Below, piece by piece: positions 1-64,000 of a stretch of DNA of 64,000 nucleotides. Source of the stretch: Hymenobacter sp. APR13 (GTDB lineage: Bacteria > Bacteroidota > Bacteroidia > Cytophagales > Hymenobacteraceae); contig NZ_CP006587.1 in the NCBI RefSeq assembly GCF_000737515.1, positions 2,227,001 to 2,291,000 of the forward strand. Reading direction: 5' to 3'. The position numbers and the translations under genes are program-made. Within the stretch, counting starts at the first letter, position 1, and every line of letters begins with the position of its first letter. A model generated the notes under the pieces. It was given only the letters and a program-made list of their open reading frames with translations, ran no database searches and was not told the DNA's origin.

Positions 1-336
1 AATGCTCAGGCAGCCTTCCTCGAAGCCCCATTCCTCGCCGGTTTCGCTCACCATCTGCGGGTTGATGAAGGCGCGCTTCACCGGCCCGGCCGTGGGCTCC
101 TCGATGATGGGGTTGCCGTCCTCATCCTCGTCCATCATCGGCTCCGAGTCGATAACGAACAGCCGAATGCCTTTGCCCACCTGCGGGGCGGCCAGTCCCA
201 CGCCGTGGGCGTGGTACATGGTGTCGTACATGTCCTGCACGATCTGCTGGAGGTCAGCGGCCGGAAAATCGGCCGGAATGTCTTTGGCGCGGGCTTTCAG
301 CACCGGGTCGCCGAACGCAACTATGGGGTAAATCAT
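1..336 (-). CDS. def: Peptide deformylase (partial, C-terminus off the left edge)
   Basis: Removes the formyl group from the N-terminal methionine of new proteins in the cytoplasm. The 112 visible residues begin MIYPIVAFGDPVL and contain motif 1 GVGLAAPQVG and motif 2 EEGCLS, whose Cys is a metal ligand. The HExxH motif that would follow lies beyond the window. The start ATG at 336 overlaps the ruvX stop codon as ATGA, so the two are probably one transcript with coupled translation. An acidic insert (DEDEDGN) between the motifs is common in Bacteroidota deformylases. The call is firm; only the end is missing. Confidence 0.95.
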   Translation of the reverse strand, partial: MIYPIVAFGDPVLKARAKDIPADFPAADLQQIVQDMYDTMYHAHGVGLAAPQVGKGIRLFVIDSEPMMDEDEDGNPIIEEPTAGPVKRAFINPQMVSETGEEWGFEEGCLSI

Positions 337-743
337 CTTGATTCAAGGAAAGATTGCAGAATGAGGGTGGCCGCCACCTTGTCCACGGTGGCTTTGTCGC
401 GGCGGTCCTTCTTGCCCAGCCCGCCGGCCAGCATGGCGGCCTGGGCCATGCGCGAAGTGTAGCGCTCATCGATTTCGTGCACCGGCACTTCGGGCAGCTC
501 GCGGCGCAGCGTGCGCAGCAGCCCCACCACGGCGCTGGTGCTGTCGGTGGCCTCGTTGAGCAGCGTGCGCGGCATACCCACTACCAAAGCCGCCAGTGGC
601 TCGCGCAGGTGGTAGGCCTTCACGTAGGCCAGCAGGTCTTTGCTGTGGATGGTGTCGAGGGGGGTGGCAATCAGCTGGAGCGGGTCCGTGACGGCCAGCC
701 CCACGCGCTTGTGGCCATAATCGATGGCAAGAATACGGCCCAT
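333..743 (-). CDS. ruvX: RuvX/YqgF family Holliday junction resolvase-like nuclease
   Basis: 136 residues starting MGRILAIDYGHKRVGLAVTD, the RNase H-like N-terminal strand with the conserved DYG. ATPLDTI, VVGMP and DERYTS follow in the usual order and the length matches the family. Members process Holliday junctions or the 5' end of pre-16S rRNA. An in-frame extension upstream to 860 is possible but has no family similarity and runs through the likely promoter, so the ATG at 743 was chosen. The stop overlaps the def start (ATGA). Confidence 0.95.
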   Translation of the reverse strand: MGRILAIDYGHKRVGLAVTDPLQLIATPLDTIHSKDLLAYVKAYHLREPLAALVVGMPRTLLNEATDSTSAVVGLLRTLRRELPEVPVHEIDERYTSRMAQAAMLAGGLGKKDRRDKATVDKVAATLILQSFLESR

Positions 744-1146
744 CACGGAAGCAAAGGAGAAAGTACGCGGCCTGGCAGCACCCGCCGCCGGCCGCCGCAA
801 AGATACGACAGGGGGCCGGAACCGTGTGCCGGTGCCGCGCACAATCCAACGGCCCGACAATCCGGTCTGTCCGGGAATTCGTAAGGTTCAGCGAAAGATT
901 TAATCCCCATATAATCATAAACATACCTTTGATTGCCTGCTGCCGCAAGGCAAAAGGATTTGCACTGAATTCGGCCTGAAATGGCAATATTTTGAGCTAT
1001 ACAAAGATGAAATTGCATTGTTATCGGATAATTCATATCACTGTATGTACACTGTAATTTTCTTGGAAAAGTTTCAATAGATTTGAAATCCTGTCCATTC
1101 TCAGAAGCGTTTTCTATAGCCCCAACCTCTACTCCCTCAGTGTCTT
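744..1146. other. Divergent intergenic region between ruvX and the S41 protease gene
   Basis: 403 bases without a gene. The half from about 890 to 1120 is clearly more AT-rich than the flanking genes. It holds a plus-strand TACCTTTG at 924-931, a candidate -7 element for the protease gene that would imply a leader of about 200 bases, and the minus-strand ruvX element at 798-805. No coding signal or strong palindrome was seen. Confidence 0.5.
798..805 (-). promoter_or_regulatory. Bacteroidota -7 element upstream of ruvX-def
   Basis: TATCTTTG on the minus strand, matching the TAnnTTTG -7 consensus, 55 bases upstream of the ruvX ATG. No clear TTG lies about 19 bases further upstream, so this is a partial promoter match. 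Confidence 0.5.
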
Positions 1147-2829
1147 ATGGCAGCCGAGCCTTCGCTTCAGCCAGTGCTTTCTTCCGGGCCTGAGCCGCGC
1201 CTTGCGCGGCGGCGGGCGCGGCAGCCGTGGCTGTTGGCGCTGGCGCTGGTGTGCGGCGTGCTGATCGGGGCCAATCCGTTCCGGCCTTCCGACCAAAACC
1301 CCGACGGCACGGCGCGTGGCTACCTGAAATTCAAGGAAATCCTGAGCTACGTGGACCGCGACTACGTGGACTCCGTGGACGCCGAGGCCCTGTCCGACTA
1401 CGCCATTGCGCGCATGCTGGAGCGGCTCGACCCGCATTCGGTGTTCATCCCGGCCAAGCAGCAGCAGGCCGCCTCGGCGTTTCTGCAGAGTGATTTCGAC
1501 GGCGTCGGGGTGGAGTTCAATATTTTCCACGATACCGTAACGGTGGTGGCCCCGCTCAGCGGCGGCCCCGCCGAGCAGTCGGGCCTGCAGGCCGGCGACC
1601 GTATCCTGGCCGTGAACGGCGAGCGGGTGTCGGGCGTGCACATCAGCACCGAACAGATGTTTCAGAAGCTGCGCGGCCCGCGCGGCTCCAAGGTGGTGCT
1701 GCAGCTGCGCCGCCACACGGTGGCCAAGCCCATCAACGTGGCGCTGGTGCGTAACCGCATCCCCAACAACTCGGTGGACGTGGCCTACCTGCTCGACGCC
1801 ACCACCGGCTACATCAAAATCAGCCGCTTCGCCAGCGGCACCTACGACGAGTTCAAGCAGGCCCTCGGCGACCTGCGCCGCCAGGGCATGACCGGCCTCG
1901 TGCTGGACTTGCGCGGCAACCCCGGCGGCTACCTCGACCGCGCCACCAAGCTGGCCGACGAGTTTATCGGCGGCACCCGCAAAATCGTGTACACCGACGG
2001 TAAAGGCGACCAGTACGACACCCAGACCTACTCGCGGGTGCTGGGCGAGTTCGAGGAAGGTCCGCTGGTGGTGCTCGTGGACGAAGGCTCGGCCTCGGCC
2101 GCCGAGGTGGTGGCCGGCGCTTTGCAGGACCACGACCGGGCGCTGGTGGTAGGCCGCCGCACCTTCGGCAAAGGCCTGGTGCAGCAGCCCATTGCCCTCA
2201 ACGACGGCTCGGAGCTGCGCCTGACCATTGCGCGCTACTACACGCCCTCAGGCCGCAGCATCCAGAAATCGTACAGCCACGGGCTGGCCGCCTACGAGCA
2301 GGACCTGCAGAACCGCCTGCGCCACGGCGAGCTGTTCCACGCCGACAGCATCCATTTCGCCGACTCGCTGCGCTACAAAACGGTGCACGGCCGCACCGTG
2401 TACGGCGGCGGCGGCATCATGCCCGACCTGTTTGTGCCGCGCGACACCACGGCGTTTTCGGCCTACTACACCCGCCTGCAGAGCCACAATCTGGTGCGCG
2501 AGTTTGCGCTCAACTACTTCCAAAGCCACAAGGCGGAGCTGGAGGCGTTGCGCCCCGAGCAGTACCTGGCCACCTTCCGCATCAGCGACGCGCAGCTGCA
2601 GGAGCTGGCCGAAGTGGCGGCCAAAGACGGTATGCCAGCCAACCCCATTCACCTGAAGCGCTGCGCCGAACTGCTTCGTAATCAACTAAAAGCGTATATT
2701 GCTCGTAGTGCCTACGGCAAGCCCGCTTACTACGCCACCCTGCGCGAGCAGGACGCCGAGCTGAAACAGGCGGTGCAGGCCATGGCCAACGGTTCCGCCA
2801 ATCCCATGCAAAAGCTGTCCATGAAATAA
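1147..2829 (+). CDS. S41 family C-terminal processing peptidase with PDZ domain
   Basis: 560 residues. A short cytoplasmic tail is followed by one hydrophobic segment (about 27-42), so it is anchored with its body in the periplasm. A PDZ domain lies around 118-200 (GVGVEFNI, SGLQAGDRILAVNGE). The S41 core follows, with LDLRGNPGGYL, GSASAAEVVAGAL and FGKGLVQ. Ser317 and Lys342 are 25 residues apart, the spacing of the Ser/Lys dyad in Prc and CtpA, and Gln346 also fits. Such enzymes trim or degrade periplasmic proteins from the C-terminus. The roughly 200-residue C-terminal region is typical of Bacteroidota members. It appears monocistronic. Confidence 0.95.
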   Translation: MAAEPSLQPVLSSGPEPRLARRRARQPWLLALALVCGVLIGANPFRPSDQNPDGTARGYLKFKEILSYVDRDYVDSVDAEALSDYAIARMLERLDPHSVFIPAKQQQAASAFLQSDFDGVGVEFNIFHDTVTVVAPLSGGPAEQSGLQAGDRILAVNGERVSGVHISTEQMFQKLRGPRGSKVVLQLRRHTVAKPINVALVRNRIPNNSVDVAYLLDATTGYIKISRFASGTYDEFKQALGDLRRQGMTGLVLDLRGNPGGYLDRATKLADEFIGGTRKIVYTDGKGDQYDTQTYSRVLGEFEEGPLVVLVDEGSASAAEVVAGALQDHDRALVVGRRTFGKGLVQQPIALNDGSELRLTIARYYTPSGRSIQKSYSHGLAAYEQDLQNRLRHGELFHADSIHFADSLRYKTVHGRTVYGGGGIMPDLFVPRDTTAFSAYYTRLQSHNLVREFALNYFQSHKAELEALRPEQYLATFRISDAQLQELAEVAAKDGMPANPIHLKRCAELLRNQLKAYIARSAYGKPAYYATLREQDAELKQAVQAMANGSANPMQKLSMK

Positions 2830-2917
2830 GTGCATTACAATTAGGGGAAATCTATACTGCGAAGCGGCCGGGGTGGGGACTCCGGCCGTTTTGATTTTGG
2901 GGGTGGGGAAGAACTGC

Positions 2918-2939
2918 CATTCCGACGAAGGAGGAATCT
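2918..2939 (+). repeat. Solo fragment of the ATTCCGA-type intergenic repeat
   Basis: CATTCCGACGAAGGAGGAAT, then CT, resembles the start of the long palindrome at 53278-53420 and lies just before the copy at 2952-3102. It looks like a degenerate half-site. Confidence 0.4.
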
Positions 2940-2951
2940 GAGTAAAACCGA

Positions 2952-3102
2952 AACGTCATGCAGAGGCGCAGCCGAAGCATCTCGCGTGCTGTGAGGTTGC
3001 TTCATTAGCCCAAGGTTTAAACCCTGGGCTACGGAGCGGTTGCTGTTCAACGATTTGGTAACATCAGCACGCGAGATGCTTCGGCTGCGCCTCTGCATGA
3101 CG
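2952..3102. repeat. Palindromic intergenic repeat, family A (copy 1)
   Basis: Left arm 2952-2991 begins AACGTCATGCAGAGGCGCAG and ends CATCTCGCGTGCTG. The right arm 3065-3102 is its reverse complement over 38 bases without mismatch. The 73-base centre contains a smaller hairpin (AGCCCAAGG/CCTGGGCT). Nearly the same arms occur at 32081-32183, and half copies at 16574 and 42481. It separates two convergent genes. It has no coding content. Confidence 0.9.
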
Positions 3103-3128
3103 GTCTTTTGTACTCTAGAAAGACCCTT

Positions 3129-4127
3129 CTACTTCGCTACATCCTGATACCGGAACTCGCGCTTCACGCCCTCGAAGGGCTTGCCGCCCAGCTCGGCGTA
3201 GGGGTAGATGAAGTAGTTGAGCGGCTGGCTTTGCTGGCGGGGCGTGAGGGCCAGGTCGCGGCCGCGGCTGAACTCCACGCGGTTTTCGTCGTGGGCGCCG
3301 AAGAAGTAGGCGCGGCGGCTGGGGTCTTTGGCGGCTTCGGACGCATCGACGGGCACCCAGCCGGTCTGGGCGGTGTAGAACTCGGCCCAGCAGTGGTAGC
3401 CCTTGATTTCGCCGGTGCCCCGCTCGGCGGGCAGCGGAAACCCGATGCTGAAGCGCGCCGGAATGCCTACGGCCCGGCAGTAGCCGATGAACACGGCGTG
3501 GAAGTCGGTGCAGTTGCCGCGGCGGGCGTCGCAGGCGTAGTAGATGTCGCCGCGGCCCCAGCCCTGCCCGGACTTGTCGTAGGTGACGGTGCTGACCACG
3601 TGCTCGTAGATGGCGCGGGCTTTTTCGAGGTCGGTTTTGGCGCCGGCTTTGGCCACCACTTCCAGGGCCCAGAACTTGATTTTGTCGTCGAGGGGCACGA
3701 GGCGGTCGGGCTGCAGCCAGCGGGCCATGTTGGGGTCGGCGGCATCGGCGGCGCGTAGTTTCTTGGGCGCGGCGCTGGCCAGGTAGGGGTTCTGGTGCTC
3801 GCGCCGGGTGGCTTCGAAGCGCATGGCCACCGTGAGGCCGGCGGCCTGGGCGGCGGGCACTTTCAGGTGCAGCATGGTATTGCCGAACGGCGCCTTGGTG
3901 AGCGTGTAGGGCGCAGTGGTGCTGATTTTCAGGTTGCGCAGCTCCTGCGAGGCGTCGGGGTGGGGCACGGGCAGCCACAGCTCCAGCGAGTCGGCGGTGG
4001 CGGGCAGGGCGGGCACGGTGGCCGTGTACTCGAAGGTGAAGGTGCGGGTGCGGGGCGCCGATGTGGGGCCGGCCGCCAGCAAAGCGACGCCAGCGGGCAG
4101 CAGGCAGCGGAGGAAAACAGAGCGCAT
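3129..4127 (-). CDS. Secreted transglutaminase-like domain protein
   Basis: 332 residues with a signal peptide (MRSVFLRCLLPAGVALLAAG). A beta-rich N-terminal region is followed by a transglutaminase-like core with Cys206 in RRGNCTDFH, His245 in GYHCWAEF and Asp261 in WVPVDAS, a complete Cys-His-Asp triad. It is predicted to be periplasmic and to act as a protease or acyl transferase; the substrate is unknown. The longer in-frame start at 4289 would put 54 unrelated residues before the signal peptide, so the ATG at 4127 was preferred. A TACCTTTG element lies 47 bases upstream. Confidence 0.85.
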   Translation of the reverse strand: MRSVFLRCLLPAGVALLAAGPTSAPRTRTFTFEYTATVPALPATADSLELWLPVPHPDASQELRNLKISTTAPYTLTKAPFGNTMLHLKVPAAQAAGLTVAMRFEATRREHQNPYLASAAPKKLRAADAADPNMARWLQPDRLVPLDDKIKFWALEVVAKAGAKTDLEKARAIYEHVVSTVTYDKSGQGWGRGDIYYACDARRGNCTDFHAVFIGYCRAVGIPARFSIGFPLPAERGTGEIKGYHCWAEFYTAQTGWVPVDASEAAKDPSRRAYFFGAHDENRVEFSRGRDLALTPRQQSQPLNYFIYPYAELGGKPFEGVKREFRYQDVAK

Positions 4128-4173
4128 AACGAACAGAAAAACAGCAGCAACGGCCGCCGGGATAGTGCTAACA

Positions 4174-4181
4174 CAAAGGTA
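4174..4181 (-). promoter_or_regulatory. Bacteroidota -7 element for the transglutaminase-like gene
   Basis: TACCTTTG on the minus strand, an exact TAnnTTTG match 47 bases upstream of the ATG at 4127. No TTG is found at -33 spacing. Confidence 0.55.
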
Positions 4182-4242
4182 AACCATTCCGTTTCGGCAG
4201 CCGGCGCCTTGACGAGCTGCTACATGGGTACGGCAAACAAAA

Positions 4243-4270
4243 CCGCCGGCCCTTTTGCAAGAACCGGCGG
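4243..4270 (-). terminator. Stem-loop downstream of the frameshifted lipoprotein gene
   Basis: CCGCCGG at 4243-4249 pairs with CCGGCGG at 4264-4270. On the minus strand the stem is followed by TTTTG, consistent with a weak terminator for the gene ending at 4296. Confidence 0.45.
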
Positions 4271-4295
4271 CTGTTAGCTGCAACAGCAACCCGCG

Positions 4296-4995
4296 CTACT
4301 GCACGATACGGCTACGCACGAGCGTCCAGGTGCTGACGTCGTAGCCCAGCCAGCGACGGTGGCGCACGATGCCCACGTTTGGGGCCCAGTAGTAGTGGCT
4401 TTTCCAGCCGTATTCCGAGGCGTCCTGGGCCACGCGCACCTCCACCACGTCGCGGTAGGTGGCGCTGCCCACCGGGTAGGGGCCGGGGTGCAGGAGTGGC
4501 GTCATCACGGACAGCGTGCTGGGGTTTAGGGGGCGCGTCCAATCCAGGCGGTAGGGAAACACGTCTGTGTCGCCTTCATCGGCCGTGCTGTTGGGCAGGG
4601 AGAGCCCGCGTCTGATGGTCCAGCAAGGAAAATTGTCTGTTAAGTTGCCGTCGTCACGATTTGGAAGACCACAATTTCTATCAACTGTGGTTACTCTATC
4701 TGGGCCACCTCGGTTGGACCGAGTACGCATAGTGAATGCTTCGAACTTAAACACTAACCTCTCCTGGTCACTAATTCTAATGACAGAATCCCGCATTGAC
4801 ACGACCCAGATACTATCAAGCTGACGCGACGCGGAATCCTGATAAATCCAGTAAGTGCCGGCAGAAAAGCGGGTATATGCCTTCAACTCGGCGGGTAAGG
4901 GCACTGCTTTCGGCTCAGGACGGGGCTTGGAACAACTGGTAACCAGTGGCTGCCATCAGGCAAGCCCCCCATAAGAGGCAGATGTAACGTTTCAT
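4296..4995 (-). pseudogene. Putative lipoprotein with an apparent frameshift in its signal peptide
   Basis: The body (from 4904 down) codes for 202 residues of no recognised family, beta-rich and aromatic-rich near the end. Directly upstream, in the same frame, is VTSCSKPRPEPKAVPLPAEL, a classic lipobox and lipoprotein start, but it runs into TGA with no start codon. In the neighbouring frame an ATG at 4995 opens MKRYICLLWGACLMAA, a normal lipoprotein signal sequence. Removing one base between about 4935 and 4954 joins the two into a perfect signal ending LVTSC. Either the gene is inactivated by one inserted base or the sequence has an error here. A functional protein starting at 4904 is less likely, since it would be cytoplasmic. 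Confidence 0.65.
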
Positions 4996-5251
4996 TGAAC
5001 AGATAATCGAAGAGTGTGACGAGCGTCGAGAGTGTGTGCGTCTACCACATAAGGGCCGGCGGGCAAGCCGTGTAGCGGAATCACAGAATCAGACATAGAA
5101 TAGGCAAGCATAAACCTGCGGGAAGATAGTGGGAAAGGCTGAAGGCACTACAACGCCTGGCCGGAGCCGTTCTTCGGGGTACCGGGCGTGCCGCCAAACC
5201 TTCTTACCTTCACCTCCCCATACTTCCCACCCACCCAACGTCCGTTTCGCC

Positions 5252-6460
5252 ATGGCTTACTACCACCGCCTCGGCCAGATTCCGCGCAAGCGCCACACCC
5301 AGTTCCGCCAGCCCGACGGCACGCTCTACGCCGAGCAGCTGGTGGGCACGCTGGGCTTCCACGGCGTTTCGTCGCTGCTCTACCACCAGCATCCGCCCAC
5401 CGAAATCCAGAAGGTAGGCACGCCCGAGCCCTACAGCCCCAAGCTGCTGAAAGACCGGCCGCTGGAGCCCAGCCACCTGCGCACCCTCGGCCAGGTGAGC
5501 ACCGGCGGCGACTACCTGCAGGCCCGCCAGACCCTGCTCGGCAACGCCGATGTGACCATGAGCATCTGCAACCCCACCGAAAAGCGGATGCAGTACTACT
5601 ACAAAAACGCGCTGGCCGACGAGGTGATTTTCGTGCACGAAGGCCGCGGCGAGCTGTGGAGCCAGATGGGCAAGGTGGCCTTCGAGCCCGGCGACTACCT
5701 CGTTATTCCGCGCACCATCATCCACCAGCTGCACTTCGAGGACGGGCCGGTGCGTCTGCTCATCATCGAGTCGTTCAGCCCCGTGGAAACGTGCCGCCGC
5801 TACCGCAACCACTTCGGGCAGCTGCTGGAACACTCGCCCTACTGCGAGCGGGATATCCGGCCGCCGAGTGAGCTGATTGAGGGCGACGTGCAGGAGTCGG
5901 GCGAGTACCTGGTCAAGATTAAGAAGGAAGGCCAGCTGCACCACCTCACCTACGGCCACTCGCCGTTCGACGTGGTGGGCTGGGACGGCTACTTCTACCC
6001 CTACGCCACCAGCATCCACGATTTCGAGCCGATTACGGGCCGCCTGCACCAGCCGCCGCCGGTGCACCAGCATTTCGAGGCTAACAACTTCGTCATATGC
6101 TCCTTTGTGCCGCGGCTGTTTGACTACCACCCGCTGAGCATTCCGGCGCCCTACAACCACTCCAACGTCGATTCCGACGAGGTGCTGTACTACGTGGCCG
6201 GCAACTTCATGTCGCGCAAGGGCGTGGACCTGGCCTCGTTTACGTGGCACCCCAGCGGCATTCCGCACGGGCCGCACCCCGGCACCGTGGAAGCCAGCCT
6301 CGGCAAAAAGGAAACCCACGAGCTGGCCGTAATGGTGGACACCTTCCGCCCGCTCTACCTCACCGAGGCCGCCCTGCCCTACGTAGACCCGCGCTACCCC
6401 ATGAGCTGGCAGCCCGGCTTCGTGCCCGACCCGCCCAAAGCGGCCGACATGATGGACTAA
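5252..6460 (+). CDS. hmgA: Homogentisate 1,2-dioxygenase family protein
   Basis: 402 residues starting MAYYHRLGQIPRKRHTQFRQ, the usual N-terminus of the short Bacteroidota form. Two cupin folds are expected. Likely iron-site segments are PPPVHQHFEANNF and WHPSGIPHGPHPGT. In tyrosine and phenylalanine breakdown this enzyme opens the homogentisate ring to maleylacetoacetate. Compared from memory with the human enzyme, the His-x5-Glu ligand pair is not obvious, because Asn sits where Glu is expected; a shifted ligand (the Glu in HFEA) is possible. The pathway partners are not adjacent. The ATG at 5252 was chosen over an upstream in-frame ATG at 5129 whose 41 extra residues are unrelated to the family. 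Confidence 0.85.
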   Translation: MAYYHRLGQIPRKRHTQFRQPDGTLYAEQLVGTLGFHGVSSLLYHQHPPTEIQKVGTPEPYSPKLLKDRPLEPSHLRTLGQVSTGGDYLQARQTLLGNADVTMSICNPTEKRMQYYYKNALADEVIFVHEGRGELWSQMGKVAFEPGDYLVIPRTIIHQLHFEDGPVRLLIIESFSPVETCRRYRNHFGQLLEHSPYCERDIRPPSELIEGDVQESGEYLVKIKKEGQLHHLTYGHSPFDVVGWDGYFYPYATSIHDFEPITGRLHQPPPVHQHFEANNFVICSFVPRLFDYHPLSIPAPYNHSNVDSDEVLYYVAGNFMSRKGVDLASFTWHPSGIPHGPHPGTVEASLGKKETHELAVMVDTFRPLYLTEAALPYVDPRYPMSWQPGFVPDPPKAADMMD

Positions 6461-6461
6461 G

Positions 6462-6727
6462 CACGGATTCTGGCGGATTAGACGAATTTAGCTTCGCTGT
6501 CCTTCGGTTCACGGATTTTGTGAATTGGGCGGTGTAGCATAGGCTTTAGCCTGTGCCGTGTGTCAGATGGGCTGGCAGATTATGGCAAAGGCTGCCACGA
6601 AACGGCCAACGGTGCGGCGGAGCCTATGCCACACCACCCAGTCGCCACCGGCCTGTGCTACACCGGGCCGTCCACAAAATCCGGACAATCCGCTAAAACC
6701 GGCCCCAATCCGCTAACCGCGGTAAAA
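6462..6727. repeat. Intergenic region with CGGATT-type and GTAGCATAGG-type repeats
   Basis: No gene is seen. CACGGATT and GCGGATTAGACGAATT near 6463-6490, and CCACAAAATCCGGACAATCC near 6672-6691, match the sequence around 17610-17650 and 17757-17797. GTAGCATAGGCTTTAGCCTG (6534-6553, continuing to 6558) recurs inverted at 14393-14417. The region looks like decayed palindromic repeat units. Confidence 0.6.
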
Positions 6728-6737
6728 TTCAACGACC

Positions 6738-7271
6738 ATGAAGAAAATCCTGTTGCTGCTGCCGCTGGCGGCGCTGCTGCTCACGCTGGGCTGCAAGAAG
6801 ATTCTGGATTTGCTGGAGTTCACGGTGGAAGACTCCCAGACCATCACGGTGCCCGCCACGGTGCCGCTGGGGCAGTTCTTCCCCTTGTCGCCGGTGGCCG
6901 TCAGCTCTACCAGCCGGGCCACCTACGCCAACAACAACACCTCCGCCGACTACGTGCAGGACGTGACCCTCGAGCGGCTGGCCCTCACCATCACCAGCCC
7001 CACCGGCCAGAATTTCGATTTCCTGCGCCGCATAGAAGTCTACATCAGCACCAGCGCCAACAGCTCCGACCAGGTGCTGCTGGCCTCGCTCAACCCCGTG
7101 CCCACCGGCGCCACCAGCATCGAGCTGACGCCCGCCAACCAGAAGCTGGACGTGTTCCTGCGCGGCGACTCCTACATGCTCACCACCAAGGTGGACGTGG
7201 TGAAGCCGCTGGGCCAGAACGTAACCCTGCGCGCCGACTCCCGCTTCAAGGTGAAAGCCCGCAAGCCGTAA
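6738..7271 (+). CDS. Hypothetical lipoprotein
   Basis: 177 residues. MKKILLLLPLAALLLTLGC is a clear lipoprotein signal with Cys19. The mature part is beta-strand rich (SQTITVPATVPLG, LERLALTITSPTGQNFDF, RIEVYISTSANSS) and suggests an Ig-like or jelly-roll domain of about 150 residues. No family was recognised. It is probably monocistronic, with an 18-bp terminator hairpin directly downstream. Confidence 0.8.
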   Translation: MKKILLLLPLAALLLTLGCKKILDLLEFTVEDSQTITVPATVPLGQFFPLSPVAVSSTSRATYANNNTSADYVQDVTLERLALTITSPTGQNFDFLRRIEVYISTSANSSDQVLLASLNPVPTGATSIELTPANQKLDVFLRGDSYMLTTKVDVVKPLGQNVTLRADSRFKVKARKP

Positions 7272-7283
7272 GCCGCAAGCCGT

Positions 7284-7340
7284 AAGCCGTAAGGGGCAGG
7301 CATTCCGTGCTATGACGCGGAAGCCTGCCCCTTACGGCTT
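7284..7340. terminator. Bidirectional terminator between convergent genes
   Basis: AAGCCGTAAGGGGCAGGC (7284-7301) is perfectly complementary to 7323-7340, and an inner TTCCG/CGGAA pair (7303-7307/7318-7322) extends the stem. It lies between the lipoprotein gene and the HMG-CoA reductase gene. The left arm emerges from a short tandem run of GCCGTAA/GCCGCAA units at 7264-7292. Confidence 0.8.
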
Positions 7341-7361
7341 ACTGGCTTGCAGCTCCAAAAG

Positions 7362-8918
7362 CTACCGGTTGCGGCCGTACTGCTCGTGGCTGCTCACCCA
7401 GTCGGAGCTGCTGATGGCGGAGCCCAGGCTCAGCTCGCCGGCCAGCACCACGCCGGCCACTATTTCGGCGAACTTATTCACCGTGCCGCGGCCCACGCAG
7501 TTCAGCATGCGCAGGCACTCGTTTTGGGTGGCCAGGCCGGTGCCGCCGCCGTGCGTAGCCACAATCAGGCTTGGGATGGTGATGCTGATGTACAGGTCGC
7601 CTTCGGGCGTAACCTCAGAATAGAGCACGCCGGCTGAGGATTCTGATACGTTGGCCACGTCCTGTCCGGTGGCGATGAACAGGGCCGTGATGCCGTTGGC
7701 CGAGTGCGCGCCGTTGTTGTTGGCGCCGGAGATGAAGGCGCCCACGTTGCTGACCTGCCCGTGGTAGGCCAGCTGCTCGGGCGTCACGCGCATACGCTGC
7801 TGCAGCACGTCGCGCTTGATAACGGCCTCGGCCACCACGCGCTTGCCGCGGGTGCGCATCACGTTAATTTGGCTGGCTTTTTTGTCGGTGGCGAAGTTGG
7901 ATTCGAGGTAGAAGTGGCGGATGGGCGCGCCTTTGTAATGCTCCAGAATCCAGGAGCAGGCCGCGAAGGTGGCGCGGCCCACCATGTTCTGGCCGGCCGC
8001 GTCGCCGGTGCTGTAGTTGAAGCGCAGGAAGGCGAACTTGTTGCTCAGGTAGGTGTCGATGTACTGCAGCCTGGCCACGCGGGAGGTGCTTTCCGCTTCG
8101 GGCCGAATCAGGTCGATGTTGTCTTCCACCCACTTGCCAAAGTCGCGGGCGCCGCGGGCATCGTCGAACACGAACACCGGGGCCCGCTGCATGGCGTCGC
8201 CGATGACGGTGCACTTCACGCCGCCGCACAGGTTCAGAAGCTGAATGCCGCGGTTGTAGCTGGCCACCAAGGTACCTTCAGTGGTGGCCATCGGAATCAG
8301 AAACTCGCCGTCGGCGTGCTCGCCATTCACGCGCAGCGGGCCGGCCAGCCCCACCGGAATCTGGGCCACGCCCGTGAAATGCTCGCAGTTGCCCTGCAGG
8401 TCGTGGGCATCGAAGGAGTAGTGCTTGAGATGCTGGAACTGCTGCCCCGAAAACTCCTCGGCAAACTGCTGACGGGCCCGGATGGCGTCGTCGGAGTAGT
8501 CGTCCTGGTCGGAGCGCGGGATGCGGGTACGCTTGTCGGGCTGGGCGGCAATGGCGTCTTCCACCTCCACGTTCAGGTCGCCGAAGGGGTCGGCGGCAAA
8601 CTGCACCTGCACCGTATGCAGGCCTTCCTTGAGGTGTTCGGTGGCCAGGTGAAAGGTAGCAGCCTGGCCTACGGGCAGCGTGTAGCCGGCGCTGTCGGCG
8701 TTGAAGATGGTGGCGGGCCGCACGTCGCCCTCGCCCAAATCCAGCGCAATCTGCTCCACGCCAATCTTCACGCCATCCAGCTGCACATAGTCGATGCGGG
8801 TGATGCGCACCGTATCGAGGCGGTTCTTGATGCTGAAGGCCACACCTTCGGGCGTGTTGTGCAGGCTGCCGCGGGTGTAAAGCAGCTTGAGAAGCATAGG
8901 GCTGGGCGTGAAGACCAT
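7362..8918 (-). CDS. Hydroxymethylglutaryl-CoA reductase with an extra N-terminal domain
   Basis: 518 residues. The catalytic part starts near 165 with the family motif ENxxGxxxIPVGxAGPL (here GVAQIPVGLAGPL), then Glu214 in TTEGTLVAS, Asp306 in GDAAGQNM, Lys in TDKKASQIN, and the C-terminal His511 in SSHEQYGRNR. This arrangement is like class I enzymes. It reduces HMG-CoA to mevalonate with NADPH, the committed step of the mevalonate isoprenoid route. Residues 1 to about 130 form an added beta-rich domain (KNRLDTVRITRIDYVQLDGV) instead of a membrane anchor. An alternative start is Met8 at 8897. No other mevalonate gene is adjacent. Confidence 0.93.
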   Translation of the reverse strand: MVFTPSPMLLKLLYTRGSLHNTPEGVAFSIKNRLDTVRITRIDYVQLDGVKIGVEQIALDLGEGDVRPATIFNADSAGYTLPVGQAATFHLATEHLKEGLHTVQVQFAADPFGDLNVEVEDAIAAQPDKRTRIPRSDQDDYSDDAIRARQQFAEEFSGQQFQHLKHYSFDAHDLQGNCEHFTGVAQIPVGLAGPLRVNGEHADGEFLIPMATTEGTLVASYNRGIQLLNLCGGVKCTVIGDAMQRAPVFVFDDARGARDFGKWVEDNIDLIRPEAESTSRVARLQYIDTYLSNKFAFLRFNYSTGDAAGQNMVGRATFAACSWILEHYKGAPIRHFYLESNFATDKKASQINVMRTRGKRVVAEAVIKRDVLQQRMRVTPEQLAYHGQVSNVGAFISGANNNGAHSANGITALFIATGQDVANVSESSAGVLYSEVTPEGDLYISITIPSLIVATHGGGTGLATQNECLRMLNCVGRGTVNKFAEIVAGVVLAGELSLGSAISSSDWVSSHEQYGRNR

Positions 8919-8993
8919 AGGGCGGGCGCGGTTGGAGTGAGGAATCGGGTCGGGGAAAATAGGAAGGTTTTTGGTAGAAGAAGAACGGCCGGT

Positions 8994-9455
8994 CTACTTT
9001 ATAGAAAAGGGTACACGCAGAGAATACGAGGCATCCCTTGGGGTTCCATTATAAGTTGCTGGCTTAAAACGCCCATCGAGCAAGCCAACGACCCGGAGCA
9101 CTTCTTCGTCCCAGGCAGGGTGTAAGCTGTGGTAGACAGTTGCCTGGCTTATATGCCCACTGGCAGTGATGAGAAAGTTTACGCCCGTCCAGCCTTCTAC
9201 GTTCAGGCGAAGAAACAGCGGTGGAAAGTGTAGCTGTTGCTGCACAAAGCGCGTCAGGGCTTGCGTCCCGCCCGGAAACTCCGGCAAGGTGGTCGTCATT
9301 TGAAAGCACTGGTTTGCCGCGCGGGCCGTAAACTGTTCGGGTGGCCGGCTGCGTGTCAGTCCTGTGGTATCAATATCCGTGTAGGGCGTTATTTGGGCGG
9401 TGGCGGCGTGGTGCTGGAGAAGCAGAGCCAGTGGCAGAAGTAGCAGGAGTTTCAT
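8994..9455 (-). CDS. Secreted TonB C-terminal domain protein (array member 4)
   Basis: 153 residues with a signal peptide (MKLLLLLPLALLLQHHAATAQ). The rest is a TonB C-terminal-type domain: LPEFPGGTQALTRFVQQQLH, VNFLITASGHISQATVYHS, DEEVLRVVGLLDGRFKP, ending RVPFSIK. There is no proline-rich linker and no retained membrane anchor, so it is expected to be free in the periplasm. It is the last of four tandem genes, 6 bases after the previous stop, presumably one operon. Its role is unknown. Confidence 0.8.
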   Translation of the reverse strand: MKLLLLLPLALLLQHHAATAQITPYTDIDTTGLTRSRPPEQFTARAANQCFQMTTTLPEFPGGTQALTRFVQQQLHFPPLFLRLNVEGWTGVNFLITASGHISQATVYHSLHPAWDEEVLRVVGLLDGRFKPATYNGTPRDASYSLRVPFSIK

Positions 9456-9461
9456 GACTGG

Positions 9462-10013
9462 CTATTTGATACGAAAGGTAACCGGGACGGTATAATACAC
9501 TTCCACCGCGCGGCCATCCTGGGTGCCGGCCGTAAACCGTCCATTCAGCAGCCGGGCTACGCGCAACGCTTCGGCATCAAATAGTGGGTGAAGGCCCTTC
9601 AGCACCTTGAACTCCCGCAAGCGCCCTTCTTTGCCGACGATAAAGTTTACAAACACGCGTCCCTCGACACAAATCCGTCCGCTGTTTTCGGGCCAGCGCA
9701 GGTTTCTGCCCAAAAACGCCATCATGGCCTCGTGCCCACCCACAAAAGCCGGCATCTGCCTGACGTAGTTGTAGATGATGGGCGTGGTTCGGCTTGTGGT
9801 GTCTTTCAGACAATACACCTGCTGCCCATGGTCACTTACCACGGTGACTGTAGACAGGTTTGGGTTTTCGATATGCGGCTTGCCGGGTAACGGTTTTTTT
9901 TGGGCCTGCTTTTGTCGGGGCTGAGCAGCGGCCGGCGTATTTGCCTGCTTCACCTGTGCCCACGCCTCGCCACTCAGCAGGCACAGCAGCGTCAGGAGTA
10001 GGAGCAGTTTCAT
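9462..10013 (-). CDS. Secreted TonB C-terminal domain protein (array member 3)
   Basis: 183 residues: signal peptide (MKLLLLLTLLCLLSGEAWAQ), then a Lys/Gln/Pro-rich stretch (PRQKQAQKKPLPGKP) that resembles a very short TonB linker, then the domain: MPAFVGGHEAMMAFLGRNLR, EGRVFVNFIVGKEGRLREFK, DAEALRVARLLNGRF, ending VPVTFRIK. It starts 2 bases after the stop of the upstream gene, so translation is probably coupled. Confidence 0.8.
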   Translation of the reverse strand: MKLLLLLTLLCLLSGEAWAQVKQANTPAAAQPRQKQAQKKPLPGKPHIENPNLSTVTVVSDHGQQVYCLKDTTSRTTPIIYNYVRQMPAFVGGHEAMMAFLGRNLRWPENSGRICVEGRVFVNFIVGKEGRLREFKVLKGLHPLFDAEALRVARLLNGRFTAGTQDGRAVEVYYTVPVTFRIK

Positions 10014-10015
10014 GG

Positions 10016-10420
10016 CTATTTCCGGCTGAAGTGGATGGGTGCCGTCAGCTTCACGGCAATGGGCCGGCCCTGCGCATCCAGGGCCGGCCTGAACGCTCCC
10101 AGCCGCCGCACGGCCTGTACGGCGGCCGAATCGGCATCGGGCCGGAAGGACTGCGCCACCACGGCATTGCGCACCTGCCCTTGCTCGCTGACGGTGAATT
10201 GCACGAATACCCGGCCACCCTGCTGCAGTTGCTGCGGGAAGCGCACGTTCTGGCCGATTGCCCGCAGCATCCCCTCAAATCCCCCGTCGAGATATTCCGG
10301 ATACCTGCACGCAAAGCAGTGCCACAGCGGGTCGTCCGGCGGGCCGAACGGGCGGAGGCTTTGCGCCTGCGTGCGCGAAGCCAGAAGCGCCGACAGCAGC
10401 AGAAGTAGCAGCAGTTTCAT
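10016..10420 (-). CDS. Secreted TonB C-terminal domain protein (array member 2)
   Basis: 134 residues beginning MKLLLLLLLSALLASRTQAQ, a signal peptide nearly identical to those of the next two genes. The domain is shorter and more diverged: YLDGGFEGMLRAIGQNVRFP, GRVFVQFTVSEQGQVRNAVV, AVQAVRRLGAFRPALD, ending APIHFSRK. A longer in-frame reading to 10966 overlaps the preceding gene, so the ATG at 10420, 2 bases after the upstream stop, was chosen. It carries CFAC near residue 35. Confidence 0.8.
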   Translation of the reverse strand: MKLLLLLLLSALLASRTQAQSLRPFGPPDDPLWHCFACRYPEYLDGGFEGMLRAIGQNVRFPQQLQQGGRVFVQFTVSEQGQVRNAVVAQSFRPDADSAAVQAVRRLGAFRPALDAQGRPIAVKLTAPIHFSRK

Positions 10421-10422
10421 GG

Positions 10423-11145
10423 CTACTTCCGGCTGAAGGTGATGGGCAGCGTGTAGCTCACTTCTATCGGGCGCTGCCGGGACGGCTGTATCCAGCGGGG
10501 CATTTGACGCACCACCCGCAATGCTTCGGCGTCCAAAGCGGGCTCGATACCTTTCTGCACTTTGGCCTGCGTGATGTGCCCTGTTTTCGTGATGGTGAAA
10601 TTGACGAACATTCTGCCTTCTGCTTTCGCGGAAGCAGGGTAGCGCAGGGTTTTTTTCATGTAAGCCATCAGAGAATCCTGTCCGCCTGGGAAAACCGGCA
10701 TGGGTTCGGTTGTTATGAATCCAGTCATAGGATACTCCCGCGTCCGAGAGATTGATACAGGCTCTAACCCTAATGCTTCTGCTGTAGCATCGGCAATGGA
10801 CTGAAACTCTGTTGTAGGAGGTTTTGCACGAGTAAGAAATTGGCCTATAGCCTGCTGGCTCGTCAAACCTAAGCCACACACCAGCACCAGCGCCACCAGA
10901 AACCGCCGCAGCCTGGGGCGCAAGCGGGGTGGCGGGGCCAGCTGCTCTGCCCGGAACCGGCCGCACAGGCGGCCGTCGGGGGAGGCGGCGCGGGCGGCTT
11001 CGAGGTCGGCTTGAGTTTTGTCGGTGAAGTCGAATACCGTGCGCTGGCAGCTGGCGCAGTGGCGGCCCTGAGCGGTGGGCGTCATCTGCTGCCAGTTTTC
11101 GGAGCAGGGCTGCAGGTGCACATTGAGGATGGGCAGCGGTAGCAT
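10423..11145 (-). CDS. Membrane-anchored TonB-like protein with N-terminal Cys motif (array member 1)
   Basis: 240 residues. The cytoplasmic N-terminus (about 1-70) has CSENWQQM, RHCASCQRTVFDFT and GRLCGRF, a Cys pattern found at the start of many Bacteroidota membrane proteins. One transmembrane helix follows (about 80-100, FLVALVLVCGLGL), then a periplasmic TonB C-terminal domain: MPVFPGGQDSLMAYMKKTLR, GRMFVNFTITKTGHITQAKV, DAEALRVVRQMPRW, ending YTLPITFSRK. It is the first and only anchored gene of the array. No ExbB gene is nearby. Confidence 0.82.
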   Translation of the reverse strand: MLPLPILNVHLQPCSENWQQMTPTAQGRHCASCQRTVFDFTDKTQADLEAARAASPDGRLCGRFRAEQLAPPPRLRPRLRRFLVALVLVCGLGLTSQQAIGQFLTRAKPPTTEFQSIADATAEALGLEPVSISRTREYPMTGFITTEPMPVFPGGQDSLMAYMKKTLRYPASAKAEGRMFVNFTITKTGHITQAKVQKGIEPALDAEALRVVRQMPRWIQPSRQRPIEVSYTLPITFSRK

Positions 11146-11264
11146 AGGCAGGAGGGAATAGATAGCTCCTGAAAAATACGCTTTCCGCGCCGCATTATTG
11201 CGGGCGCCGGTCCGGCGGCTTTTTTCAGCCGCCGGACTGGCGCCGGCATACCGAGCAGCGGCGC

Positions 11265-12084
11265 TTACTTGTCGTCCCAGAACTCCCGGCCGCGGCTGTC
11301 GAGGTAGCCGGGCTGGCCAGTGGCGGTGGTTACGCGGGCCACGTCCTGCGCGAAGGGCGCGGCGGTGGCGTATTTGATGGGCGTCAGGAGCTTGCCGTCG
11401 GGGCCGAGGTAGCCGAAGCGGCCGGCCTGCTCCACCACCGGCAGCACGAAGCCGTTGGCCGCCGTGGCCCGGATGGCGTCATACTCCAGCGGTAGCGTGA
11501 GGCGGCCTTTGGCGTTGAGCACGCCCCATTTGGCGCCTTGGCGTACCAGCAGCAGCCCGTCGTGGTGCAGGTCCCGGATTTCGTCGTACTCGGGCGGCAC
11601 CACGGTGCTGGAGCCGCTCGTGAAGCGGAAGCCCACCTTGCCCTGGCGGCGCACCAGGTCGCCCTGCTCCAGGTAGTCGGTTTCGGGGGTCGGGGGCGGC
11701 GGGCCCGGTCAGGCGCTGGCCGTCGGGGCCGATGGCGAAGGTGTCGGCGGCCAGCACCACGGTGGCGCGGCCGTCGGGCCCGAAGGTGCCGGCGGCGGCG
11801 TACTGCACCGGCGTCACGGGGTTGCCGCTGCCATCAATATAGCCGTAGAGCGCGCCCCGGCGCACCCAGGCCACTTCGTTCACCATGGGGCCGGCGTCGT
11901 CGTAGAGGGCGGGCAGCACCAGGCGGCGCGAGAGGTCGGCGTAGCCGAAGCGGCTGCCTTGCCGAAACGGTACCAGCCTGGGCGGCGGCAATGTCTGGGC
12001 GGCGGCTTCGGCTGTCAGCAGCAGTCCCACCACCGCCCACAGCGGCCGGCGCAACGAAAACGGGAGTAACTGATAGCCAGGCAT
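11265..12084 (-). pseudogene. WG-repeat secreted protein with an apparent frameshift
   Basis: The 5' part (12084 to about 11700) gives a signal peptide and WG-type repeats (GSRFGYADLSRRLVLPALYD, GALYGYIDGSGNPVTPVQY). After GPDGQRLTGPAAPDP this frame turns into low-complexity Arg/Gly/Pro. The repeats continue in another frame from ETDYLEQGDLVRRQGKVGFR down to 11265 (AKWGVLNAKGRLTLPLEYD, AGRFGYLGPDGKLLTPIKY). The shift lies in runs of C (minus strand) at 11684-11700. With one base corrected the product is about 270 residues. It may be a real inactivation, a contingency tract or a homopolymer sequencing error. Confidence 0.75.
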
Positions 12085-12230
12085 ACCGGCGAAGGTACGA
12101 GGGGCGCCGAAAACCTGCGCGCGCCCCGGCGGTTGCTATTCACTTGTTCTTCACGCCGCCCGGCGCAGATTAGCGGCTACTCAGGTGGTCGTTTTTCCTT
12201 GCGTATCAGAGGTGCGCCATCTTCCCCTCG

Positions 12231-12238
12231 TATCTTTG
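12231..12238 (+). promoter_or_regulatory. Bacteroidota -7 element for the PhyH-type gene
   Basis: TATCTTTG, an exact TAnnTTTG match 37 bases before the ATG at 12275, which also supports that start. Confidence 0.5.
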
Positions 12239-12274
12239 CCCCCGCAGGCCCGCTTTCAGGCGGCCTGGGTTCTT

Positions 12275-13090
12275 ATGACGTCCTTGAAATCTTATCCGCG
12301 GTTTACTTTAGGGGCCACGCTCACGGCTGAGCAGCAAGCCTTTTTCCGACAGCACGGCTTCCTTCATTTTCGTGCCTTTGCCAGCCCCGAGCAGGTGCAG
12401 GAATTGCTGCGCGCCACCGAGGCGGTGCAGCAGCAGTGGCTGGCCGAAGGGGTGCAGAAGGTAAACGGCGTGCCCATCAAATACGGCAAAGACGTGGATG
12501 GCGCGCCCATTGTGCAGCGCTTCGCTTTTGCCTCGCACTACAGCCCCGTGCTGGCCGACTTTCTGGAGGATGCCCGGTTCCGGGCCCTGTTTCCACTGCT
12601 GGAAGCGCCCGGCGGCCGCGTCGGCATCAACGAGAAGGACGGTCTCGTCATCAACCACTACGTGAACGTGCCGGGCTCGGAGTTCTCGCAGATGGGCTGG
12701 CACACCGACTCGTTGCGCGACGTATTCTACGGCAAGCGCATCGGCCCCATGCTCAACGTAGGCTTCCACCTCGACGGCACCCCTGCCACCAACGGCGGCC
12801 TGCGCCTGATTCCGGGCACCCACCAGCAGCCGCTGCGCGAAATGCTGTTCCGCAAAAAATACTACAAAGACGTGGGCCCCGACCCGCACGAAATAGCTGT
12901 GGAAACCGAGCCCGGCGACCTGACCGTGCACGACGGCCGCATGTGGCACCGCGTGGCGCAGTCGCCGCTGGTAGGGGAGGTGTCGCGCCGCCGCGTGATG
13001 TACGTGCCCATCGTGGCCGGCAAGTACCAGCCCAAGCACGAAAACAGCCCCACGCCGTTCTACCTGCGTTTTCTGCACTTGGTGAAGTAG
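12275..13090 (+). CDS. Phytanoyl-CoA dioxygenase (PhyH) family protein
   Basis: 271 residues. A cupin-type Fe(II)/2-oxoglutarate site is visible: His143-x-Asp145 in GWHTDSL, the distal His225 in GRMWHRVAQ, and an Arg about 13 residues further (VSRRRVMY) for 2-oxoglutarate. GGLRLIPGTHQQP is the usual mid-domain motif. Family members hydroxylate lipids, amino acids or small molecules; the substrate cannot be told from sequence. An in-frame start at 12185 lies upstream of the -7 element and was rejected. It is probably monocistronic. Confidence 0.88.
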   Translation: MTSLKSYPRFTLGATLTAEQQAFFRQHGFLHFRAFASPEQVQELLRATEAVQQQWLAEGVQKVNGVPIKYGKDVDGAPIVQRFAFASHYSPVLADFLEDARFRALFPLLEAPGGRVGINEKDGLVINHYVNVPGSEFSQMGWHTDSLRDVFYGKRIGPMLNVGFHLDGTPATNGGLRLIPGTHQQPLREMLFRKKYYKDVGPDPHEIAVETEPGDLTVHDGRMWHRVAQSPLVGEVSRRRVMYVPIVAGKYQPKHENSPTPFYLRFLHLVK

Positions 13091-13104
13091 AGTCGGATTG
13101 CTGA

Positions 13105-13253
13105 AAGTGGTCCTACGAATTCCGCGCAGCGGTTCGTAAGACCACTACCCTCCCGCACGTCACCGCTCAGACGAGCTGCCGCCCAGCGGTTCATAAGATC
13201 CTTACCATCTTAGTGGTCCTACGAACCGCTGCGCGGAATTCGTAGGACCACTT
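13105..13253. repeat. Long inverted repeat with self-complementary arms
   Basis: Arm 13105-13146 (starting AAGTGGTCCTACGAATTCCG) is the reverse complement of 13211-13253 with about one mismatch over 42 bases. Each arm is itself palindromic (GTGGTCCTACGAA against TTCGTAAGACCAC). The centre holds a third partial copy (AGCGGTTCATAAGATC). It fills the gap between two co-oriented genes and could form a cruciform or an RNA hairpin. Confidence 0.9.
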
Positions 13254-13268
13254 CCATTCCACTACCAT

Positions 13269-14054
13269 ATGCCTACTGCTCTCATTACCGGCGCCTCCCG
13301 CGGCATCGGCCGCGCTTTTGCCGCCGAGCTGGCCCGCCGCGGCTACAACCTGTTGCTGGTGGCCCGCTCCTCGGCGCAGCTGGAAGAAGTGGCCGCCGAG
13401 CTGCGGCAGCAGTTCAAGGTGCAGGCCGCCGTGCTAACCCAGGACCTGGCCGCGCCGCACGCCGTGGAAACTGTGGCAGCGTGGGCCGGCAGCCAGACGC
13501 AGGAGCTGGCCGTGCTGGTCAACAATGCCGGCTACGGATTGTGGGGGCGCTTTGAGGACCTGGCCCTGGAAGAGCAGCAGAATATGCTGCAGCTGAACAT
13601 GCACGTGCCGGTGGCCCTCACGCACCGCCTGCTGCCGGCGCTGCGCCGGCAGCCCCGGGCCTATATCCTGAACGTAGCCAGCACCGCCGCCTACCAGGCC
13701 GTGCCTACGCTCACGCTCTACGCGGCCAGCAAGGCGTTTCTGCTGAGCTTCTCCCGCGGCCTGCGCTACGAGCTGCGCGAAACCGGCGTGTCGGTCACCT
13801 GCCTGAGCCCCGGCGCCACCACCACCGACTTCGCCGACCGCGCCGGCATGAGCGCCGGCCTGCAGGAAACCGCCAACAAGGTATCCATGACGCCCGCGCA
13901 GGTGGCCCAGGCTGGCATCGAGGCCATGCTCTCCGGCGAGGCCGAGCTGATTCCGGGCGCGCTGAACAAGATTTCCTCGAAGCTCACTGGCTTGGTGCCC
14001 AAGTCGCTGACCGAGAAGATTGCGGCCGGCATCTACGAAAAGCACCTGAAGTAA
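13269..14054 (+). CDS. SDR family NAD(P)-dependent oxidoreductase (DltE-like)
   Basis: 261 residues with the classical Rossmann motif TGASRGIG (7-14), NNAG (85-88), Ser138, Tyr151 and Lys155 (YAASK), so the catalytic set is complete. The C-terminal part (GATTTDFADRAG) resembles the SDR group often labelled DltE or YqjQ-like. It reduces or oxidises a carbonyl or hydroxyl on an unknown substrate. The ATG follows the long inverted repeat by about 15 bases, so a hairpin could lie in the leader. Confidence 0.92.
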   Translation: MPTALITGASRGIGRAFAAELARRGYNLLLVARSSAQLEEVAAELRQQFKVQAAVLTQDLAAPHAVETVAAWAGSQTQELAVLVNNAGYGLWGRFEDLALEEQQNMLQLNMHVPVALTHRLLPALRRQPRAYILNVASTAAYQAVPTLTLYAASKAFLLSFSRGLRYELRETGVSVTCLSPGATTTDFADRAGMSAGLQETANKVSMTPAQVAQAGIEAMLSGEAELIPGALNKISSKLTGLVPKSLTEKIAAGIYEKHLK

Positions 14055-14107
14055 GACACCTTACCCCAACCCCTCTCCAAAATAGAGCGGCTCCAGCTCT
14101 AAGGCCA

Positions 14108-14332
14108 GCTTGCTAACCCCAGGTTTTGGAGCAACTGCGTAGCCCCGGAGGGGCGGCATATTGGTAGCATCATGGTCAATAAATAGAACAAAGCCCCAGC
14201 GGGGCGACACCTGAACCAGGCGGGCAAGGTGTCGCCCCGCTGGGGCTTACGGCATTTTTTCGGCGATACTTCTACCCACATACTGCCCCTCCGGGGCTAT
14301 GCAGCTGCTCCGCAACCTAGGTTTGCCAGACG
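14108..14332. repeat. Nested palindromic intergenic repeat of about 225 bases
   Basis: The outer arms (about 14108-14168 and 14272-14332) are imperfect inverted copies built around GTAGCCCCGGAGGGGCGGC and GCCCCTCCGGGGCTATGC. An inner pair, AAGCCCCAGCGGGGCGACAC (about 14192-14211) and GTGTCGCCCCGCTGGGGCTT (about 14230-14249), is perfect over 20 bases. Four small GC-rich hairpins therefore sit inside one larger fold. No reading frame is present, which fits a MITE-like or REP-like element. Confidence 0.8.
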
Positions 14333-14392
14333 GGCTTTGTTTTCAGAACTGATTTCCCTTTCTGTTTGATAGAGAGTCGGAGGGCGCGGAAC

Positions 14393-14417
14393 CGGCACAG
14401 GCTGAAGCCTATGCTAC
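14393..14417. repeat. CGGCACAGGCT...CTATGCTAC repeat overlapping a gene end
   Basis: This 25-base motif is the reverse complement of 6534-6558 with one difference. It contains the stop codon (CTA at 14409-14411, read TAG) of the PAP2-like gene, so the repeat supplies the end of that coding region. Confidence 0.7.
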
Positions 14418-15059
14418 AATCCGCCCAGCCACCCGGTAGCAGCCCCAGGCAAACAGCGGCGCGGCCAGCACGTCGTAGGTGTAGTGCGCGTGCTGCACCA
14501 GCACCAGCGCCCCTACCACGGCCGCCGCCGCCAGCAACACAGTGCGCAGCCGGCCCCGGCCCACGGCCAGCGCCAGCAGCACTACGGTGGCGGTGTGGCC
14601 CGAGAAAAACAGGTCTTTGGTGATGGGCGCCGGCGCGGCGTATACCAGCTGGTCCACGAGCGGGTCCTGGAGCAGCACTAGGCTCACGGGTGGCTCCAGC
14701 GGCAGCAGCCACAGCAGCAGGCAGCGGCACACATGAAGCAGCAGATACGCCCACAGCGCCCGTAGCAGCAGACGGGGCCGCGGCAGCAGCACCCACAAGC
14801 CCGTCACCACGCTCAGGTAGATTGTCCCGAACACCAGTCCCGACACGTCGTGGGCGGGCAGGGCGGCCAGCAGCGGGTCGGGCAGCACCACGCCGGGGCG
14901 GGCCTGGATGTAGGCGAAGAAGCGCGGCAACGCGGCCAGCAGTGCCAGCAGCAGCGCCAGTACCAGCAGCAGCCGCGCCCGGAAGCCCGGCGTGCGCCAG
15001 GCAGCGGGCCAGCGTAGAGGGAGGGAGGCAGCAGCAGAATCGGCGGTAGGAGCAGGCAT
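14409..15059 (-). CDS. PAP2_C-like / sphingomyelin synthase-related membrane phosphatase or transferase
   Basis: 216 residues with about six hydrophobic segments. FFSGHTATV near 160 and HAHYTYDVLAAP near 195 match the two catalytic His/Asp segments of the PAP2_C family (SGHT and HYTxDV), which includes sphingomyelin and related phospholipid-headgroup transferases as well as phosphatases. An integral inner-membrane enzyme acting on lipid phosphates is expected. Hymenobacter-type bacteria make sphingolipids, but a role there is inference. The start at 15059 was preferred to 15146, whose extra 29 residues are not hydrophobic or family-like. Confidence 0.75.
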   Translation of the reverse strand: MPAPTADSAAASLPLRWPAAWRTPGFRARLLLVLALLLALLAALPRFFAYIQARPGVVLPDPLLAALPAHDVSGLVFGTIYLSVVTGLWVLLPRPRLLLRALWAYLLLHVCRCLLLWLLPLEPPVSLVLLQDPLVDQLVYAAPAPITKDLFFSGHTATVVLLALAVGRGRLRTVLLAAAAVVGALVLVQHAHYTYDVLAAPLFAWGCYRVAGRIVA

Positions 15060-15063
15060 GCGG

Positions 15064-15071
15064 CAAAAGTA
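15064..15071 (-). promoter_or_regulatory. Possible -7 element immediately before the PAP2-like gene
   Basis: TACTTTTG on the minus strand fits TAnnTTTG but ends only 4 bases from the ATG. If real, the transcript would be almost leaderless; chance is possible. Confidence 0.3.
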
Positions 15072-15211
15072 CAGCCTCGCCGGCGTGCACTGCCAAGCCT
15101 GCTGTACGCTCGGGAGTTTATTGGGGCAGGTACGCCCACAAACCAAGCGCTATGCCGGGGCACTCCGGCGCGCGTGTTGTACCTTTTGCGGCCCATTTCA
15201 GCCTGTAGCTT

Positions 15212-16510
15212 ATGAATCGCCTGCTTTCCGTACTTGCCCTCACGCTGCCCCTGGCCGCGTCGGCCCAAACCACCGCCCTCGATGCCCGCATTGCCAAGCT
15301 GGCTGCCCAGCAGGAAAAGCAGGTGATTGCCTGGCGCCGCGACCTGCACGAACACCCCGAGCTGGGCAACCAGGAAACCCGCACGGCCGGTATCATTGCG
15401 GCGGAGCTGAAGCGGCTAGGCCTGGAAGTGCAGACCGGCGTGGCGCGCACCGGCGTGGTGGGCATCCTGCGCGGCGGCAAGCCCGGCCCCGTAGTGGCTT
15501 TGCGCGCTGACATGGACGGCCTGCCCGTAACGGAAAGCCCCACGCTGCCCTTCGCCTCCAAGGCCCGCACCCAGTACAACGGCCAGGAAGTGGGCGTGAT
15601 GCACGCCTGCGGCCACGACACCCACGTGGCCATGCTGCTGGGCGCCGCCAACGTGCTCAGTGAGATGAAAAAAGACCTCAGCGGCACCGTGAAGTTCATC
15701 TTTCAGCCCGCCGAGGAAGGCTCCCTGCCCGGCGTGACCGGCGGCGCCAAGCTGATGGTGCAGGAAGGCGTGCTCGACAACCCCAAAGTCGACGCCATCT
15801 TCGGCGTGCACATCAACGCCCAGACCGAGGTAGGCACCCTCAAATACCGCCCCGAGGGTACTATGGCCTCGTCCGACGTGTTTACCATCAAGGTGAAGGG
15901 AAAGTCGGCGCACGGCGCGTACCCGTGGCTGGCCGTGGACCCGGTGGTGACGGCGGCGCAGATTGTGGTGGGTTTGCAGACCATCATCAGCCGCCAGACT
16001 GAGCTGACGCAGGACGCGGCCGTGCTGACCGTGGGCATGGTGCACGGCGGGGTGCGCAACAACATCATCCCGGAGCAGGTAGAGCTGACCGGCACCATCC
16101 GCACCCTCAACAAGGAAATGCAGCAGCAAATCTGGGCCGCTGTGCGCCGTACGGCCACCAACATTGCCGAAAGCGCCGGCGCCACCGCCGAGGTCGACAT
16201 CGTGAACTACGCGCCCGTGACCTTCAACGAAGTGCGCCTCACCGAGCAGATGCTGCCCACCCTGCGCCGCGTGGCCGGCCCCGAGCACGTGGTGCTGCAG
16301 AAGGCCGTCACCGGCGCCGAGGACTTCGCCTACTATCAAGAGAAAGTGCCCGGCTTCTTCCTGTTTGTGGGCGGCATGCCCAAAGGCAAGGACGCCGCTA
16401 CCACCGCTCCGCACCACACGCCCGGCTTTTTCATCGACGAAAGCGGCCTCACCCTCGGCGTCCGCACCCTGGCCGCCCTCGCCGCCGACTATCTGGCCAT
16501 GAAAAAGTGA
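15212..16510 (+). CDS. M20 family amidohydrolase (secreted)
   Basis: 432 residues: signal peptide (MNRLLSVLALTLPLAASAQ), then an M20D-type core. Motifs are WRRDLHEHPELGNQE, ALRADMDGLPV, MHACGHDTHVAMLLG (Cys133, His135), FQPAEEG (Glu168-Glu169) and GAEDFAYYQ. This subfamily hydrolyses N-acyl amino acids, hippurate or indole-3-acetyl amino acids. The signal peptide places it in the periplasm, so scavenging of amidated amino acids is likely. The exact substrate is not readable. Confidence 0.93.
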   Translation: MNRLLSVLALTLPLAASAQTTALDARIAKLAAQQEKQVIAWRRDLHEHPELGNQETRTAGIIAAELKRLGLEVQTGVARTGVVGILRGGKPGPVVALRADMDGLPVTESPTLPFASKARTQYNGQEVGVMHACGHDTHVAMLLGAANVLSEMKKDLSGTVKFIFQPAEEGSLPGVTGGAKLMVQEGVLDNPKVDAIFGVHINAQTEVGTLKYRPEGTMASSDVFTIKVKGKSAHGAYPWLAVDPVVTAAQIVVGLQTIISRQTELTQDAAVLTVGMVHGGVRNNIIPEQVELTGTIRTLNKEMQQQIWAAVRRTATNIAESAGATAEVDIVNYAPVTFNEVRLTEQMLPTLRRVAGPEHVVLQKAVTGAEDFAYYQEKVPGFFLFVGGMPKGKDAATTAPHHTPGFFIDESGLTLGVRTLAALAADYLAMKK

Positions 16511-16749
16511 GTCGTGAATCGTGATGAGGTGATGAGGTGAATTGTGACAAGTGACAGGCAACAGGTGAAAAAGAACGTCATGCAGAGCGAAGCGAAGCAT
16601 CTCGCGTGCTGACGCCTGCGTCACGTTGCCCCATCGACGCCTCCACGCAGAAGCTCTTCCTTGCCAACTTCTCCCTGTCACCTGTCACCTGTCACGATTC
16701 ACCCCATCACCTCATCACCTCATCACGATTCACCCCATCACCCCTCACA
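16511..16749. repeat. Intergenic TCAC/TGTCAC runs around a half copy of repeat family A
   Basis: 16511-16570 carries GTGATGAGGTGATGAGGTG and GTGACAAGTGACAGG. 16574-16611 is a half copy of the palindrome at 2952 (AACGTCATGCAGAGCGAAGC and on through CATCTCGCGTGCTG). 16675-16749 is CTGTCACCTGTCACCTGTCA followed by CACCCCATCACC-type units up to the ATG at 16750. The flanking TCAC-rich strings are roughly inverted relative to each other. No gene is seen. Confidence 0.7.
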
Positions 16750-17628
16750 ATGAACATCGCCCTCGTCACCTGCGAAACTCTGGCGCAATACGCGGCTCCC
16801 AACGTCGATGATGAAGACAACCTGCTCACGCGCCACCTGCGGGCGCAGGGCCACCATGTAGAGCCCCGCATCTGGAGCAACCCCGCCGTGGACTGGCTGA
16901 GCTACGACGCCGTGGTGCTCAAGTCGCCGTGGGACTACTTCGACCGGGTGCAGGAGTTCTACGCCTGGCTAAACCGGCTGGACGCGCTGGGCGTGCGCCT
17001 GCTCAACCCCGTGGCCACCGTGCGCTGGAACGCCGACAAGAAGTACCTGCTCGACATGCAGCAGGCCGGCGTGCGCATCGTGCCCACGCACTGGCTCACC
17101 ACAGGCACCCCTTTCGACGCCGAAAGGGTGTTTGAAGCCCTCGGCACCGAGCGGCTGGTGGTGAAGCCGGCCGTGAGCGGCGGCGCCAAAAACACCTTCG
17201 ACCTCACGCTGCCGGAAGCCCTGCGCCGCGCGTCGGAGCTCACCGAACTGCTGCGCCACGAGGACTTTCTGGCCCAGCCCTTCCAGCCCGAAATCCAAAC
17301 CCAGGGCGAATGGTCGCTCATTTACCTGGGCGGCGAGTTCAGCCACTGCGTGCTGAAAACCCCCAAGGCCGGCGACTTCCGGGTGCAGCATTACCTCGGC
17401 GGCGGCATCGAGCCCCAGGAGGCGCCCGCCCACCTGCGCACCACCGCCGACCAGATCGTGCGCGACTTCGCCAAAAACTGCCTCTACGCCCGCGTAGACG
17501 GCGTAGATGCCAACGGCGAGCTGCTGCTCATGGAGCTGGAGCTTATCGAGCCCTTCCTCTACCTGGCCTCCGACGAGCACAGCCTCACCCGCTACAGCCA
17601 GGCCTTAGCACGGATGTCAGCGGATTAG
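16750..17628 (+). CDS. ATP-grasp domain protein
   Basis: 292 residues without a signal peptide. MNIALVTCETLAQYAAPNVD opens a pre-ATP-grasp Rossmann-like domain. LVVKPAVSGGAKNTF is the nucleotide-binding lysine and glycine loop, and LLLMELELIEPFLYL the Mg-binding Glu strand. It is similar to glutathione-synthetase-like proteins that ligate an amine to a carboxylate; the substrates are unknown. The ATG at 16750 is preferred because upstream in-frame codons are made of intergenic repeat. It is flanked by an M20 peptidase and an SDR with no clear functional tie. Confidence 0.85.
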   Translation: MNIALVTCETLAQYAAPNVDDEDNLLTRHLRAQGHHVEPRIWSNPAVDWLSYDAVVLKSPWDYFDRVQEFYAWLNRLDALGVRLLNPVATVRWNADKKYLLDMQQAGVRIVPTHWLTTGTPFDAERVFEALGTERLVVKPAVSGGAKNTFDLTLPEALRRASELTELLRHEDFLAQPFQPEIQTQGEWSLIYLGGEFSHCVLKTPKAGDFRVQHYLGGGIEPQEAPAHLRTTADQIVRDFAKNCLYARVDGVDANGELLLMELELIEPFLYLASDEHSLTRYSQALARMSAD

Positions 17629-17652
17629 CCGGATCAGTCGGATTTTGTAGTC

Positions 17653-17726
17653 GATTTCCTATTCGTTTCAAACAGAAAGGGCTTGCTGTGTGGCAAGCCC
17701 TTTCTGTTTGAAACGAATAGGAAATC
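17653..17726. terminator. Perfect 34-bp-arm palindrome between convergent genes
   Basis: 17653-17686 (GATTTCCTATTCGTTTCAAA and on) and 17693-17726 are exact inverted copies with a 6-base loop TGTGTG. It lies between the ATP-grasp gene and the minus-strand SDR gene, so it probably ends both transcripts. Outside it is a second, imperfect inverted pair of CGGATTAGCCGGAT-type sequence (about 17613-17652 and 17757-17797). Confidence 0.85.
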
Positions 17727-17798
17727 AAGGCAGAACCAAGCAGAACAGAATCGTCCACAAAATCCGACCAATCCGGCTAATTCGCTAAAATCCGTGAT

Positions 17799-18590
17799 TC
17801 AGAAACCGTTCACGCTGAAGCCGCCGTCCACGCTCAGGGTCTGGCCGGTGATGTAGCTGGCGGCGGGCAGACACAGAAACGCCACGGCGGCGGCCACCTC
17901 CTCGGGCTCGCCCACGCGGCGGGCCGGCGTGCGGCTCAGAACCTGCTCCAGGTACTCGGGGTTGCGCAGCACGGTTTCGGCCAGCGGCGTGCGGATGTAC
18001 CACGGCGCCACCGTATTCACCCGGATGCCGGCCGGGGCCCACTCGGCGGCCAGGTTGCGGCCCAGCTGGTTCATGGCGGCCTTGGTCATGCCATAGATGG
18101 AGCCGGTGCGCACGTGCGTGAGCCCCGCCACCGACGACACATTCACGATGCTGGCGCCGCCAGCCGCCTGCAGCAGCGGATATGCGCCCTGGCACAGCCC
18201 AAACACCGACTCCATGTTGGTGGCCAGCAGGTGCTGGTACTCGGTGGGGCTGTACTCGATGGTGGGCTTGCGGATGTTGGTGCCCACGTTGTTCACCAGA
18301 ATATGCAGAGCCGGGCCAAGCCGGCCCGCGGCCTCCAGCACCTGCTGCCGGCCGGCCGCGGTGCTTACGTCGGCGGCTATGGCGTAGGCGGCCAGATTCT
18401 GGGCGCGCCAGTCGGCCACCTGGGCTTCCAGGTCGGGTGCCTGGCGGGCCACCGCCAGCACGGTAGCGCCCAGGCCCAGCAGTTCGGCCGCCACGGCGGC
18501 ACCAATGCCTTTGGAGGCGCCCGTGACGATGGCCAGCTGACCATCGAGGCGCCAGCGGGAAGAAGCAGAAGAGGAGAAGGAAACAGCCAT
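17799..18590 (-). CDS. SDR family oxidoreductase (tropinone-reductase-like)
   Basis: 263 residues: TGASKGIG at 23-30, N100-N-V-G, Ser153, Tyr166 and Lys170 (YGMTK), and the C-terminal [15 protein letters not shown]. All catalytic residues are present. [11 protein letters not shown] resembles plant tropinone reductases and their bacterial homologues, but the true substrate is unknown. It uses NADP(H) or NAD(H) in the cytoplasm. The TGA stop at 17799 lies just outside the CGGATT repeat block. Confidence 0.92.
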
Positions 18591-18861
18591 GAGGGAAATA
18601 GCAGAAAACAGAGATGATACGCCTAAGCCTCTACGCAGCCCAGCCCAGCCAGGGACGCAGTTGGGTAGAGAAATTTTGGATTAAAACAAAATTAAGTTGA
18701 CATAAATGAGTATATCGTCATTTATAAGGTTTTCAGATAAAAGGATGTTTAAAAAATAATTTGATAGAGTAAATACGGTTTAATTGAAAATAACGTAAGT
18801 TAGCAGACTGCCTGGCTGAAATAAGGCAATCTGCACTTCTCACTTCTCACAACCACTCCGT
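18591..18861. other. AT-rich leader region of the M4 protease gene
   Basis: Bases 18670-18810 are strikingly AT-rich compared with the surroundings. AATAATTTG at 18749-18757 is close to TAnnTTTG but one base short. A small hairpin, GACTGCCT/AGGCAATC, lies at about 18808-18832. CACTTCTCACTTCTCAC just before the ATG is pyrimidine-rich. Promoter placement is uncertain. Confidence 0.45.
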
Positions 18862-21300
18862 ATGCTAAACAAATACTCTGCTGCCACCCTTCTGCTCTTG
18901 GGTGGCCTTACCACTTCGTCGTTGGCTCAGGATTATTCCCGGGTGAAGAGCAAGGAGCTTGATGAGAAGGGAATGCCGTCTTTGATTGAGCTCAATGTGC
19001 AAGGTGCCGCCTACCGGCTCAGCGACGCCAAGGCCGCGCTGCGCGAGCAGCTGCAGCTCGCGTCTACCGATCAGCTGGCCCTGCTGAAAACTGAAACCGA
19101 CGAGCTGGGCTTCGTCCACGAGAAGTACCAGCAATTCTACAAAGGCATCAAAGTGGAGCACGGCACCTACTCGGTGCATGCCCGCCAGGGTCGTGTGGAA
19201 GTGCTCAACGGCCACTTCGAGAAAATCAGCGGCCTGAGCACCACCCCCACCCTGGACGCCGCCGCCGCGCTGTCGCGGGCGCTGGCCTTTGTGGGTGCCC
19301 GCACTTATATGTGGCAGGATGCTGCTGAGGAAGCCGGCCTGCGCCAGCAGGAAAACAACGCCGCTGCCACCTACGCCCCTCAGGGAGAGCTGGTGGTAGT
19401 GGAAAACCAGCGCAGCACCAGCCCGCAACAAGCTGGCAAGCCGGTGCTGGCCTGGAAGTTCAACGTGTACGCCAAGGCTCCGCTGAGCCGCGCCTTCATC
19501 TACGTCGACGCGCACACTGGCGAAGTCGTGCTCAAGGATGACATCATCAAGCACGCCGCCGCCACCGGCACGTTCGCCACCAAGTACAGCGGCACCAAAA
19601 CCGCCACCACCGACAGCTTCAACGGCACTTTCCGCCTGCACGACGTAACGCGCGGCAACGGCATCCAGACCTACAACTGCAAGAAGGGCAGCAGCTATAC
19701 GGCCGCCGTCGACTTCACCGACGCCGACAACAGCTGGACGGAGTACAACAACGCCAACTTCGACAACGCCGCCCTCGACGCGCACTACGGCGCCCAGAGC
19801 ACCTACGACTACTTCAAGAACGTCCACAACCGCAACTCCTACAACAACGCCGGCGCCACCATCAGAAGCTACGTGCACTTCGACAACACGCCTGGCGACG
19901 GCGTGGGCTACGAAAACGCGTTCTGGGATGGCACGCGCATGACCTACGGCGACGGCGCCACCCGCTTCGACCCGCTGACTTCGCTCGACGTGGCAGCCCA
20001 CGAAATCGGCCACGCTGTGTGCTCGTCGTCGGCAAACCTCACCTACTCCAACGAGTCAGGTGCCCTCAACGAAGGCTTCTCCGACATCTGGGGTGCCTGC
20101 GTGGAGTACTACAAAGACGCCAGCAAGCAAACCTGGCTGATCGGCGAAGACATCGATAAGGTGCGGCCGTCGCTGCGCTCGATGAGCAACCCTAACGCCG
20201 AAGGCCAGCCTGACACTTACAAAGGTACCAGCTGGTACACCGGCACCGGCGACAACGGCGGGGTGCACTACAACTCGGGCGTACTCAACCACTGGTTCTA
20301 CCGGCTGGCCGTGGGCGGCAGCGGCACCAACGACATCGGCAACGTGTTCAGCGTAGCCGGCATCGGCATCGACAAGGCCGGCCGCATTGCCTACCGCACC
20401 GAAACCGTGTACCTCACGGCTTCGTCCAACTACGCGGCGGCCCGCACGGGCTCCATCCAGGCAGCCAAAGACCTGTATGGCGCCGGCTCGGCCGAAGAGC
20501 AGGCCGTGACCAACGCCTGGTTTGCCGTAGGGGTAGGCGCTGCCTACAGCGGTGGTACCACGCCTCCTCCCACCACGGTTACGTACTGCGCCAGCAAAGG
20601 CAACAACGTAGCCTATGAGTGGATTGATTACGTGAAGCTGGGCACCATCGCCCGTACTTCCAGCAAAGACGCCGGCTACTACAATGGCACGGCCACCAGC
20701 ACGTCGCTGGCCGCTGGCTCGTCGCAGACCATCAGCTACTCGGCCGGCTTCACCTCGACGGCCTACACCGAGTACTGGAAGGTGTACATCGACTACAACC
20801 AGGACGGTGACTTCACCGACGCCGGCGAGCTGGTAGCCAGCCGCAGCAGCAACTCGGCCGCTACGCTCACCAGCACGTTCACGGTGCCAACCACGGCCCG
20901 CACCGGCGCCACCCGCCTGCGCGTAGTGATGAGCGACGCCTCGGCCACAACCAGCTGCAACAGCTACAGCTATGGCGAAACCGAAGATTACACGGTGAAC
21001 ATCACGGGCGGCGCGGCCGTTGCCGGCGTAACGGCTGGCGGCAGCATGGGCCTCACGCAGGGCACTCCGGCCCGCGGCCTGGAGCTGTACCCTAACCCGG
21101 CTTCCGACATGGTGCGCATCATCATGCCCGATAACGCCCCGCTGGTGTCCGTAATGCTGACCGACCTGCGCGGCGCCAAAGTAACCGGCGTGCAGGTAGC
21201 CGGCGACCAACTGAACGTATCGGCGCTGGCCAAGGGCATCTACACCCTTACCGCCACCGACGGCCAGAAAGTGTTCCACCAGCGCTTCATCAAGCAATAG
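18862..21300 (+). CDS. M4 family (thermolysin-type) metallopeptidase with GEVED domain and T9SS tail
   Basis: 812 residues. Signal peptide (1-22), FTP/PepSY propeptide (about 25-230), M4 catalytic domain with His380-Glu381-x-x-His384 (AAHEIGHAV) and Glu404 (NEGFSD), a GEVED domain (about 578-716, ending YGETEDYTVNI), and a type IX secretion C-terminal sorting domain (about 738-812, LELYPNPASD to IYTLTA). It is predicted to be exported by T9SS, processed, and attached or released as an extracellular endopeptidase. A strong terminator follows and no partner gene is adjacent. Confidence 0.95.
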   Translation: MLNKYSAATLLLLGGLTTSSLAQDYSRVKSKELDEKGMPSLIELNVQGAAYRLSDAKAALREQLQLASTDQLALLKTETDELGFVHEKYQQFYKGIKVEHGTYSVHARQGRVEVLNGHFEKISGLSTTPTLDAAAALSRALAFVGARTYMWQDAAEEAGLRQQENNAAATYAPQGELVVVENQRSTSPQQAGKPVLAWKFNVYAKAPLSRAFIYVDAHTGEVVLKDDIIKHAAATGTFATKYSGTKTATTDSFNGTFRLHDVTRGNGIQTYNCKKGSSYTAAVDFTDADNSWTEYNNANFDNAALDAHYGAQSTYDYFKNVHNRNSYNNAGATIRSYVHFDNTPGDGVGYENAFWDGTRMTYGDGATRFDPLTSLDVAAHEIGHAVCSSSANLTYSNESGALNEGFSDIWGACVEYYKDASKQTWLIGEDIDKVRPSLRSMSNPNAEGQPDTYKGTSWYTGTGDNGGVHYNSGVLNHWFYRLAVGGSGTNDIGNVFSVAGIGIDKAGRIAYRTETVYLTASSNYAAARTGSIQAAKDLYGAGSAEEQAVTNAWFAVGVGAAYSGGTTPPPTTVTYCASKGNNVAYEWIDYVKLGTIARTSSKDAGYYNGTATSTSLAAGSSQTISYSAGFTSTAYTEYWKVYIDYNQDGDFTDAGELVASRSSNSAATLTSTFTVPTTARTGATRLRVVMSDASATTSCNSYSYGETEDYTVNITGGAAVAGVTAGGSMGLTQGTPARGLELYPNPASDMVRIIMPDNAPLVSVMLTDLRGAKVTGVQVAGDQLNVSALAKGIYTLTATDGQKVFHQRFIKQ

Positions 21301-21340
21301 ATGACTCGCTCAGGCAGCAGGTATTGCTGACCGCGAATTG

Positions 21341-21372
21341 AAAAAGGCCCGTCTTACGACGGGCCTTTTTTT
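21341..21372 (+). terminator. Rho-independent terminator after the M4 protease gene
   Basis: AAAAAGGCCCGTC pairs with GACGGGCCTTTTT around a TTAC loop and ends in seven T. It may also serve the convergent barrel gene on the other strand, which has a poly-A on its side. Confidence 0.9.
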
Positions 21373-21454
21373 GTTGGTTCTGCACCAGCGCAGCGGAGCA
21401 AGGCACGCTCGTAGCAGGCGGCATCGAGCCAGGAGACTGGGGGTGGAAGATGCT

Positions 21455-22201
21455 TTACCGTCCCCAGGGGGCGTATTCCAGTTTGATTTCGGCCAGGCCG
21501 TAGCCGTCGTTGAGGCTGGAGCTGGAGCGGCCACTGACGGGGCTGATGTCGTCGAGCTGGTCGGTGGAGGTGAAGTAGTAGGAGGCTTCGGCAGTGGCGT
21601 TGAGCTGCGGCGTGAGCCGGAACACCACTCCAAACCCCACCGGCGCGACCAAGCCCAGGGCAGGGTAGTCGTTGCGCTCGGATTCGAGGTAGTTCGTGCG
21701 GTCGTCGGGGCGCAGCGTGCCGCGGTAGGCTTTGGGGCTGTAGAGCAGGAAGCCGGCGCCGGCTTTCACGTAGGGCTTGATCAGGGAAGCCGGACGCTTG
21801 GGCGTGGCAAACTGGCTTTCGTCGCGCAGCAACTCATAGCGCAGAAACGTGACGCCGCTCACGTTGCGGCCCCGGAAGGCCAGGCCGCGCTCCGGCAGTT
21901 GATCTTTGGCCCCAACCTGAAAGTACGTGGCCTCGCCGCCTATCACCAGCCGCGGGCGCAGCAGGTAGAGCACGCCCAGGCTGGCGCTGGGGCCCGGTAG
22001 ATTATCGGAGAAGTTGCCGGCCAGGTCGCCGTTGTAGAATGCTGCGCCGCCGCCCACCGTAAAGCGCACCGGCCCCCGGTAGTAGGCCCGCGCCTGGCTG
22101 CTGTAGTAGCGTCGGCGACGCTCCGGCCCATCCTGCGCGGTGGCGGTGTGGGCCAGCAGCACGCTGGCCGTTAAGGAAGAAAGGAGCACAAGACGCTTCA
22201 C
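21455..22201 (-). CDS. Outer-membrane beta-barrel protein
   Basis: 248 residues from a GTG start: signal peptide (KRLVLLSSLTASVLLAHTATA), then alternating amphipathic strands typical of an 8-10 strand barrel (VRFTVGGGAAFYNGDLAGNF, LVIGGEATYFQVG, YVKAGAGFLLYSP, AEASYYFTSTDQLDDISP) ending LAEIKLEYAPW. It resembles the DUF6089/porin-family proteins of Bacteroidota; function is not known. An upstream in-frame ATG at 22255 would place intergenic TCAC-repeat codons before the signal peptide, so GTG at 22201 is favoured. Confidence 0.82.
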   Translation of the reverse strand: MKRLVLLSSLTASVLLAHTATAQDGPERRRRYYSSQARAYYRGPVRFTVGGGAAFYNGDLAGNFSDNLPGPSASLGVLYLLRPRLVIGGEATYFQVGAKDQLPERGLAFRGRNVSGVTFLRYELLRDESQFATPKRPASLIKPYVKAGAGFLLYSPKAYRGTLRPDDRTNYLESERNDYPALGLVAPVGFGVVFRLTPQLNATAEASYYFTSTDQLDDISPVSGRSSSSLNDGYGLAEIKLEYAPWGR

Positions 22202-22203
22202 GC

Positions 22204-22497
22204 AGTGGGGGTAATGAGGTGATGGGGTGATGAGGTGACACGTGACAGGTGACACGGGACACGTGACGGGGTAGAGGAGAGGCTTGCTGGCGCGGTTGGG
22301 GCAGCGGCAAGCCTACAACGCAAGCAAGTACGGCTTTGGTCTGAAAATAGGTTTCCGCGCGCGTTACTTTCCCGCCCAGCCGCGCATATCACCCCTTCAC
22401 CAGTGACGTGTAACCCGTCACCCGTCACCCGCCACCTGCCACCTGTCCCGTGTCACCTTTCACGTGTCACCCCATCACCCCATCACCCTATCACAGC
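22204..22497. repeat. Intergenic TCAC/GTGAC repeat strings
   Basis: No gene. 22210-22270 reads GTGATGGGGTGATGAGGTGA then ACGTGACAGGTGACACGGGA. 22405-22495 reads ACGTGTAACCCGTCACCCGT then CCTGTCCCGTGTCACC and CCCATCACCCCATCACCC. The two strings face each other and could pair imperfectly. The same kind of sequence occurs at 16511-16749 and near 47559-47600. Confidence 0.65.
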
Positions 22498-23217
22498 TTA
22501 CTTGAATTTTCCCTGCGGGTCGGGCATCTTGGCCAGCAGCTCAGTCAGGAAGTCGAAGTCGATGCTGGTCATGCTCAGGGCCTGGCCTTTGTGGACGGCC
22601 TCCCAGGCTTTGGCGTAGTCCTGCTGCAGATAGTGCACACGGGCCATCTGCTGCCAGGCAATGGCATTGTCGGGGCTGGCCGCGAGGGCGCGCTGCAGCA
22701 GGTCGGTGGCGGTGGTGAGGTCTTTCTTCTTTTGGGTCTGCTCGTATCGAATCAAATGGCTGGAGCCCAGGTCGCTGAGCATCAGCGCGTCGGTGGGCGC
22801 CAAAGCCAGGCCCTGCGTGAGCAGGGCAATGGCCTGGTCGGGGGTGGGCTGGCGGCTGGCCACGATGCCCAGGCCGCGGTACACGTCGGGATTTTTGGCG
22901 TCGAGCAGCCAGGCGAGGTTGAAGCGGAACGCGGCCGTGTCGGCGAGGCCTTCCGAGAGGTACTCGTAGCCCTTGCCCGACAAAAAGCGGCTGGCTTCTT
23001 CACGGGAGGCAAAGCTGGCGGCCACTTTGTCCACGTAGCCGGCTCCGAGCAGCGCCTCAGCCTGGGCCGTGGTGGCACCGCCGAACAGCGGCTGCAGGCG
23101 GTTGGCCGCACTCAGCGCCACGGCGGCGTCGCCTTTCACTTTGACTTTGCGCTGGGCGTGGGCTGGGGCCGCCAGCAGCGTGAGCAGCCCCAGGGCTGCG
23201 TAAACGGTGTATTTCAT
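22498..23217 (-). CDS. Secreted TPR-like protein
   Basis: 239 residues with a signal peptide (MKYTVYAALGLLTLLAAPAHAQ). The alpha-helical body has helices compatible with tetratricopeptide repeats: DTAAFRFNLAWLLDAKNPDV, AIALLTQGLALAPTDALMLS, ATDLLQRALAASPDNAIAWQ, DYAKAWEAVHKGQAL. A periplasmic protein-binding role is likely; the partner is unknown. A TATATTTG element lies upstream. Confidence 0.8.
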   Translation of the reverse strand: MKYTVYAALGLLTLLAAPAHAQRKVKVKGDAAVALSAANRLQPLFGGATTAQAEALLGAGYVDKVAASFASREEASRFLSGKGYEYLSEGLADTAAFRFNLAWLLDAKNPDVYRGLGIVASRQPTPDQAIALLTQGLALAPTDALMLSDLGSSHLIRYEQTQKKKDLTTATDLLQRALAASPDNAIAWQQMARVHYLQQDYAKAWEAVHKGQALSMTSIDFDFLTELLAKMPDPQGKFK

Positions 23218-23273
23218 GGAGAGAATAGAAGAACGAAGGAAGAAGCCGCCGGCTGGCAGCCAGGGGCTTCCGG

Positions 23274-23281
23274 CAAATATA
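23274..23281 (-). promoter_or_regulatory. Bacteroidota -7 element for the TPR protein gene
   Basis: TATATTTG on the minus strand, an exact TAnnTTTG match 57 bases upstream of the ATG. Confidence 0.5.
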
Positions 23282-23387
23282 ACGCCGGCTGGCCGGGCGC
23301 TGGTGTGCAGCGGGGTGGCATCCGGGCAGGGCCTGGCTGCGTAGGTGCAAAGCGCGGCCGGTTCGGCCCTGCTTTTTCTCTGCTTTT

Positions 23388-24269
23388 ATGTCTTTTTCCC
23401 GCCGCTGGCTCTATCTGCCGGCTCTGCTGGTGCTGCCCCTGCTGCTGGGTTTGGCCAACGAATACGCCACCGCCCGCCCCAGCCGCCGCACCCAAAACGT
23501 GGCCTACGTGCCCGCCTCCGACCCTACCTTCGATACCGAGCGTCACCGCCTCGATGTATACACGCCCAAGAAGAAAGCTGCGGCGCCGTATCCGGTGGTG
23601 GTGTTCATCCATGGCGGCAGCTGGAACAGCGGCAACAAGAACTTCTACTCCTTCATCGGGCGGCGGCTGGCCAAGCAGGGCGTGGTGGCCGTGGTAATAA
23701 ACTACCGCCTGGCTCCGGCCGTGCAGGTGCCGCAGATGGCCGACGACTGCGCCCGCGCCGTGGCGTGGACCGCGCAGCACATTGCCGAATACGGCGGCGA
23801 CCCCAAGCGCCTGTTCCTGATGGGCCACTCGGCCGGTGCCGGCCTGGCCGCGCTGCTGGCTGCCGACAACCGCCTGCTGGCCCGCCACGGCTGGCCCCGG
23901 AACCCCGTCAAAGGCGTCCTGCTCGATGACCCCGCCGGCCTCGATATGTACGACTACCTGCAGAAGCAGGAGTACCCCGGCGACGCCCAGTACCTGGTGC
24001 CGTTCGGACAAGACCCGGCCGTGTGGCGCGAGGTGTCGGCCATGTACCACGTCACGGCCCAGACGCCGCCCATGCGGCTGTTCATCGGCGGCGAAACGTA
24101 TCCGTCCATCAGTAGCAGCAGCCGCAAGTTTGTGAGCAAGCTGCAGAGCCTGGGCCAGCAGCCGCAGCTGACCGTGCTGCCCGGCAAAAAACACGCCCCC
24201 ATGGTGCTGCAGCTCTACTTCCAGCACAACATCATCTACCAGGAGCTGCTGAAGTTTATAGGTGCTTAG
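23388..24269 (+). CDS. Alpha/beta hydrolase (esterase/lipase BD-FAE-like)
   Basis: 293 residues: N-terminal signal or anchor segment (8-24), oxyanion motif HGGSWNSG (75-82), nucleophile Ser148 in GHSAGAG, and a late GKKHAPMV that likely supplies the His. The arrangement (VFIHGG, INYRLAP, QMADDCARAVAW) matches carbohydrate-ester or carboxyl-esterase relatives of BD-FAE. It is predicted to be periplasmic or lipid-facing. The substrate is unknown. Confidence 0.88.
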   Translation: MSFSRRWLYLPALLVLPLLLGLANEYATARPSRRTQNVAYVPASDPTFDTERHRLDVYTPKKKAAAPYPVVVFIHGGSWNSGNKNFYSFIGRRLAKQGVVAVVINYRLAPAVQVPQMADDCARAVAWTAQHIAEYGGDPKRLFLMGHSAGAGLAALLAADNRLLARHGWPRNPVKGVLLDDPAGLDMYDYLQKQEYPGDAQYLVPFGQDPAVWREVSAMYHVTAQTPPMRLFIGGETYPSISSSSRKFVSKLQSLGQQPQLTVLPGKKHAPMVLQLYFQHNIIYQELLKFIGA

Positions 24270-24330
24270 GGAATAGGGATTGGTGATTAGGTAATAGGGC
24301 CTGGTGATTATGCTCAAATAAACAGAAAGA

Positions 24331-24364
24331 AAAGAGGCCCCGCCGTAACCCGGCGGGGCCTTTC
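24331..24364 (+). terminator. Terminator after the alpha/beta hydrolase gene
   Basis: AGGCCCCGCCG (24335-24345) pairs with CGGCGGGGCCTT (24351-24362) with a short loop, preceded by a run of A and followed by TTTC. Confidence 0.8.
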
Positions 24365-24371
24365 ACATACA

Positions 24372-24482
24372 CCCTAAGCCCTAAGCCCTAAGCCCTAAGC
24401 CCTAAGCCCTAAGCCCTAAGCCCTAAGCCCTAAGCCCTAAGCCCTAAGCCCTAAGCCCTAAGCCCTAAGCCCTAAGCCCTAA
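24372..24482. repeat. Tandem heptanucleotide array (CCCTAAG x 15.9)
   Basis: Fifteen exact copies of CCCTAAG followed by CCCTAA, without interruption. On the minus strand the unit is CTTAGGG. The last copy supplies the TAG stop codon of the methyltransferase gene (24479-24481). The unit resembles eukaryotic telomere repeats, but it is internal to a bacterial contig between two genes. It is likely prone to slipped-strand length change. Confidence 0.98.
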
Positions 24483-24973
24483 AACAGCGCCGTTTGCACG
24501 GTGGGCTGCTCGAAATCCAGCAGCCACTTCTTGCGCCAGAGGCCGCCGGCGTAGCCCGTGAGCTGCCCGCCCGCCCCGATGATGCGGTGGCAGGGCCACA
24601 CCAGCCCCAAGGGGTTCTGGCCATTGGCCGCCCCCACGGCCCGCACGGCGCCGGGGTTGCCAAGCTGCCGGGCCAGATCCAGGTAGGAAGCAGTGCGGCC
24701 GTAGCTCACGGCCGGTAGCGCCGCCCACACCCGCCGCTGGAAGTCGGTGCCTTGCTGCACGTCGTAGGTGAGCTGGAAGTCGCGCAGCTCGCGGCCGAAG
24801 TAGGCCTGGAGCTGGCGGTGGGCTTCGCGCAGCGGTGTGGCCACGGCGGCCGGGGGCGTAGGGGCCGGCGCGGCGTCCGCTTCCAGAAATTCTACGACGG
24901 CCAGGCCGGCATCGGAGCCCTGCAGGCGCAGGCAGCCGAGCGGCGTGGAAAGGTAGGCCTGCGTGTCATTCAT
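24479..24973 (-). CDS. ogt: Methylated-DNA--[protein]-cysteine S-methyltransferase
   Basis: 164 residues. It repairs O6-methylguanine by moving the methyl group to its own Cys. The active-site segment is VWPCHRIIG with Cys128; most homologues have VPCHR. Upstream are YGRTASYLDLARQLGNPGAV and RAVGAANGQNPL, the helix-turn-helix and Asn hinge, and GYAGGLWRKKWLLDFE closes the domain. An alternative in-frame start is 25006; the ATG at 24973 gives the typical MNDTQAYLSTPLG opening. The stop codon falls inside the CCCTAAG array. Confidence 0.93.
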   Translation of the reverse strand: MNDTQAYLSTPLGCLRLQGSDAGLAVVEFLEADAAPAPTPPAAVATPLREAHRQLQAYFGRELRDFQLTYDVQQGTDFQRRVWAALPAVSYGRTASYLDLARQLGNPGAVRAVGAANGQNPLGLVWPCHRIIGAGGQLTGYAGGLWRKKWLLDFEQPTVQTALF

Positions 24974-25006
24974 AGACCAGAGCTGAAGCGAGAAGGGAAA
25001 GGGCAA

Positions 25007-25244
25007 AAATGCAAAAAAAGCCTGCTCATCACCTCCCAGCCACGGAATATTGACGGTAATGGACTATACGGAGGAAAAAATTGGAAATGAACAGGTTGTC
25101 CGGAGCCCGGCAATGCAGGTGGAAAAAGAATGCTTTATATTGCTTCAGCATGCGGCAAGCGGCAGCTGGAAATAATGATTCCCAGTTGCTACTTCATCTT
25201 ATGCATGATGCATGCAATTCATTCATTTTTATACCTAACGCACT
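25007..25244. other. AT-rich intergenic region before the PA14 protein gene
   Basis: AT content rises from about 25050 to 25240. A dyad ATGCATGATGCAT/GCAT lies at 25201-25214. No TAnnTTTG match or coding region was seen. It is the likely promoter region for the GTG-started gene at 25245. Confidence 0.4.
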
Positions 25245-26888
25245 GTGCGACACCTACTGTTCTGTTTTGTAGCCGGCCTGCTCTCTACGGCCCCAGCACG
25301 GGGCGGAGCCGCCGTTTCGGGACCGGCCGGCCCGCCTACCGCGCCCGCCGCTGCCGGCGTGGGCGAAGGCACGGGCCTCACCGGCTCTTACTTCAACAAT
25401 GGCTCGCTGGCCGGCACGCCGCTGCTGCGGCGCGTAGATGCAGTAGTGGACTTCGAGTGGAAGGAAGGCATTCCGGCCCCCGGCGTGCGCAACGACAACT
25501 TCTCAGTGCGCTGGGAAGGGCAGGTGGAAGCCCCCGCCACGGGCCGCTACAAGTTCATCACCCGCTCCAACGACGGCGTACGCCTGTGGGTGAACGGCAA
25601 GCAGATCCTCGACAACTGGAGCGGCCAGGGCACCACCACCATCACCAGCGCCGAGGTAAGCCTGGCCGCTGGCGAGCGGGCCACCATCAAGGTGGAATAC
25701 TACGACCAGGAAGGCGAAGCCACCGTGCGCCTGCAGTGGGTGCGCCCCAACCAGGGGCCCCAGACGGTGCCCTCCGTGTATCTGTATCCGCTGGAAGGCC
25801 CGGGCATGCCGGTAGCGGCGCCGCCGGTGGCCATCACGCCGCCGCCAGCGCCGGAAACCAAGCCCGCCGTCGATAAGGCCGCCGCCAAAGCCGAGGCCAA
25901 GGCCAAAGCCGATGCCGAAGCTACGGCTGCCGCTGCTGCCAAGGCCACCGCCAAAACCGATGCGGCCAAAGCGGCTGCCGCGAAAGCCGCCGCTGCCAAA
26001 GCTACGGTGGCCGCCAAGCCCGCCGCGCCGGCCAAGCCGGCCGTAGCCAAAGCGCCAGCCCCGGCCAAGCCCGCGAAAGCCGAGGCTCCGGCGCCGGAGG
26101 CACTGGCAAAGACGCTGGGCATTCCGGGCGTGTTCACCATCATGGGCCGCACCGATGGCAAGCCCCTGGAAGTGCAGGGCGAAGCCCCCGTATCCAAGGA
26201 GCCGGGTTTGGCTTCTGCGCCCGCCGGGGCTCCGCAGTGGCAGATTGAGGAAGCCGGGGCCGGTTTCTACAAGCTCACGGTGCAGGGCAGCCGCAAAGTG
26301 ATGGAGGTGCTGGGCAGCTCCACGTCCAACGGCGCGCCCCTGAGCTTGTGGCCCTACTACAGCGGCAATAATCAGCTCTGGAAAATAGAAGACGCCGGCG
26401 ACGGCTACTACAAGCTCACGGCCAAGCACAGCAAAAAGGCCCTCACGGCCGGCACCGAGGAAGAAGGCGGCCTGCAGCAGCGCCGCTACGCCAGCAAGCC
26501 CAACCAGCAATGGAAGCTGCAGGCCGTGGCGCAGCAGCAACAGCAGTTCGCGGGCCCGCCCGCCGACGTGCCCGTGACGGGTGCCAACCGCCTGAGTGTG
26601 TACCCCAACCCCTCCAGCGGCGTGGTGCAGATGGCCTACCAGCTGGGCCAGGACCAGCCCATGGGCTGGGTGCTCTACGACCAGCGCGGCTCGGCCGTGC
26701 GCGTGTCTGACTACCGCCGCCAGACGGCCGGCTCGCACCACCAGACCATCGACTTCACGGGCCTGCCCTCCGGCGACTACAACCTCAACCTGACCGTAGG
26801 CGCTTCCACCACCCGCCAGATGGTGAGCATCCGCCGCCCCAACGCGGGCACCCCCGAAGCTACGCCGGAGCCGGAAGCTGCTAAATAG
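25245..26888 (+). CDS. Secreted PA14 / ricin-type lectin protein with T9SS tail
   Basis: 547 residues from a GTG start (upstream in-frame ATG at 25212 is closed by TAA). Order: signal peptide (1-23); PA14 domain (about 43-185, GLTGSYFNNGSLAGTPLLRR, RSNDGVRLWVNGKQILDNW); an Ala/Lys/Pro-rich linker (about 205-300, TolA-like); a ricin B-like beta-trefoil (about 310-435, three repeats ending in QWQIEE, QLWKIED, QQWKLQA); a T9SS sorting domain (about 455-530, LSVYPNPSSG). An extra acidic Pro/Glu tail (ATPEPEAAK) follows the sorting domain, which normally ends the protein. PA14 and ricin folds both bind carbohydrate, so an extracellular glycan-binding role is inferred; there is no catalytic domain. 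Confidence 0.88.
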   Translation: MRHLLFCFVAGLLSTAPARGGAAVSGPAGPPTAPAAAGVGEGTGLTGSYFNNGSLAGTPLLRRVDAVVDFEWKEGIPAPGVRNDNFSVRWEGQVEAPATGRYKFITRSNDGVRLWVNGKQILDNWSGQGTTTITSAEVSLAAGERATIKVEYYDQEGEATVRLQWVRPNQGPQTVPSVYLYPLEGPGMPVAAPPVAITPPPAPETKPAVDKAAAKAEAKAKADAEATAAAAAKATAKTDAAKAAAAKAAAAKATVAAKPAAPAKPAVAKAPAPAKPAKAEAPAPEALAKTLGIPGVFTIMGRTDGKPLEVQGEAPVSKEPGLASAPAGAPQWQIEEAGAGFYKLTVQGSRKVMEVLGSSTSNGAPLSLWPYYSGNNQLWKIEDAGDGYYKLTAKHSKKALTAGTEEEGGLQQRRYASKPNQQWKLQAVAQQQQQFAGPPADVPVTGANRLSVYPNPSSGVVQMAYQLGQDQPMGWVLYDQRGSAVRVSDYRRQTAGSHHQTIDFTGLPSGDYNLNLTVGASTTRQMVSIRRPNAGTPEATPEPEAAK

Positions 26889-26924
26889 CTGCCCCGCCCT
26901 ACGTAAGGATTCTCTGCCTTCACT

Positions 26925-26967
26925 GAAACAGCCCGCCCCGGATACCATATCCGGGGCGGGCTGTTTC
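26925..26967. terminator. Bidirectional terminator
   Basis: GAAACAGCCCGCCCCGGAT (26925-26943) and ATCCGGGGCGGGCTGTTTC (26949-26967) are perfect inverted copies, placed between the PA14 gene and the convergent PLD-like gene. Confidence 0.85.
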
Positions 26968-26993
26968 GTTGGGTTGGTGATGCGGGGGCTGAC

Positions 26994-27713
26994 CTAGCCC
27001 CGGAATTCCTCGAGGGCGTCCCACAGCTTGTTGAACTCAGTGGTGTAGCGCTTCACCAGCGTTTCGTCGTCGCTGATGAGCAGGTTTTCCAGGTTCAACT
27101 CGGCGGCGGAGCGGGTCCAGTTATAGGAGCCGGTCAGCACGGTGCGGTTGTCGGCCACGGCGAACTTGTGGTGCATGTGGTTGTCGGTGCGGTCGACGCG
27201 GATGGGGAGGCCGGCGGCGTGCAGCTGGCGCACGTCGGAGCCCCGGTCGTGGAGCTTGTCGTTGTCGGTGAGCAGGCGCACGCGCACCCCGCGCCGGTGG
27301 GCGGCCAGCACAGCGTCGGTCAGGCGGTCATCGGCAATCGTGAACACGCAGATATCGAGCTGGCGCGCGGCCTGCCCCAGAAACCGCCGGATGGCCGCCA
27401 CGCAGTCGTCGTTGGGGCTGAAGAACACCTCGGCGTGCGTGGCGCGGGCTGCCGCCGGTGCGGGAGCTGGCAGCAGCAGGGCGCTGGCCGCTTCCAGCCA
27501 TTCCACCACGGCCTTGTCCTGAAAGTTGTTGAACCGGTCGCGGGCCAGCCCGAACAGGCGGTGGCGCAAATCGGCGAGGCCGGCCGGGTGCTGGGCGCGC
27601 TCGGTGAGGCGCTGGCGCAGCTGCCGGGCCTCTTCGGGCGAGAGGGTGGAATCGGCGAAGGCGCGCTGGAAGTGCTGGAGCAGGTCGGTGGGGGAGTCGG
27701 GCCGTGGGTTCAT
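26994..27713 (-). CDS. Phospholipase D-like domain protein (single HKD motif)
   Basis: 239 residues. An N-terminal helical region (1-85) precedes a PLD-like domain with HMHHKFAVADNRTVLTGSYN, containing H-x-K-x4-D, followed by SAAELNLENLL. VFFSPNDDCVAAI and LDICVFTIADD are the usual first strands of Nuc/mitoPLD-type nucleases, which act as dimers because each chain has one HKD. There is no signal peptide. It is 5 bases downstream of the GH1-like gene, so probably co-transcribed, an unexpected pairing. A nuclease or phosphodiesterase is more likely than a lipase. Confidence 0.85.
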   Translation of the reverse strand: MNPRPDSPTDLLQHFQRAFADSTLSPEEARQLRQRLTERAQHPAGLADLRHRLFGLARDRFNNFQDKAVVEWLEAASALLLPAPAPAAARATHAEVFFSPNDDCVAAIRRFLGQAARQLDICVFTIADDRLTDAVLAAHRRGVRVRLLTDNDKLHDRGSDVRQLHAAGLPIRVDRTDNHMHHKFAVADNRTVLTGSYNWTRSAAELNLENLLISDDETLVKRYTTEFNKLWDALEEFRG

Positions 27714-27718
27714 GCGGC

Positions 27719-28924
27719 CTAAGATAGAGAAAGCGCCACCGAACCCGCCAGCTCCGGCGCGGCCTCAGCTACCAGCTGCTGCGCTTCGGCCAGGGCCTCG
27801 GCGTAGGGGGCGTGCAGCACCCGCAGCGGGGGCGCGTCGGGCCGCAGCACGGCATCCCAGAGGCCCGAGCGGTGCCACTCCCGCTCCGGAAAATCCCAGT
27901 CGGGCCGGTCTACGATGGGGTAGAGGCACACGCCCCACAGCGGCACGCCCAGGCGCAGGGCGGCGGCACATTCCTCGCCAATCATCCGGATCCAGCCGGG
28001 GCGGTCCTGGCCGGGGTGACTGGTTTCGGTGAGCACCACGGGGCAGTTGTAGCGGCGGTGGGCGGCGGCCAGCAGGTGGCGCAGCGGCTGCCAGCGCGGG
28101 TCGGCGGGCTCGTCGGCCCACGGAATGCGGCAGTGCGGGTCCAGCTCCCACTGGTTGTCGTAGTAGAAGTTGAAGCCCAGCATGTCGATATACTCGGGGC
28201 GGCCGCCCAGCTCGGGGCACAGTCGCCCGGCCAGCATGTCCACACTCTGGAACTGGTTGTCGTGAAACTCGGCGGCGCGCTGACGCTCCTGGCGGCTGGC
28301 CCCGGCCCGCGGCATGATGTTCACGAGCGGCTCGGTGGTCAGAATCCGGACGCCGGGGTCCAGCTCGCGCATGGCGGCCACGCCCTCAATGTAGGCCCGC
28401 ATCAGACCGCGCTTCACTTCCCAGCCCTGCCCCACGCAGTAGGGCGAGGTGCCGCGCACGTCGCCGCCCAGCCAGCTCATAAAGCTCACCTCGTTGATGG
28501 GCGTCACAATCAGCTCGCCCTCGGGGCGCACTTCGCGGTAGAAAGCCACGAAGGCGCGGCACAGCGCCGCAAAGCGCCGGGCAAACAGCGGGTGCAGCGG
28601 CGTGAGGTCGTCGGGGTAGCCGAAGTGGCAGATGTCCCAGACCTGCTGGATGCCGTGACGCTGGCCGGCGGCCAGCATCTGGCGCACGGCGCTCCAGTCG
28701 TATTGATAAGGCGTTTTCTCGATCTGGCTCCAGCGGATACCCTCGCGCACGGTGCCCAGCTGGTGCTGGTGCAGGGCCTGGTAGTCGTCGTCGATGAACT
28801 GCAGGTGGCCGGTCAGGGGCAAGAAATCAACCCGGTGGCCGAAGGCGTTGAGCTGGTCGGTGCATTCGTAGCCGGCCATCCAGAAGGAGTGAAACGGATT
28901 GGAGCGGGCAGTAGCAACAGACAT
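27719..28924 (-). CDS. GH1-like TIM-barrel glycoside hydrolase family protein
   Basis: 401 residues without a signal peptide. MAGYECTDQ, VREGIRWSQIE and VWDICHFGYPDDL are beta-glucosidase-like. The probable acid/base is Glu145 in TPINEVSF (normally TFNEP) and the probable nucleophile Glu300 in VVLTETSHPG (normally ITENG). It belongs to a cytoplasmic group distantly related to GH1/GH39; an activity assignment would be a guess. Length and motif order fit a complete barrel. The next gene downstream is the PLD-like gene after 5 bases. Confidence 0.78.
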   Translation of the reverse strand: MSVATARSNPFHSFWMAGYECTDQLNAFGHRVDFLPLTGHLQFIDDDYQALHQHQLGTVREGIRWSQIEKTPYQYDWSAVRQMLAAGQRHGIQQVWDICHFGYPDDLTPLHPLFARRFAALCRAFVAFYREVRPEGELIVTPINEVSFMSWLGGDVRGTSPYCVGQGWEVKRGLMRAYIEGVAAMRELDPGVRILTTEPLVNIMPRAGASRQERQRAAEFHDNQFQSVDMLAGRLCPELGGRPEYIDMLGFNFYYDNQWELDPHCRIPWADEPADPRWQPLRHLLAAAHRRYNCPVVLTETSHPGQDRPGWIRMIGEECAAALRLGVPLWGVCLYPIVDRPDWDFPEREWHRSGLWDAVLRPDAPPLRVLHAPYAEALAEAQQLVAEAAPELAGSVALSLS

Positions 28925-29050
28925 AGGAGCGCGGGTTGGTGAACGAAAAAAGCGGTGCGGCCCGCCCCGGAAGGATGGCCGTACCGCCTTGTGTACCGCA
29001 AAACCGCTGGTGGGGTTAGCGCAGAGCTTCGCCGCCGGCCCCGCCCGCCG

Positions 29051-30007
29051 CTAAATCTGCGGCGACACCGACGCATTGCCCAGCGGGCCGCGCTCCTTGC
29101 CGGCCAGCCCTTTGGCTTCAATGAAAATGCGCTTGAACTCGGGGTGTTTGGCCCGGATGGCGTCCTGCAGCGCATCAACCTCCTGTTCCACCTCCACGGC
29201 CGACAGGTGGTCGTGGAACTCCACGTCGAGGGCCAGCACCACGTCGTGCGGGCCCATGTACATGGTGAGGGGGCGGCGCACCTGCTCCACGCCGCGCTGC
29301 TGCCGCGCAATGGCTTCGAGGCTGTCGAGGGTTTCATCGTCTACGCCTTCGCCCACCAGCAGGCCCTTGGTTTTGTAAATCAGGAAGATGGCCACCGATA
29401 CCAGCAGAATGCCGATGCAGATGGAGGCGCCGCCGTCGAAGTACGGGTTGTTGAGGGCGTGCCCGAAGTACACGCCGGCCAGGGCAATGGTGAGGCCGAC
29501 CAACGCGGCCAGGTCTTCCATCAGGATGGCAAACACCGAGGGGTCTTTGCTGCGGCCCAGCGTGGCCCAGAAGCCGGCGTCGACGCGGGTTTTGTTGAAC
29601 TCGCGGAACGCCAAAAAACAGGAAATACCCTCAAACAGCATCGAGAGGCCCAGCACCCAGTAGTTCCAGGTGGGGTCGGTGATGGGGGCGGGGTGCTTGA
29701 GGTGCTCGATACCTTCGTAGAACGACATGCCGCCGCCCACCGAAAACACCAGCACGGCCACAATCAACGACCAGAAATACAGCTCCTTGCTGCGCCCAAA
29801 CGGGTGGCGGGCATCGGCCGGCTTCTCCGACTGCTTCACGCCATAGAGAATCAGCAGGCCGTTGCCGCTATCCACGAGGGAGTGAATGCCCTCAGACAGC
29901 ATGGCCGAGCTGCCGGTGAAAAAGGCCGCCACAAACTTGCTGATGGCAATGGCGACGTTGGCGCCAATGGCCCCGTAAATGGCAATCTTCGAAGAACCGG
30001 TAGACAT
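29051..30007 (-). CDS. Cation diffusion facilitator family transporter
   Basis: 318 residues with six hydrophobic helices and a C-terminal cytoplasmic domain. The TM2 site has His42 and Asp46 (HSLVDSGN). HPFGRSKELYFWSL follows TM2. The TM5 site is Glu164-Asp165 (LMEDLAALVG) rather than the canonical HxxxD, as in a known CDF subgroup. It exports a divalent metal (Zn, Co, Mn or Fe) in exchange for protons; the metal cannot be fixed from sequence. The start at 30007 is favoured, since the longer ORF to 30112 adds residues that are not membrane-like. Confidence 0.92.
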   Translation of the reverse strand: MSTGSSKIAIYGAIGANVAIAISKFVAAFFTGSSAMLSEGIHSLVDSGNGLLILYGVKQSEKPADARHPFGRSKELYFWSLIVAVLVFSVGGGMSFYEGIEHLKHPAPITDPTWNYWVLGLSMLFEGISCFLAFREFNKTRVDAGFWATLGRSKDPSVFAILMEDLAALVGLTIALAGVYFGHALNNPYFDGGASICIGILLVSVAIFLIYKTKGLLVGEGVDDETLDSLEAIARQQRGVEQVRRPLTMYMGPHDVVLALDVEFHDHLSAVEVEQEVDALQDAIRAKHPEFKRIFIEAKGLAGKERGPLGNASVSPQI

Positions 30008-30151
30008 AAGGTAAAGTGCGTGTGCCTGCTGGTACGCGCCGCATCGGATTGAGGTTGGAAATACAGGGACTGGTAGTCGGTTCGGCAGCGTAGAAGAGGT
30101 GGCGGCGAACATTCTTCGTTTCTGCGACTTTTACAGCTCCATTCCCCGCGT

Positions 30152-31525
30152 ATGCCCGACCTCGACCCCGCCGCTGCTACTTCCGAAACCACTGCCCCGC
30201 TGCGCCGCCGCCTGGGGCTGGTGCAGGCCACGGCCCTGAACATGATTGACATGGTGGGTATCGGGCCCTTCGTGACGCTGCCGCTGGTGATGGGGTTTAT
30301 GGGCCCAAACTTCCTGCTGGCTTGGCTGGTGGGGGCGGGCCTTAGCCTCGTGGACGGCCTGATCTGGAGTGAGCTGGGCGCGGCCTACCCCGAGGCCGGC
30401 GGTTCCTACCGCTTCCTCAAGCTGGCCTACGGCGAGCAGAAGTGGGGGCGGCTGTTCTCGTTCCTGTACGTGTGGCAGACGCTGGTGCAGGCGCCACTGG
30501 TAGTGGCCTCGGGCGCCATCGGCTTCGCGCAGTACTTCGGCTACCTGGTGCCGCTTACCGAGTGGTGGCAGCCTAAGCTGGTGTCGGGCACGGTGGTGCT
30601 GCTGCTGATTGCGCTGCTCTACCGCCGCATCGAGGACATCGGCAAGCTCGGCGTGATGCTGTGGATGGGCGTGCTGGGCCTGATGGGCTGGCTGATTTTC
30701 GGGGGCGTTACGCACGCCACGGTGCCGGTGGCGTGGCTGCCCGAGGGCGGCGTATCGGCGCTGCCGGGCGTGCTGCTCTCGGCCGCCATGGGCCAGGCCA
30801 CCGTCAAGACCATCTACAGCTACCTCGGCTACTACAACGTGTGCCATTTAGGCGGCGAAATAAAGGAGCCGCAGCGCGTGATTCCGCGCAGCATTTTCCT
30901 GAGTATTCTGGGCATCATGGCGCTGTATCTGCTGCTGAACTGGAGCGTGGGCTCTGTTATTCCGTGGCAGGAGGCGCAGCACTCCGAGTTCATCGTGAGC
31001 AGCTTCGTGGAGAAGATCTACGGGCCGCTGGCGGCGCAGGCCGCTACGGCGCTGGTGTTGTGGGTGGCGTTTGCCTCCTTGTTTGCGGTGCTGCTGGGCT
31101 ACTCGCGCATTCCGTACGCCGCGGCGGCCGACGGCGAGTTCCTGCCCATCTTCGCCAAAACCCACCCCACAAAACACTTCCCGCACGTCTCGTTGCTGAT
31201 TCTGGGCGGTGTGGGCTTCGTGTTTAGCTTGCTGTTCCGGCTGGGTGAAGTCATTTCAGCCATTTTGGCCATGCGGATTCTGGTGCAGTTCGTGGGTCAG
31301 GCTGTGGGGTTGGTGCTGCTGCGCCGCCGCAACGGCACGGCGCACTTGCCGTTCCGGATGCCGCTGTACCCGCTGCCGGTGGTGCTGGCGGTGGCCGTGT
31401 GGCTGTGGGTGTTCTGGAGCACCGGCCCGCAGTTCATGCTCTCCGGGCTGGCCGTTATCGGGGCCGGGGTGGGGGCATTTCTGCTCTGGAGCCGCCGGCT
31501 GGGCCGCTGGCCGTTCGGGCGGTAG
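30152..31525 (+). CDS. APC family amino acid permease
   Basis: 457 residues with about 12 transmembrane helices. The first helix motif MIDMVGIGPFVTLPLV and ELGAAYPEAGGSYRFL are typical of the amino acid-polyamine-organocation superfamily, and GGEIKEPQRVIPRSI is the conserved cytoplasmic loop. It imports an amino acid or related compound; specificity is unknown. Divergent from the CDF gene; no operon partner. Confidence 0.9.
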   Translation: MPDLDPAAATSETTAPLRRRLGLVQATALNMIDMVGIGPFVTLPLVMGFMGPNFLLAWLVGAGLSLVDGLIWSELGAAYPEAGGSYRFLKLAYGEQKWGRLFSFLYVWQTLVQAPLVVASGAIGFAQYFGYLVPLTEWWQPKLVSGTVVLLLIALLYRRIEDIGKLGVMLWMGVLGLMGWLIFGGVTHATVPVAWLPEGGVSALPGVLLSAAMGQATVKTIYSYLGYYNVCHLGGEIKEPQRVIPRSIFLSILGIMALYLLLNWSVGSVIPWQEAQHSEFIVSSFVEKIYGPLAAQAATALVLWVAFASLFAVLLGYSRIPYAAAADGEFLPIFAKTHPTKHFPHVSLLILGGVGFVFSLLFRLGEVISAILAMRILVQFVGQAVGLVLLRRRNGTAHLPFRMPLYPLPVVLAVAVWLWVFWSTGPQFMLSGLAVIGAGVGAFLLWSRRLGRWPFGR

Positions 31526-31540
31526 CTGGAGTGCTGGCCG

Positions 31541-32044
31541 CTACTCCACCCACTTCTCGTAGCAGAAAAACCGCAGGCCCGGCCGGAACGCCAGCGTGAT
31601 TTCGCCGGCGTAGCGGTAGCCCAGCTTCGGGAAAAGCCGCTGGGTAGCCTGGTTTTCGGAGTTGGTATCTACGCGCAGCACCCGCAGGCCCTGTTGCCGC
31701 GCCAGCACCTCGGCCTGGGTTAGCAGCGCGGCGGCCAAGCCGTAGCCCTGCGCCTGCGGATGTACGGCCAGGCGGTGCGTGACCAGAGCCGGCTCGTCGG
31801 CGTCCCAGTCGGCCTGGGCGTACTCGGCATCCTGGTCGTTGTGGGTGAGGGCGGCCACGGCGGCTACGCGGCCGTCCAACTCGGCCACCCAGAGGTGGCC
31901 CTGGGCAATATCGCGCCGGAAGACTTCTTCGTTCGGGTACTCCGCCGTCCACTGCCAGTTACCGGCCGCATTCATCAGCGGTACTACCTGCCGGATGAGG
32001 TCGAGAATGGCGGGCAGGTCGGCGGCGGTGGCGAGGCGGAGCAT
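31541..32044 (-). CDS. GNAT family N-acetyltransferase
   Basis: 167 residues: MLRLATAADLPAILDLIRQV opening, GHLWVAELDGRVAAVAAL strand, the acetyl-CoA loop RLAVHPQAQGYGLAAALLTQ (motif A) and DTNSENQATQRLFPKLGYRY (motif B). The substrate is unknown. The upstream in-frame extension to 32149 is encoded by the intergenic palindrome, so the ATG at 32044 is used. It converges on the APC gene, with 15 bases between stops. Confidence 0.9.
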   Translation of the reverse strand: MLRLATAADLPAILDLIRQVVPLMNAAGNWQWTAEYPNEEVFRRDIAQGHLWVAELDGRVAAVAALTHNDQDAEYAQADWDADEPALVTHRLAVHPQAQGYGLAAALLTQAEVLARQQGLRVLRVDTNSENQATQRLFPKLGYRYAGEITLAFRPGLRFFCYEKWVE

Positions 32045-32080
32045 TGTGAGAAGTTTACGGTGGACAGTGGTGAAGCAAAG

Positions 32081-32183
32081 AACGTCATGCAGAGGCGCAG
32101 CCGAAGCATCTCGCGTGCTGATGTTGAGATACCACTCCAACATCAGCACGCGAGATGTTTCGGCTGCGCCTCTGCATGACGTT
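32081..32183. repeat. Palindromic intergenic repeat, family A (copy 2)
   Basis: Arms 32081-32126 and 32138-32183 are inverted copies over 46 bases with one mismatch and an 11-base centre. The arm sequence matches the copy at 2952-3102 (AACGTCATGCAGAGGCGCAG and on to CGCGTGCTG). It lies between hemB and the GNAT gene, both on the minus strand. Confidence 0.93.
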
Positions 32184-32206
32184 CTGTTTTTACTTTCTCC
32201 CTCAGG

Positions 32207-33199
32207 CTACCCGCGCCGCAGCACTTCGGCGGCTTCCTTGGCGAAATACGTGAGGATGGCGTCGGCGCCGGCGCGCTTGATGCTGGTGAGGACTTCCATC
32301 ATGGTTTTCTCGCCGTCGAGCCAGCCGTTCTGGGCGGCGGCCTTCACCATGGCGTACTCGCCCGATACGTTGTAGGCCGTCACGGGCAGGTGGGTGTTGT
32401 CGCGCACTTCCCGAATCACGTCGAGGTAGCTTAGAGCCGGCTTGATCATCACCATGTCGGCACCTTCCGCTTCGTCGAGGGCCAGCTCGCGCAGGGCCTC
32501 GCGGCGGTTGGCGGGGTTCATCTGGTAGCTTTTCTTGTCGCCTTTCTTGGGGGCCGAGTCCAGCGCGTCGCGGAACGGGCCGTAGAAAGCCGAGGCGTAC
32601 TTGGCCGTGTAGCTCATGATGCTCACGTGGCTGAAGGCGTTGCTGTCCAGCACCTCCCGGATCCAGGCCACGCGGCCGTCCATCATGTCGGAAGGGCCGA
32701 TGATGTCGGCGCCGGCGCGGGCCTGGGCCAGGGCCATCTGGCCGAGCACCTCCAGGGTGGCATCGTTGAGAATCTCGCCCGATTCGGCATCCACCACGCC
32801 GTCGTGGCCGTCGGAGGAGTAGGGGTCCATGGCCACATCAGTCATCAGCACCACGTCCGGAAACTGCCGCTTGATGTCGGCAATGGTCTTCAGGTAAAGC
32901 CCGTCGGGGTTGGCCGATTCGCGCGCCAGCCGGTCTTTCAGGCCATCGTTGATGCTTGGAAACGGCGCGAAGCTCTGGATGCCCAGCTCCACGCAGCGGC
33001 CTACTTCGTCGATGAGTTTGTCGGCCGAAAACCGGAACATGCCCGGCATGGAGTGGATTTCCACCTGCTGGCTGTGGCCTTCAATCAGGAAGAGCGGGAA
33101 GATGAAGTCGTGCGTAGTCAGGCGGGTTTCCTGCACCATGTCGCGGATAATCTGCGACTTGCGGTTGCGGCGCGGGCGGTGCGTGGGGAGCTGGGGCAT
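32207..33199 (-). CDS. hemB: Delta-aminolevulinic acid dehydratase (porphobilinogen synthase)
   Basis: 330 residues. It condenses two 5-aminolevulinate molecules to porphobilinogen in heme and corrin synthesis. Schiff-base lysines are Lys200 (SYTAKYAS) and Lys253 (MVMIKPAL). The metal segment reads TDVAMDPYSSDGHDG, with Asp where zinc enzymes carry Cys, so this is the magnesium-type enzyme. GPSDMMDGRV and YNVSGEYAM are conserved. It is probably monocistronic, with a TACCTTTG element upstream. Confidence 0.97.
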   Translation of the reverse strand: MPQLPTHRPRRNRKSQIIRDMVQETRLTTHDFIFPLFLIEGHSQQVEIHSMPGMFRFSADKLIDEVGRCVELGIQSFAPFPSINDGLKDRLARESANPDGLYLKTIADIKRQFPDVVLMTDVAMDPYSSDGHDGVVDAESGEILNDATLEVLGQMALAQARAGADIIGPSDMMDGRVAWIREVLDSNAFSHVSIMSYTAKYASAFYGPFRDALDSAPKKGDKKSYQMNPANRREALRELALDEAEGADMVMIKPALSYLDVIREVRDNTHLPVTAYNVSGEYAMVKAAAQNGWLDGEKTMMEVLTSIKRAGADAILTYFAKEAAEVLRRG

Positions 33200-33239
33200 A
33201 CGGAAAGTCAGTTGATAAGACGGGAGAGAACAACCGGCG

Positions 33240-33247
33240 CAAAGGTA
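33240..33247 (-). promoter_or_regulatory. Bacteroidota -7 element for hemB
   Basis: TACCTTTG on the minus strand, an exact consensus match 41 bases upstream of the hemB ATG. Confidence 0.55.
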
Positions 33248-33295
33248 AGGTTGCCGGCGGCAGCTTTATTCGGCTAGCCGCTCCCGCGGGACGGC

Positions 33296-33841
33296 TTACA
33301 TATTGAAGAACTCCTGAAACACCTCCAGCCAAGCGTGCTTGCCGCCCAGGCCCACGCCCAAAAAGTAGTAGCCGCCCAGCACCACCAGCGCCCCTACACC
33401 CAGCCCCAGCCAGCCGCCCAGCAGCAGTCCGGCCACCACGCCGCCCGCCACCAGTGCCGCGCCCAGCACGAAAGCGGCGGTGTGTTCAACCTGCGCCTGC
33501 CGGGGCTGCGAGGGCTGGTGCCGGGTCCGTAGTGGCTGGTGCGCGGCCGCTTCCGCCGCCACTTCCGGCGCTGGCTTCAACCGTGGAGCGCGCCACCCCG
33601 ATGCCCGGCCTGTGTGCGGCAACCGCGCCGCGTGCGGGCGTGGTAACTGCCGGGGCCGCGGGTGGAGCGGGCTGATAGTGGGCTCGGCTGCCGGGCTGGC
33701 GGCACTGGTCGCCGGCGTTGTGACCACCGCTACGGCAACCTGCGCCGGAGGTGGCTCGAAGCGGAAAGCAGCCCGGGGGCTGCGGCAGCCGGCGGCTAGC
33801 AGCAGCAACAGCAGGCAGGAAAAAATGCGGGTAGATTTCAA
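33296..33841 (-). CDS. Hypothetical lipoprotein with C-terminal membrane segments
   Basis: 181 residues if read from the TTG at 33841: KSTRIFSCLLLLLLAAGC is a lipoprotein signal with lipobox AAGC. A long Pro/Ala/Arg-rich linker (about 40-110) leads to two hydrophobic segments (FVLGAALVAGGVVAGLLLGG and GVGALVVLGGYYFLGVG) and a short amphipathic tail. This layout is common in small Bacteroidota proteins of unknown function. The ATG start at 33961 would bury the lipoprotein signal, so TTG is preferred, with moderate certainty. Confidence 0.65.
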   Translation of the reverse strand: MKSTRIFSCLLLLLLAAGCRSPRAAFRFEPPPAQVAVAVVTTPATSAASPAAEPTISPLHPRPRQLPRPHAARLPHTGRASGWRAPRLKPAPEVAAEAAAHQPLRTRHQPSQPRQAQVEHTAAFVLGAALVAGGVVAGLLLGGWLGLGVGALVVLGGYYFLGVGLGGKHAWLEVFQEFFNM

Positions 33842-34170
33842 GCAGCAACAGCAAAAGGCTGGGCGAAGATAGCGGCAGACAGCCGGCAATGCGCAAACCA
33901 GCGCATAACCTCGGATACGCAAACCTGCGGCCGGCCCGGCGATAAAGCGGTGCGCCCGCAAAAAACACTCAGCCGCGCTTGCCCTACGCGCAACAAGTAG
34001 CGTGCCCGGCGCGGGTAGGCCGGCGGCAGCTATCGGGCCGCCGACTGCGTATTAGACCCAGACACCGTATGGGTGTGCGCTCTACCAGGGCGGCGGCCGG
34101 CCAGCTTACCGGCCGCCGCCCCGGTGACAGATGGAGCGTAGATTTGCCTTTGGTCCTATTTCGCGCTGCC
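33842..34170. other. Intergenic region before the ECF sigma gene
   Basis: 329 bases without a convincing gene. It contains a GC-rich dyad (GGCGGCGGCCGGCCAGC and TACCGGCCGCCGCC) at about 34089-34119 and a TAGATTTG -7 match at 34139-34146. Confidence 0.45.
34139..34146 (+). promoter_or_regulatory. Bacteroidota -7 element for the ECF sigma gene
   Basis: TAGATTTG fits TAnnTTTG and lies 25 bases before the ATG at 34171; a GC-rich dyad lies immediately upstream. No TTG is at -33. Confidence 0.5.
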
Positions 34171-34791
34171 ATGTCCCGCCCGCCCGCCGTTGCCGTTCGT
34201 GCTGCCCAGGAGGCCTACACCGCCTGGGATGATGCCGCGCTGGTGCAGGCCCTGCACCACGGTGATGCGCTGGCATTTGCCGAGATATACGAGCGGCACT
34301 GGTGGCCGCTGCTGCAGCTGGCTTCGCGTAAGCTGGGTTCGCGCGAAGCAGCCGAAGAACTGGTGCAGGACCTGTTTACGGCTCTCTGGCACAAGCGCGC
34401 CGAGCACCGGATTCAGCACCTGCAGCCCTACTTGCACGCCGCCGTGCGCCACCGCGTCATCGACGGCCTCAAAGCCCGCCCGCCGCGCGCCGCCTACGTG
34501 GCCTACCACGCCACCCGCCTCACGCAGCCCGACTATTGCACGGAGGAAGAAGTTGCGGCCGACGACCTCGCCGGGGCTTTGCAGGCCAGCCTCACGCAGT
34601 TGCCCGACCACACGCGGGAGGTCTTCCGGCTAAGCCGTTTCGAGTACCAGTCGGTGCCCGAAATTGCGGGGCGCCTCAACCTGTCGCGCAAAACCGTGGA
34701 GTACCACCTCACCCGCGCCCTCAAGCAGTTGCGCGTCAGTCTGAAGGATTTCCTGGTGCTGGTGGCGGTGTTGCTGCAAGCAACAGGCTGA
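34171..34791 (+). CDS. ECF RNA polymerase sigma factor (Bacteroidota sigma-70 family)
   Basis: 206 residues. Region 2: DALAFAEIYERHWWPLLQLA and EELVQDLFTALWHKR. Region 4: TREVFRLSRFEYQSVPEIAG with the HTH LNLSRKTVEYHLTRALKQL. It is the partner of FecR-type anti-sigma factors. The gene starts the glucan locus and is followed by fecR after 180 bases. It most likely directs transcription of susC and downstream genes when released. A longer in-frame ORF begins at 33979, but the ATG at 34171 matches the family start and the -7 element. Confidence 0.93.
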   Translation: MSRPPAVAVRAAQEAYTAWDDAALVQALHHGDALAFAEIYERHWWPLLQLASRKLGSREAAEELVQDLFTALWHKRAEHRIQHLQPYLHAAVRHRVIDGLKARPPRAAYVAYHATRLTQPDYCTEEEVAADDLAGALQASLTQLPDHTREVFRLSRFEYQSVPEIAGRLNLSRKTVEYHLTRALKQLRVSLKDFLVLVAVLLQATG

Positions 34792-34971
34792 ATTCCCGGC
34801 CGCCGGGCGGAGTGTCGTGACTGAAGGAGAGAGGTGACGGATGACCGGGCGCTGCTTGCCAGGAAAATCAGCTTTTTTCAGTTCCCGGCTAGGGATGCGG
34901 GTAGGGGTAGTCGTCTGTGGCTATAACTACCGCCCATTGTGGGCGGCTACGCCGTCAACGCCCATTGCTGC
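34792..34971. other. Sigma-FecR intergenic region with a hairpin
   Basis: ACCGCCCA and TGGGCGGC flank TTG at about 34929-34948, forming a compact hairpin 23 bases before the fecR ATG. This is short for a terminator, and the region could hold a promoter used by the sigma factor. Confidence 0.35.
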
Positions 34972-35997
34972 ATGAATCAGACTGACCTGCAAATGTTGCT
35001 TCGCCGCTACCAAGCCGGCCAGTGCACACCCGCCGAGCAGCAGCAGGTGGAAGCCTGGTATGACAACCTGCGGCACGACCCGCCGCTGCTGATGACCACC
35101 GACGAGCGGGAAGCCCTGCGCACCGAGCTCTGGCACCGGATTGCGGCCGGTACCATTGCGCCGGCCGCCGCGCCGGAGCCCCGGCCCGGAGGTTTCCGGG
35201 CCTGGCCCGCTGCCAGACGCTGGACAGCGGCAGCCACGCTGGCCGCTGGCCTGGGGCTGGGTGGCTGGGGCTGGTACGTAGCCGGCCGGCCCAACCCTGC
35301 CACCGTAGCCCCTGCTCCGGCTGCCGCCACTTGGCGCACCTTCCGCAACTCCGGCCCCCACGACCTGCAGCTCACGCTACCCGACAGCAGCATAGTGCTG
35401 CTGCGTCCGGCCAGCCGTCTGCGTTATCCGGCGCAGTTCCGGGGGGCGCAGCGTCAGGTACGCCTCGTGGGCGAAGCCTTCTTCCACGTTCGCCCCGATT
35501 CGGCGCACCCGTTTCTGGTTTATACCGACCAGCTGGTAACCACCGTGCTGGGGACCAGCTTCCGGGTACGGGCCTTTACCGGGCAGCCTGAGGCGCTGGT
35601 AAAAGTGAGCACCGGCCGGGTGCTGGTATCGCCGCGCCGCATGCTTAGCGCGGCCGGCAAAGCCAGCGTGCTGGTGCTGCCCAACCAGCAGGCCGTGTAC
35701 GCGGCGGGCCGGCAGCCGCTGCGCCGCGAGCTGGTAGCTGAGCCAGTGGTGCTACAGCCGCAGTCTTTCGTTTTTGATGACCGGCCCGTGGCTGAAGTGC
35801 TGGCGGCGCTGGCCACGGCCTACGGCGTAGATATTCGCTACGACGCCGCCGCGCTGGCTGGCTGCACCGCCACCCTGAACCTGCAGCGCCAGTCGCTCTA
35901 CGGCAAGCTGGACGTGCTGTGCCAGGTGCTGGGCGCCAGCTACTCGCAGCAAGACGCGCACATCGAATTCCGGAGTCCGGGCTGCCAGAATCCTTAG
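34972..35997 (+). CDS. FecR family anti-sigma factor / transducer
   Basis: 341 residues. A cytoplasmic N-terminus (MNQTDLQMLLRRYQAGQCTP, EQQQVEAWYDNL) binds the sigma factor. One transmembrane segment lies at about 83-105 (AAATLAAGLGLGGWGWYVAG). A periplasmic FecR domain (about 125-225, LQLTLPDSSIVLLRPASRLR, VGEAFFHVRPDSAHPF, VLGTSFRVRAF) precedes a C-terminal DUF4974 domain (about 260-335, FDDRPVAEVLAALATAYGVD). It transmits the signal from the SusC STN domain to the sigma factor. Met12 of the longest frame was chosen as start. Confidence 0.93.
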   Translation: MNQTDLQMLLRRYQAGQCTPAEQQQVEAWYDNLRHDPPLLMTTDEREALRTELWHRIAAGTIAPAAAPEPRPGGFRAWPAARRWTAAATLAAGLGLGGWGWYVAGRPNPATVAPAPAAATWRTFRNSGPHDLQLTLPDSSIVLLRPASRLRYPAQFRGAQRQVRLVGEAFFHVRPDSAHPFLVYTDQLVTTVLGTSFRVRAFTGQPEALVKVSTGRVLVSPRRMLSAAGKASVLVLPNQQAVYAAGRQPLRRELVAEPVVLQPQSFVFDDRPVAEVLAALATAYGVDIRYDAAALAGCTATLNLQRQSLYGKLDVLCQVLGASYSQQDAHIEFRSPGCQNP

Positions 35998-36171
35998 ACC
36001 AGCTTCACCTTTTTCTGCTACCTGCCACTGCCTCGCCTATGCCCCAATAACCCACCGTTGCTCCGCCCTTGCCTGCCCAACCTCAACCCCAATCCGACCA
36101 GGGCAGCCTTCTTCTCCTTCGCGAAACTTTCTCTGCCACCGGGAACACGCTTCCCAAATTCCCACTTTCGC

Positions 36172-39100
36172 ATGAACCCACGCTTACCATTTCCCCACAC
36201 CGTCCGCGACCTGAAGCGGGCGGCGCTGCTGCAGCCTTTGTGCCTGACGCTGCTCAGCGGCATAGCCGCCGCCCATCCTTCTGCGGCCCAGCCCTCGCTC
36301 AGCCAACCGATTTCGCTGCAGGCCAGCGGCGAAACCGTGGCTTCGGTGCTCACCAAGATTGAGCGCCAGACCGACATCCGGTTTCAGTACAGCCGCCAGC
36401 TGATTCAGGCCGGCCGCCGGGTGTCTATTGCCGCCGACGGGCAGCCGCTGAGCGAGGTGCTGCATGTGCTCCTCGACCCGCTGCGCATCACCTACGAGCC
36501 CATGGACAGCGGCATTATCCTGAAGCCGGCCGCCGCCGCCGACGTGCCGGTAACCGGCCGCGTGCTGGATGAGAAAGGCGCCGGCCTGCCCGGCGTAAAC
36601 GTGGTGGTGAAAGGCACCAGCACCGGCACCCAGACCGACCCCGACGGCCGCTACACCATCACGGCCCCCGACACGGGCACGCTGGTGTTCAGCTTCATCG
36701 GCTACACCTCGCAGGAGGTGGCCGTGGGCGGCCGAACGACGGTCGACGTGAATCTGGCCCCCGACGCTACCGCCCTGAGCGAAGTGGTGGTGGTGGGCTA
36801 CGGCACCCAGCGCAAAACTGACCTGACCGGCGCTGTGGCCCGCGTAGAGTCGGCGGAAATTGTGAACCAGCCGGTGCAGACGCCCACGCAGGCGCTGCAG
36901 GGCAAAACCTCGGGCGTGCAGATCATCAGCGACGGGGCGCCTAACTCCCAGCCCAGAGTGCGCATCCGGGGTACGGGCACGCTGCTGGCCGGTGCCGAGC
37001 CGCTTTACGTGGTAGACGGCGTGCAAACCACCGACATCCGCAACCTGAGCAACGCCGACATCGAGACGATTGACGTGCTCAAGGATGCCTCGGCTTCCGC
37101 TATCTACGGCGTGCGTGGGGCCAACGGCGTCATTATCGTGACCACCAAAAAGGGCAAGCAGGGTAAGCCGGTGCTTAGCTATAACAACACCGTGGGCTTC
37201 AAGCAGGCCGCCAACCTGGTGCAGATGGCCGACGCCGGCCAGTACACCAGCTACCTGCGCGACACCTCGCCCGACATCACCATCCCCGACAACCCCGCCG
37301 ACACCGACTGGTACGACCAGGTGTTGCGCCGCGCCACCTACCAGAACCACAACCTGGCCGTGTCGGGAGCCAATGAGAGCGTGCGCTACTACTTCAGCGG
37401 CAATATCTTGCAGGATGATGGCCTAGCCATCCAGAACAAGTTTTCGCGCCTCACCGTCCGCTCCAACACCGATTTCACCATCTCGCCCAAGTTCAGCGTC
37501 AACTCGCAGGCCTCGTTCAGCCGGGCCAACACGCGCGACGTGAACTTTGCGGCCGCTTATCAGGATGCTTACCGCGCCGCGCCGGTAATCACGGCCAAGG
37601 AAGGCGGGCGCTACGGCAATACGTCGGCTTTCGGCAACGTGGGCAACCCGCTGCTAGATATCGAGAAAAACAACAACCGCTCCTTCGAAAACCGCTTGCA
37701 GGGCAACGTGGGCGTGAATTTCATTCCAATCGAAGGCCTTACGCTGCGCTCGGCCATCAACGTAGACCTGAACTACGACAACCGTCGCGTCTACGACTAC
37801 CAGTACCTCAACGACGAGGTGACGTTCCTGCGGGCCGGCGGCAACCAGCGCAATCCACAGAGCACGCTCAACGTCACGCAGATCAATCGCACGCGCTACC
37901 TCTGGGAAAACACCGCCACCTACCAGCGCACCTTCGCTGACAAGCACGCGCTGACGCTGCTGGCCGGTACCGTGACCGAGGAAGGCAACACCAACTCGCT
38001 GTCGGGGCAGCGGCGCAACGTGCCCGAAGACCCCAGCCAGTGGTACCTGAACACCGGCGACCCGAACACGTCGGTGAATGGGGCACCCGACCTCAACAAG
38101 GACCGCCGCCTCTCGTTTCTGGGCCGCATCAACTACGCCTTTGCCGACAAGTACCTGTTCACGACCAACCTGCGCTACGACGGCACGTCCAAGTTCAATT
38201 CCAGCCAGCGCTGGGGGCTGTTCCCGTCGGTGGGCTTGGGCTGGATTCTGACCGAGGAAGGCTTCCTGAAAGACCAGAGCGTGCTGAGTTTCCTGAAGCT
38301 GCGCGCCAGCTTCGGTCAGCTCGGCAACGACCAGATTGACCCCACTTCCTACATCACGACGGCCGAAATCAACACGCCCTACGTGTTCAACGGGCAGCCG
38401 GTGTTGGGTGCCATCATCAACCAGATCAAGGACCGCGACGTGCGCTGGGAGGTGACGACGGAGTACGACGCGGCCGTGGAGTTTGCGCTGCTCGACAACC
38501 ACCTGGGCGGCGAGCTGACCTACTACCGCAAGAAAACCACCGACGCGCTGATTCCGGTGAACATCCCGGCCCTGTTCGGCGACCCCAACAACCAGTACAT
38601 CACCAACGCCGCCGACATCAGCAACCAGGGTGTGGAAGCGTCGCTGACGTGGCGCAATACGGTGGGGGAGAAGCTTGGCTACAACTTTGGGGTGAATGCC
38701 ACCTTCAACAAAAACCGCATCGAAAACCTGAACGGCGGGCAGGCCCTGTTCGGGGGCGCCAACAACGTCACGCGCTCCGACAACGGCGTGGCCGCCGGCT
38801 CGTTCTACGTGCTCGACGCCGTGGGCGTGTTCCAGAATCAGGCCGAAATCGACGCCTACCCGCGCTACACCTTCTTCACGCCCCGCCCCGGCGACCTGAA
38901 GTACGCCGACTCCAACGGCGACGGCACCGTGGACCTACGCGACCGGATCTACGCCGGCTCCTATCAGCCACCGATGTACTTCGGCATCAACGGCGGCCTG
39001 ACCTACGGCGGGCTGGACTTCTCGTTTGTGTTCAGCGGCAACGTGAACAACGACGTCTACAACCGGAAAAAACAAGCCACCGGCCAGAACACCGACAACA

Positions 39101-39444
39101 TCGAGGCCGACTTTGCCAACAGCCGCTGGACCGCCACCAACCCCTCGCAGTCGGACCCCTACGCCATCCGCAACAACACGCCCAATTCCACCTACTTCAT
39201 CGAGTCGGGCTCTTATATCCGGCTTAACAACCTGGTGCTGGGCTACAAGCTGCCAAGTGAGCTGACCAAGCGGGCCTTCATTTCGTCGTTGCGCGTCTAC
39301 GCCACGGCCCAGAACCTGCTGACTATCACCAACTACTCGGGTTTCACGCCGGAGCTGCCGGGCGGGCCCCTGGACTCGGGCATCGAGGCTACCACCTATC
39401 CTACCAGCCGCACGCTCGCGCTGGGTCTGAACGTCAATTTCTAA
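36172..39444 (+). CDS. SusC/RagA family TonB-dependent transporter with STN signalling domain
   Basis: 1090 residues: signal peptide (about 1-40), STN domain (about 45-120, SVLTKIERQTDIRFQYSRQL), carboxypeptidase-like beta-sandwich (about 127-200, VTGRVLDEKGAGLPGVNVVV), VVVVGYGTQ and the plug (about 205-325, RIRGTGTLLAGAEPLYVVDG, DASASAIYGVRGANGVI), then the 22-strand barrel ending TYPTSRTLALGLNVNF. It imports oligosaccharide at the outer membrane with SusD. The STN domain, absent from simple transporters, talks to FecR. The start at 36172 is favoured over 36058. Confidence 0.96.
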   Translation: MNPRLPFPHTVRDLKRAALLQPLCLTLLSGIAAAHPSAAQPSLSQPISLQASGETVASVLTKIERQTDIRFQYSRQLIQAGRRVSIAADGQPLSEVLHVLLDPLRITYEPMDSGIILKPAAAADVPVTGRVLDEKGAGLPGVNVVVKGTSTGTQTDPDGRYTITAPDTGTLVFSFIGYTSQEVAVGGRTTVDVNLAPDATALSEVVVVGYGTQRKTDLTGAVARVESAEIVNQPVQTPTQALQGKTSGVQIISDGAPNSQPRVRIRGTGTLLAGAEPLYVVDGVQTTDIRNLSNADIETIDVLKDASASAIYGVRGANGVIIVTTKKGKQGKPVLSYNNTVGFKQAANLVQMADAGQYTSYLRDTSPDITIPDNPADTDWYDQVLRRATYQNHNLAVSGANESVRYYFSGNILQDDGLAIQNKFSRLTVRSNTDFTISPKFSVNSQASFSRANTRDVNFAAAYQDAYRAAPVITAKEGGRYGNTSAFGNVGNPLLDIEKNNNRSFENRLQGNVGVNFIPIEGLTLRSAINVDLNYDNRRVYDYQYLNDEVTFLRAGGNQRNPQSTLNVTQINRTRYLWENTATYQRTFADKHALTLLAGTVTEEGNTNSLSGQRRNVPEDPSQWYLNTGDPNTSVNGAPDLNKDRRLSFLGRINYAFADKYLFTTNLRYDGTSKFNSSQRWGLFPSVGLGWILTEEGFLKDQSVLSFLKLRASFGQLGNDQIDPTSYITTAEINTPYVFNGQPVLGAIINQIKDRDVRWEVTTEYDAAVEFALLDNHLGGELTYYRKKTTDALIPVNIPALFGDPNNQYITNAADISNQGVEASLTWRNTVGEKLGYNFGVNATFNKNRIENLNGGQALFGGANNVTRSDNGVAAGSFYVLDAVGVFQNQAEIDAYPRYTFFTPRPGDLKYADSNGDGTVDLRDRIYAGSYQPPMYFGINGGLTYGGLDFSFVFSGNVNNDVYNRKKQATGQNTDNIEADFANSRWTATNPSQSDPYAIRNNTPNSTYFIESGSYIRLNNLVLGYKLPSELTKRAFISSLRVYATAQNLLTITNYSGFTPELPGGPLDSGIEATTYPTSRTLALGLNVNF

Positions 39445-39455
39445 GCTTGCCACCC

Positions 39456-41015
39456 ATGAAATCACTCGCCACTTTCGCTTCCCGGCCCGCGCGCCTGGCC
39501 GCCCTGGGTTTGCTGCTCACGGTGGGCGCCGTGGGCTGCAAAGACTTCCTCGACGTCGCGCCCCAGGGCCAGCTCACCGAAGACCAGATCAAAACCGACC
39601 CCACCGCCGCCCAACGCCTCGTGGATGGCGTCTACAACGTCATGTACCTGGGGGGCTTCGGTGAAGACATTCACGGCCTGCAGTACGTGATACTGACCGA
39701 CATTGCCTCCGACGACGCCGACAAGGGCAGCACGCCCAACGACTACGGCCCGGCCCTGGAGGTGGACAACTTCACGCTCAACTCCACCAATTCCATCGTC
39801 AACAACACTTGGAAGGGCTATTTCCAGGGCGTGAACCGCGCCAACCAGGCCCTAGACAAGATTCCGCTGAGCCCGGCCCCGGAGGCCGCCAAAAACCGCC
39901 TGGTGGGCGAGGTGCGCTTCCTGCGCGGCTACTTCTATTTCAACCTGGTGCGCTTTTTTGGGGGCGTGCCCAAGCTCGACCGGGTACCGGCCGCCTCGGA
40001 AATCAACAACCCGGCTCTGCAGCAGCGCGCCACAGCCGCTGAAATCTACCAGTTCATCATCGACGATCTGCAGTTTGCGGTGGACAACCTGCCCCTGAAA
40101 GGCGCCACCGCTACCGGCCGCGCCACCAAAGCCGCCGCGCAGGCCATGCTGGCTAAGGTGTACCTGTACCAGAAAAACTACCAGAAGGCTTTCGAGCTCA
40201 GCAACGAAATCATTGCGGGCCGCTCGGGGGCCTATGGGCTGCTGCCCAGCTACGAGAACATCTGGCGCGAAGCCGGCGCCAACAGCGAGGAGTCCATCTT
40301 CGAGGTGCAGACCGGCATCAACGCTGCCTGCAACAATTCGGCCGTGAACCTGTACACCGTCAGCCAGGGCCCACGGGCCGGCGGCCGCGGCGGCTGGGCC
40401 GACCTGGGCTTCGGCTTCAACAACCCCACCCAGCAGCTGGCTGATGCCTACGAGCCCAACGACCGGCGCCGGGCCGGCACTATCATCTTCATTCAGCCCA
40501 CCGCCCCGGCCGGGCAGCGCTCCACCGGCACCGTGCTCTGGGACGGTTTCCGGATTCCGAGCAAAGACTCGGTGGAAAACCTGCGCTACAGCTACAAGGC
40601 CTACCACAGCCGCACCCAGGAGCGCAACTGCGGCAACAACGACTACCTGCCCAAAAATATCCGGGTGATGCGCTACGGCGAGGTGCTGCTCATCAACGCC
40701 GAGGCGGCTTTCCGTATCGGCAACACCGGCGCGGCACTTACCCAGCTGAACCGGGTGCGGACCCGCGCCGGTCTGCCCGCGCGCACGGCCCTCACGCTGC
40801 CTCTCATCTGGCAGGAGCGCCGCGTGGAGCTGGCCTTGGAGCACGACCGGTTCTTTGACTTGGTGCGCCAGGAAAGCGAGCAGCCTGGCCGCATCGTGCC
40901 GCTGTTCATGGCCCAGGGCAAAACGTTCAACCGCGGCAAAAACGAGCTGTTTCCGATTCCGCAGGAGCAGATTGATTTGAGCGGCGGCCAGCTCACGCAG
41001 AACCCAGGGTATTAA
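39456..41015 (+). CDS. SusD/RagB family nutrient-uptake lipoprotein
   Basis: 519 residues, 11 bases after susC. Lipoprotein signal with Cys28 (LLTVGAVGCKDFLD), the typical CKDFLDVAPQG opening, TPR-like helices (VRFLRGYFYFNLVRFFGGVP) and the C-terminal RRVELALEHDRFFDLVR. It forms the lid of the SusC pore and binds the sugar at the cell surface. Aromatic residues for sugar stacking cannot be assigned without a model. Confidence 0.96.
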   Translation: MKSLATFASRPARLAALGLLLTVGAVGCKDFLDVAPQGQLTEDQIKTDPTAAQRLVDGVYNVMYLGGFGEDIHGLQYVILTDIASDDADKGSTPNDYGPALEVDNFTLNSTNSIVNNTWKGYFQGVNRANQALDKIPLSPAPEAAKNRLVGEVRFLRGYFYFNLVRFFGGVPKLDRVPAASEINNPALQQRATAAEIYQFIIDDLQFAVDNLPLKGATATGRATKAAAQAMLAKVYLYQKNYQKAFELSNEIIAGRSGAYGLLPSYENIWREAGANSEESIFEVQTGINAACNNSAVNLYTVSQGPRAGGRGGWADLGFGFNNPTQQLADAYEPNDRRRAGTIIFIQPTAPAGQRSTGTVLWDGFRIPSKDSVENLRYSYKAYHSRTQERNCGNNDYLPKNIRVMRYGEVLLINAEAAFRIGNTGAALTQLNRVRTRAGLPARTALTLPLIWQERRVELALEHDRFFDLVRQESEQPGRIVPLFMAQGKTFNRGKNELFPIPQEQIDLSGGQLTQNPGY

Positions 41016-41034
41016 TTTTTAGCCCGCCGAAAGC

Positions 41035-41092
41035 GCGGAGGAAGGAGCTGAAGTTGCAGAACGTTCTGCGTCTTCTGCGCCTTTCTCCGCGT
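41035..41092. repeat. Intercistronic imperfect palindrome
   Basis: CGCGGAGGAAGGAG (about 41035) faces CTTTCTCCGCG (about 41082), with AGAACGTTCT at the centre. CGTCTTCTGCG-type units repeat to 41100. It separates susD from the GH144 gene and could modulate read-through or mRNA ends. Confidence 0.4.
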
Positions 41093-41119
41093 CTTCTGCG
41101 GGAAAGATGTTTGCTTGAC

Positions 41120-42469
41120 ATGACGATGAAATTCCTATTTCTCCTGTTGCTGCTGCTGCCCGGTTTCACCCAGGCCCAGCAAAAAACCGCGCCCAAAAAA
41201 GCTGCCTTCGACGCCCGCCAGCGCCCGCGCAACCTCTCCGACGAGCAACTGCTGGACCTGGTGCAGCGCCAGACGTTTCGCTACTTCTGGGACTTCGGGC
41301 ACCCCGTTTCGGGCATGGCGCGCGAGCGGAGCAACGTGGCCTACGAGTACGGCAACGAGGTGGTGACCACCGGTGGCACGGGCTTTGGCATTATGGCCAT
41401 TATTGTGGCGGCCGAGCGCAAGTGGATTCCGCGGGAGGAAGCGGCGGCGCGCATCTTCAAAATCGTGAAGTTTCTGGAGAAGTCCGACTCATATCACGGC
41501 GTGTTTCCGCACTGGCTGAATGGGGCCACCGGCAAAACGATTCGCTTCAGCCAGAAAGACGACGGCGCCGACCTGGTGGAAACCTCGTTTCTGTTTGAGG
41601 GCCTGATCTGTGCCCGGCAGTATTTCACCGGGGCCAGCAAAACCGAGCAGGACCTGCGCAACCACATTCTCTGGATGTGGGAAGGCGTGGAGTGGAACTG
41701 GCACCAGCAAGGTGGCCAGAACGTGCTCTACTGGCACTGGAGCCCCAACAACGGCTGGAGCATGAACCACCAGATTCATGGCTGGAATGAGTGCCTGATT
41801 ACCTACGTGCTGGCGGCCTCGTCGCCCAAATTTGCCATCGACAAAAAGGTGTACGACCAGGGCTGGGCCACCGGCAGCTACTTCAAAAACGGCAAGGAGT
41901 TCTACAACACCAAGCTGCCGTTGGGCTTCGACTTCGGTGGGCCGCTGTTCTTCTCGCACTACACTTTCCTGGGCCTCGACCCGCGCGGCCTCAAAGACCA
42001 GTACGCCGACTACTGGCAGCAAAACCAGGCCCACACCCGCATCAACTACGCCTACTGCGTCGACAACCCCAAGAAGTACAAAGGCTATGGCCCCAACAGC
42101 TGGGGCCTCACCGCCTCCGACAGCTACCAGGGCTACGCCGCCCACTCGCCCACCGAAGACTTGGGCGTGATTTCGCCTACCGCCGCGCTGTCGGCCATGC
42201 CGTATGCACCCAAGGAGTCGATGGCGGCGCTGCGGCACTTCTACAACGATTTGGGCGACAACATCTGGAGTGAGTACGGTTTCGTGGATGGCTTCAGCGA
42301 GCAGCACAACTGGTACGCCAAGTCGCACCTGGCCATCGACCAGGGTCCCATTGTGGGCATGATAGAAAACCACCGGACCGGCCTGCTCTGGAAGCTGTTC
42401 ATGAGCAGCCCCGACGTGCAGCGCGGCCTCACCAATCTGGGTTTTGAGAGCCCGCAAATCAAAAAGTAG
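41120..42469 (+). CDS. GH144-type glycoside hydrolase (glucoamylase-like family, probable endo-beta-1,2-glucanase)
   Basis: 449 residues: signal peptide (MTMKFLFLLLLLLPGFTQAQ), then an (alpha/alpha)6-type domain with QRQTFRYFWDFGHPVSGMAR, TTGGTGFGIMAIIVAAER, ETSFLFEGLICARQYF, IHGWNECLITYVLAASSP, FGGPLFFSHYTFLGLDP and YGFVDGFSEQHNWYAKSHLA. The family (Pfam Glycoamylase, CAZy GH144) includes the endo-beta-1,2-glucanase of Chitinophaga. With SusC/D upstream and GH3 downstream, breakdown of beta-1,2-glucan is the best guess; sophorohydrolase or another beta-glucan activity is possible. The start is 41120 or the ATG at 41126. Confidence 0.85.
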   Translation: MTMKFLFLLLLLLPGFTQAQQKTAPKKAAFDARQRPRNLSDEQLLDLVQRQTFRYFWDFGHPVSGMARERSNVAYEYGNEVVTTGGTGFGIMAIIVAAERKWIPREEAAARIFKIVKFLEKSDSYHGVFPHWLNGATGKTIRFSQKDDGADLVETSFLFEGLICARQYFTGASKTEQDLRNHILWMWEGVEWNWHQQGGQNVLYWHWSPNNGWSMNHQIHGWNECLITYVLAASSPKFAIDKKVYDQGWATGSYFKNGKEFYNTKLPLGFDFGGPLFFSHYTFLGLDPRGLKDQYADYWQQNQAHTRINYAYCVDNPKKYKGYGPNSWGLTASDSYQGYAAHSPTEDLGVISPTAALSAMPYAPKESMAALRHFYNDLGDNIWSEYGFVDGFSEQHNWYAKSHLAIDQGPIVGMIENHRTGLLWKLFMSSPDVQRGLTNLGFESPQIKK

Positions 42470-42480
42470 AACGTCAGAAG

Positions 42481-42512
42481 AACGTCATGCAGAGCAGAGC
42501 GAAGCATCTCGC
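42481..42512 (+). repeat. Half copy of intergenic repeat family A
   Basis: AACGTCATGCAGAGCAGAGC and on to CATCTCGC, a single arm with no facing inverted copy, between the GH144 and GH3 genes. Confidence 0.7.
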
Positions 42513-42605
42513 CTGCGGACGTTGTTGAGTAAAGACCGGTACGCTACGCGAAGCCGAAGCACGACGGTCTCACACCTCCCCACCAACTCCCCCAATATTT
42601 TTCCT

Positions 42606-44918
42606 ATGAAATACCCGTTCCGCACCGCCCTGCTGCTGTCGCTGGGGCTGCTCGCGTCGCCGGCGCTGCAGGCCCAGGCGCCCGTCTCCGCTCCCCAAAG
42701 CGCCCCCGACCCGAAGATGAACCGCTTCATCGACGACCTGCTCCAAAAAATGACGCTGGAAGAGAAAATCGGCCAGCTCAATCTGATTACGGTGGGCTTC
42801 GATGTGACCGGGCCGGTGGTGAGCAAGGACGTGGACGCCAGTATCCGGCGCGGCGCGGTGGGCTCGGTGCTGAACACCTTTACGCCCACGGCAGCGCGCA
42901 AGCTGCAGGAAATGGCCATCAAGCAAACCCGCCTGCACATCCCGCTCATCTTCGGCTACGACGTCATCCACGGCCACCGCACCATCTTCCCGATTGCGCT
43001 GGGGTTGGCCAGCAGCTGGGACCTGACGGCCCTGGAGCGCAGCGCCCGCATTGCCGCCGAAGAAGCCTCCGCCGACGGCCTGCACTGGGTGTACTCGCCG
43101 ATGGTGGACATTGCCCGCGACCCGCGCTGGGGCCGCATCAGTGAGGGCTCGGGCGAAGACCCTTACCTGGGCTCGCAGATTGCGCGCGTGATGGTGCGCG
43201 GCTACCAGGGCGCCGACCTGAGCAAGCCCAACGCCGTGATGGCCTGCGTGAAGCACTTCGCGCTCTACGGCGCCGCCGAAGCCGGCCGCGACTACAACAC
43301 CACCGACATGAGCCTGGTGCGCATGTACAACGAGTACTTGCCGCCCTACAAAGCCGCCGTGGAAGCCGGCGCCGGCTCCATGATGTCCTCATTCAACGAC
43401 ATCAACGGTGTGCCCGCCACCGGCAACAAGTGGCTGATGACCGACCTGCTGCGCCGGCAGTGGGGCTTCCAGGGCTTCGTGGCCACCGACTACACCGCCA
43501 TCAACGAAATGACCGCCCACGGCATGGGCAACGACGCCCAGACCTCGGCCCTGGCCTTGAACGCCGGCATCGACCAAGACATGGTGGGGGAGATATTCCT
43601 GAAAAACCTGGCCCAGAACCTCAAGGACGGCACCGTGCAGCAAGCCCAGATTGACCTGGCCTGCCGCCGCATTCTGGAAGCTAAATACAAGCTCGGCCTG
43701 TTCCAGGACCCCTACCGCGGCACCAGCGAGAAGCGCGCCAAGGCCACCATGATGAAGAAGGATTTCGTGGCCGATGCCCGCGACATTGCCCGCAAAAGTC
43801 TCGTGCTGCTCAAAAACAGCAACAACACCCTGCCCCTTAAAAAAACCGGCACCATTGCCCTGGTCGGCCCCCTGGCCACCCGCCAGCGCGACATGATCGG
43901 GAGCTGGAGCGGCGCCGGCGACTGGAAGCAGGCCGTGTCGCTGGAGCAGGGCATCCGCAACGCGGTGGGCAGCTCCGTGAAGATCGTGACGGCCCAGGGC
44001 GCCAACTTCACCGACGACGAGCAGATGATTGCGCGCCTCAACGAGCACGGCGGCGAGCTGAACGTGGACAAGCGCAACGCTGAGGTGATGATTCAGGAAG
44101 CCGTGCAGGCCGCCCAAGGCGCCGACGTGATTGTGGCGGCCGTGGGCGAGAGCCAGGGCATGACCGGCGAAGCCGCCAGCCGCGCCGACATTGGCATTCC
44201 GGCCCCGCAGATGGAGCTGCTCAAGGCCCTGAAGAAAACCGGGAAGCCCCTGGTGCTGGTACTCATGAACGGCCGCCCGCTCACGCTGCCCTGGGAAGAC
44301 AAGAACGCCGACGCCATCCTCGAAACCTGGTTTGCGGGCTCCCAGGCCGGCAACGCCATTGCCGATGTCCTGTTCGGGGCCTACAACCCTTCGGGCAAGC
44401 TCACGGCTACCTTCCCACAACACGTCGGCCAGATTCCGCTCTACTACAACCACAAAAACACCGGCCGTCCCTACGCCGGCGTGGCCCTCGACAAGTACAA
44501 GTCGCGCTACCTCGACGTCACCAACGACCCGCTCTACCCGTTCGGTTTCGGCCTGAGCTACACCACGTTCGAGTACGGCAAGCCGGAGCTGAGTACGGCT
44601 AGCTTACCCATGAACGGCACGCTGGAAGTGAAGGTAACCGTGAAAAACACCGGCAGCTACGACGGCGAAGAGGTTGCGCAGCTCTATATCCGGGACATGG
44701 TGGGCTCCATTTCGCGCCCCGTGCAGGAGCTGAAAGGCTTCCAGAAAATCATGCTCAAGAAAGGCGAAAGCCGCACGCTCACCTTCCGCCTCACCCCCGA
44801 TGACCTCAAGTTCTACAACACCGACCTGCAGTTTGTGGCCGAACCCGGCGAGTTCCAGGTGATGACCGGCCCCAACTCCCGCGACGTGCAGACGGCCACC
44901 TTCACCCTGGTCAGATAA
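42606..44918 (+). CDS. bglX: GH3 family beta-glucosidase
   Basis: 770 residues: signal peptide (1-23), GH3 N-terminal barrel (about 45-360) with DVIHGHRTIFPIALGLASSW, KHFALYGAAEAGRDY and the nucleophile Asp295 in FVATDYTAIN, GH3 C-terminal domain (about 400-630, GAGDWKQAVS, AVGESQGMTGEAASR), and a fibronectin III-like domain (about 675-760). The nucleophile motif is ATDY instead of the usual SDW. It is predicted to be periplasmic and to split oligosaccharides made by the GH144 enzyme into glucose. Last gene of the locus, followed by a strong terminator. Confidence 0.94.
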   Translation: MKYPFRTALLLSLGLLASPALQAQAPVSAPQSAPDPKMNRFIDDLLQKMTLEEKIGQLNLITVGFDVTGPVVSKDVDASIRRGAVGSVLNTFTPTAARKLQEMAIKQTRLHIPLIFGYDVIHGHRTIFPIALGLASSWDLTALERSARIAAEEASADGLHWVYSPMVDIARDPRWGRISEGSGEDPYLGSQIARVMVRGYQGADLSKPNAVMACVKHFALYGAAEAGRDYNTTDMSLVRMYNEYLPPYKAAVEAGAGSMMSSFNDINGVPATGNKWLMTDLLRRQWGFQGFVATDYTAINEMTAHGMGNDAQTSALALNAGIDQDMVGEIFLKNLAQNLKDGTVQQAQIDLACRRILEAKYKLGLFQDPYRGTSEKRAKATMMKKDFVADARDIARKSLVLLKNSNNTLPLKKTGTIALVGPLATRQRDMIGSWSGAGDWKQAVSLEQGIRNAVGSSVKIVTAQGANFTDDEQMIARLNEHGGELNVDKRNAEVMIQEAVQAAQGADVIVAAVGESQGMTGEAASRADIGIPAPQMELLKALKKTGKPLVLVLMNGRPLTLPWEDKNADAILETWFAGSQAGNAIADVLFGAYNPSGKLTATFPQHVGQIPLYYNHKNTGRPYAGVALDKYKSRYLDVTNDPLYPFGFGLSYTTFEYGKPELSTASLPMNGTLEVKVTVKNTGSYDGEEVAQLYIRDMVGSISRPVQELKGFQKIMLKKGESRTLTFRLTPDDLKFYNTDLQFVAEPGEFQVMTGPNSRDVQTATFTLVR

Positions 44919-44941
44919 GCGGCCCGGCCTCAGACACCACG

Positions 44942-44983
44942 AAAAAGCCGCGTCCTCACACAGTGTGAGGACGCGGCTTTTTT
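44942..44983. terminator. Strong terminator at the end of the glucan locus
   Basis: AAAAAGCCGCGTCCTCACA and TGTGAGGACGCGGCTTTTT are perfect inverted copies with a 3-base loop, flanked by A and T runs, so it can work in both directions. Confidence 0.92.
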
Positions 44984-45004
44984 CGCGAATAGGGTGCAAT
45001 GGTG

Positions 45005-45223
45005 TTATTGCTGCTGCCACGTAGCTGCTTCCGCCGTGGTCAGGGCCACGCGGGTGGCTTGCGGGCCTTGCGAGTCGTGGAGCAATAGCACCGTGGTATC
45101 GGTGGGCGTGGCCGCTACCTTCCCGAACGGCCGGGCCTGGAATGCTACCCGGCTGGTCTGGCAGCTGGCCAGCAACAGGGAGGCGGCCGATAATACAACA
45201 ATAAGTGGGCGAAGCGTAGGCAT
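45005..45223 (-). CDS. Small hypothetical lipoprotein
   Basis: 72 residues: MPTLRPLIVVLSAASLLLASC gives a lipoprotein signal with Cys21. The remaining 51 residues (TSRVAFQARPFGKVAATPTD, TTVLLLHDSQGPQATRVALT) match no family known to me. A TAGTTTTG element lies 30 bases upstream, which supports this start over the longer frame to 45415. Confidence 0.65.
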   Translation of the reverse strand: MPTLRPLIVVLSAASLLLASCQTSRVAFQARPFGKVAATPTDTTVLLLHDSQGPQATRVALTTAEAATWQQQ

Positions 45224-45252
45224 AATCCGGTGGTGATGAAGAAGTAACACCA

Positions 45253-45260
45253 CAAAACTA
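45253..45260 (-). promoter_or_regulatory. Bacteroidota -7 element for the small lipoprotein
   Basis: TAGTTTTG on the minus strand, a TAnnTTTG match 30 bases upstream of the ATG. Confidence 0.45.
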
Positions 45261-45372
45261 CGCCCCGCCCTGGTGCCCCGCTTTCCTTCTCGACCAAGTT
45301 GCCGCCGCGCCCGTCCAGCGGGCGGATGACCCTGCCAAAGTGCCTCCGCCCTCCACCCAAACGCCCCCAAAC

Positions 45373-45420
45373 AGCCGTTGCCGGGCCGAACACCAATTGG
45401 TATCCGGCCCGGCAACGGCT
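45373..45420. terminator. Stem-loop downstream of rocD
   Basis: AGCCGTTGCCGGGCCG (45373-45388) and CGGCCCGGCAACGGCT (45405-45420) are perfect inverted copies with a 16-base loop holding AATT. It lies 28 bases beyond the rocD stop. Confidence 0.75.
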
Positions 45421-45448
45421 AGTGAGGCAATAAAGGAGAAGTAGAAGG

Positions 45449-46702
45449 CTAGAAGTCCAGAATCACCTGCTCGATAATGTCGCAGGCTTCGTGGAGCTGC
45501 TCTTCGGTGATAACCAGCGGCGGTGCAAACCGGATAATGTCGCCGTGGGTGGGCTTGGCCAGCACGCCGCGCTCCATCAGCGTCACGCATACGTCCCAGG
45601 CCGTGCGGCCGTCGGCGGCGGGCTTGATGACCACAGCGTTGAGCAGGCCTTTGCCACGCACCAGCTCCACCACGTCGGGGCGTTTGGCCATCACGCGGCG
45701 CATCCGCTCCCGGAATACCTCGCCCATGGCCCGGGCGTTGTCGATCAGCTTTTCTTCCAGCAGTACGTCCAGGGCTGCGCGCAGCACCACCGAGGCCAGC
45801 GGGTTGCCGCCGAAGGTGGAGCCGTGCTGCCCGGGCTGGATGGTGAGCATGATTTCGTTGCGGGCCAGCACTGCCGATACCGGCAGCACGCCACCGCTCA
45901 GAGCCTTGCCCAGAATCAGAATATCAGCGTGTACGCCTTCGTAGCACACGGCCAGCAGCTGGCCCGTGCGGCCCAGGCCGGTCTGAATCTCGTCGGCGAT
46001 GAACAGCACGTTGTGGGCTTTGCACAGCGCGGCGGCCTTGAACAGGTAGCCTTCCGAGGGCACCATCACCCCGGCCTCGCCCTGAATGGGCTCCACTAGG
46101 AAACCACACACGTGCGGATCCTGCAGGGCTTCTTCCAGCGCCGCCAGATCGTCGTAGGGCACCACTTGGTAGCCGGGCATGTAGGGGCCGAAGCCGCCGG
46201 TGGAGTCGCCGTCGGTGCTGAAGGAGATGATGCCAGTGGTGCGGCCGTGGAAGTTGTGCTCGGCCACCAGGATGCGGGCCTGGTTGGGCGCAATGCCTTT
46301 TTCCTGGTAGCCCCACTTGCGGGCCAGCTTGAGGGCAGTTTCCACGGCCTCGGCGCCGGAGTTCATCAGCAGAGCCTTGTCGTAGTTGAACAGCTCGCAG
46401 AGCTGCTTTTCGGCCGCACCCAGCTGGTCGTTGAAGAAGGCGCGGCTGGTGAGCGTGAGCTTCTGGGCCTGCTCGGTGAGGGCCCCAATGATGCGCGGGT
46501 GGCAGTGGCCCTGGTTGACGGCCGAGTACGCCGACAGGAAGTCGAAGTAGTGCTTACCCTCCACATCCCAGAGGTGCACACCTTCCCCGCGGCTCAGCAC
46601 CACGGGCAGCGGGTGGTAGTTGTGGGCGCCGTACTGGTCTTCGAGGGCCATCAGCTCCTGGCTGCGGCTTTGCTGGGTGGTGGGGGCGGAAGTAGCGTGC
46701 AT
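45449..46702 (-). CDS. rocD: Ornithine--oxo-acid transaminase
   Basis: 417 residues. It converts ornithine and 2-oxoglutarate to glutamate semialdehyde and glutamate with [23 protein letters not shown] is the diagnostic N-terminal segment of ornithine aminotransferases. [46 protein letters not shown] and the PLP lysine Lys266 (ILGKALSGG) follow in order. The ATG at 46702 is preferred over the in-frame ATG at 46732. It stands alone, away from other arginine or proline genes. Confidence 0.96.
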
Positions 46703-46801
46703 ATGGGCCGGAGTTTGGGGGCAGATCAGCAAAAAGCGGTGAGCTGCCTACGCCGCCCACCGCCGAAAATTACGCAAAAACCCCCGCTTCGGCTGCCCGC
46801 T

Positions 46802-47269
46802 TCAGCGCGGCGCCGAGAGGCTGCCCAGCCGGTCTTCCAGGTCCAGGAACTTGCCCACGTAGTTGCCTTCCTCCGATTCGTCGGGGTGCAGAATCATCCA
46901 GTCCACCACGTCGGCCTCGTCGAACTCCTCGCGGTTGTTGCCTTCGGGCAGGTTGGTGCCCACCAGCCGGCCCGCCACCCGGCCATCCTGCCAGCTGTGC
47001 ACCTGCACCAGTTGCGGCACCCGGTTGGCAGCATCATCCAGCAGCGTAGCCGTCACAAACAGCTTGTCGCCGGTAGGCAAACCCCGGTTGAAGCGCTGCC
47101 GGGCCTGGTTGAGCGTGCGACGGGCCTCTTTCAGTGGGGCGGCGGGCAGCGTTTCGGCCGTGGTGAGCTGCAGCGCCAGGCGGGTGGCAGCCACCGGCAT
47201 TTCGGGCTGTTGGGTGTGCGCTGCCGGCCCCGCCGCCAGCAGCATCAAAAGCAGAATCCAGTACCGCAT
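46802..47269 (-). CDS. Secreted DUF2314-like protein
   Basis: 155 residues: signal peptide (MRYWILLLMLLAAGPAAHTQ), helical ARRTLNQARQRFNRGLPTGD, then VHSWQDGRVAGRLVGTNLPE and DEADVVDWMILHPDE, which match the DUF2314/YegJ pattern. Function unknown; periplasmic. An upstream TATCTTTC resembles a -7 element. Confidence 0.7.
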   Translation of the reverse strand: MRYWILLLMLLAAGPAAHTQQPEMPVAATRLALQLTTAETLPAAPLKEARRTLNQARQRFNRGLPTGDKLFVTATLLDDAANRVPQLVQVHSWQDGRVAGRLVGTNLPEGNNREEFDEADVVDWMILHPDESEEGNYVGKFLDLEDRLGSLSAPR

Positions 47270-47311
47270 CCGGGCAGAGAATGAGCGTGAAACGACTGTT
47301 GAGTTTAATTA

Positions 47312-47331
47312 TATAGTGGAAAGATACTATA
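47312..47331. promoter_or_regulatory. AT-rich dyad between divergent genes
   Basis: TATAGT and ACTATA flank GGAAAGAT. The minus-strand reading includes TATCTTTC, one base from the -7 consensus. It may control the DUF2314-like gene and the divergent DUF5522 gene. Confidence 0.4.
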
Positions 47332-47341
47332 AATAGCCGGC

Positions 47342-47554
47342 ATGAGCACTTCCTGCTGCCCAACGTATCTTGCGGGCTCATTTGTGCCATCCGTGCCCGA
47401 TTCCACCCCGCAACCGCTCCAGCCCGGCGACTACTACCTCACTCCGGAAGGCTACATGGTCTTTACGGAGCAGTACCACCTGCGCCGCGGCAGCTGCTGC
47501 GGCAACGGCTGCCGCCACTGCCCCTGGCGCAAAAAGGGCAAGTGGGACAGGTGA
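47342..47554 (+). CDS. DUF5522 family small cysteine-rich protein
   Basis: 70 residues with DYYLTPEGYMVFTEQYHLRR followed by GSCCGNGCRHCPW, the conserved core of DUF5522. Four Cys plus His suggest metal binding. These proteins are widespread as single genes in Bacteroidota and of unknown role. Confidence 0.85.
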   Translation: MSTSCCPTYLAGSFVPSVPDSTPQPLQPGDYYLTPEGYMVFTEQYHLRRGSCCGNGCRHCPWRKKGKWDR

Positions 47555-48031
47555 TTCTTGGTGACGGGTGATGAGGTGACAGGTGATGAGGTGCAAGGCG
47601 GTCTGGTGATGAAGAGCAGGGCGGGCTGGTTGGTAAACCCGGACGGCGGAGCAGCCGCGTAGCGCCGACCAATTTGCTAGTAGGCCTGCTGCCGCCACGT
47701 GGGTGAGCAGTGGGCGGTAGGTTTTGGTTGGCGTACAAGAGCTTATCCAGGCTGAACCGGTAGTGCGCAGAGCGTCGGCGGAAAGTGAAAACCTAGACGC
47801 CAGGCGTAGGCCATGAGGGCGCGTGAGAGGGGCGAAACAGCAAGAAAGACAGGCCTGGCGCCCGGCTGCAACGCTTTTGCAGCCCGCCTTTCGCCTGTTA
47901 TGTGTCACCTGTAACCCTTCCCCGAAAACGCTAACCCGCTATTTTTCAGTCAGTGGTTTTGCTTCTATCAAACTTATGCCGATATTTGCGGCCCCGTTTT
48001 TCCGCTTTGAAACCTCTAAGTTCCTGATATC
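47555..48031. other. Long non-coding stretch upstream of rpmB
   Basis: 477 bases with no supported gene. The first 45 bases carry GTGACGGGTGATGAGGTGAC-type repeats. A minus-strand frame of 176 codons crosses the region, but it overlaps the DUF5522 gene and has no recognisable domain. Close to rpmB, TTTTG (about 47958) and GATATTTGC (about 47979) form an imperfect -33/-7 pair. Confidence 0.45.
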
Positions 48032-48271
48032 ATGGCCCGAGTTTGTGATTTGACCGGCAAGCGTACCCGCGTAGGTAACAACGTGTCGCACGCCAACAAC
48101 AAGACCAAGCGCAAGTTCTACCCGAACCTGCAGAAAAAGCGCTTCTACATCCCCGAAGAGGATGCTTGGGTAACGCTGAAAGTAGCTACCAGCACCATCC
48201 GCACCATCAACAAGAACGGCATCATGTCGGTCCTGAAGAAGGCGAAGGAGCAGGGCTTCATCGTTTACTAG
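48032..48271 (+). CDS. rpmB: 50S ribosomal protein L28
   Basis: 79 residues: [20 protein letters not shown] and [20 protein letters not shown], matching L28 throughout. RpmG is not in the same operon here; it lies 1.9 kb downstream behind the aminopeptidase gene. A perfect terminator follows. Confidence 0.98.
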
Positions 48272-48307
48272 TCTGCCCCCGGCCGCTTCTCGGAGCGAAT
48301 TGTATTC

Positions 48308-48354
48308 AGACGCGTACCCGCCCCGGAAGCAATTTCCGGGGCGGGTACGCGTCT
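48308..48354 (+). terminator. Terminator after rpmB
   Basis: AGACGCGTACCCGCCCCGGA (plus A, 48308-48328) is perfectly inverted at 48334-48354 with a 5-base loop. A short T-rich stretch (TTTGTTG) follows. Confidence 0.85.
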
Positions 48355-48384
48355 TTGTTGTATCTGCCTGCTAGCTTCGTCGCC

Positions 48385-50028
48385 GTGTCTGTATTCCGTC
48401 TGCCTTCCGCCGCCCGCTGCCTGTGGGCTTTTCTGCTGCTGAGCGCCCTGGCGCCAACTGCCCACGCCCAGCGGGCCGCCGGCCCCGGCCGCCCTACCGA
48501 CTTCCTCGACCCGGCCTTTCACAGAAGCCGGCGCGAGCAGCTGCGGCAGGCGCTGCCGGCGGGCTCGGTGGCGGTGCTGTTTGCCAGCCCGGTCCGCAAT
48601 CGTGCCAACGACGTCAACTACCTCTACCACCCGCATCCTGACCTCTACTACCTCACCGGCTACGACGAGCCCGACGCGGTGCTGGTGCTGTTCAAGGAGC
48701 CCCAGACGCTGGGCGGGCAGGCGGGCGTCACGGAGGCGCTGTTCGTGCAGCCCCGCGACCCCAAAGCCGAGCTCTGGACCGGCCGCCGCCTGGGCACCGA
48801 GGGCGCTAAGCAGCAGCTCAAGCTGCAGTACGTAGCCGACAACACCGCCTTTGCCACGGCCGATATCCGCTGGGCCAGCTTCGCGCGGATCCACTTCCTG
48901 GACCTGCCCACCGACGTGCGCGACGACGCCCAGGACCCCGCCGACCTGTTCGACCTGGTAGCCGCCTTCCGCCGCCAGGCCGCCATTCCAACTGATTTCA
49001 ATGGCCGCCTCGATGAAGTATATGGGGCCGTACAGCGCTACGGAGTGGTCAATGCTGCCGGCATCCGGACGTACGTCGAGGCCCAGATACGGGAGCGGCC
49101 CGCGCTGGCTGCCGATGCCTACCTGCAGGGCTATCTGAATGCCTCCACTGATGCCGAACGCCAGCAGGCTATCAGCGGGCGGCCCGTCAGCCGCTTAGGC
49201 GGGGCTGAGCTCAACGATGCGCTGGATGCACTGCGGGCCGTGAAAACGCCCGAGGAGCTGGCCTTGCTGCGCCGTGCCGTCCGCATCAGCGCTGTGGGGC
49301 AGCAGGAGGTAATGAGGGCCCTGCGGCCCGACATGGGCGAGATGGAAGTGCAGGGTCTGCACGAGTACATCTACAAGAAATACGGGGCCGAGTTCGAGGG
49401 CTACCCCAGCATCGTGGGCGCCGGCAACAACGCCTGCATCCTGCACTACGAAACCAACGACAAGCCCCGCCTCGGCAACGACCTGCTGCTGATGGACTGC
49501 GGCGCCGAATACCACGGCTACACCGCCGACGTGACGCGCACGGTGCCGCCCTCGGGCAAGTTCAGCGCGGCCCAGCGCCAGATTTACGAACTGGTGCTGG
49601 CCGCGCAGGAAGCCGGCATCCGGGAGTGCCGGGCCGGCAACGCCTTTCAGGCGCCCGGCAAGGCCGCCCAGCAGGTAGTTACGGAAGGCTTGCTGAAGCT
49701 GGGCATCATCACCGCCCCCGAGGAGATGCGCCGCTACTTCCCGCACGGCACCAGCCACTACCTCGGCCTCGACGTGCACGACCGGGGCAGCTACGGCCCG
49801 CTGCAGGCCGGCAACGTCATCACCGTAGAGCCCGGCATCTACATCCCGGAGGGCAGCCCCTGCGACAAAAAGTGGTGGAACATCGGCGTCCGGATTGAAG
49901 ACGACATCCTCATCACCAGCGCCGAGCCCGAAAATCTGTCGAAGGAAGCGCCGCGCACCGTGGCCGATATTGAGGCCCTGATGGCCAAGCCCAGCGTGCT
50001 GGAAAGCCTGCAGCTGCCGAAGCTGTAG
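48385..50028 (+). CDS. pepP: Aminopeptidase P family metallopeptidase (secreted)
   Basis: 547 residues from a GTG start that opens directly on a signal peptide (VFRLPSAARCLWAFLLLSAL). An N-terminal creatinase-like domain (to about 220) precedes the pita-bread domain. Metal ligands are Asp371 (LLLMDCGAEY), Asp382 (TADVTRT), His458 (HGTSHYLGLD), Glu482 (VEPGIYIP) and Glu505; D-D and E-E spacings equal those of E. coli PepP. It removes N-terminal residues before proline, here probably in the periplasm. The longer in-frame ATG at 48166 overlaps rpmB and was rejected. Confidence 0.92.
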   Translation: MSVFRLPSAARCLWAFLLLSALAPTAHAQRAAGPGRPTDFLDPAFHRSRREQLRQALPAGSVAVLFASPVRNRANDVNYLYHPHPDLYYLTGYDEPDAVLVLFKEPQTLGGQAGVTEALFVQPRDPKAELWTGRRLGTEGAKQQLKLQYVADNTAFATADIRWASFARIHFLDLPTDVRDDAQDPADLFDLVAAFRRQAAIPTDFNGRLDEVYGAVQRYGVVNAAGIRTYVEAQIRERPALAADAYLQGYLNASTDAERQQAISGRPVSRLGGAELNDALDALRAVKTPEELALLRRAVRISAVGQQEVMRALRPDMGEMEVQGLHEYIYKKYGAEFEGYPSIVGAGNNACILHYETNDKPRLGNDLLLMDCGAEYHGYTADVTRTVPPSGKFSAAQRQIYELVLAAQEAGIRECRAGNAFQAPGKAAQQVVTEGLLKLGIITAPEEMRRYFPHGTSHYLGLDVHDRGSYGPLQAGNVITVEPGIYIPEGSPCDKKWWNIGVRIEDDILITSAEPENLSKEAPRTVADIEALMAKPSVLESLQLPKL

Positions 50029-50137
50029 GGTTTAATGATTTGATTGTCAAATTGTTGAGCAGTAGGGCGTATTCCGGCGTCGTTAAAGGCCGGAATACGC
50101 AGCCATTCAACCATTTAACAATTAAACAATTAACAGC

Positions 50138-50167
50138 TTGCCTATTCCGAAAACCCTCGTACCTTTG
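50138..50167 (+). promoter_or_regulatory. Complete Bacteroidota promoter for rpmG-DUF4295-ftsY
   Basis: TTG at 50138-50140, 19 bases, then TACCTTTG at 50160-50167: both elements and the spacing match the Bacteroidota -33/-7 consensus. The rpmG ATG follows 29 bases later. Confidence 0.8.
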
Positions 50168-50196
50168 CAGTCCTTAATCCCAAAACCCCCGTCGAG

Positions 50197-50379
50197 ATGG
50201 CTAAGAAAGGCAATCGGGTGCAGGTGATCCTTGAATGCACTGAGCATAAAAACTCGGGGCAGCCGGGCACCTCGCGCTACATCACCACCAAGAACCGCAA
50301 GAACACTCCTGAGCGCATTGAGTTGAAGAAGTTCAACAACGTGCTCAAGAAGATGACCGTTCACAAGGAAATCAAGTAA
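50197..50379 (+). CDS. rpmG: 50S ribosomal protein L33
   Basis: 60 residues, [20 protein letters not shown] with [19 protein letters not shown], typical of L33. The single Cys means the zinc-binding CxxC pairs are absent (the Cys-minus form). It is followed after 7 bases by the DUF4295 gene. Confidence 0.98.
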
Positions 50380-50386
50380 TTGAGCA

Positions 50387-50548
50387 ATGGCTAAGAAAGT
50401 AGTAGCAACCCTGAAAACTCCAGGCGGCAAGGACTGGGCTAAAGTCATTCGCGCCGTGAAATCGGAGAAAACCGGTGCCTATACCTTCCGCGAGGAAATG
50501 GTGCCCGTTGACAAAGTGCAGGATTACCTCGCCACCGGCGTTAAGTAA
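50387..50548 (+). CDS. DUF4295 family protein
   Basis: 53 residues: MAKKVVATLKTPGGKDWAKV, IRAVKSEKTGAYTFREEMVP, VDKVQDYLATGVK. It is basic, 7 bases after rpmG, and found in this position (rpmG-DUF4295-ftsY) across Bacteroidota. The size, charge and context suggest a ribosome-associated role; this is inference. Confidence 0.92.
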   Translation: MAKKVVATLKTPGGKDWAKVIRAVKSEKTGAYTFREEMVPVDKVQDYLATGVK

Positions 50549-50583
50549 GCCAGCGCCTTTGTGGCTCCCTGATTTGAAGTGAA

Positions 50584-50610
50584 GAAGTCCCGCCAGCGTG
50601 GGACTTTTTT
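50584..50610 (+). terminator. Terminator after the DUF4295 gene
   Basis: AAGTCCC and GGGACTT form a short stem followed by six T. It may attenuate transcription between the ribosomal genes and ftsY. Confidence 0.65.
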
Positions 50611-50615
50611 GCGTT

Positions 50616-50725
50616 GTAGCGCGAAGCTCCAGCTTCGCGTGCCGCTGGCCGGCCCGTCGTGCGGGCAGGGCCAGCGTCATCGTCCATCGTCAGCAACGAT
50701 GCGCGAAGCTGGAGCTTCGCGCTAC
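50616..50725. repeat. Pair of GCGAAGCTCCAGCTTCGC palindromes before ftsY
   Basis: GTAGCGCGAAGCTCCAGCTT (50616-50635, through 50639) and GCGCGAAGCTGGAGCTTCGC (50701-50720, through 50725) are each palindromic and are inverted copies of each other, so they can form two small hairpins or one long one. The second ends 7 bases before the ftsY start codon. A related copy precedes rimO. Confidence 0.85.
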
Positions 50726-50732
50726 TCTCCGC

Positions 50733-51710
50733 ATGGGACTTTTCGATTTTTTCAAGAAGGATAAGGAAAGCAAGGAGCAGCAGCAGGCCCTTGATGAGGG
50801 GTTGCAAAAAACCAAAACCAGCTTCTTCGACCAGCTCAGCAAAGCCGTAGCCGGCCGCAACACCGTCGACGAGGCGGTGCTCGACGACCTGGAAACCATG
50901 CTCGTGCACGCCGACGTGGGCATCGACACCACGGTGAAGGTCATTGACCGCATCGAGAAGCGCGTGGCCCGCGACAAGTACGTGAGCACCTCGGAGCTGG
51001 ACCGCATCCTGCGCGAGGAAATCGTGGAGTTGCTCGACGCCAACAGCGGCGCCACCGGCTCCCGCGCCATTCTCGACCGGCCCGACAGCCCCGGCTCGCC
51101 CTTCGTGATTATGGTGGTAGGCGTGAACGGCGTGGGCAAAACCACGACGATTGGTAAGCTGGCGCACCGCTTCCACTCGGCCGGCAAGAAGGTGGTGCTC
51201 GGTGCTGCCGATACCTTCCGGGCTGCGGCCGTTGATCAGCTCATCATCTGGGGCCAGCGGGTGGGCGTGCCCGTTATTTCGCACGGCATGAACACCGACC
51301 CGGCCTCCGTGGCCTACGACGCGGTGCAGAAAGGCGTGGAAATGGGTGCCGATGTGGTCATTATCGACACGGCCGGCCGCCTGCACAACAAGGTGAACCT
51401 GATGAACGAGCTGAGCAAAATCAAGCGCGTGATGCAGAAGGTGATTCCCGATGCGCCCCACGAGGTGCTGCTGGTGCTCGATGGCAGCACCGGCCAGAAC
51501 GCCTTTTTGCAGGCCAAGGAGTTCACCAAAGCCACCGAGGTATCGGCCCTGGCTATCACCAAGCTCGACGGCACAGCCAAGGGCGGCGTGGTCATCGGCA
51601 TCAGCGACCAGCTTCAGGTGCCCGTGCGCTACATCGGCGTGGGCGAGAAGATGACCGATTTGCAGCTGTTCGACCGGACGACGTTCGTGAATTCGCTGTT
51701 TAAGAAGTAA
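50733..51710 (+). CDS. ftsY: Signal recognition particle receptor FtsY
   Basis: 325 residues: MGLFDFFKKDKESKEQQQAL (short N-terminus, lacking a long acidic A domain), the N domain, and the G domain with GVNGVGKTTTIGKLA (P-loop), DTFRAAAVDQL, DTAGRLHNK, TKLDGTAKGG and VGEKMTDLQLFD. A GTPase that docks ribosome-SRP complexes at the membrane. The ATG at 50733 matches the family start. A hairpin repeat lies immediately upstream. Confidence 0.97.
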   Translation: MGLFDFFKKDKESKEQQQALDEGLQKTKTSFFDQLSKAVAGRNTVDEAVLDDLETMLVHADVGIDTTVKVIDRIEKRVARDKYVSTSELDRILREEIVELLDANSGATGSRAILDRPDSPGSPFVIMVVGVNGVGKTTTIGKLAHRFHSAGKKVVLGAADTFRAAAVDQLIIWGQRVGVPVISHGMNTDPASVAYDAVQKGVEMGADVVIIDTAGRLHNKVNLMNELSKIKRVMQKVIPDAPHEVLLVLDGSTGQNAFLQAKEFTKATEVSALAITKLDGTAKGGVVIGISDQLQVPVRYIGVGEKMTDLQLFDRTTFVNSLFKK

Positions 51711-51727
51711 ACCGGGCTACCCGGTTC

Positions 51728-51754
51728 GTCATTCCGAGCTCCGCTCGGAATGAC
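51728..51754. repeat. Minimal ATTCCGAGC palindrome
   Basis: GTCATTCCGAGCTCCGCTCG (continuing to GAATGAC) is self-complementary and carries the outer ends of the large repeat at 53278-53420, as if its middle were deleted. Confidence 0.65.
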
Positions 51755-51823
51755 TGTTTCTACACCCGCGGTTCCGGTTGGCAAAAGAAACTTCCTCAGT
51801 AGGAAAAGGCGTTGCCTCCTGCG

Positions 51824-51831
51824 TACCTTTG
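51824..51831 (+). promoter_or_regulatory. Bacteroidota -7 element for rimO
   Basis: TACCTTTG, an exact match 107 bases before the rimO ATG. A TTG at 51812 is too close for the -33 position. Confidence 0.5.
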
Positions 51832-51910
51832 CGGTCCGATTTTCGTCGCGGGCTACAGCGGGCAAGTTTCTCACTGATAAGAAATTGCCCGGCCGCCCGT
51901 TCACCGATAC

Positions 51911-51932
51911 GCGAAGCCGAGCTTCGCGCTAC
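51911..51932 (+). repeat. GCGAAGC...GCTTCGC palindrome directly before rimO
   Basis: GCGAAGCCGAGCTTCGCGCT then AC, 5 bases before the rimO ATG. The 3' half (GAGCTTCGCGCTACT) is shared with the copy that precedes ftsY at 50713-50727. The hairpin would overlap the ribosome-entry region. Confidence 0.75.
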
Positions 51933-51937
51933 TCCCT

Positions 51938-53251
51938 ATGAAAGTAAGAAGCCAGCAGGCCAATAAAGTCAACGTCATCACCCTCGGCTGCTCCAAGAAC
52001 CTCGTGGACTCGGAGGTGCTCATGGGCCAGCTCCGCGCCAACCAGTTTGACGTGACGCACGAAGCCGACAAGAGCGACGCCAACATCGTCATCATCAACA
52101 CCTGCGGCTTTATCGACAACGCCAAGCAGGAAAGCATCGACACCATCCTGCGCTACGCCGATGAGAAGGAAGCTGGCCGCCTCGAAAAGCTCTACGTGAC
52201 GGGCTGCCTCTCGCAGCGCTACAAGGACGACCTGGAGGTGGAAATCCCGCAGGTGGATGCCTTCTTCGGCACCCTGGAGCTGCCCCAGCTGATGAAAACG
52301 CTGGAGGCCGACTACATGCACGAGCTGGTGGGCGAGCGGCTGCTGACCACGCCCAAGCACTACGCTTACTTCAAGATTGCCGAGGGCTGCAACCGCCCCT
52401 GCTCGTTCTGCGCCATCCCGCTGATGCGCGGCAAGCACATGGACCGTCCCATTGAGGACCTTGTGAAGGAAGCCAACCGCCTCGCCGCTCAGGGTACCAA
52501 GGAGCTGATTCTGATTGCCCAGGACCTGACCTACTACGGCCTGCAGCACTACGGCGAGCGGAAGCTGGCCGATTTGCTCCGCAACCTCTCCGACGTGAAC
52601 GGCATCGACTGGATCCGGCTGCAGTACGCCTACCCCTCGCAGTTCCCGATGGACGCGCTGGACGTGATGAACGAGCGGGACAACATCTGCAAATACCTGG
52701 ATATGCCGTTGCAGCATATTTCGGATAACATGCTGAAAACCATGCGTCGCGGCATCAGCAAGCGCCGCACGGTGGAGCTGGTGGATACCATCCGCCAGCG
52801 GGTGCCGGGCATTGCCCTGCGCACCACCCTCATTGCCGGCCACCCCGGCGAAACCCAGCAGGATTTCGAGGACCTCTACCACTTCGTGGAGGAAACCCGC
52901 TTCGACCGCCTGGGCATCTTCACCTACTCGCACGAAGACAACACCCACTCCTTCACCCTCGAAGACGACGTGCCGGCCGAGGTAAAGCAGGACCGCGCCG
53001 ACCAGATCATGGAGCTGCAGCAGGGCATTTCGATGGAGCTGAACGAGGAGAAGGTGGGCCAAACCTACAAGGTGCTGTTCGACCGCAAGGAAAGCGGCTA
53101 CTTCGTGGGCCGCACCCAGTACGACTCGCCCGAAGTGGACAACGAAGTGCTGGTGCCCGCCACCAAAGACACCTACGTGCGCCTCGGCGACTTCGCCCAG
53201 GTGCAGATTACCGAGGCCTCCGACTTCGACCTGTACGGTAAGCTGGTGTAG
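51938..53251 (+). CDS. rimO: Ribosomal protein S12 methylthiotransferase
   Basis: 437 residues. MTTase N-terminal domain with Cys18, Cys56 and Cys90 for one 4Fe-4S cluster; radical SAM domain with Cys151, Cys155, Cys158 (EGCNRPCSFC) for the second; a TRAM domain at the end (about 370-437). It adds a methylthio group to an Asp of ribosomal protein S12. VITLGCSKNLVDSEVLMGQL and CAIPLMRGKHMDRP distinguish RimO from MiaB. Confidence 0.97.
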   Translation: MKVRSQQANKVNVITLGCSKNLVDSEVLMGQLRANQFDVTHEADKSDANIVIINTCGFIDNAKQESIDTILRYADEKEAGRLEKLYVTGCLSQRYKDDLEVEIPQVDAFFGTLELPQLMKTLEADYMHELVGERLLTTPKHYAYFKIAEGCNRPCSFCAIPLMRGKHMDRPIEDLVKEANRLAAQGTKELILIAQDLTYYGLQHYGERKLADLLRNLSDVNGIDWIRLQYAYPSQFPMDALDVMNERDNICKYLDMPLQHISDNMLKTMRRGISKRRTVELVDTIRQRVPGIALRTTLIAGHPGETQQDFEDLYHFVEETRFDRLGIFTYSHEDNTHSFTLEDDVPAEVKQDRADQIMELQQGISMELNEEKVGQTYKVLFDRKESGYFVGRTQYDSPEVDNEVLVPATKDTYVRLGDFAQVQITEASDFDLYGKLV

Positions 53252-53277
53252 GTTTTTTTGAGCTGTCAAAGGCAAAA

Positions 53278-53420
53278 GGAACGTCATTCCGAGCGAAGGC
53301 GGAGCCGGAGCCGAGGAATCTCGCGTGCACTAGTAATCCTGTCGTAAGGGTTTACTGGCGCAACATCAGCACGCGAGATTCCTCGGCTTCGGCTCCGCCT
53401 TCGCTCGGAATGACGTTCCT
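53278..53420. repeat. Palindromic intergenic repeat, ATTCCGA variant
   Basis: Arms 53278-53329 (AGGAACGTCATTCCGAGCGA and on to TCTCGCGTGC) and 53369-53420 are inverted copies over 52 bases with one mismatch. The centre is 39 bases. The inner end (ATCTCGCGTGC, or GAATCTCGCGTGC here) and AACGTCAT are shared with family A, but the middle differs. Confidence 0.93.
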
Positions 53421-53497
53421 TTATTCGGCCCATCCCAAAAAATACCCAGTTACTTTGTGGCCGCTGGCCGGTTATAGCCCGATTATCCTCCTCTCGT

Positions 53498-55090
53498 ATG
53501 TCCGTCACGACTCTTTCGTACGCCGCAACCGGCGCGTTTTCCGCTTTGCTCACCGATTATCTGGGCCAGGCGGAAGCGCTGCAGCCCTTCTACCACCGCT
53601 TCCCTACGCTGGCTGCCTTTGAGGACCAGATGAAAGAGAAGCAGGCCCAGTACGCGCCCGAGGCCCGGCAGCGGCTCACAGCAGAGCTACAGCGGCAGTA
53701 CGCCGCGTTACCCGCGGTGAATCCGGCGGTGCAGGCCAATCTGGAGCTGCTGGCGAAGGACACGACGTTTACCATCACCACCGGCCACCAGCTCAACCTG
53801 CTCACCGGGCCGCTGTACTTCATCTACAAGATTGTGACGGCCGTGAAGCTGGCCCGCCAGCTCAAGCAGCAGTACCCGCAGTACGATTTCGTGCCGGTGT
53901 ACTGGATGGCCACCGAAGACCACGACTTCGCCGAAATCAACCACCTCAACCTGTTCGGCAAGAAGTACGAGTGGAACGCCGCCGACCAGGGCGGGCCCGT
54001 GGGCCGGCTGCCGCTGACGGGCCTGAAAGAGGAGCTGCTCGACCAGCTGCCCGCCGACGTGCCGGCGCTGTTCCGGGAGGCGTATGAGCAGTCGGGCACT
54101 CTGGCCGAGGCCACCCGCCGCTTGACGCACGACCTGTTTGGCGAGTACGGGCTGGTGAGCCTGGACGCGGATGCGCCGGCGCTGAAGCAGGCATTGGTGC
54201 CCGTGTTGGAGCAGGAAATCCAGGCTCAGGCCTCCAATAACGCCGTGCAGGCGGCTAACGCCCGTCTCGAAGCCGCCGGCTACAAGCCCCAGGTTTACTC
54301 GCGCCCGCTCAACCTGTTCTTCCTCACCGACAGCGGCAAGCGGGAGCGGCTGGAGTACGACGCGGCCCAGGACTGCGTGCAGATTACGGTGCGCAACACC
54401 GGCCGCTGCCACACTCAGGCCGAGCTGCTGGCGCTGGCCCAACAGCACCCCGAGCAGTTCAGCCCCAATGTGGTGCTGCGGCCCCTGTACCAGGAGCTGC
54501 TGCTGCCCAACCTCTGCTACATTGGGGGTGGGGCCGAGGTGGCCTACTGGTTCCAGCTGAAGGGTGTGTTCGACCAGAACCAGGTGCCGTTCCCCATTCT
54601 GCTGCCCCGCAACTCGGCCCAGTACGTGGGCAAGGCCAACGCCGGCAAGCTGCGCAAGCTGGGCCTCACCTCATTGGACATCTTCCGGCCGCTGCCGGAG
54701 CTGAAAAAGCAGGTGGGCACCACACTGGGTCAGGAGGAAATTAGCCTGCAGGAGCAGCAGCAGCAGCTGGCTGCCGCCTTCCAGCAGATGTCGGACCTCG
54801 CCCAGCGCCTCGACCCCACACTGGTACGCACGGTGGCCGCCGAGCAGCAGAAGGTGGCCGGCATTGTGCAGGGCCTGGAAAAGCGCCTGAGCAAAGCCGC
54901 CGAAGCCAAGCACGAAACCGCCTACAACCAGCTCACGGCCCTCAAGGACAAGCTGATGCCCAACGGTCACCTGCAGGAGCGCGAAGACAACGTGCTGAGC
55001 ATCCTCATCAACAACCCCGGCTTTATCGGGCAGTTGCTGGATGCCTTCGACCCACTGGCCCTGGAGTTTACGGTGCTGGAGGAGGAGTAG
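53498..55090 (+). CDS. bshC: Bacillithiol biosynthesis cysteine-adding enzyme
   Basis: 530 residues. FTITTGHQLNLLTGPLYFIY, YWMATEDHDFAEINH, LRPLYQELLLPNLCYIGGGA and PFPILLPRNS are hallmark BshC segments. A coiled-coil region lies at about 405-465 (QEEISLQEQQQQLAAAFQQM). It attaches cysteine to glucosaminyl-malate in the last step of bacillithiol synthesis. BshA and BshB are not in the window. The length is standard. Confidence 0.96.
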   Translation: MSVTTLSYAATGAFSALLTDYLGQAEALQPFYHRFPTLAAFEDQMKEKQAQYAPEARQRLTAELQRQYAALPAVNPAVQANLELLAKDTTFTITTGHQLNLLTGPLYFIYKIVTAVKLARQLKQQYPQYDFVPVYWMATEDHDFAEINHLNLFGKKYEWNAADQGGPVGRLPLTGLKEELLDQLPADVPALFREAYEQSGTLAEATRRLTHDLFGEYGLVSLDADAPALKQALVPVLEQEIQAQASNNAVQAANARLEAAGYKPQVYSRPLNLFFLTDSGKRERLEYDAAQDCVQITVRNTGRCHTQAELLALAQQHPEQFSPNVVLRPLYQELLLPNLCYIGGGAEVAYWFQLKGVFDQNQVPFPILLPRNSAQYVGKANAGKLRKLGLTSLDIFRPLPELKKQVGTTLGQEEISLQEQQQQLAAAFQQMSDLAQRLDPTLVRTVAAEQQKVAGIVQGLEKRLSKAAEAKHETAYNQLTALKDKLMPNGHLQEREDNVLSILINNPGFIGQLLDAFDPLALEFTVLEEE

Positions 55091-55174
55091 CGGTTCAAAA
55101 AAATACCCGTTCAGCCAACAGTTGGCCGCCGCCCGGTATCTTGCCCGCATATCCCTCACGCTATCCGGAGTTTT

Positions 55175-56041
55175 ATGCGGCCATTACGCCTTTCGATTAC
55201 CCTTTTCGTTCTGCTGCTGACAGTGGCCGCACCCGCCGCGGCCCAGTCCATTAGTGGCATCATCACGAAGGTCGGCAGCCAGGAGCCGGTGCCGTTCGTG
55301 AATATTGGTGTGCCGGGCAAAGCCGTGGGTACCGTGGCCGACGAACAGGGCCGCTACCGCCTGAGCGGTGCCGCTCCCACCGACACTGTGCGTATCTCCA
55401 GTATCGGGTTCCGGCCGCGCCGCCTGACGGTGCAGGCCCTGCTAACCCAGCCCAACGTGCAGCTCACTGAGGATGCCGTGGCTCTGCGCGAAGTGAAGGT
55501 GAAAGCCAAGGGCTACTTCCGGCGCACCCGCACGCTGGGCATCAGTACCAACTCCGAAAACTCCACCATTACGCTGTCGGCCACCGATCTGGGGGCGGAA
55601 ATCGGGACGGTTATCAGCCTCAAGCACAAGCCCACGAAGGTGCTCAACGCCAACTTCAACGTGGCCTATAATCGGGCGGGCGCGCTGAAGTTCCGGGTGA
55701 ACCTGTACCGGCTGCTGCCCAACGGCAAGCCTTCCACGGAGAAGCTGGTGCAGCGCGACATCATCGTGACCAGCAGCGTGGCTAAAGGCCCGATTACGGT
55801 GGACCTGACCGCCGACCAGCTGATTCTTGACGACGACTTCTTCTTGGCCCTGGAATGGATTGGCGGGGCTGATGCGGCCAAAGTCACCAATGCCCTGGCC
55901 TTCTCCGCCAGCATCGGCTACACCAACAACGACCTGTACATCCGCACCACCAGCCAGGGAACCTGGGAGCGGCAGTCGGCCGGCGCCTACCTGGCGGGTA
56001 TGCAGCCGCGCGCCAGCTTCTACGTGACGGTGCAGGATTAA
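55175..56041 (+). CDS. Secreted carboxypeptidase-regulatory-like domain protein
   Basis: 288 residues: signal peptide (MRPLRLSITLFVLLLTVAAP), a CarboxypepD_reg-like beta-sandwich (about 25-105, VPFVNIGVPGKAVGTVADEQ, ISSIGFRPRRLTV), then VALREVKVKAKGYFRRTRTL and a beta-rich domain of about 150 residues (LNANFNVAYNRAGALKFRVN, DDDFFLALEWIGG). This two-domain form is common in Bacteroidota and of unknown function. It is not a TonB-dependent transporter because no barrel follows. Confidence 0.83.
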   Translation: MRPLRLSITLFVLLLTVAAPAAAQSISGIITKVGSQEPVPFVNIGVPGKAVGTVADEQGRYRLSGAAPTDTVRISSIGFRPRRLTVQALLTQPNVQLTEDAVALREVKVKAKGYFRRTRTLGISTNSENSTITLSATDLGAEIGTVISLKHKPTKVLNANFNVAYNRAGALKFRVNLYRLLPNGKPSTEKLVQRDIIVTSSVAKGPITVDLTADQLILDDDFFLALEWIGGADAAKVTNALAFSASIGYTNNDLYIRTTSQGTWERQSAGAYLAGMQPRASFYVTVQD

Positions 56042-56133
56042 CGCTGCAAGCACCGGCCCGCCGACCATTCAAATCAGCCTGAGGTATATATTGAGGGCTT
56101 TTACGCCGCCCGCCGGCCTTGTAGCTGCAACCT

Positions 56134-57078
56134 ATGTTTTCCCGGATTCGTGCTTTGTTTGGCGCCCCTGCTGCCCGTGATTTGTCGTTTGGCCTGCTGG
56201 AAGCCCGGCAGCTGACACCTTTGGTAAAGCAGGAAAAGTGGGGCCAAATCGGGCAGATAGCGTTGAGCGTGACGTCGGATGAGCTTTCCCGCCTGCTGGA
56301 CGGTATCTGCCTGACCGAACAATTCAACAAGCAGATTCTGCCGCTGGCAAAGGACCCAGAGCCGGAGTTTGCCCGGCTGGTGCTGGGAGCCTGGTACCTC
56401 TACCAGGCCTGGCAGGCGCGCTCCGGCCTGCTGGCCAAGGATGTATCGAAGTCGCAGATGGAAGGCTTTGAGCACTACCTGCTGCTGGCCCGCGGGCTAC
56501 TGGGTGGCCCTTTCGCTACCCCAGCCTTCCTCTGCGAAGCCCGCGCCCGGCTGGTGCGGGTGGAAATGGGCCTGAATGAGCCCGACCACGCCATGACGGC
56601 CTTTCACCAAAGCATTGCGGTGGACGCGCGCAAGTTCTGGGCCTACCACCACGTGTTCAAGCTGGCCTCGCCCAAATGGCTGGGCAGCGAAGAAGAGCTA
56701 GTGGGCTACATCCAGTCGGTGGAGGACGATGCGCTGCATCACACGCTCTGGCTGATGTTTCTGGTAGAGATGTACAGCGACGCCGACCTGGAAAATGAGT
56801 CATCGGCCTTGCAGCGGTGGTATCCGGCTTACCGGGAGCTGCTGGAAGAAGTGCTGGCGCAGCCGCAGCTGCCGCTGAACAACACGTTGGTATCCATCTA
56901 TGCCAATAACAACCTGGCCTATCTGTACCACTTAGTGGGGGAGCGGGAAAAGCGTAATGCCACGCTAACGGCATTGAATGGCTATTTCCCACCCTATCCG
57001 TGGGATTATTTCGGCATCGACGCCGGCAGCACCGTGGCCATGAAGGCCTTCCAACTGGCTCCTGCCCGTCGCCCGTGA
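56134..57078 (+). CDS. Hypothetical helical protein
   Basis: 314 residues, cytoplasmic by the lack of a signal. Mainly alpha-helical with TPR-like regularity (ARARLVRVEMGLNEPDHAMT, ARKFWAYHHVFKLASPKWLG, NNTLVSIYANNNLAYLYHLV). No family recognised. The stop overlaps the next start as GTGA (57075-57078), so it is translationally coupled to the folate enzyme gene. Confidence 0.75.
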   Translation: MFSRIRALFGAPAARDLSFGLLEARQLTPLVKQEKWGQIGQIALSVTSDELSRLLDGICLTEQFNKQILPLAKDPEPEFARLVLGAWYLYQAWQARSGLLAKDVSKSQMEGFEHYLLLARGLLGGPFATPAFLCEARARLVRVEMGLNEPDHAMTAFHQSIAVDARKFWAYHHVFKLASPKWLGSEEELVGYIQSVEDDALHHTLWLMFLVEMYSDADLENESSALQRWYPAYRELLEEVLAQPQLPLNNTLVSIYANNNLAYLYHLVGEREKRNATLTALNGYFPPYPWDYFGIDAGSTVAMKAFQLAPARRP

Positions 57079-57647
57079 CCAAAGCCGACCTGCGCCGCGA
57101 AGCCCTGGCCCGCCGCCGCGCCCTGCCCGAAGCCGAAGTGGCGCACCACAGCGCCGCGTTGTGGGAGCAACTGCACGCCCGTTTTCCGGTAGCGCAGTGG
57201 CAGTGGCTGCACCTGTTTCTGCCGATTCCGCAGCAGCACGAGCCCGACACCTGGCTGCTGATCCGGCAGCTGTGGGCGCGGCAGCCGCACCCGCAGCTGG
57301 CCGTGCCCGTGGTGCAGCCCGACGGCCATACGCTGCGCCACTTCCACCTCACGCCCGCTACCACGCTGATAGAAAACCGCTGGGGCATCCCAGAGCCGGT
57401 GGGCGCCGCCGAAGTAGCGCTGCCGCAGCTGGACGCCGTGCTGATTCCGCTGCTGGCCTTCGACGAAGCTGGCCACCGCGTGGGCTACGGCAAGGGCTTC
57501 TACGACCGGTTTCTGGCGGATTGCCGCCCCGAGGCCCTGCGCATCGGCGTAAGCCTGGAGCCTCCGGTTGCGCGCATTGCCGATGCCTGGGCCGGCGACG
57601 TGCCCCTGCATGCCTGCCTCACGCCCGAACGGGTGTGGTGGTTTTAA
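57075..57647 (+). CDS. 5-formyltetrahydrofolate cyclo-ligase
   Basis: 190 residues from a GTG start overlapping the upstream TGA. TKADLRREALARRRALPEAE is the N-terminal basic helix. VPVVQPDGHTLRHF, NRWGIPEP, DAVLIPLLAFDEAGHRVGYG and KGFYDRFL form the ATP and folate site (normally GxGxGYYDRxL). It converts 5-formyl-THF to 5,10-methenyl-THF using ATP. An ATG at 57000 in the same frame would overlap the previous gene by 79 bases and was not chosen. Confidence 0.92.
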   Translation: MTKADLRREALARRRALPEAEVAHHSAALWEQLHARFPVAQWQWLHLFLPIPQQHEPDTWLLIRQLWARQPHPQLAVPVVQPDGHTLRHFHLTPATTLIENRWGIPEPVGAAEVALPQLDAVLIPLLAFDEAGHRVGYGKGFYDRFLADCRPEALRIGVSLEPPVARIADAWAGDVPLHACLTPERVWWF

Positions 57648-57723
57648 GCGGAGAGTTGCTGTAAGCCAGCTTTTTGTGTGGAGTAGATGTGCGTGAATGG
57701 CGCCTATTCTCTACATTCAGGCT

Positions 57724-58263
57724 ATGGCCCATATTCAACCCCCTCATTTCACCGGTCACGCCCGTCGCGCCGGCCGCCGCCTTGCCTCGTCGCCCGATAT
57801 GACCTCGATGGTAGGGTTGGGGTTTCTGCTGGTGAGCTTCTTTTTGATGGCAGCTGATTTTGCCCGGCCTACGGTTATGGAACTGGCGATGCCCGTGAAG
57901 CCAAAGCCAGAAGATATGGGCGCTGTTTGTGGTGGCTATCTGAATGTTATGACAGTATTGATTGATGCAGACGATAAACTTTACTGTTATCCTGGATTGG
58001 CTTCGGTGCTGTCTAAAACCAATTTGAAGCAGACCAACTTCAGTGCTGAGGGCTTGCGTCAGGTGCTGTTAGAGAACAGGAAGAATCCGTATGCAGCGTT
58101 AGTCCTCATCAAACCCAGCAACCAATCGTCTTACCAGGCGCTGGTAAATGTGCTGGACGAAATGAGCATTACGGAAACCAGCAAATACGCCATAGCAGAC
58201 CTCACGGCAGAAGACGAGCAACTGATTGAATACGCGCAACAGCTGAACCGTAAGCGCCTGTAG
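57724..58263 (+). CDS. ExbD/TolR-like protein lacking the channel aspartate
   Basis: 179 residues, paralogous to the next gene. A basic N-terminal tail is followed by one transmembrane helix, SPDMTSMVGLGFLLVSFFLM, and a periplasmic domain with LRQVLLENRKNPYAALVLIK and VLDEMSITETSKYAIADLTA. Where ExbD proteins have T-P-x-x-D, this has T27-S-M-V-G31: both Pro and the proton-carrying Asp are gone. CGGYLNV and YCYPG add two or three periplasmic Cys not found in the neighbour. It is therefore unlikely to conduct protons alone and may be a partner or modulator. Confidence 0.85.
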   Translation: MAHIQPPHFTGHARRAGRRLASSPDMTSMVGLGFLLVSFFLMAADFARPTVMELAMPVKPKPEDMGAVCGGYLNVMTVLIDADDKLYCYPGLASVLSKTNLKQTNFSAEGLRQVLLENRKNPYAALVLIKPSNQSSYQALVNVLDEMSITETSKYAIADLTAEDEQLIEYAQQLNRKRL

Positions 58264-58394
58264 GTGGCGGTGGAGCCTGCCGAGGCGGTATCAGCACTGG
58301 TTGACCAGCCGCAAATCCTGCGGGCGCACAATACCGACCCGCACCATAGCGTTGGCTGAATACAACCGGTATTCACTTAATCCCCAGCATCGTT

Positions 58395-58916
58395 ATGGCC
58401 GACTTCCAAACCGCCGCCCCTGCCGCCTGTGGCTCGAAACCCCGCGTGAAAAAGTCGGCCTTCCGCCTCGATATGACCCCGATGGTAGACCTGGCGTTTC
58501 TGCTGCTCACGTTCTTCATGCTCACCACCACGTTTGCCCGGCAGAACGCCATGGACCTGACCATGCCCGCCGGCAAAGGCCCCGCCACCCCACTCAAACA
58601 AAGCAAAGCCCTGACCCTGATTCTGGGCAAAGACAGCCAGGTGCACTACTTCTTCGGCCTGAACGATGCGGACACCAAGCCGACGCTGCGTACCACCACG
58701 TTCAGCGCCGCTGGCCTGCGCCAGGTTCTGCTGGACCGCCAGCAGCAGCAGCCCGCGCCCTTCGTGCTCATCAAGGCCGGCCCCGACGCCAAATACCGCG
58801 ACCTGGTAGACGTGCTCGACGAAATGAACATCACCGACCAGCAGCAATACGCCCTGGTCGATTTCACCCCCGCCGACCAGCAGCTCCTCGACTACCGGCC
58901 CCAGGTGCGGCACTAG
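58395..58916 (+). CDS. ExbD/TolR family biopolymer transport protein
   Basis: 173 residues. LDMTPMVDLAFLLLTFFMLT is a canonical ExbD helix with Pro29 and Asp32. The periplasmic domain (AMDLTMPAGKG, LRQVLLDRQQQQPAPFVLIK, YRDLVDVLDEMNITDQQQYA) parallels the upstream paralogue over its whole length. It would normally work with ExbB/TolQ and TonB/TolA to energise the outer membrane; no exbB is in the window. The gap to the upstream paralogue is 131 bases. Confidence 0.92.
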   Translation: MADFQTAAPAACGSKPRVKKSAFRLDMTPMVDLAFLLLTFFMLTTTFARQNAMDLTMPAGKGPATPLKQSKALTLILGKDSQVHYFFGLNDADTKPTLRTTTFSAAGLRQVLLDRQQQQPAPFVLIKAGPDAKYRDLVDVLDEMNITDQQQYALVDFTPADQQLLDYRPQVRH

Positions 58917-58919
58917 CCG

Positions 58920-59372
58920 CTACCGGCGCATGGCTCGTCGGCCCAGCTGGTAGCAGCCGTAGCCTACCCCGACTATGGCCGCCAGGTGTAGCGCCCGCGC
59001 CAGCAGCAGCCAGCAGGCCGGAGCGGCCGCACTGCCGGCCGGAAACCCCGGTGGCACCGCCAGCGCCGCCAGTTGCGTAAGGGCGTCGGTGGCGTAGTCG
59101 GCCCCAAGCAGCAGTAGCAGGCTGATCACCACCAGCACGGCATATGTCAGGTGCGGACTGCGCCGCCATAACGCCGTGCCGGCCAGCGCCAGCAGCAGCA
59201 GGGGCAACAGCAGCGCCAGCACCAGCCAGTAGGGCGGCAGCACGATGTAGGTGTTGTGCAGCTGGATATCCAGCTGCGGCTGCAGCAGCGCCCCAAACCC
59301 CACCAACAGGCCGGCCAGCACAACGGCCACCACTCCGCAGCCCAGCAGCAAAAGCAAAAAGCGGTGCGTCAT
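58920..59372 (-). CDS. Membrane protein with a cytochrome-oxidase-like helix segment
   Basis: 150 residues with four hydrophobic helices. LDIQLHNTYIVLPPYWLVLA between helices 1 and 2 resembles the D-x-x-x-H-x-T-Y-x-V stretch of heme-copper oxidase subunit I and related small proteins, but no full heme-binding His set is present. Its ATG shares one base with the preceding stop (TGATG), making it the third gene of the DUF2157-GDYXXLXY operon. Function unknown. Confidence 0.75.
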   Translation of the reverse strand: MTHRFLLLLLGCGVVAVVLAGLLVGFGALLQPQLDIQLHNTYIVLPPYWLVLALLLPLLLLALAGTALWRRSPHLTYAVLVVISLLLLLGADYATDALTQLAALAVPPGFPAGSAAAPACWLLLARALHLAAIVGVGYGCYQLGRRAMRR

Positions 59373-59974
59373 CAGCGGGGCAAAGCGGGCAGCACCTGCA
59401 CCTGCGAGATGCGCGCCTGCCCCCACGGCGCAATACTGACCGTGACCTGCAGCGGCTGTGGGCGGCGCAGCTGGCGGCGGGCTTCCTCGGGCAGGTAGTA
59501 GCGCTCCAGGCCGTAGCGCAGGCGCATGCTGCGGCGCCACGTTTCCTGCACCCAGCCGCGCAAAACAGTCTGGCCGGGGCCGATGGCCGGCGGCGCCGGG
59601 TACACGGCCACGGCCTCATAGACGCCCTGCCGCTGCTCCAGCACCACGTATACCGGGGCTTTGCGGCGGGGCACGGCGCTGCCCTTCCAGAGGCGGCCGG
59701 GCAGCTCACTGATGAGGTAGCGCAGCTCCAGATAGTCGTGGAAACGCAGGTCGCGCGGGTCGGCGGGGGCGGTGCGCAGGGTGATGGTTGTGCCTAGCCG
59801 CTCGGTGGCGTAGCCGGCCCCGGACACCGCCAGCACAAACAGCAACTGCGCCACCACCAGCCCCCGCAGCCAGCGCCGCCGCCGGGGCTCGGGCAGTGTG
59901 TGGCTGGGCCGAACGATGGGCGTGGCTACCGGCGCGCCGACCGCCGCAGGTACGGACGTAGCAGGCGCGCTCAT
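59372..59974 (-). CDS. GDYXXLXY domain protein
   Basis: 200 residues: basic N-terminus, one transmembrane helix (about 37-55), then the family motif DYLELRY (80-86, form D-Y-x-x-L-x-Y) and two further beta-rich blocks (APVYVVLEQRQGVYEAVAVY, RYYLPEEARRQL). The start overlaps the upstream stop as ATGA. These proteins usually travel with DUF2157/DUF4401 membrane proteins, as here; role unknown. Confidence 0.88.
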   Translation of the reverse strand: MSAPATSVPAAVGAPVATPIVRPSHTLPEPRRRRWLRGLVVAQLLFVLAVSGAGYATERLGTTITLRTAPADPRDLRFHDYLELRYLISELPGRLWKGSAVPRRKAPVYVVLEQRQGVYEAVAVYPAPPAIGPGQTVLRGWVQETWRRSMRLRYGLERYYLPEEARRQLRRPQPLQVTVSIAPWGQARISQVQVLPALPR

Positions 59975-61191
59975 GGCTTGGGGGCTTCAGAAGTTGAAAA
60001 CGTGTGAGCCGCCCGGCGCCGCAGCCACCAGCTCAGCCCCAGCAGCAGCCCGCCGCCCAGCAGGAAAAACAACGACTTATCCATGAAGCCCCACGTCAGC
60101 TTGAAGTAGGCCACGGCGGTGGTCAGGATGAACAGCACGGTGCCCAGCGTCACCCGGTCGGGGTTTTGCTCCTGGTGGGCGCGCCAGAGCACGGCCCCGG
60201 AATAGGCGTACAGCACCACCAGCGTGGCCACGGCCAGCGGCAGCCCGCCCGTGAAATAGAAGCCCGGTAGCAGCAGCAGCCAGTCGGTGAGGCTGCCCAG
60301 GCGGCCACGCCGCTGCTTGCCCACCGCCGATAGCGCCAGCACCACTCCCAGCGCCGCCAGATACGGCAGCATGGGCGCCCGTAGCCGCCCGGCATAAATA
60401 TCCGACTCGCCGAACAAAGCCAGCCCCAGCGTAAACACAAACGCGGCTACCAGCGGCGGCCCCTGCAGGGCGCGGCCGGCCGGCCGGTCGGGCTGCCAGT
60501 CGCCGAAGGCGTAGAGCAGCATGGCCGGCAGGAAAAACCAGGTGATTTTGATGTGCAAATGGCTGATGAGCAGCGCCGCCTGCCAGAGCAGTCCCGAGGC
60601 CAGCACTGCCCCCAGCACCGAATCGGGGCGGCGCCACCAGTAGTAGCCCAGCCCGCCGGCCGTGAGCCCGGCGGTTAGGTAGCTGAACGCCCCCAGCTGC
60701 CCGGTGTTGTAGCCCTGCACCAGCCCGCCAATCACCACGGTCAGGATGAACAGGAACCGGCTGCCGTACACCCACGTGAGGGCCACGCCCGCTACGGCCC
60801 ACGCCACCAGCCCCGACAGGTCGTAGCCGATGAGCTGGTACATCTGGCTGGTGAGCAGGATGCTGATGCCAAACAGCAGCAGCCCCAGCCCCAGCAGCCC
60901 CATGCCCAACGACTCGTACTGGCGGCGCAAAAAGTACTCGGCGGCGGCGTAGGTGCCGGCCAACGAGCCCAGCAGCAGCGCCAGCCGCACCACTTCGGGC
61001 AGGCCCTGCCAGTTGGCCGCCACCACGCTCAGGGCGCTCAGCAGAATCAGGAGGCTGCCCAGCAGCGGCAGCAGCGCCAGGGGCAGCCGTTCGGCCGGGT
61101 ACAGCGCCAGCAGCTGCACGCGCTGCTCTTCCGCAATGATGCCCCGCTGCACCCAGTCCCGCCCGTCGGTTTCCAGTACTCTTCGACTCAT
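59971..61191 (-). CDS. DUF2157 domain membrane protein
   Basis: 406 residues: a cytoplasmic N-terminal helix-rich region (WVQRGIIAEEQRVQLLALYP), then about ten transmembrane segments (LLPLLGSLLILLSALSVVAA and on), ending in a basic cytoplasmic tail. DUF2157 covers the N-terminal part and a DUF4401-like region the rest. It heads a three-gene overlapping operon. Function unknown. Confidence 0.88.
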   Translation of the reverse strand: MSRRVLETDGRDWVQRGIIAEEQRVQLLALYPAERLPLALLPLLGSLLILLSALSVVAANWQGLPEVVRLALLLGSLAGTYAAAEYFLRRQYESLGMGLLGLGLLLFGISILLTSQMYQLIGYDLSGLVAWAVAGVALTWVYGSRFLFILTVVIGGLVQGYNTGQLGAFSYLTAGLTAGGLGYYWWRRPDSVLGAVLASGLLWQAALLISHLHIKITWFFLPAMLLYAFGDWQPDRPAGRALQGPPLVAAFVFTLGLALFGESDIYAGRLRAPMLPYLAALGVVLALSAVGKQRRGRLGSLTDWLLLLPGFYFTGGLPLAVATLVVLYAYSGAVLWRAHQEQNPDRVTLGTVLFILTTAVAYFKLTWGFMDKSLFFLLGGGLLLGLSWWLRRRAAHTFSTSEAPKP

Positions 61192-61228
61192 AATGCGGGC
61201 AACTTACGCAGGATGGAACAATGTGAAT

Positions 61229-62149
61229 CTACGGTTGGACTTGGCCAGGCAGGCATTTCAGGTCGCGAATTGCCAGAGAGGCGTCTCGCTTCAGCTGATG
61301 GGTCCGGAAAAAGTCGCTTAGGTCCTGCAGCCGCTGCCGGTTATCGTAGCGACAGGCCCAATACAGCTTGCTCTGGCACTGCGAGCAGAGACGGTTGGGT
61401 TTGCTATCCGTTTCCGCGAGGCTATTGGTGCCATTCATCACGCAGAGTGCGTGTGTGCAGTGGCGCAGGGAAAACATATGCCCCAATTCGTGCGAGGAAA
61501 TGCCAAGCAGGCGGGTCAGGCAGCGGGTATAATTTCGGGAAGTCAGCTGCATATCCTGAAGCCGGTAAACTGACGTTACGCCTACCCGGTCCGGGTACGA
61601 GGCCAAGCCAAATACGTAGTTCCATTCCGGTTTCGGATATAAGTCCTGGGCACTGAGAGCCATCAGGGCCAAGCCATTCGGTGGTATCTGCCCGTTCAGG
61701 CGCTGGCTCAGGATGTAAGGCGCCAGCAGTTGCTCCTGCCCATCGGTGCCCCGGCGCCGGGCTGTTTTCGGGACGAACGTATCCGATACCGTGGGCAGCA
61801 AGACCACCGGCAGCTGAAAGAAGCTTTGCAGATACTGCCGCGTAGCCTGCAACACCTGCTGCTGCAGCGGCGAAAAGCGGCCGACAGGCAACAGATACAA
61901 CGTATGGCGCACCGAGTCGGGCCGAACAATACGCAGCTGCTGGTACTGTTTCAGCGTCTGCCCTGGCTCCTGGTTTTCGTAGAGCCACTCGCCGGGCTGC
62001 GGCTTCTTTAGTGGCAGGTCGTTGGCTTTGATGGCAGCAAAGTAAGCCCGGGCTTCGGGTGAAAAATCAGCATCAGCAAATAGCCCACAGGCCAGCATCA
62101 GGCCCGGAAAGCCCAGCAGCAGCACAATCCGGCAGAACCGCAGCAGCAT
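61229..62149 (-). CDS. Archaemetzincin-like metalloprotease lipoprotein
   Basis: 306 residues. Lipoprotein signal with Cys21 (GLMLACGLF). The zinc motif is His220-Glu-Leu-Gly-His224-x5-His230-Cys231, with Cys236 four residues later, then CVM and a C-x2-C pair (Cys255, Cys258), matching the archaemetzincin (M54) pattern HExGHxxxxxHCx4CxM...CxxC. Gly of HExxHxxG is Ser227 here. Most archaemetzincins are cytoplasmic, so a lipid-anchored form is unusual. A peptidase role is inferred; the substrate is unknown. The next gene upstream ends 5 bases away. Confidence 0.85.
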   Translation of the reverse strand: MLLRFCRIVLLLGFPGLMLACGLFADADFSPEARAYFAAIKANDLPLKKPQPGEWLYENQEPGQTLKQYQQLRIVRPDSVRHTLYLLPVGRFSPLQQQVLQATRQYLQSFFQLPVVLLPTVSDTFVPKTARRRGTDGQEQLLAPYILSQRLNGQIPPNGLALMALSAQDLYPKPEWNYVFGLASYPDRVGVTSVYRLQDMQLTSRNYTRCLTRLLGISSHELGHMFSLRHCTHALCVMNGTNSLAETDSKPNRLCSQCQSKLYWACRYDNRQRLQDLSDFFRTHQLKRDASLAIRDLKCLPGQVQP

Positions 62150-62154
62150 ACCGG

Positions 62155-62400
62155 TCAGTTGGGAAGTATCACGAACAGCGGCAGGCCCTTATCCTGCCGG
62201 TACCAGGCCGCGTGCTCTGACGGGCAGTGGCAGGTCAGGCACCAGGTATCCTGCCACTGCTTGTAGCACGCCGGGCACTCGCCCGCCGTTTCGAAAGTGT
62301 CCCATATGTGGTCGCAGCTGCATTGCCACTGCTCGCCGCCTTCCGGCTGCCAGTTGCATTTCGGGCAGGCAATAACGAGTGGCGTTTCGCGGTCGGGCAT
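62155..62400 (-). CDS. Small cysteine-pair (zinc ribbon-like) protein
   Basis: 81 residues: CPKC, CSC, CPAC and CLTCHC at about positions 12, 27, 42 and 54 give nine Cys, with His and Trp near the pairs. No signal peptide. The spacing suggests two zinc ribbons. It is co-oriented and 5 bases upstream of the archaemetzincin-like gene, so probably co-transcribed. The longer frame to 62505 adds residues without Cys or similarity. Confidence 0.75.
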   Translation of the reverse strand: MPDRETPLVIACPKCNWQPEGGEQWQCSCDHIWDTFETAGECPACYKQWQDTWCLTCHCPSEHAAWYRQDKGLPLFVILPN

Positions 62401-62538
62401 AGCAGTATCGTAATGATTAAAAGAAACTATATCTGTAGCAGCTGCCTCTGTTTCCAGGCCCACGTCAGCTCGCACGTAGCGCGCCCGGAATGGAGCGTTG
62501 GGCAACTTACGCCGAATGGCGGAATTGCGCTGGCGGCG

Positions 62539-63084
62539 CTACTCGTCGTGCGGCGCCCGGCCCTGAGCCCATACCTTCCGCTCCTGGCGGCGGCGGGCTG
62601 CCTGGTGGCTGTAGTGCCCCCAGCCAATGCGCCGCTCGGAATGAAAACGCAGCACACTTTCTGCCAACTGGGAGTTCTGCCGGATCATCAGGCCATTGTA
62701 GGGGCACGTGTCGTAAGGGCAGTTGTGGCGGGAGTAGGTGCCGAAGTTGCGGTGGCCGAGCTGCTTCCGGGTGAGGATGCGCTGTTGCGCGTGCTTGATT
62801 TCTTCCCAGGCCGCGCGCTCATCGGCCACGGTTAGCTCCTGCCCCAGCGTGCTGAGCTGTAAGTAGGTGGTAGGATCCTTGATCTGCAGAAACTCATAAA
62901 ACTTCGGAAACACCGTAATGGCGGCATCCCGTAGCTGCTGCCGTTGCACCAGATTCAGCTTCTCGTTTTCAAGCAAGCTGCGGAACAGCCCTAGCGAGTT
63001 GAAATCGGTGTAGCGGCGGTAATTGGCCAATAGATGCCGGTACTCTGCTTCCGTAAGCTGGTTCAGGCGACAATTCAGTTTCAT
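62539..63084 (-). CDS. Hypothetical protein with a C-terminal Cys/His motif
   Basis: 181 residues, mostly helical and hydrophilic (EYRHLLANYRRYTDFNSLGL, LEVADER-like acid stretch), ending in NCPYDTCPYNGLMIRQNS and an Arg-rich tail. No family recognised. The Cys pair HNCPYDTCPYNG could bind a metal. It lies 138 bases upstream of the small Cys-pair gene on the same strand. Confidence 0.7.
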   Translation of the reverse strand: MKLNCRLNQLTEAEYRHLLANYRRYTDFNSLGLFRSLLENEKLNLVQRQQLRDAAITVFPKFYEFLQIKDPTTYLQLSTLGQELTVADERAAWEEIKHAQQRILTRKQLGHRNFGTYSRHNCPYDTCPYNGLMIRQNSQLAESVLRFHSERRIGWGHYSHQAARRRQERKVWAQGRAPHDE

Positions 63085-63105
63085 AGCATTATCAGGTTTC
63101 TGCCC

Positions 63106-63792
63106 CTACGCCCGCTTCCAAGCCCGCGTCATTTCGCGCTTGCCGGGCGGGCCCGGAATTCGATCCACTTCCCAGCCGGCGGCCTGCAGGCTGCGCTTGA
63201 AGCTGCCTTTGGCGCAGTAGCTCACCAGGCAGCCGCCCGGCGCGGTGGCGGCGTACAGCTGCTGGAATATCTCGTCGGTCCACATGTCGGGCTGCTTTTC
63301 GGGCGCGAAGGCGTCGAAGTAGATGACGTGGTAGGTGTCTTCGGCCAAGGGCGTGTGCTGCAGCTCGCCGGCCAGCTTCAGCAGCGCAAACTGCGGCGTG
63401 AGGGCCACCGGCGTGTTCCAACCAGCAGCATGAATCTGCTCGTGGTAATCCAGCAGCTCGGGGTTGAGCACGTAGCGCTCCACGCCCAGCTGCCCGATAA
63501 CGGCCGGCGGCAGCGGGTACTTCTCAATGGTATCGTAGAAGATGGGGTGGGGGCTGGCCAGGCTGTACTGCAGCGTGAGCAGGGCGTTCAGGCCGGTGCC
63601 GAAGCCGACTTCCAGCACCCACACCATGCCCGTGGCGGCGGCCATCACGGGGGCCAGGCCCGCGCCCAGGTACACGTGCTGCGCCTCCTGAATGGCGCCG
63701 TGGGTGGAGTGGTAATGTTCGTCGAGGGCGGGCACGTACAGCGTGCTGGAGCCGTCGGCCGTGGTGCGGACTTCTACGGTAGGGGTAAGCAT
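63106..63792 (-). CDS. mnmD: tRNA (mnm5s2U34)-methyltransferase MnmD
   Basis: 228 residues: ALDEHYHSTHGAIQEAQHVY, the SAM loop LEVGFGTGLNALLTL, VIYFDAFAPEKQPDMWTDEI, GGCLVSYCAKGSFKRSLQAA and PGPPGKREMTRA, all typical of the methyltransferase domain of MnmC (here as a stand-alone MnmD). It methylates nm5s2U at wobble position 34 of tRNA. The ATG at 63792 fits the family start better than 63852. Confidence 0.93.
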   Translation of the reverse strand: MLTPTVEVRTTADGSSTLYVPALDEHYHSTHGAIQEAQHVYLGAGLAPVMAAATGMVWVLEVGFGTGLNALLTLQYSLASPHPIFYDTIEKYPLPPAVIGQLGVERYVLNPELLDYHEQIHAAGWNTPVALTPQFALLKLAGELQHTPLAEDTYHVIYFDAFAPEKQPDMWTDEIFQQLYAATAPGGCLVSYCAKGSFKRSLQAAGWEVDRIPGPPGKREMTRAWKRA

Positions 63793-63948
63793 ACGGGAGC
63801 GGTTGAGGAGCAGGTGTGCAGGCAGGCAGGAGCAGGCGAGGCGGGGCAGCACCGGCCGGCAAGAAAACGCCCCGTTTGCCTCGTTCTCGTCACCCGGCCT
63901 GCAAGCCGTGCGTAGGAAGGCTACCCGTTTTTCTTATCGTTCCGCTAC

Positions 63949-64000
63949 ATGGCCCGCATCAAAGTAAATCTACCGGAAACTTTCCGCTTTTCCAGCACCC
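63949..64000 (+). CDS. Probable acyl-CoA thioesterase (partial, N-terminus only)
   Basis: The 17 residues MARIKVNLPETFRFSST before the window end match the usual start of small hotdog-fold thioesterases of Bacteroidota. Too short to be certain. Confidence 0.45.
   Translation, partial: MARIKVNLPETFRFSST

Follow-up and report, generated by a model that had tools for sequence, protein, structure and literature searches.

An ExbD branch of Hymenobacter that lacks the proton-carrying aspartate and keeps its transmembrane helix under purifying selection

Introduction

In motors of the ExbB/ExbD type, two ExbD helices lie within an ExbB pentamer and the Asp of ExbD is absolutely required, as described in the available portions of PMC12905483. 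Tandem exbD genes are found in ton operons of the Bacteroidetes, for example exbB2-exbD21-exbD22-tonB2 of Riemerella anatipestifer (excerpt of PMC4446302), which have two adjoining exbD copies like the locus described here. They differ from this locus in that the copies of such an operon in the present genome (exbB-exbD1-exbD2-tonB, C1:1.427-1.430 Mb) both bear the Asp, with exbB and tonB as linked genes. Two inner-subunit (MotB-like) paralogues per outer subunit also occur in Myxococcus, as AglQ/AglS with AglR, and whether they form hetero- or homodimers is stated as not known in the accessible part of PMC9389320; on the other hand, AglQ/AglS belong to a gliding motor. GldM is the inner subunit of a 5:2 motor, GldLM, in which the essential proton site lies off the inner helix, but its partner GldL brings the glutamate (excerpt of PMC8986121), and the same part of PMC9389320 states that GldM lacks clear sequence homology to ExbD.

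An exact-word search of open-access PMC papers found no report of a natural Asp-less ExbD. A natural Asp-less subunit with a helix under selection is a ready test of one versus zero proton sites in a 5:2 stator; it would signal that dead subunits evolve in ion-driven motors, and it could idle or regulate a nutrient-uptake motor rather than power it. Here, we describe such a gene, located in Hymenobacter sp. APR13 within a window of 64 kb (C1:2227001-2291000), i.e., the whole stretch of DNA that was analysed, and its relatives in the genus.

Two adjacent genes of the ExbD family

The features of the locus, in positions of the window, are the following:

57724..58263, plus strand: gene A, Asp-less ExbD/TolR-family protein of 179 aa (PF02472 match; ExbD-like periplasmic fold)
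58395..58916, plus strand: gene B, Asp-bearing ExbD/TolR-family protein of 173 aa (PF02472 match; slot orthologues in relatives)
57799..57855, plus strand: predicted transmembrane helix of A, residues 26-44 (AF2 helix 26-44; low omega)
57871..57894, plus strand: NIBS-like stretch TVMELAMP of A, 3' of the helix (alignment; labelled by analogy with the NIBS in the available portions of PMC12905483)
57814..57816, plus strand: codon GGG for Gly31 of A, in the place of the proton-carrying Asp (A-B alignment)
58488..58490, plus strand: codon GAC for Asp32 of B (A-B alignment)
57928..57930, plus strand: codon for the linker Cys69 of A (census of linker Cys)
57985..57987, plus strand: codon for Cys88 of A, where the closest relative has Tyr (alignment)
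57072..57647, plus strand: gene for 5-formyltetrahydrofolate cyclo-ligase with an unsettled start, left border of the slot (PF01812, 1.1e-28; synteny)
59372..59974, minus strand: gene for a GDYXXLXY protein, right border of the slot (PF14345, 1.9e-28; synteny)
59971..61191, minus strand: DUF2157 gene, right border of the slot (PF09925, 4.8e-32; synteny)

The initial annotation had proposed that A and B are adjacent ExbD/TolR paralogues with TSMVG in the first where the second has TPMVD, and both points hold. A and B score 59.8 and 79.5 bits, respectively, against PF02472 (ExbD/TolR), above the curated cut-off of 25.4. Their alignment covers 150 residues at 40.7% (E 2.7e-37), with the helix motif DMTPMVD in B and DMTSMVG in A. 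The column of Gly31 and Asp32 is presumably that of Asp25 in E. coli ExbD, with which we equated it through the family motif. The transmembrane Asp of a proton-coupling stator is therefore present in B and missing in A, although A has the architecture of ExbD/TolR, with a single N-terminal helix and an ExbD-type periplasmic fold. Its AF2 model (mean pLDDT 77.8) consists of helix 26-44, a linker of low confidence and a confident periplasmic domain, for which the top structure matches are ExbD and TolR. The MP motif of A following the helix is at the place that matches the NIBS described for ExbD, an equivalence drawn by analogy (available portions of PMC12905483). A thus shares the Pfam-level match, the single N-terminal helix, the periplasmic fold and the post-helix MP motif with the Ton and Tol stators, and differs from them by Gly in place of the essential Asp, by the absence of a linked exbB or tonB, and by a Cys in the linker. 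Two Cys of A (Cys69 and Cys88) lie past the helix, and the single Cys of B (Cys12) is in the N-terminal part ahead of it.

The profiles of A and B had no match at E 0.01 among PDB sequences. A matched none of the NCBIfam equivalogs TIGR02801, TIGR02803 and TIGR02804 at E 1, and B scored below every cut-off of the three; since they miss ExbD2 of this genome's own ton operon as well, these models appear unsuited to the phylum. A scan of the sigma-70 type gave no promoter-like site, and five terminator-like sites were found versus 2.0 expected, none of them between A and B. Besides, a minus-strand ORF of 206 aa lies between B and the GDYXXLXY gene (window 58920-59540); its product has hydrophobic segments and matched no Pfam family at E 0.001.

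Motor genes elsewhere in the genome

The absence of an adjoining ExbB gene noted by the initial annotation was borne out, as no MotA/ExbB homologue (PF01618) above threshold is encoded within the window and the three PF01618 matches of the genome (C1:1427849, 1593864 and 4263458) are all outside it, so any ExbB would act in trans. The loci fetched from the surroundings of A and B gave no tonB-like match either; the two genes are thus linked to neither partner that defines a Ton gene cluster. The matches belong to the ton operon, to an exbB-exbD-tolA-like cluster at 4.262 Mb (the tolA label being our own reading), and to a protein of 486 aa (L008:631-2091, G000:C1 near 1593864, 1.594 Mb) with a weak MotA/ExbB match that adjoins another long ORF; judging from its sequence, this protein is possibly a further outer subunit of the 5:2 type. 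By profile score, the second exbD of the operon is a far closer match to the slot genes than the first one is (206 vs 46 bits, profile A2).

Distribution of the Asp-less branch

We searched a genus set of 120 genomes, including the present one (G000). Non-operon ExbD genes were read from fetched loci in 102 of them, and the remaining 18, a split made by hand from tables listing every match of all 120 genomes, have no strong match beyond the operon copies in the full match tables (G096 has no match at all). The main Asp-less clade is present in 22 genomes and absent from 98, a count uncertain by one or two as 21 were placed by a tree of 126 rows and G119, the pieces of which are too short for the tree, by profile score alone; row L151_310 (G002) has a very long branch, and its membership in the main clade is unsure. 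On this tree (126 of 129 rows, three fragments omitted; quick search, no bootstrap), calculated without the Asp column and the next two, 27 Gly rows and one Cys row form one clade with an SH-aLRT of 99. An earlier tree of 82 of the 141 rows (also a quick search, no bootstrap) gave a like clade at 98, with one change.

The Asp was replaced twice on the 126-row tree, once in the main clade and once in copies of G086 and G106. In the latter genomes, the same slot has an Asp-bearing exbD and, behind it, a second copy (L162:2175-2723 and L163:1219-1692) that has lost the entire DMTPMVD motif, i.e., a second, independent loss of the Asp; on the tree the join of these copies (L162_2175 and L163_1219) is between long branches and likewise unsure, although each adjoins its own Asp copy.

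A similar picture was obtained from databases. A protein search gave 20 matches, the one of the window included, with Gly in the Asp column of 19 and Asp in one, and a profile search gave 970 proteins, the best 120 of which were examined. The 121 proteins from both searches combined have Gly (45, many on separate contigs) or Asp (76) at this column, and those named by organism among the matches listed are from Hymenobacter. Scanning contigs with patterns from the conserved Gly helix and a C-terminal stretch, non-Asp rows came from eight of the best 80 of 507 loci, each of Hymenobacter; a contig scan with a single protein as query found no relative. The initial annotation had allowed for a sequencing error at the G31 codon or an oddity of a single strain. 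Both are ruled out, the former by the 45 of 121 database proteins that share the Gly, and the latter by the occurrence of the clade in 22 of the 120 genomes. Three synonymous codons encode the Gly in the clade (GGG 13, GGC 10 and GGT 4; n = 27). We conclude that the ExbD family of Hymenobacter includes a real and conserved branch without the Asp.

On the other hand, A is no fixed half of an A-B pair. An Asp-less copy and the Asp-bearing B share one slot in only five of the 22 genomes (G000, G002, G012, G041 and G110), which rules out A as an obligate partner of B. The Asp-less copy is alone in the slot in 13 genomes (G005, G014, G015, G016, G024, G030, G036, G037, G040, G047, G066, G111 and G119) and at a different place in four (G061, G062, G085 and G117), and these 17 have no B match. 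Some genomes have tandem arrays: G005, G016 and G040 with two copies each, G014 with three, one of which a frameshift has split, and G015 with four. Two genomes have only disrupted copies (G119, with an in-frame stop, and G030, which misses the first part of the frame), so that at least one undisrupted copy is kept in 20 of 22. In three arrays of two to four Asp-less copies (L125:4991-7086, L124:5118-6716 and L119:3836-5499), the copy nearest to the cyclo-ligase gene has a decayed helix motif, with Cys, or Gly in a changed helix.

The linker cysteine and acidic residues

The distribution of the linker Cys lends support to the remark of the initial annotation on the extra Cys of A, for which a redox function is hypothetical. 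At least one linker Cys is present in 22 of 28 Asp-less rows, as opposed to one of the 71 slot rows that bear the Asp and none of the 21 rows of operon ExbD2; it is found neither in the Asp-bearing rows of other genera (0/4) nor in the second-loss copies (0/2). Fisher tests on the Cys counts overstate significance, as they take no account of shared ancestry. In the database set, which overlaps the tree set, it is seen in 42 of the 45 Gly proteins vs none of the 76 with Asp. The six Asp-less rows that do not have it are the decayed array copies L097_2578, L119_3836 and L125_6583, the long branches L151_310 and L161_1488, and L097_1501. The lone Asp-bearing exception, L164_1287 (L164:1287-1961, G090), is a slot ExbD on a long branch that keeps the Asp and for which the Asp-less profile gives the slightly better score.

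This distribution bears on the idea of a mixed half-motor, in which A and an Asp-bearing ExbD (B, ExbD1 or ExbD2) would share the ExbB pore with a single proton site and an altered step or direction. The pore has room for such a pair, holding two ExbD helices whose Asp residues point oppositely in most structures (available portions of PMC12905483 and PMC6778125). Candidate partners are also at hand, with A and B within one slot in 5 of 22 genomes and an operon-type ExbD2 match adjoining an ExbD1-type match, like in the ton operon, in the match tables of all 22 (the ExbD1 stretch of G062 has internal stops). However, B is not required, as shown by the 17 genomes with A and no B match, and the linker Cys of A would find no partner Cys in B (1/71) or in ExbD2 (0/21), and such a half-motor therefore appears unlikely.

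It is highly improbable that A still carries protons by way of another acid, whether its own Asp25 at the cytoplasmic helix end, one at the periplasmic end, or one supplied by ExbB in the way that GldL serves GldM. There is a precedent in GldLM, where the essential glutamate sits in GldL (excerpt of PMC8986121), and the Asp of the DMTP motif is conserved in A; this Asp is, however, equally present in B and ExbD2, and thus not compensatory. An acid within 15 residues past the Asp site occurs in only 17 of 28 Asp-less rows and is consequently no general substitute, which rules out a compensating acid fixed in the helix of A.

Selection on the Asp-less genes

Codon models with one ratio were applied to 24 of the 32 rows classed A, 48 of the 76 classed B, and 20 of the 21 of ExbD2, the high dS making their omega values rough. 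Overall omega is highest for A (0.179), followed by B (0.121) and the operon ExbD2 (0.078). In the same order, it is 0.051, 0.026 and 0.017 in the helix segment (33 codons, from the DM to the MP motif), and 0.172, 0.124 and 0.066 in the periplasmic rest. The helix segment of A is under strong purifying selection, and is favoured over the rest of the protein about as in the Asp-bearing paralogues.

Ratios of NG86 values for close pairs, several of which share members, gave dN/dS of 0.11-0.20 in eight A pairs of the main clade and 0.06-0.17 in ten B pairs. Copies with a decayed helix motif have higher ratios than the main clade: two pairs of such copies from arrays are at about 0.30, and the pair of second copies of G106 and G086 is at 0.23. 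The Asp copies of these two genomes gave 0.22. Relative to DUF2157, the median divergence is 2.07 for solo A (10 pairs, 5 genomes) vs 1.26 for solo B (153 pairs, 18 genomes). Low omega together with faster divergence indicates that A is constrained, but less so than B. The relaxed selection considered in the initial annotation is thus contradicted by omega values well below 1, and agrees in part with the faster rate of A and with the 2 of 22 genomes that have only a broken copy.

A slow decay, in which A would be a duplicate without a current selected function, kept temporarily by recombination and tandem copying, would fit with a rate of divergence and an omega (0.179 vs 0.121) above those of B, with the disruptions seen in G119, in G030 and in one member of the G014 array, with the patchy distribution, and with the lower GC (0.519 vs 0.636 in B). 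It is nevertheless quite unlikely given the dN/dS of 0.11-0.20 in eight close pairs, a site that is Gly and not mixed residues in 27 of 28 rows, and an undisrupted copy kept in 20 of 22 genomes. A role outside the ExbB pore, in which A would be a membrane-anchored adaptor for TonB, peptidoglycan or a different envelope protein, would fit with the persistence of the periplasmic domain in copies with a decayed helix motif, i.e., array copies of G014, G015 and G016 and the second copies of G086 and G106. The fold of this domain, retained in the model, is consistent with it. The helix of the main clade is, however, the most constrained part of the protein (omega 0.051), which is unexpected for a bare anchor and makes a role independent of ExbB doubtful.

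A possible role in idle ExbB complexes

The constraint on the helix suggests that A has kept its place in a protein interface, for which the ExbB pore is the simplest candidate, and the absolute requirement for the Asp in this motor type implies that A alone should not drive the motor. With the Asp lost, a complex would be idle, or half active if A were paired with an ExbD that bears the Asp. We therefore tentatively propose, with a probability of about 0.4, that the proton-dead A still joins ExbB pentamers in trans, giving complexes that are idle or have a regulatory role. The helix of A would insert into an ExbB pentamer encoded elsewhere (ton operon), complexes containing A would not power transport and would most likely act to brake the motor, as a reserve, or as a regulator that holds TonB, and an A-A disulphide through the linker Cys may possibly form. 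As 17 of 22 genomes have no B, the partner of A is probably A itself or the ton-operon ExbD1 or ExbD2; together with a linker Cys almost confined to A, this ranks A-A or A with an operon ExbD above A-B.

Several findings speak against such idle complexes, namely the absence of linked exbB or tonB, the faster divergence and higher omega of A compared to B, the broken copies (only disrupted ones in 2 of 22 genomes, and a frameshifted array member in one more), and the 98 of 120 genomes without the clade. A more specific and rather speculative version would be that pairs of Asp-less ExbD, joined by a linker-Cys disulphide under oxidising conditions, fill ExbB pentamers and hold TonB, so that the cell would adjust how many Ton motors work through redox state or through the proportion of dead relative to live ExbD.

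History of the slot

The slot has a conserved order, rimO-bshC-(variable)-5-FTHF cyclo-ligase-[exbD]-GDYXXLXY-DUF2157, in which we take the first gene to be rimO from its domains. In 25 genomes, it holds an Asp-bearing exbD followed by tonB and no exbB, i.e., a free-standing half of a ton operon:

L134-L137, L169, L170, L172-L174, L177, L191, L192, L201-L203, L205-L208, L211, L213, L214, L218, L219 and L223: loci with exbD-tonB in the slot

TonB_C was confirmed in both slot tonB genes tested. Asp-less copies are found in none of these 25 genomes and in 24 of the other 77 that were read (Fisher p 0.0007, a significance that is overstated since common descent is disregarded). The slot probably first held an exbD-tonB half-operon, which would then have undergone the loss of tonB, a duplication and, last, the loss of the Asp.

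A has also probably been exchanged by recombination, as indicated by its lower GC and by its high dS in the comparison of this genome with G012 (0.644 vs 0.145 for B). In the same comparison (window 57000-58263 vs L127), identity is 75% for A and 88% for the cyclo-ligase gene, with 99% for DUF2157 and 98% for rimO; this pattern in the sequence suggests that the stretch of A and the cyclo-ligase gene is a recombined patch.
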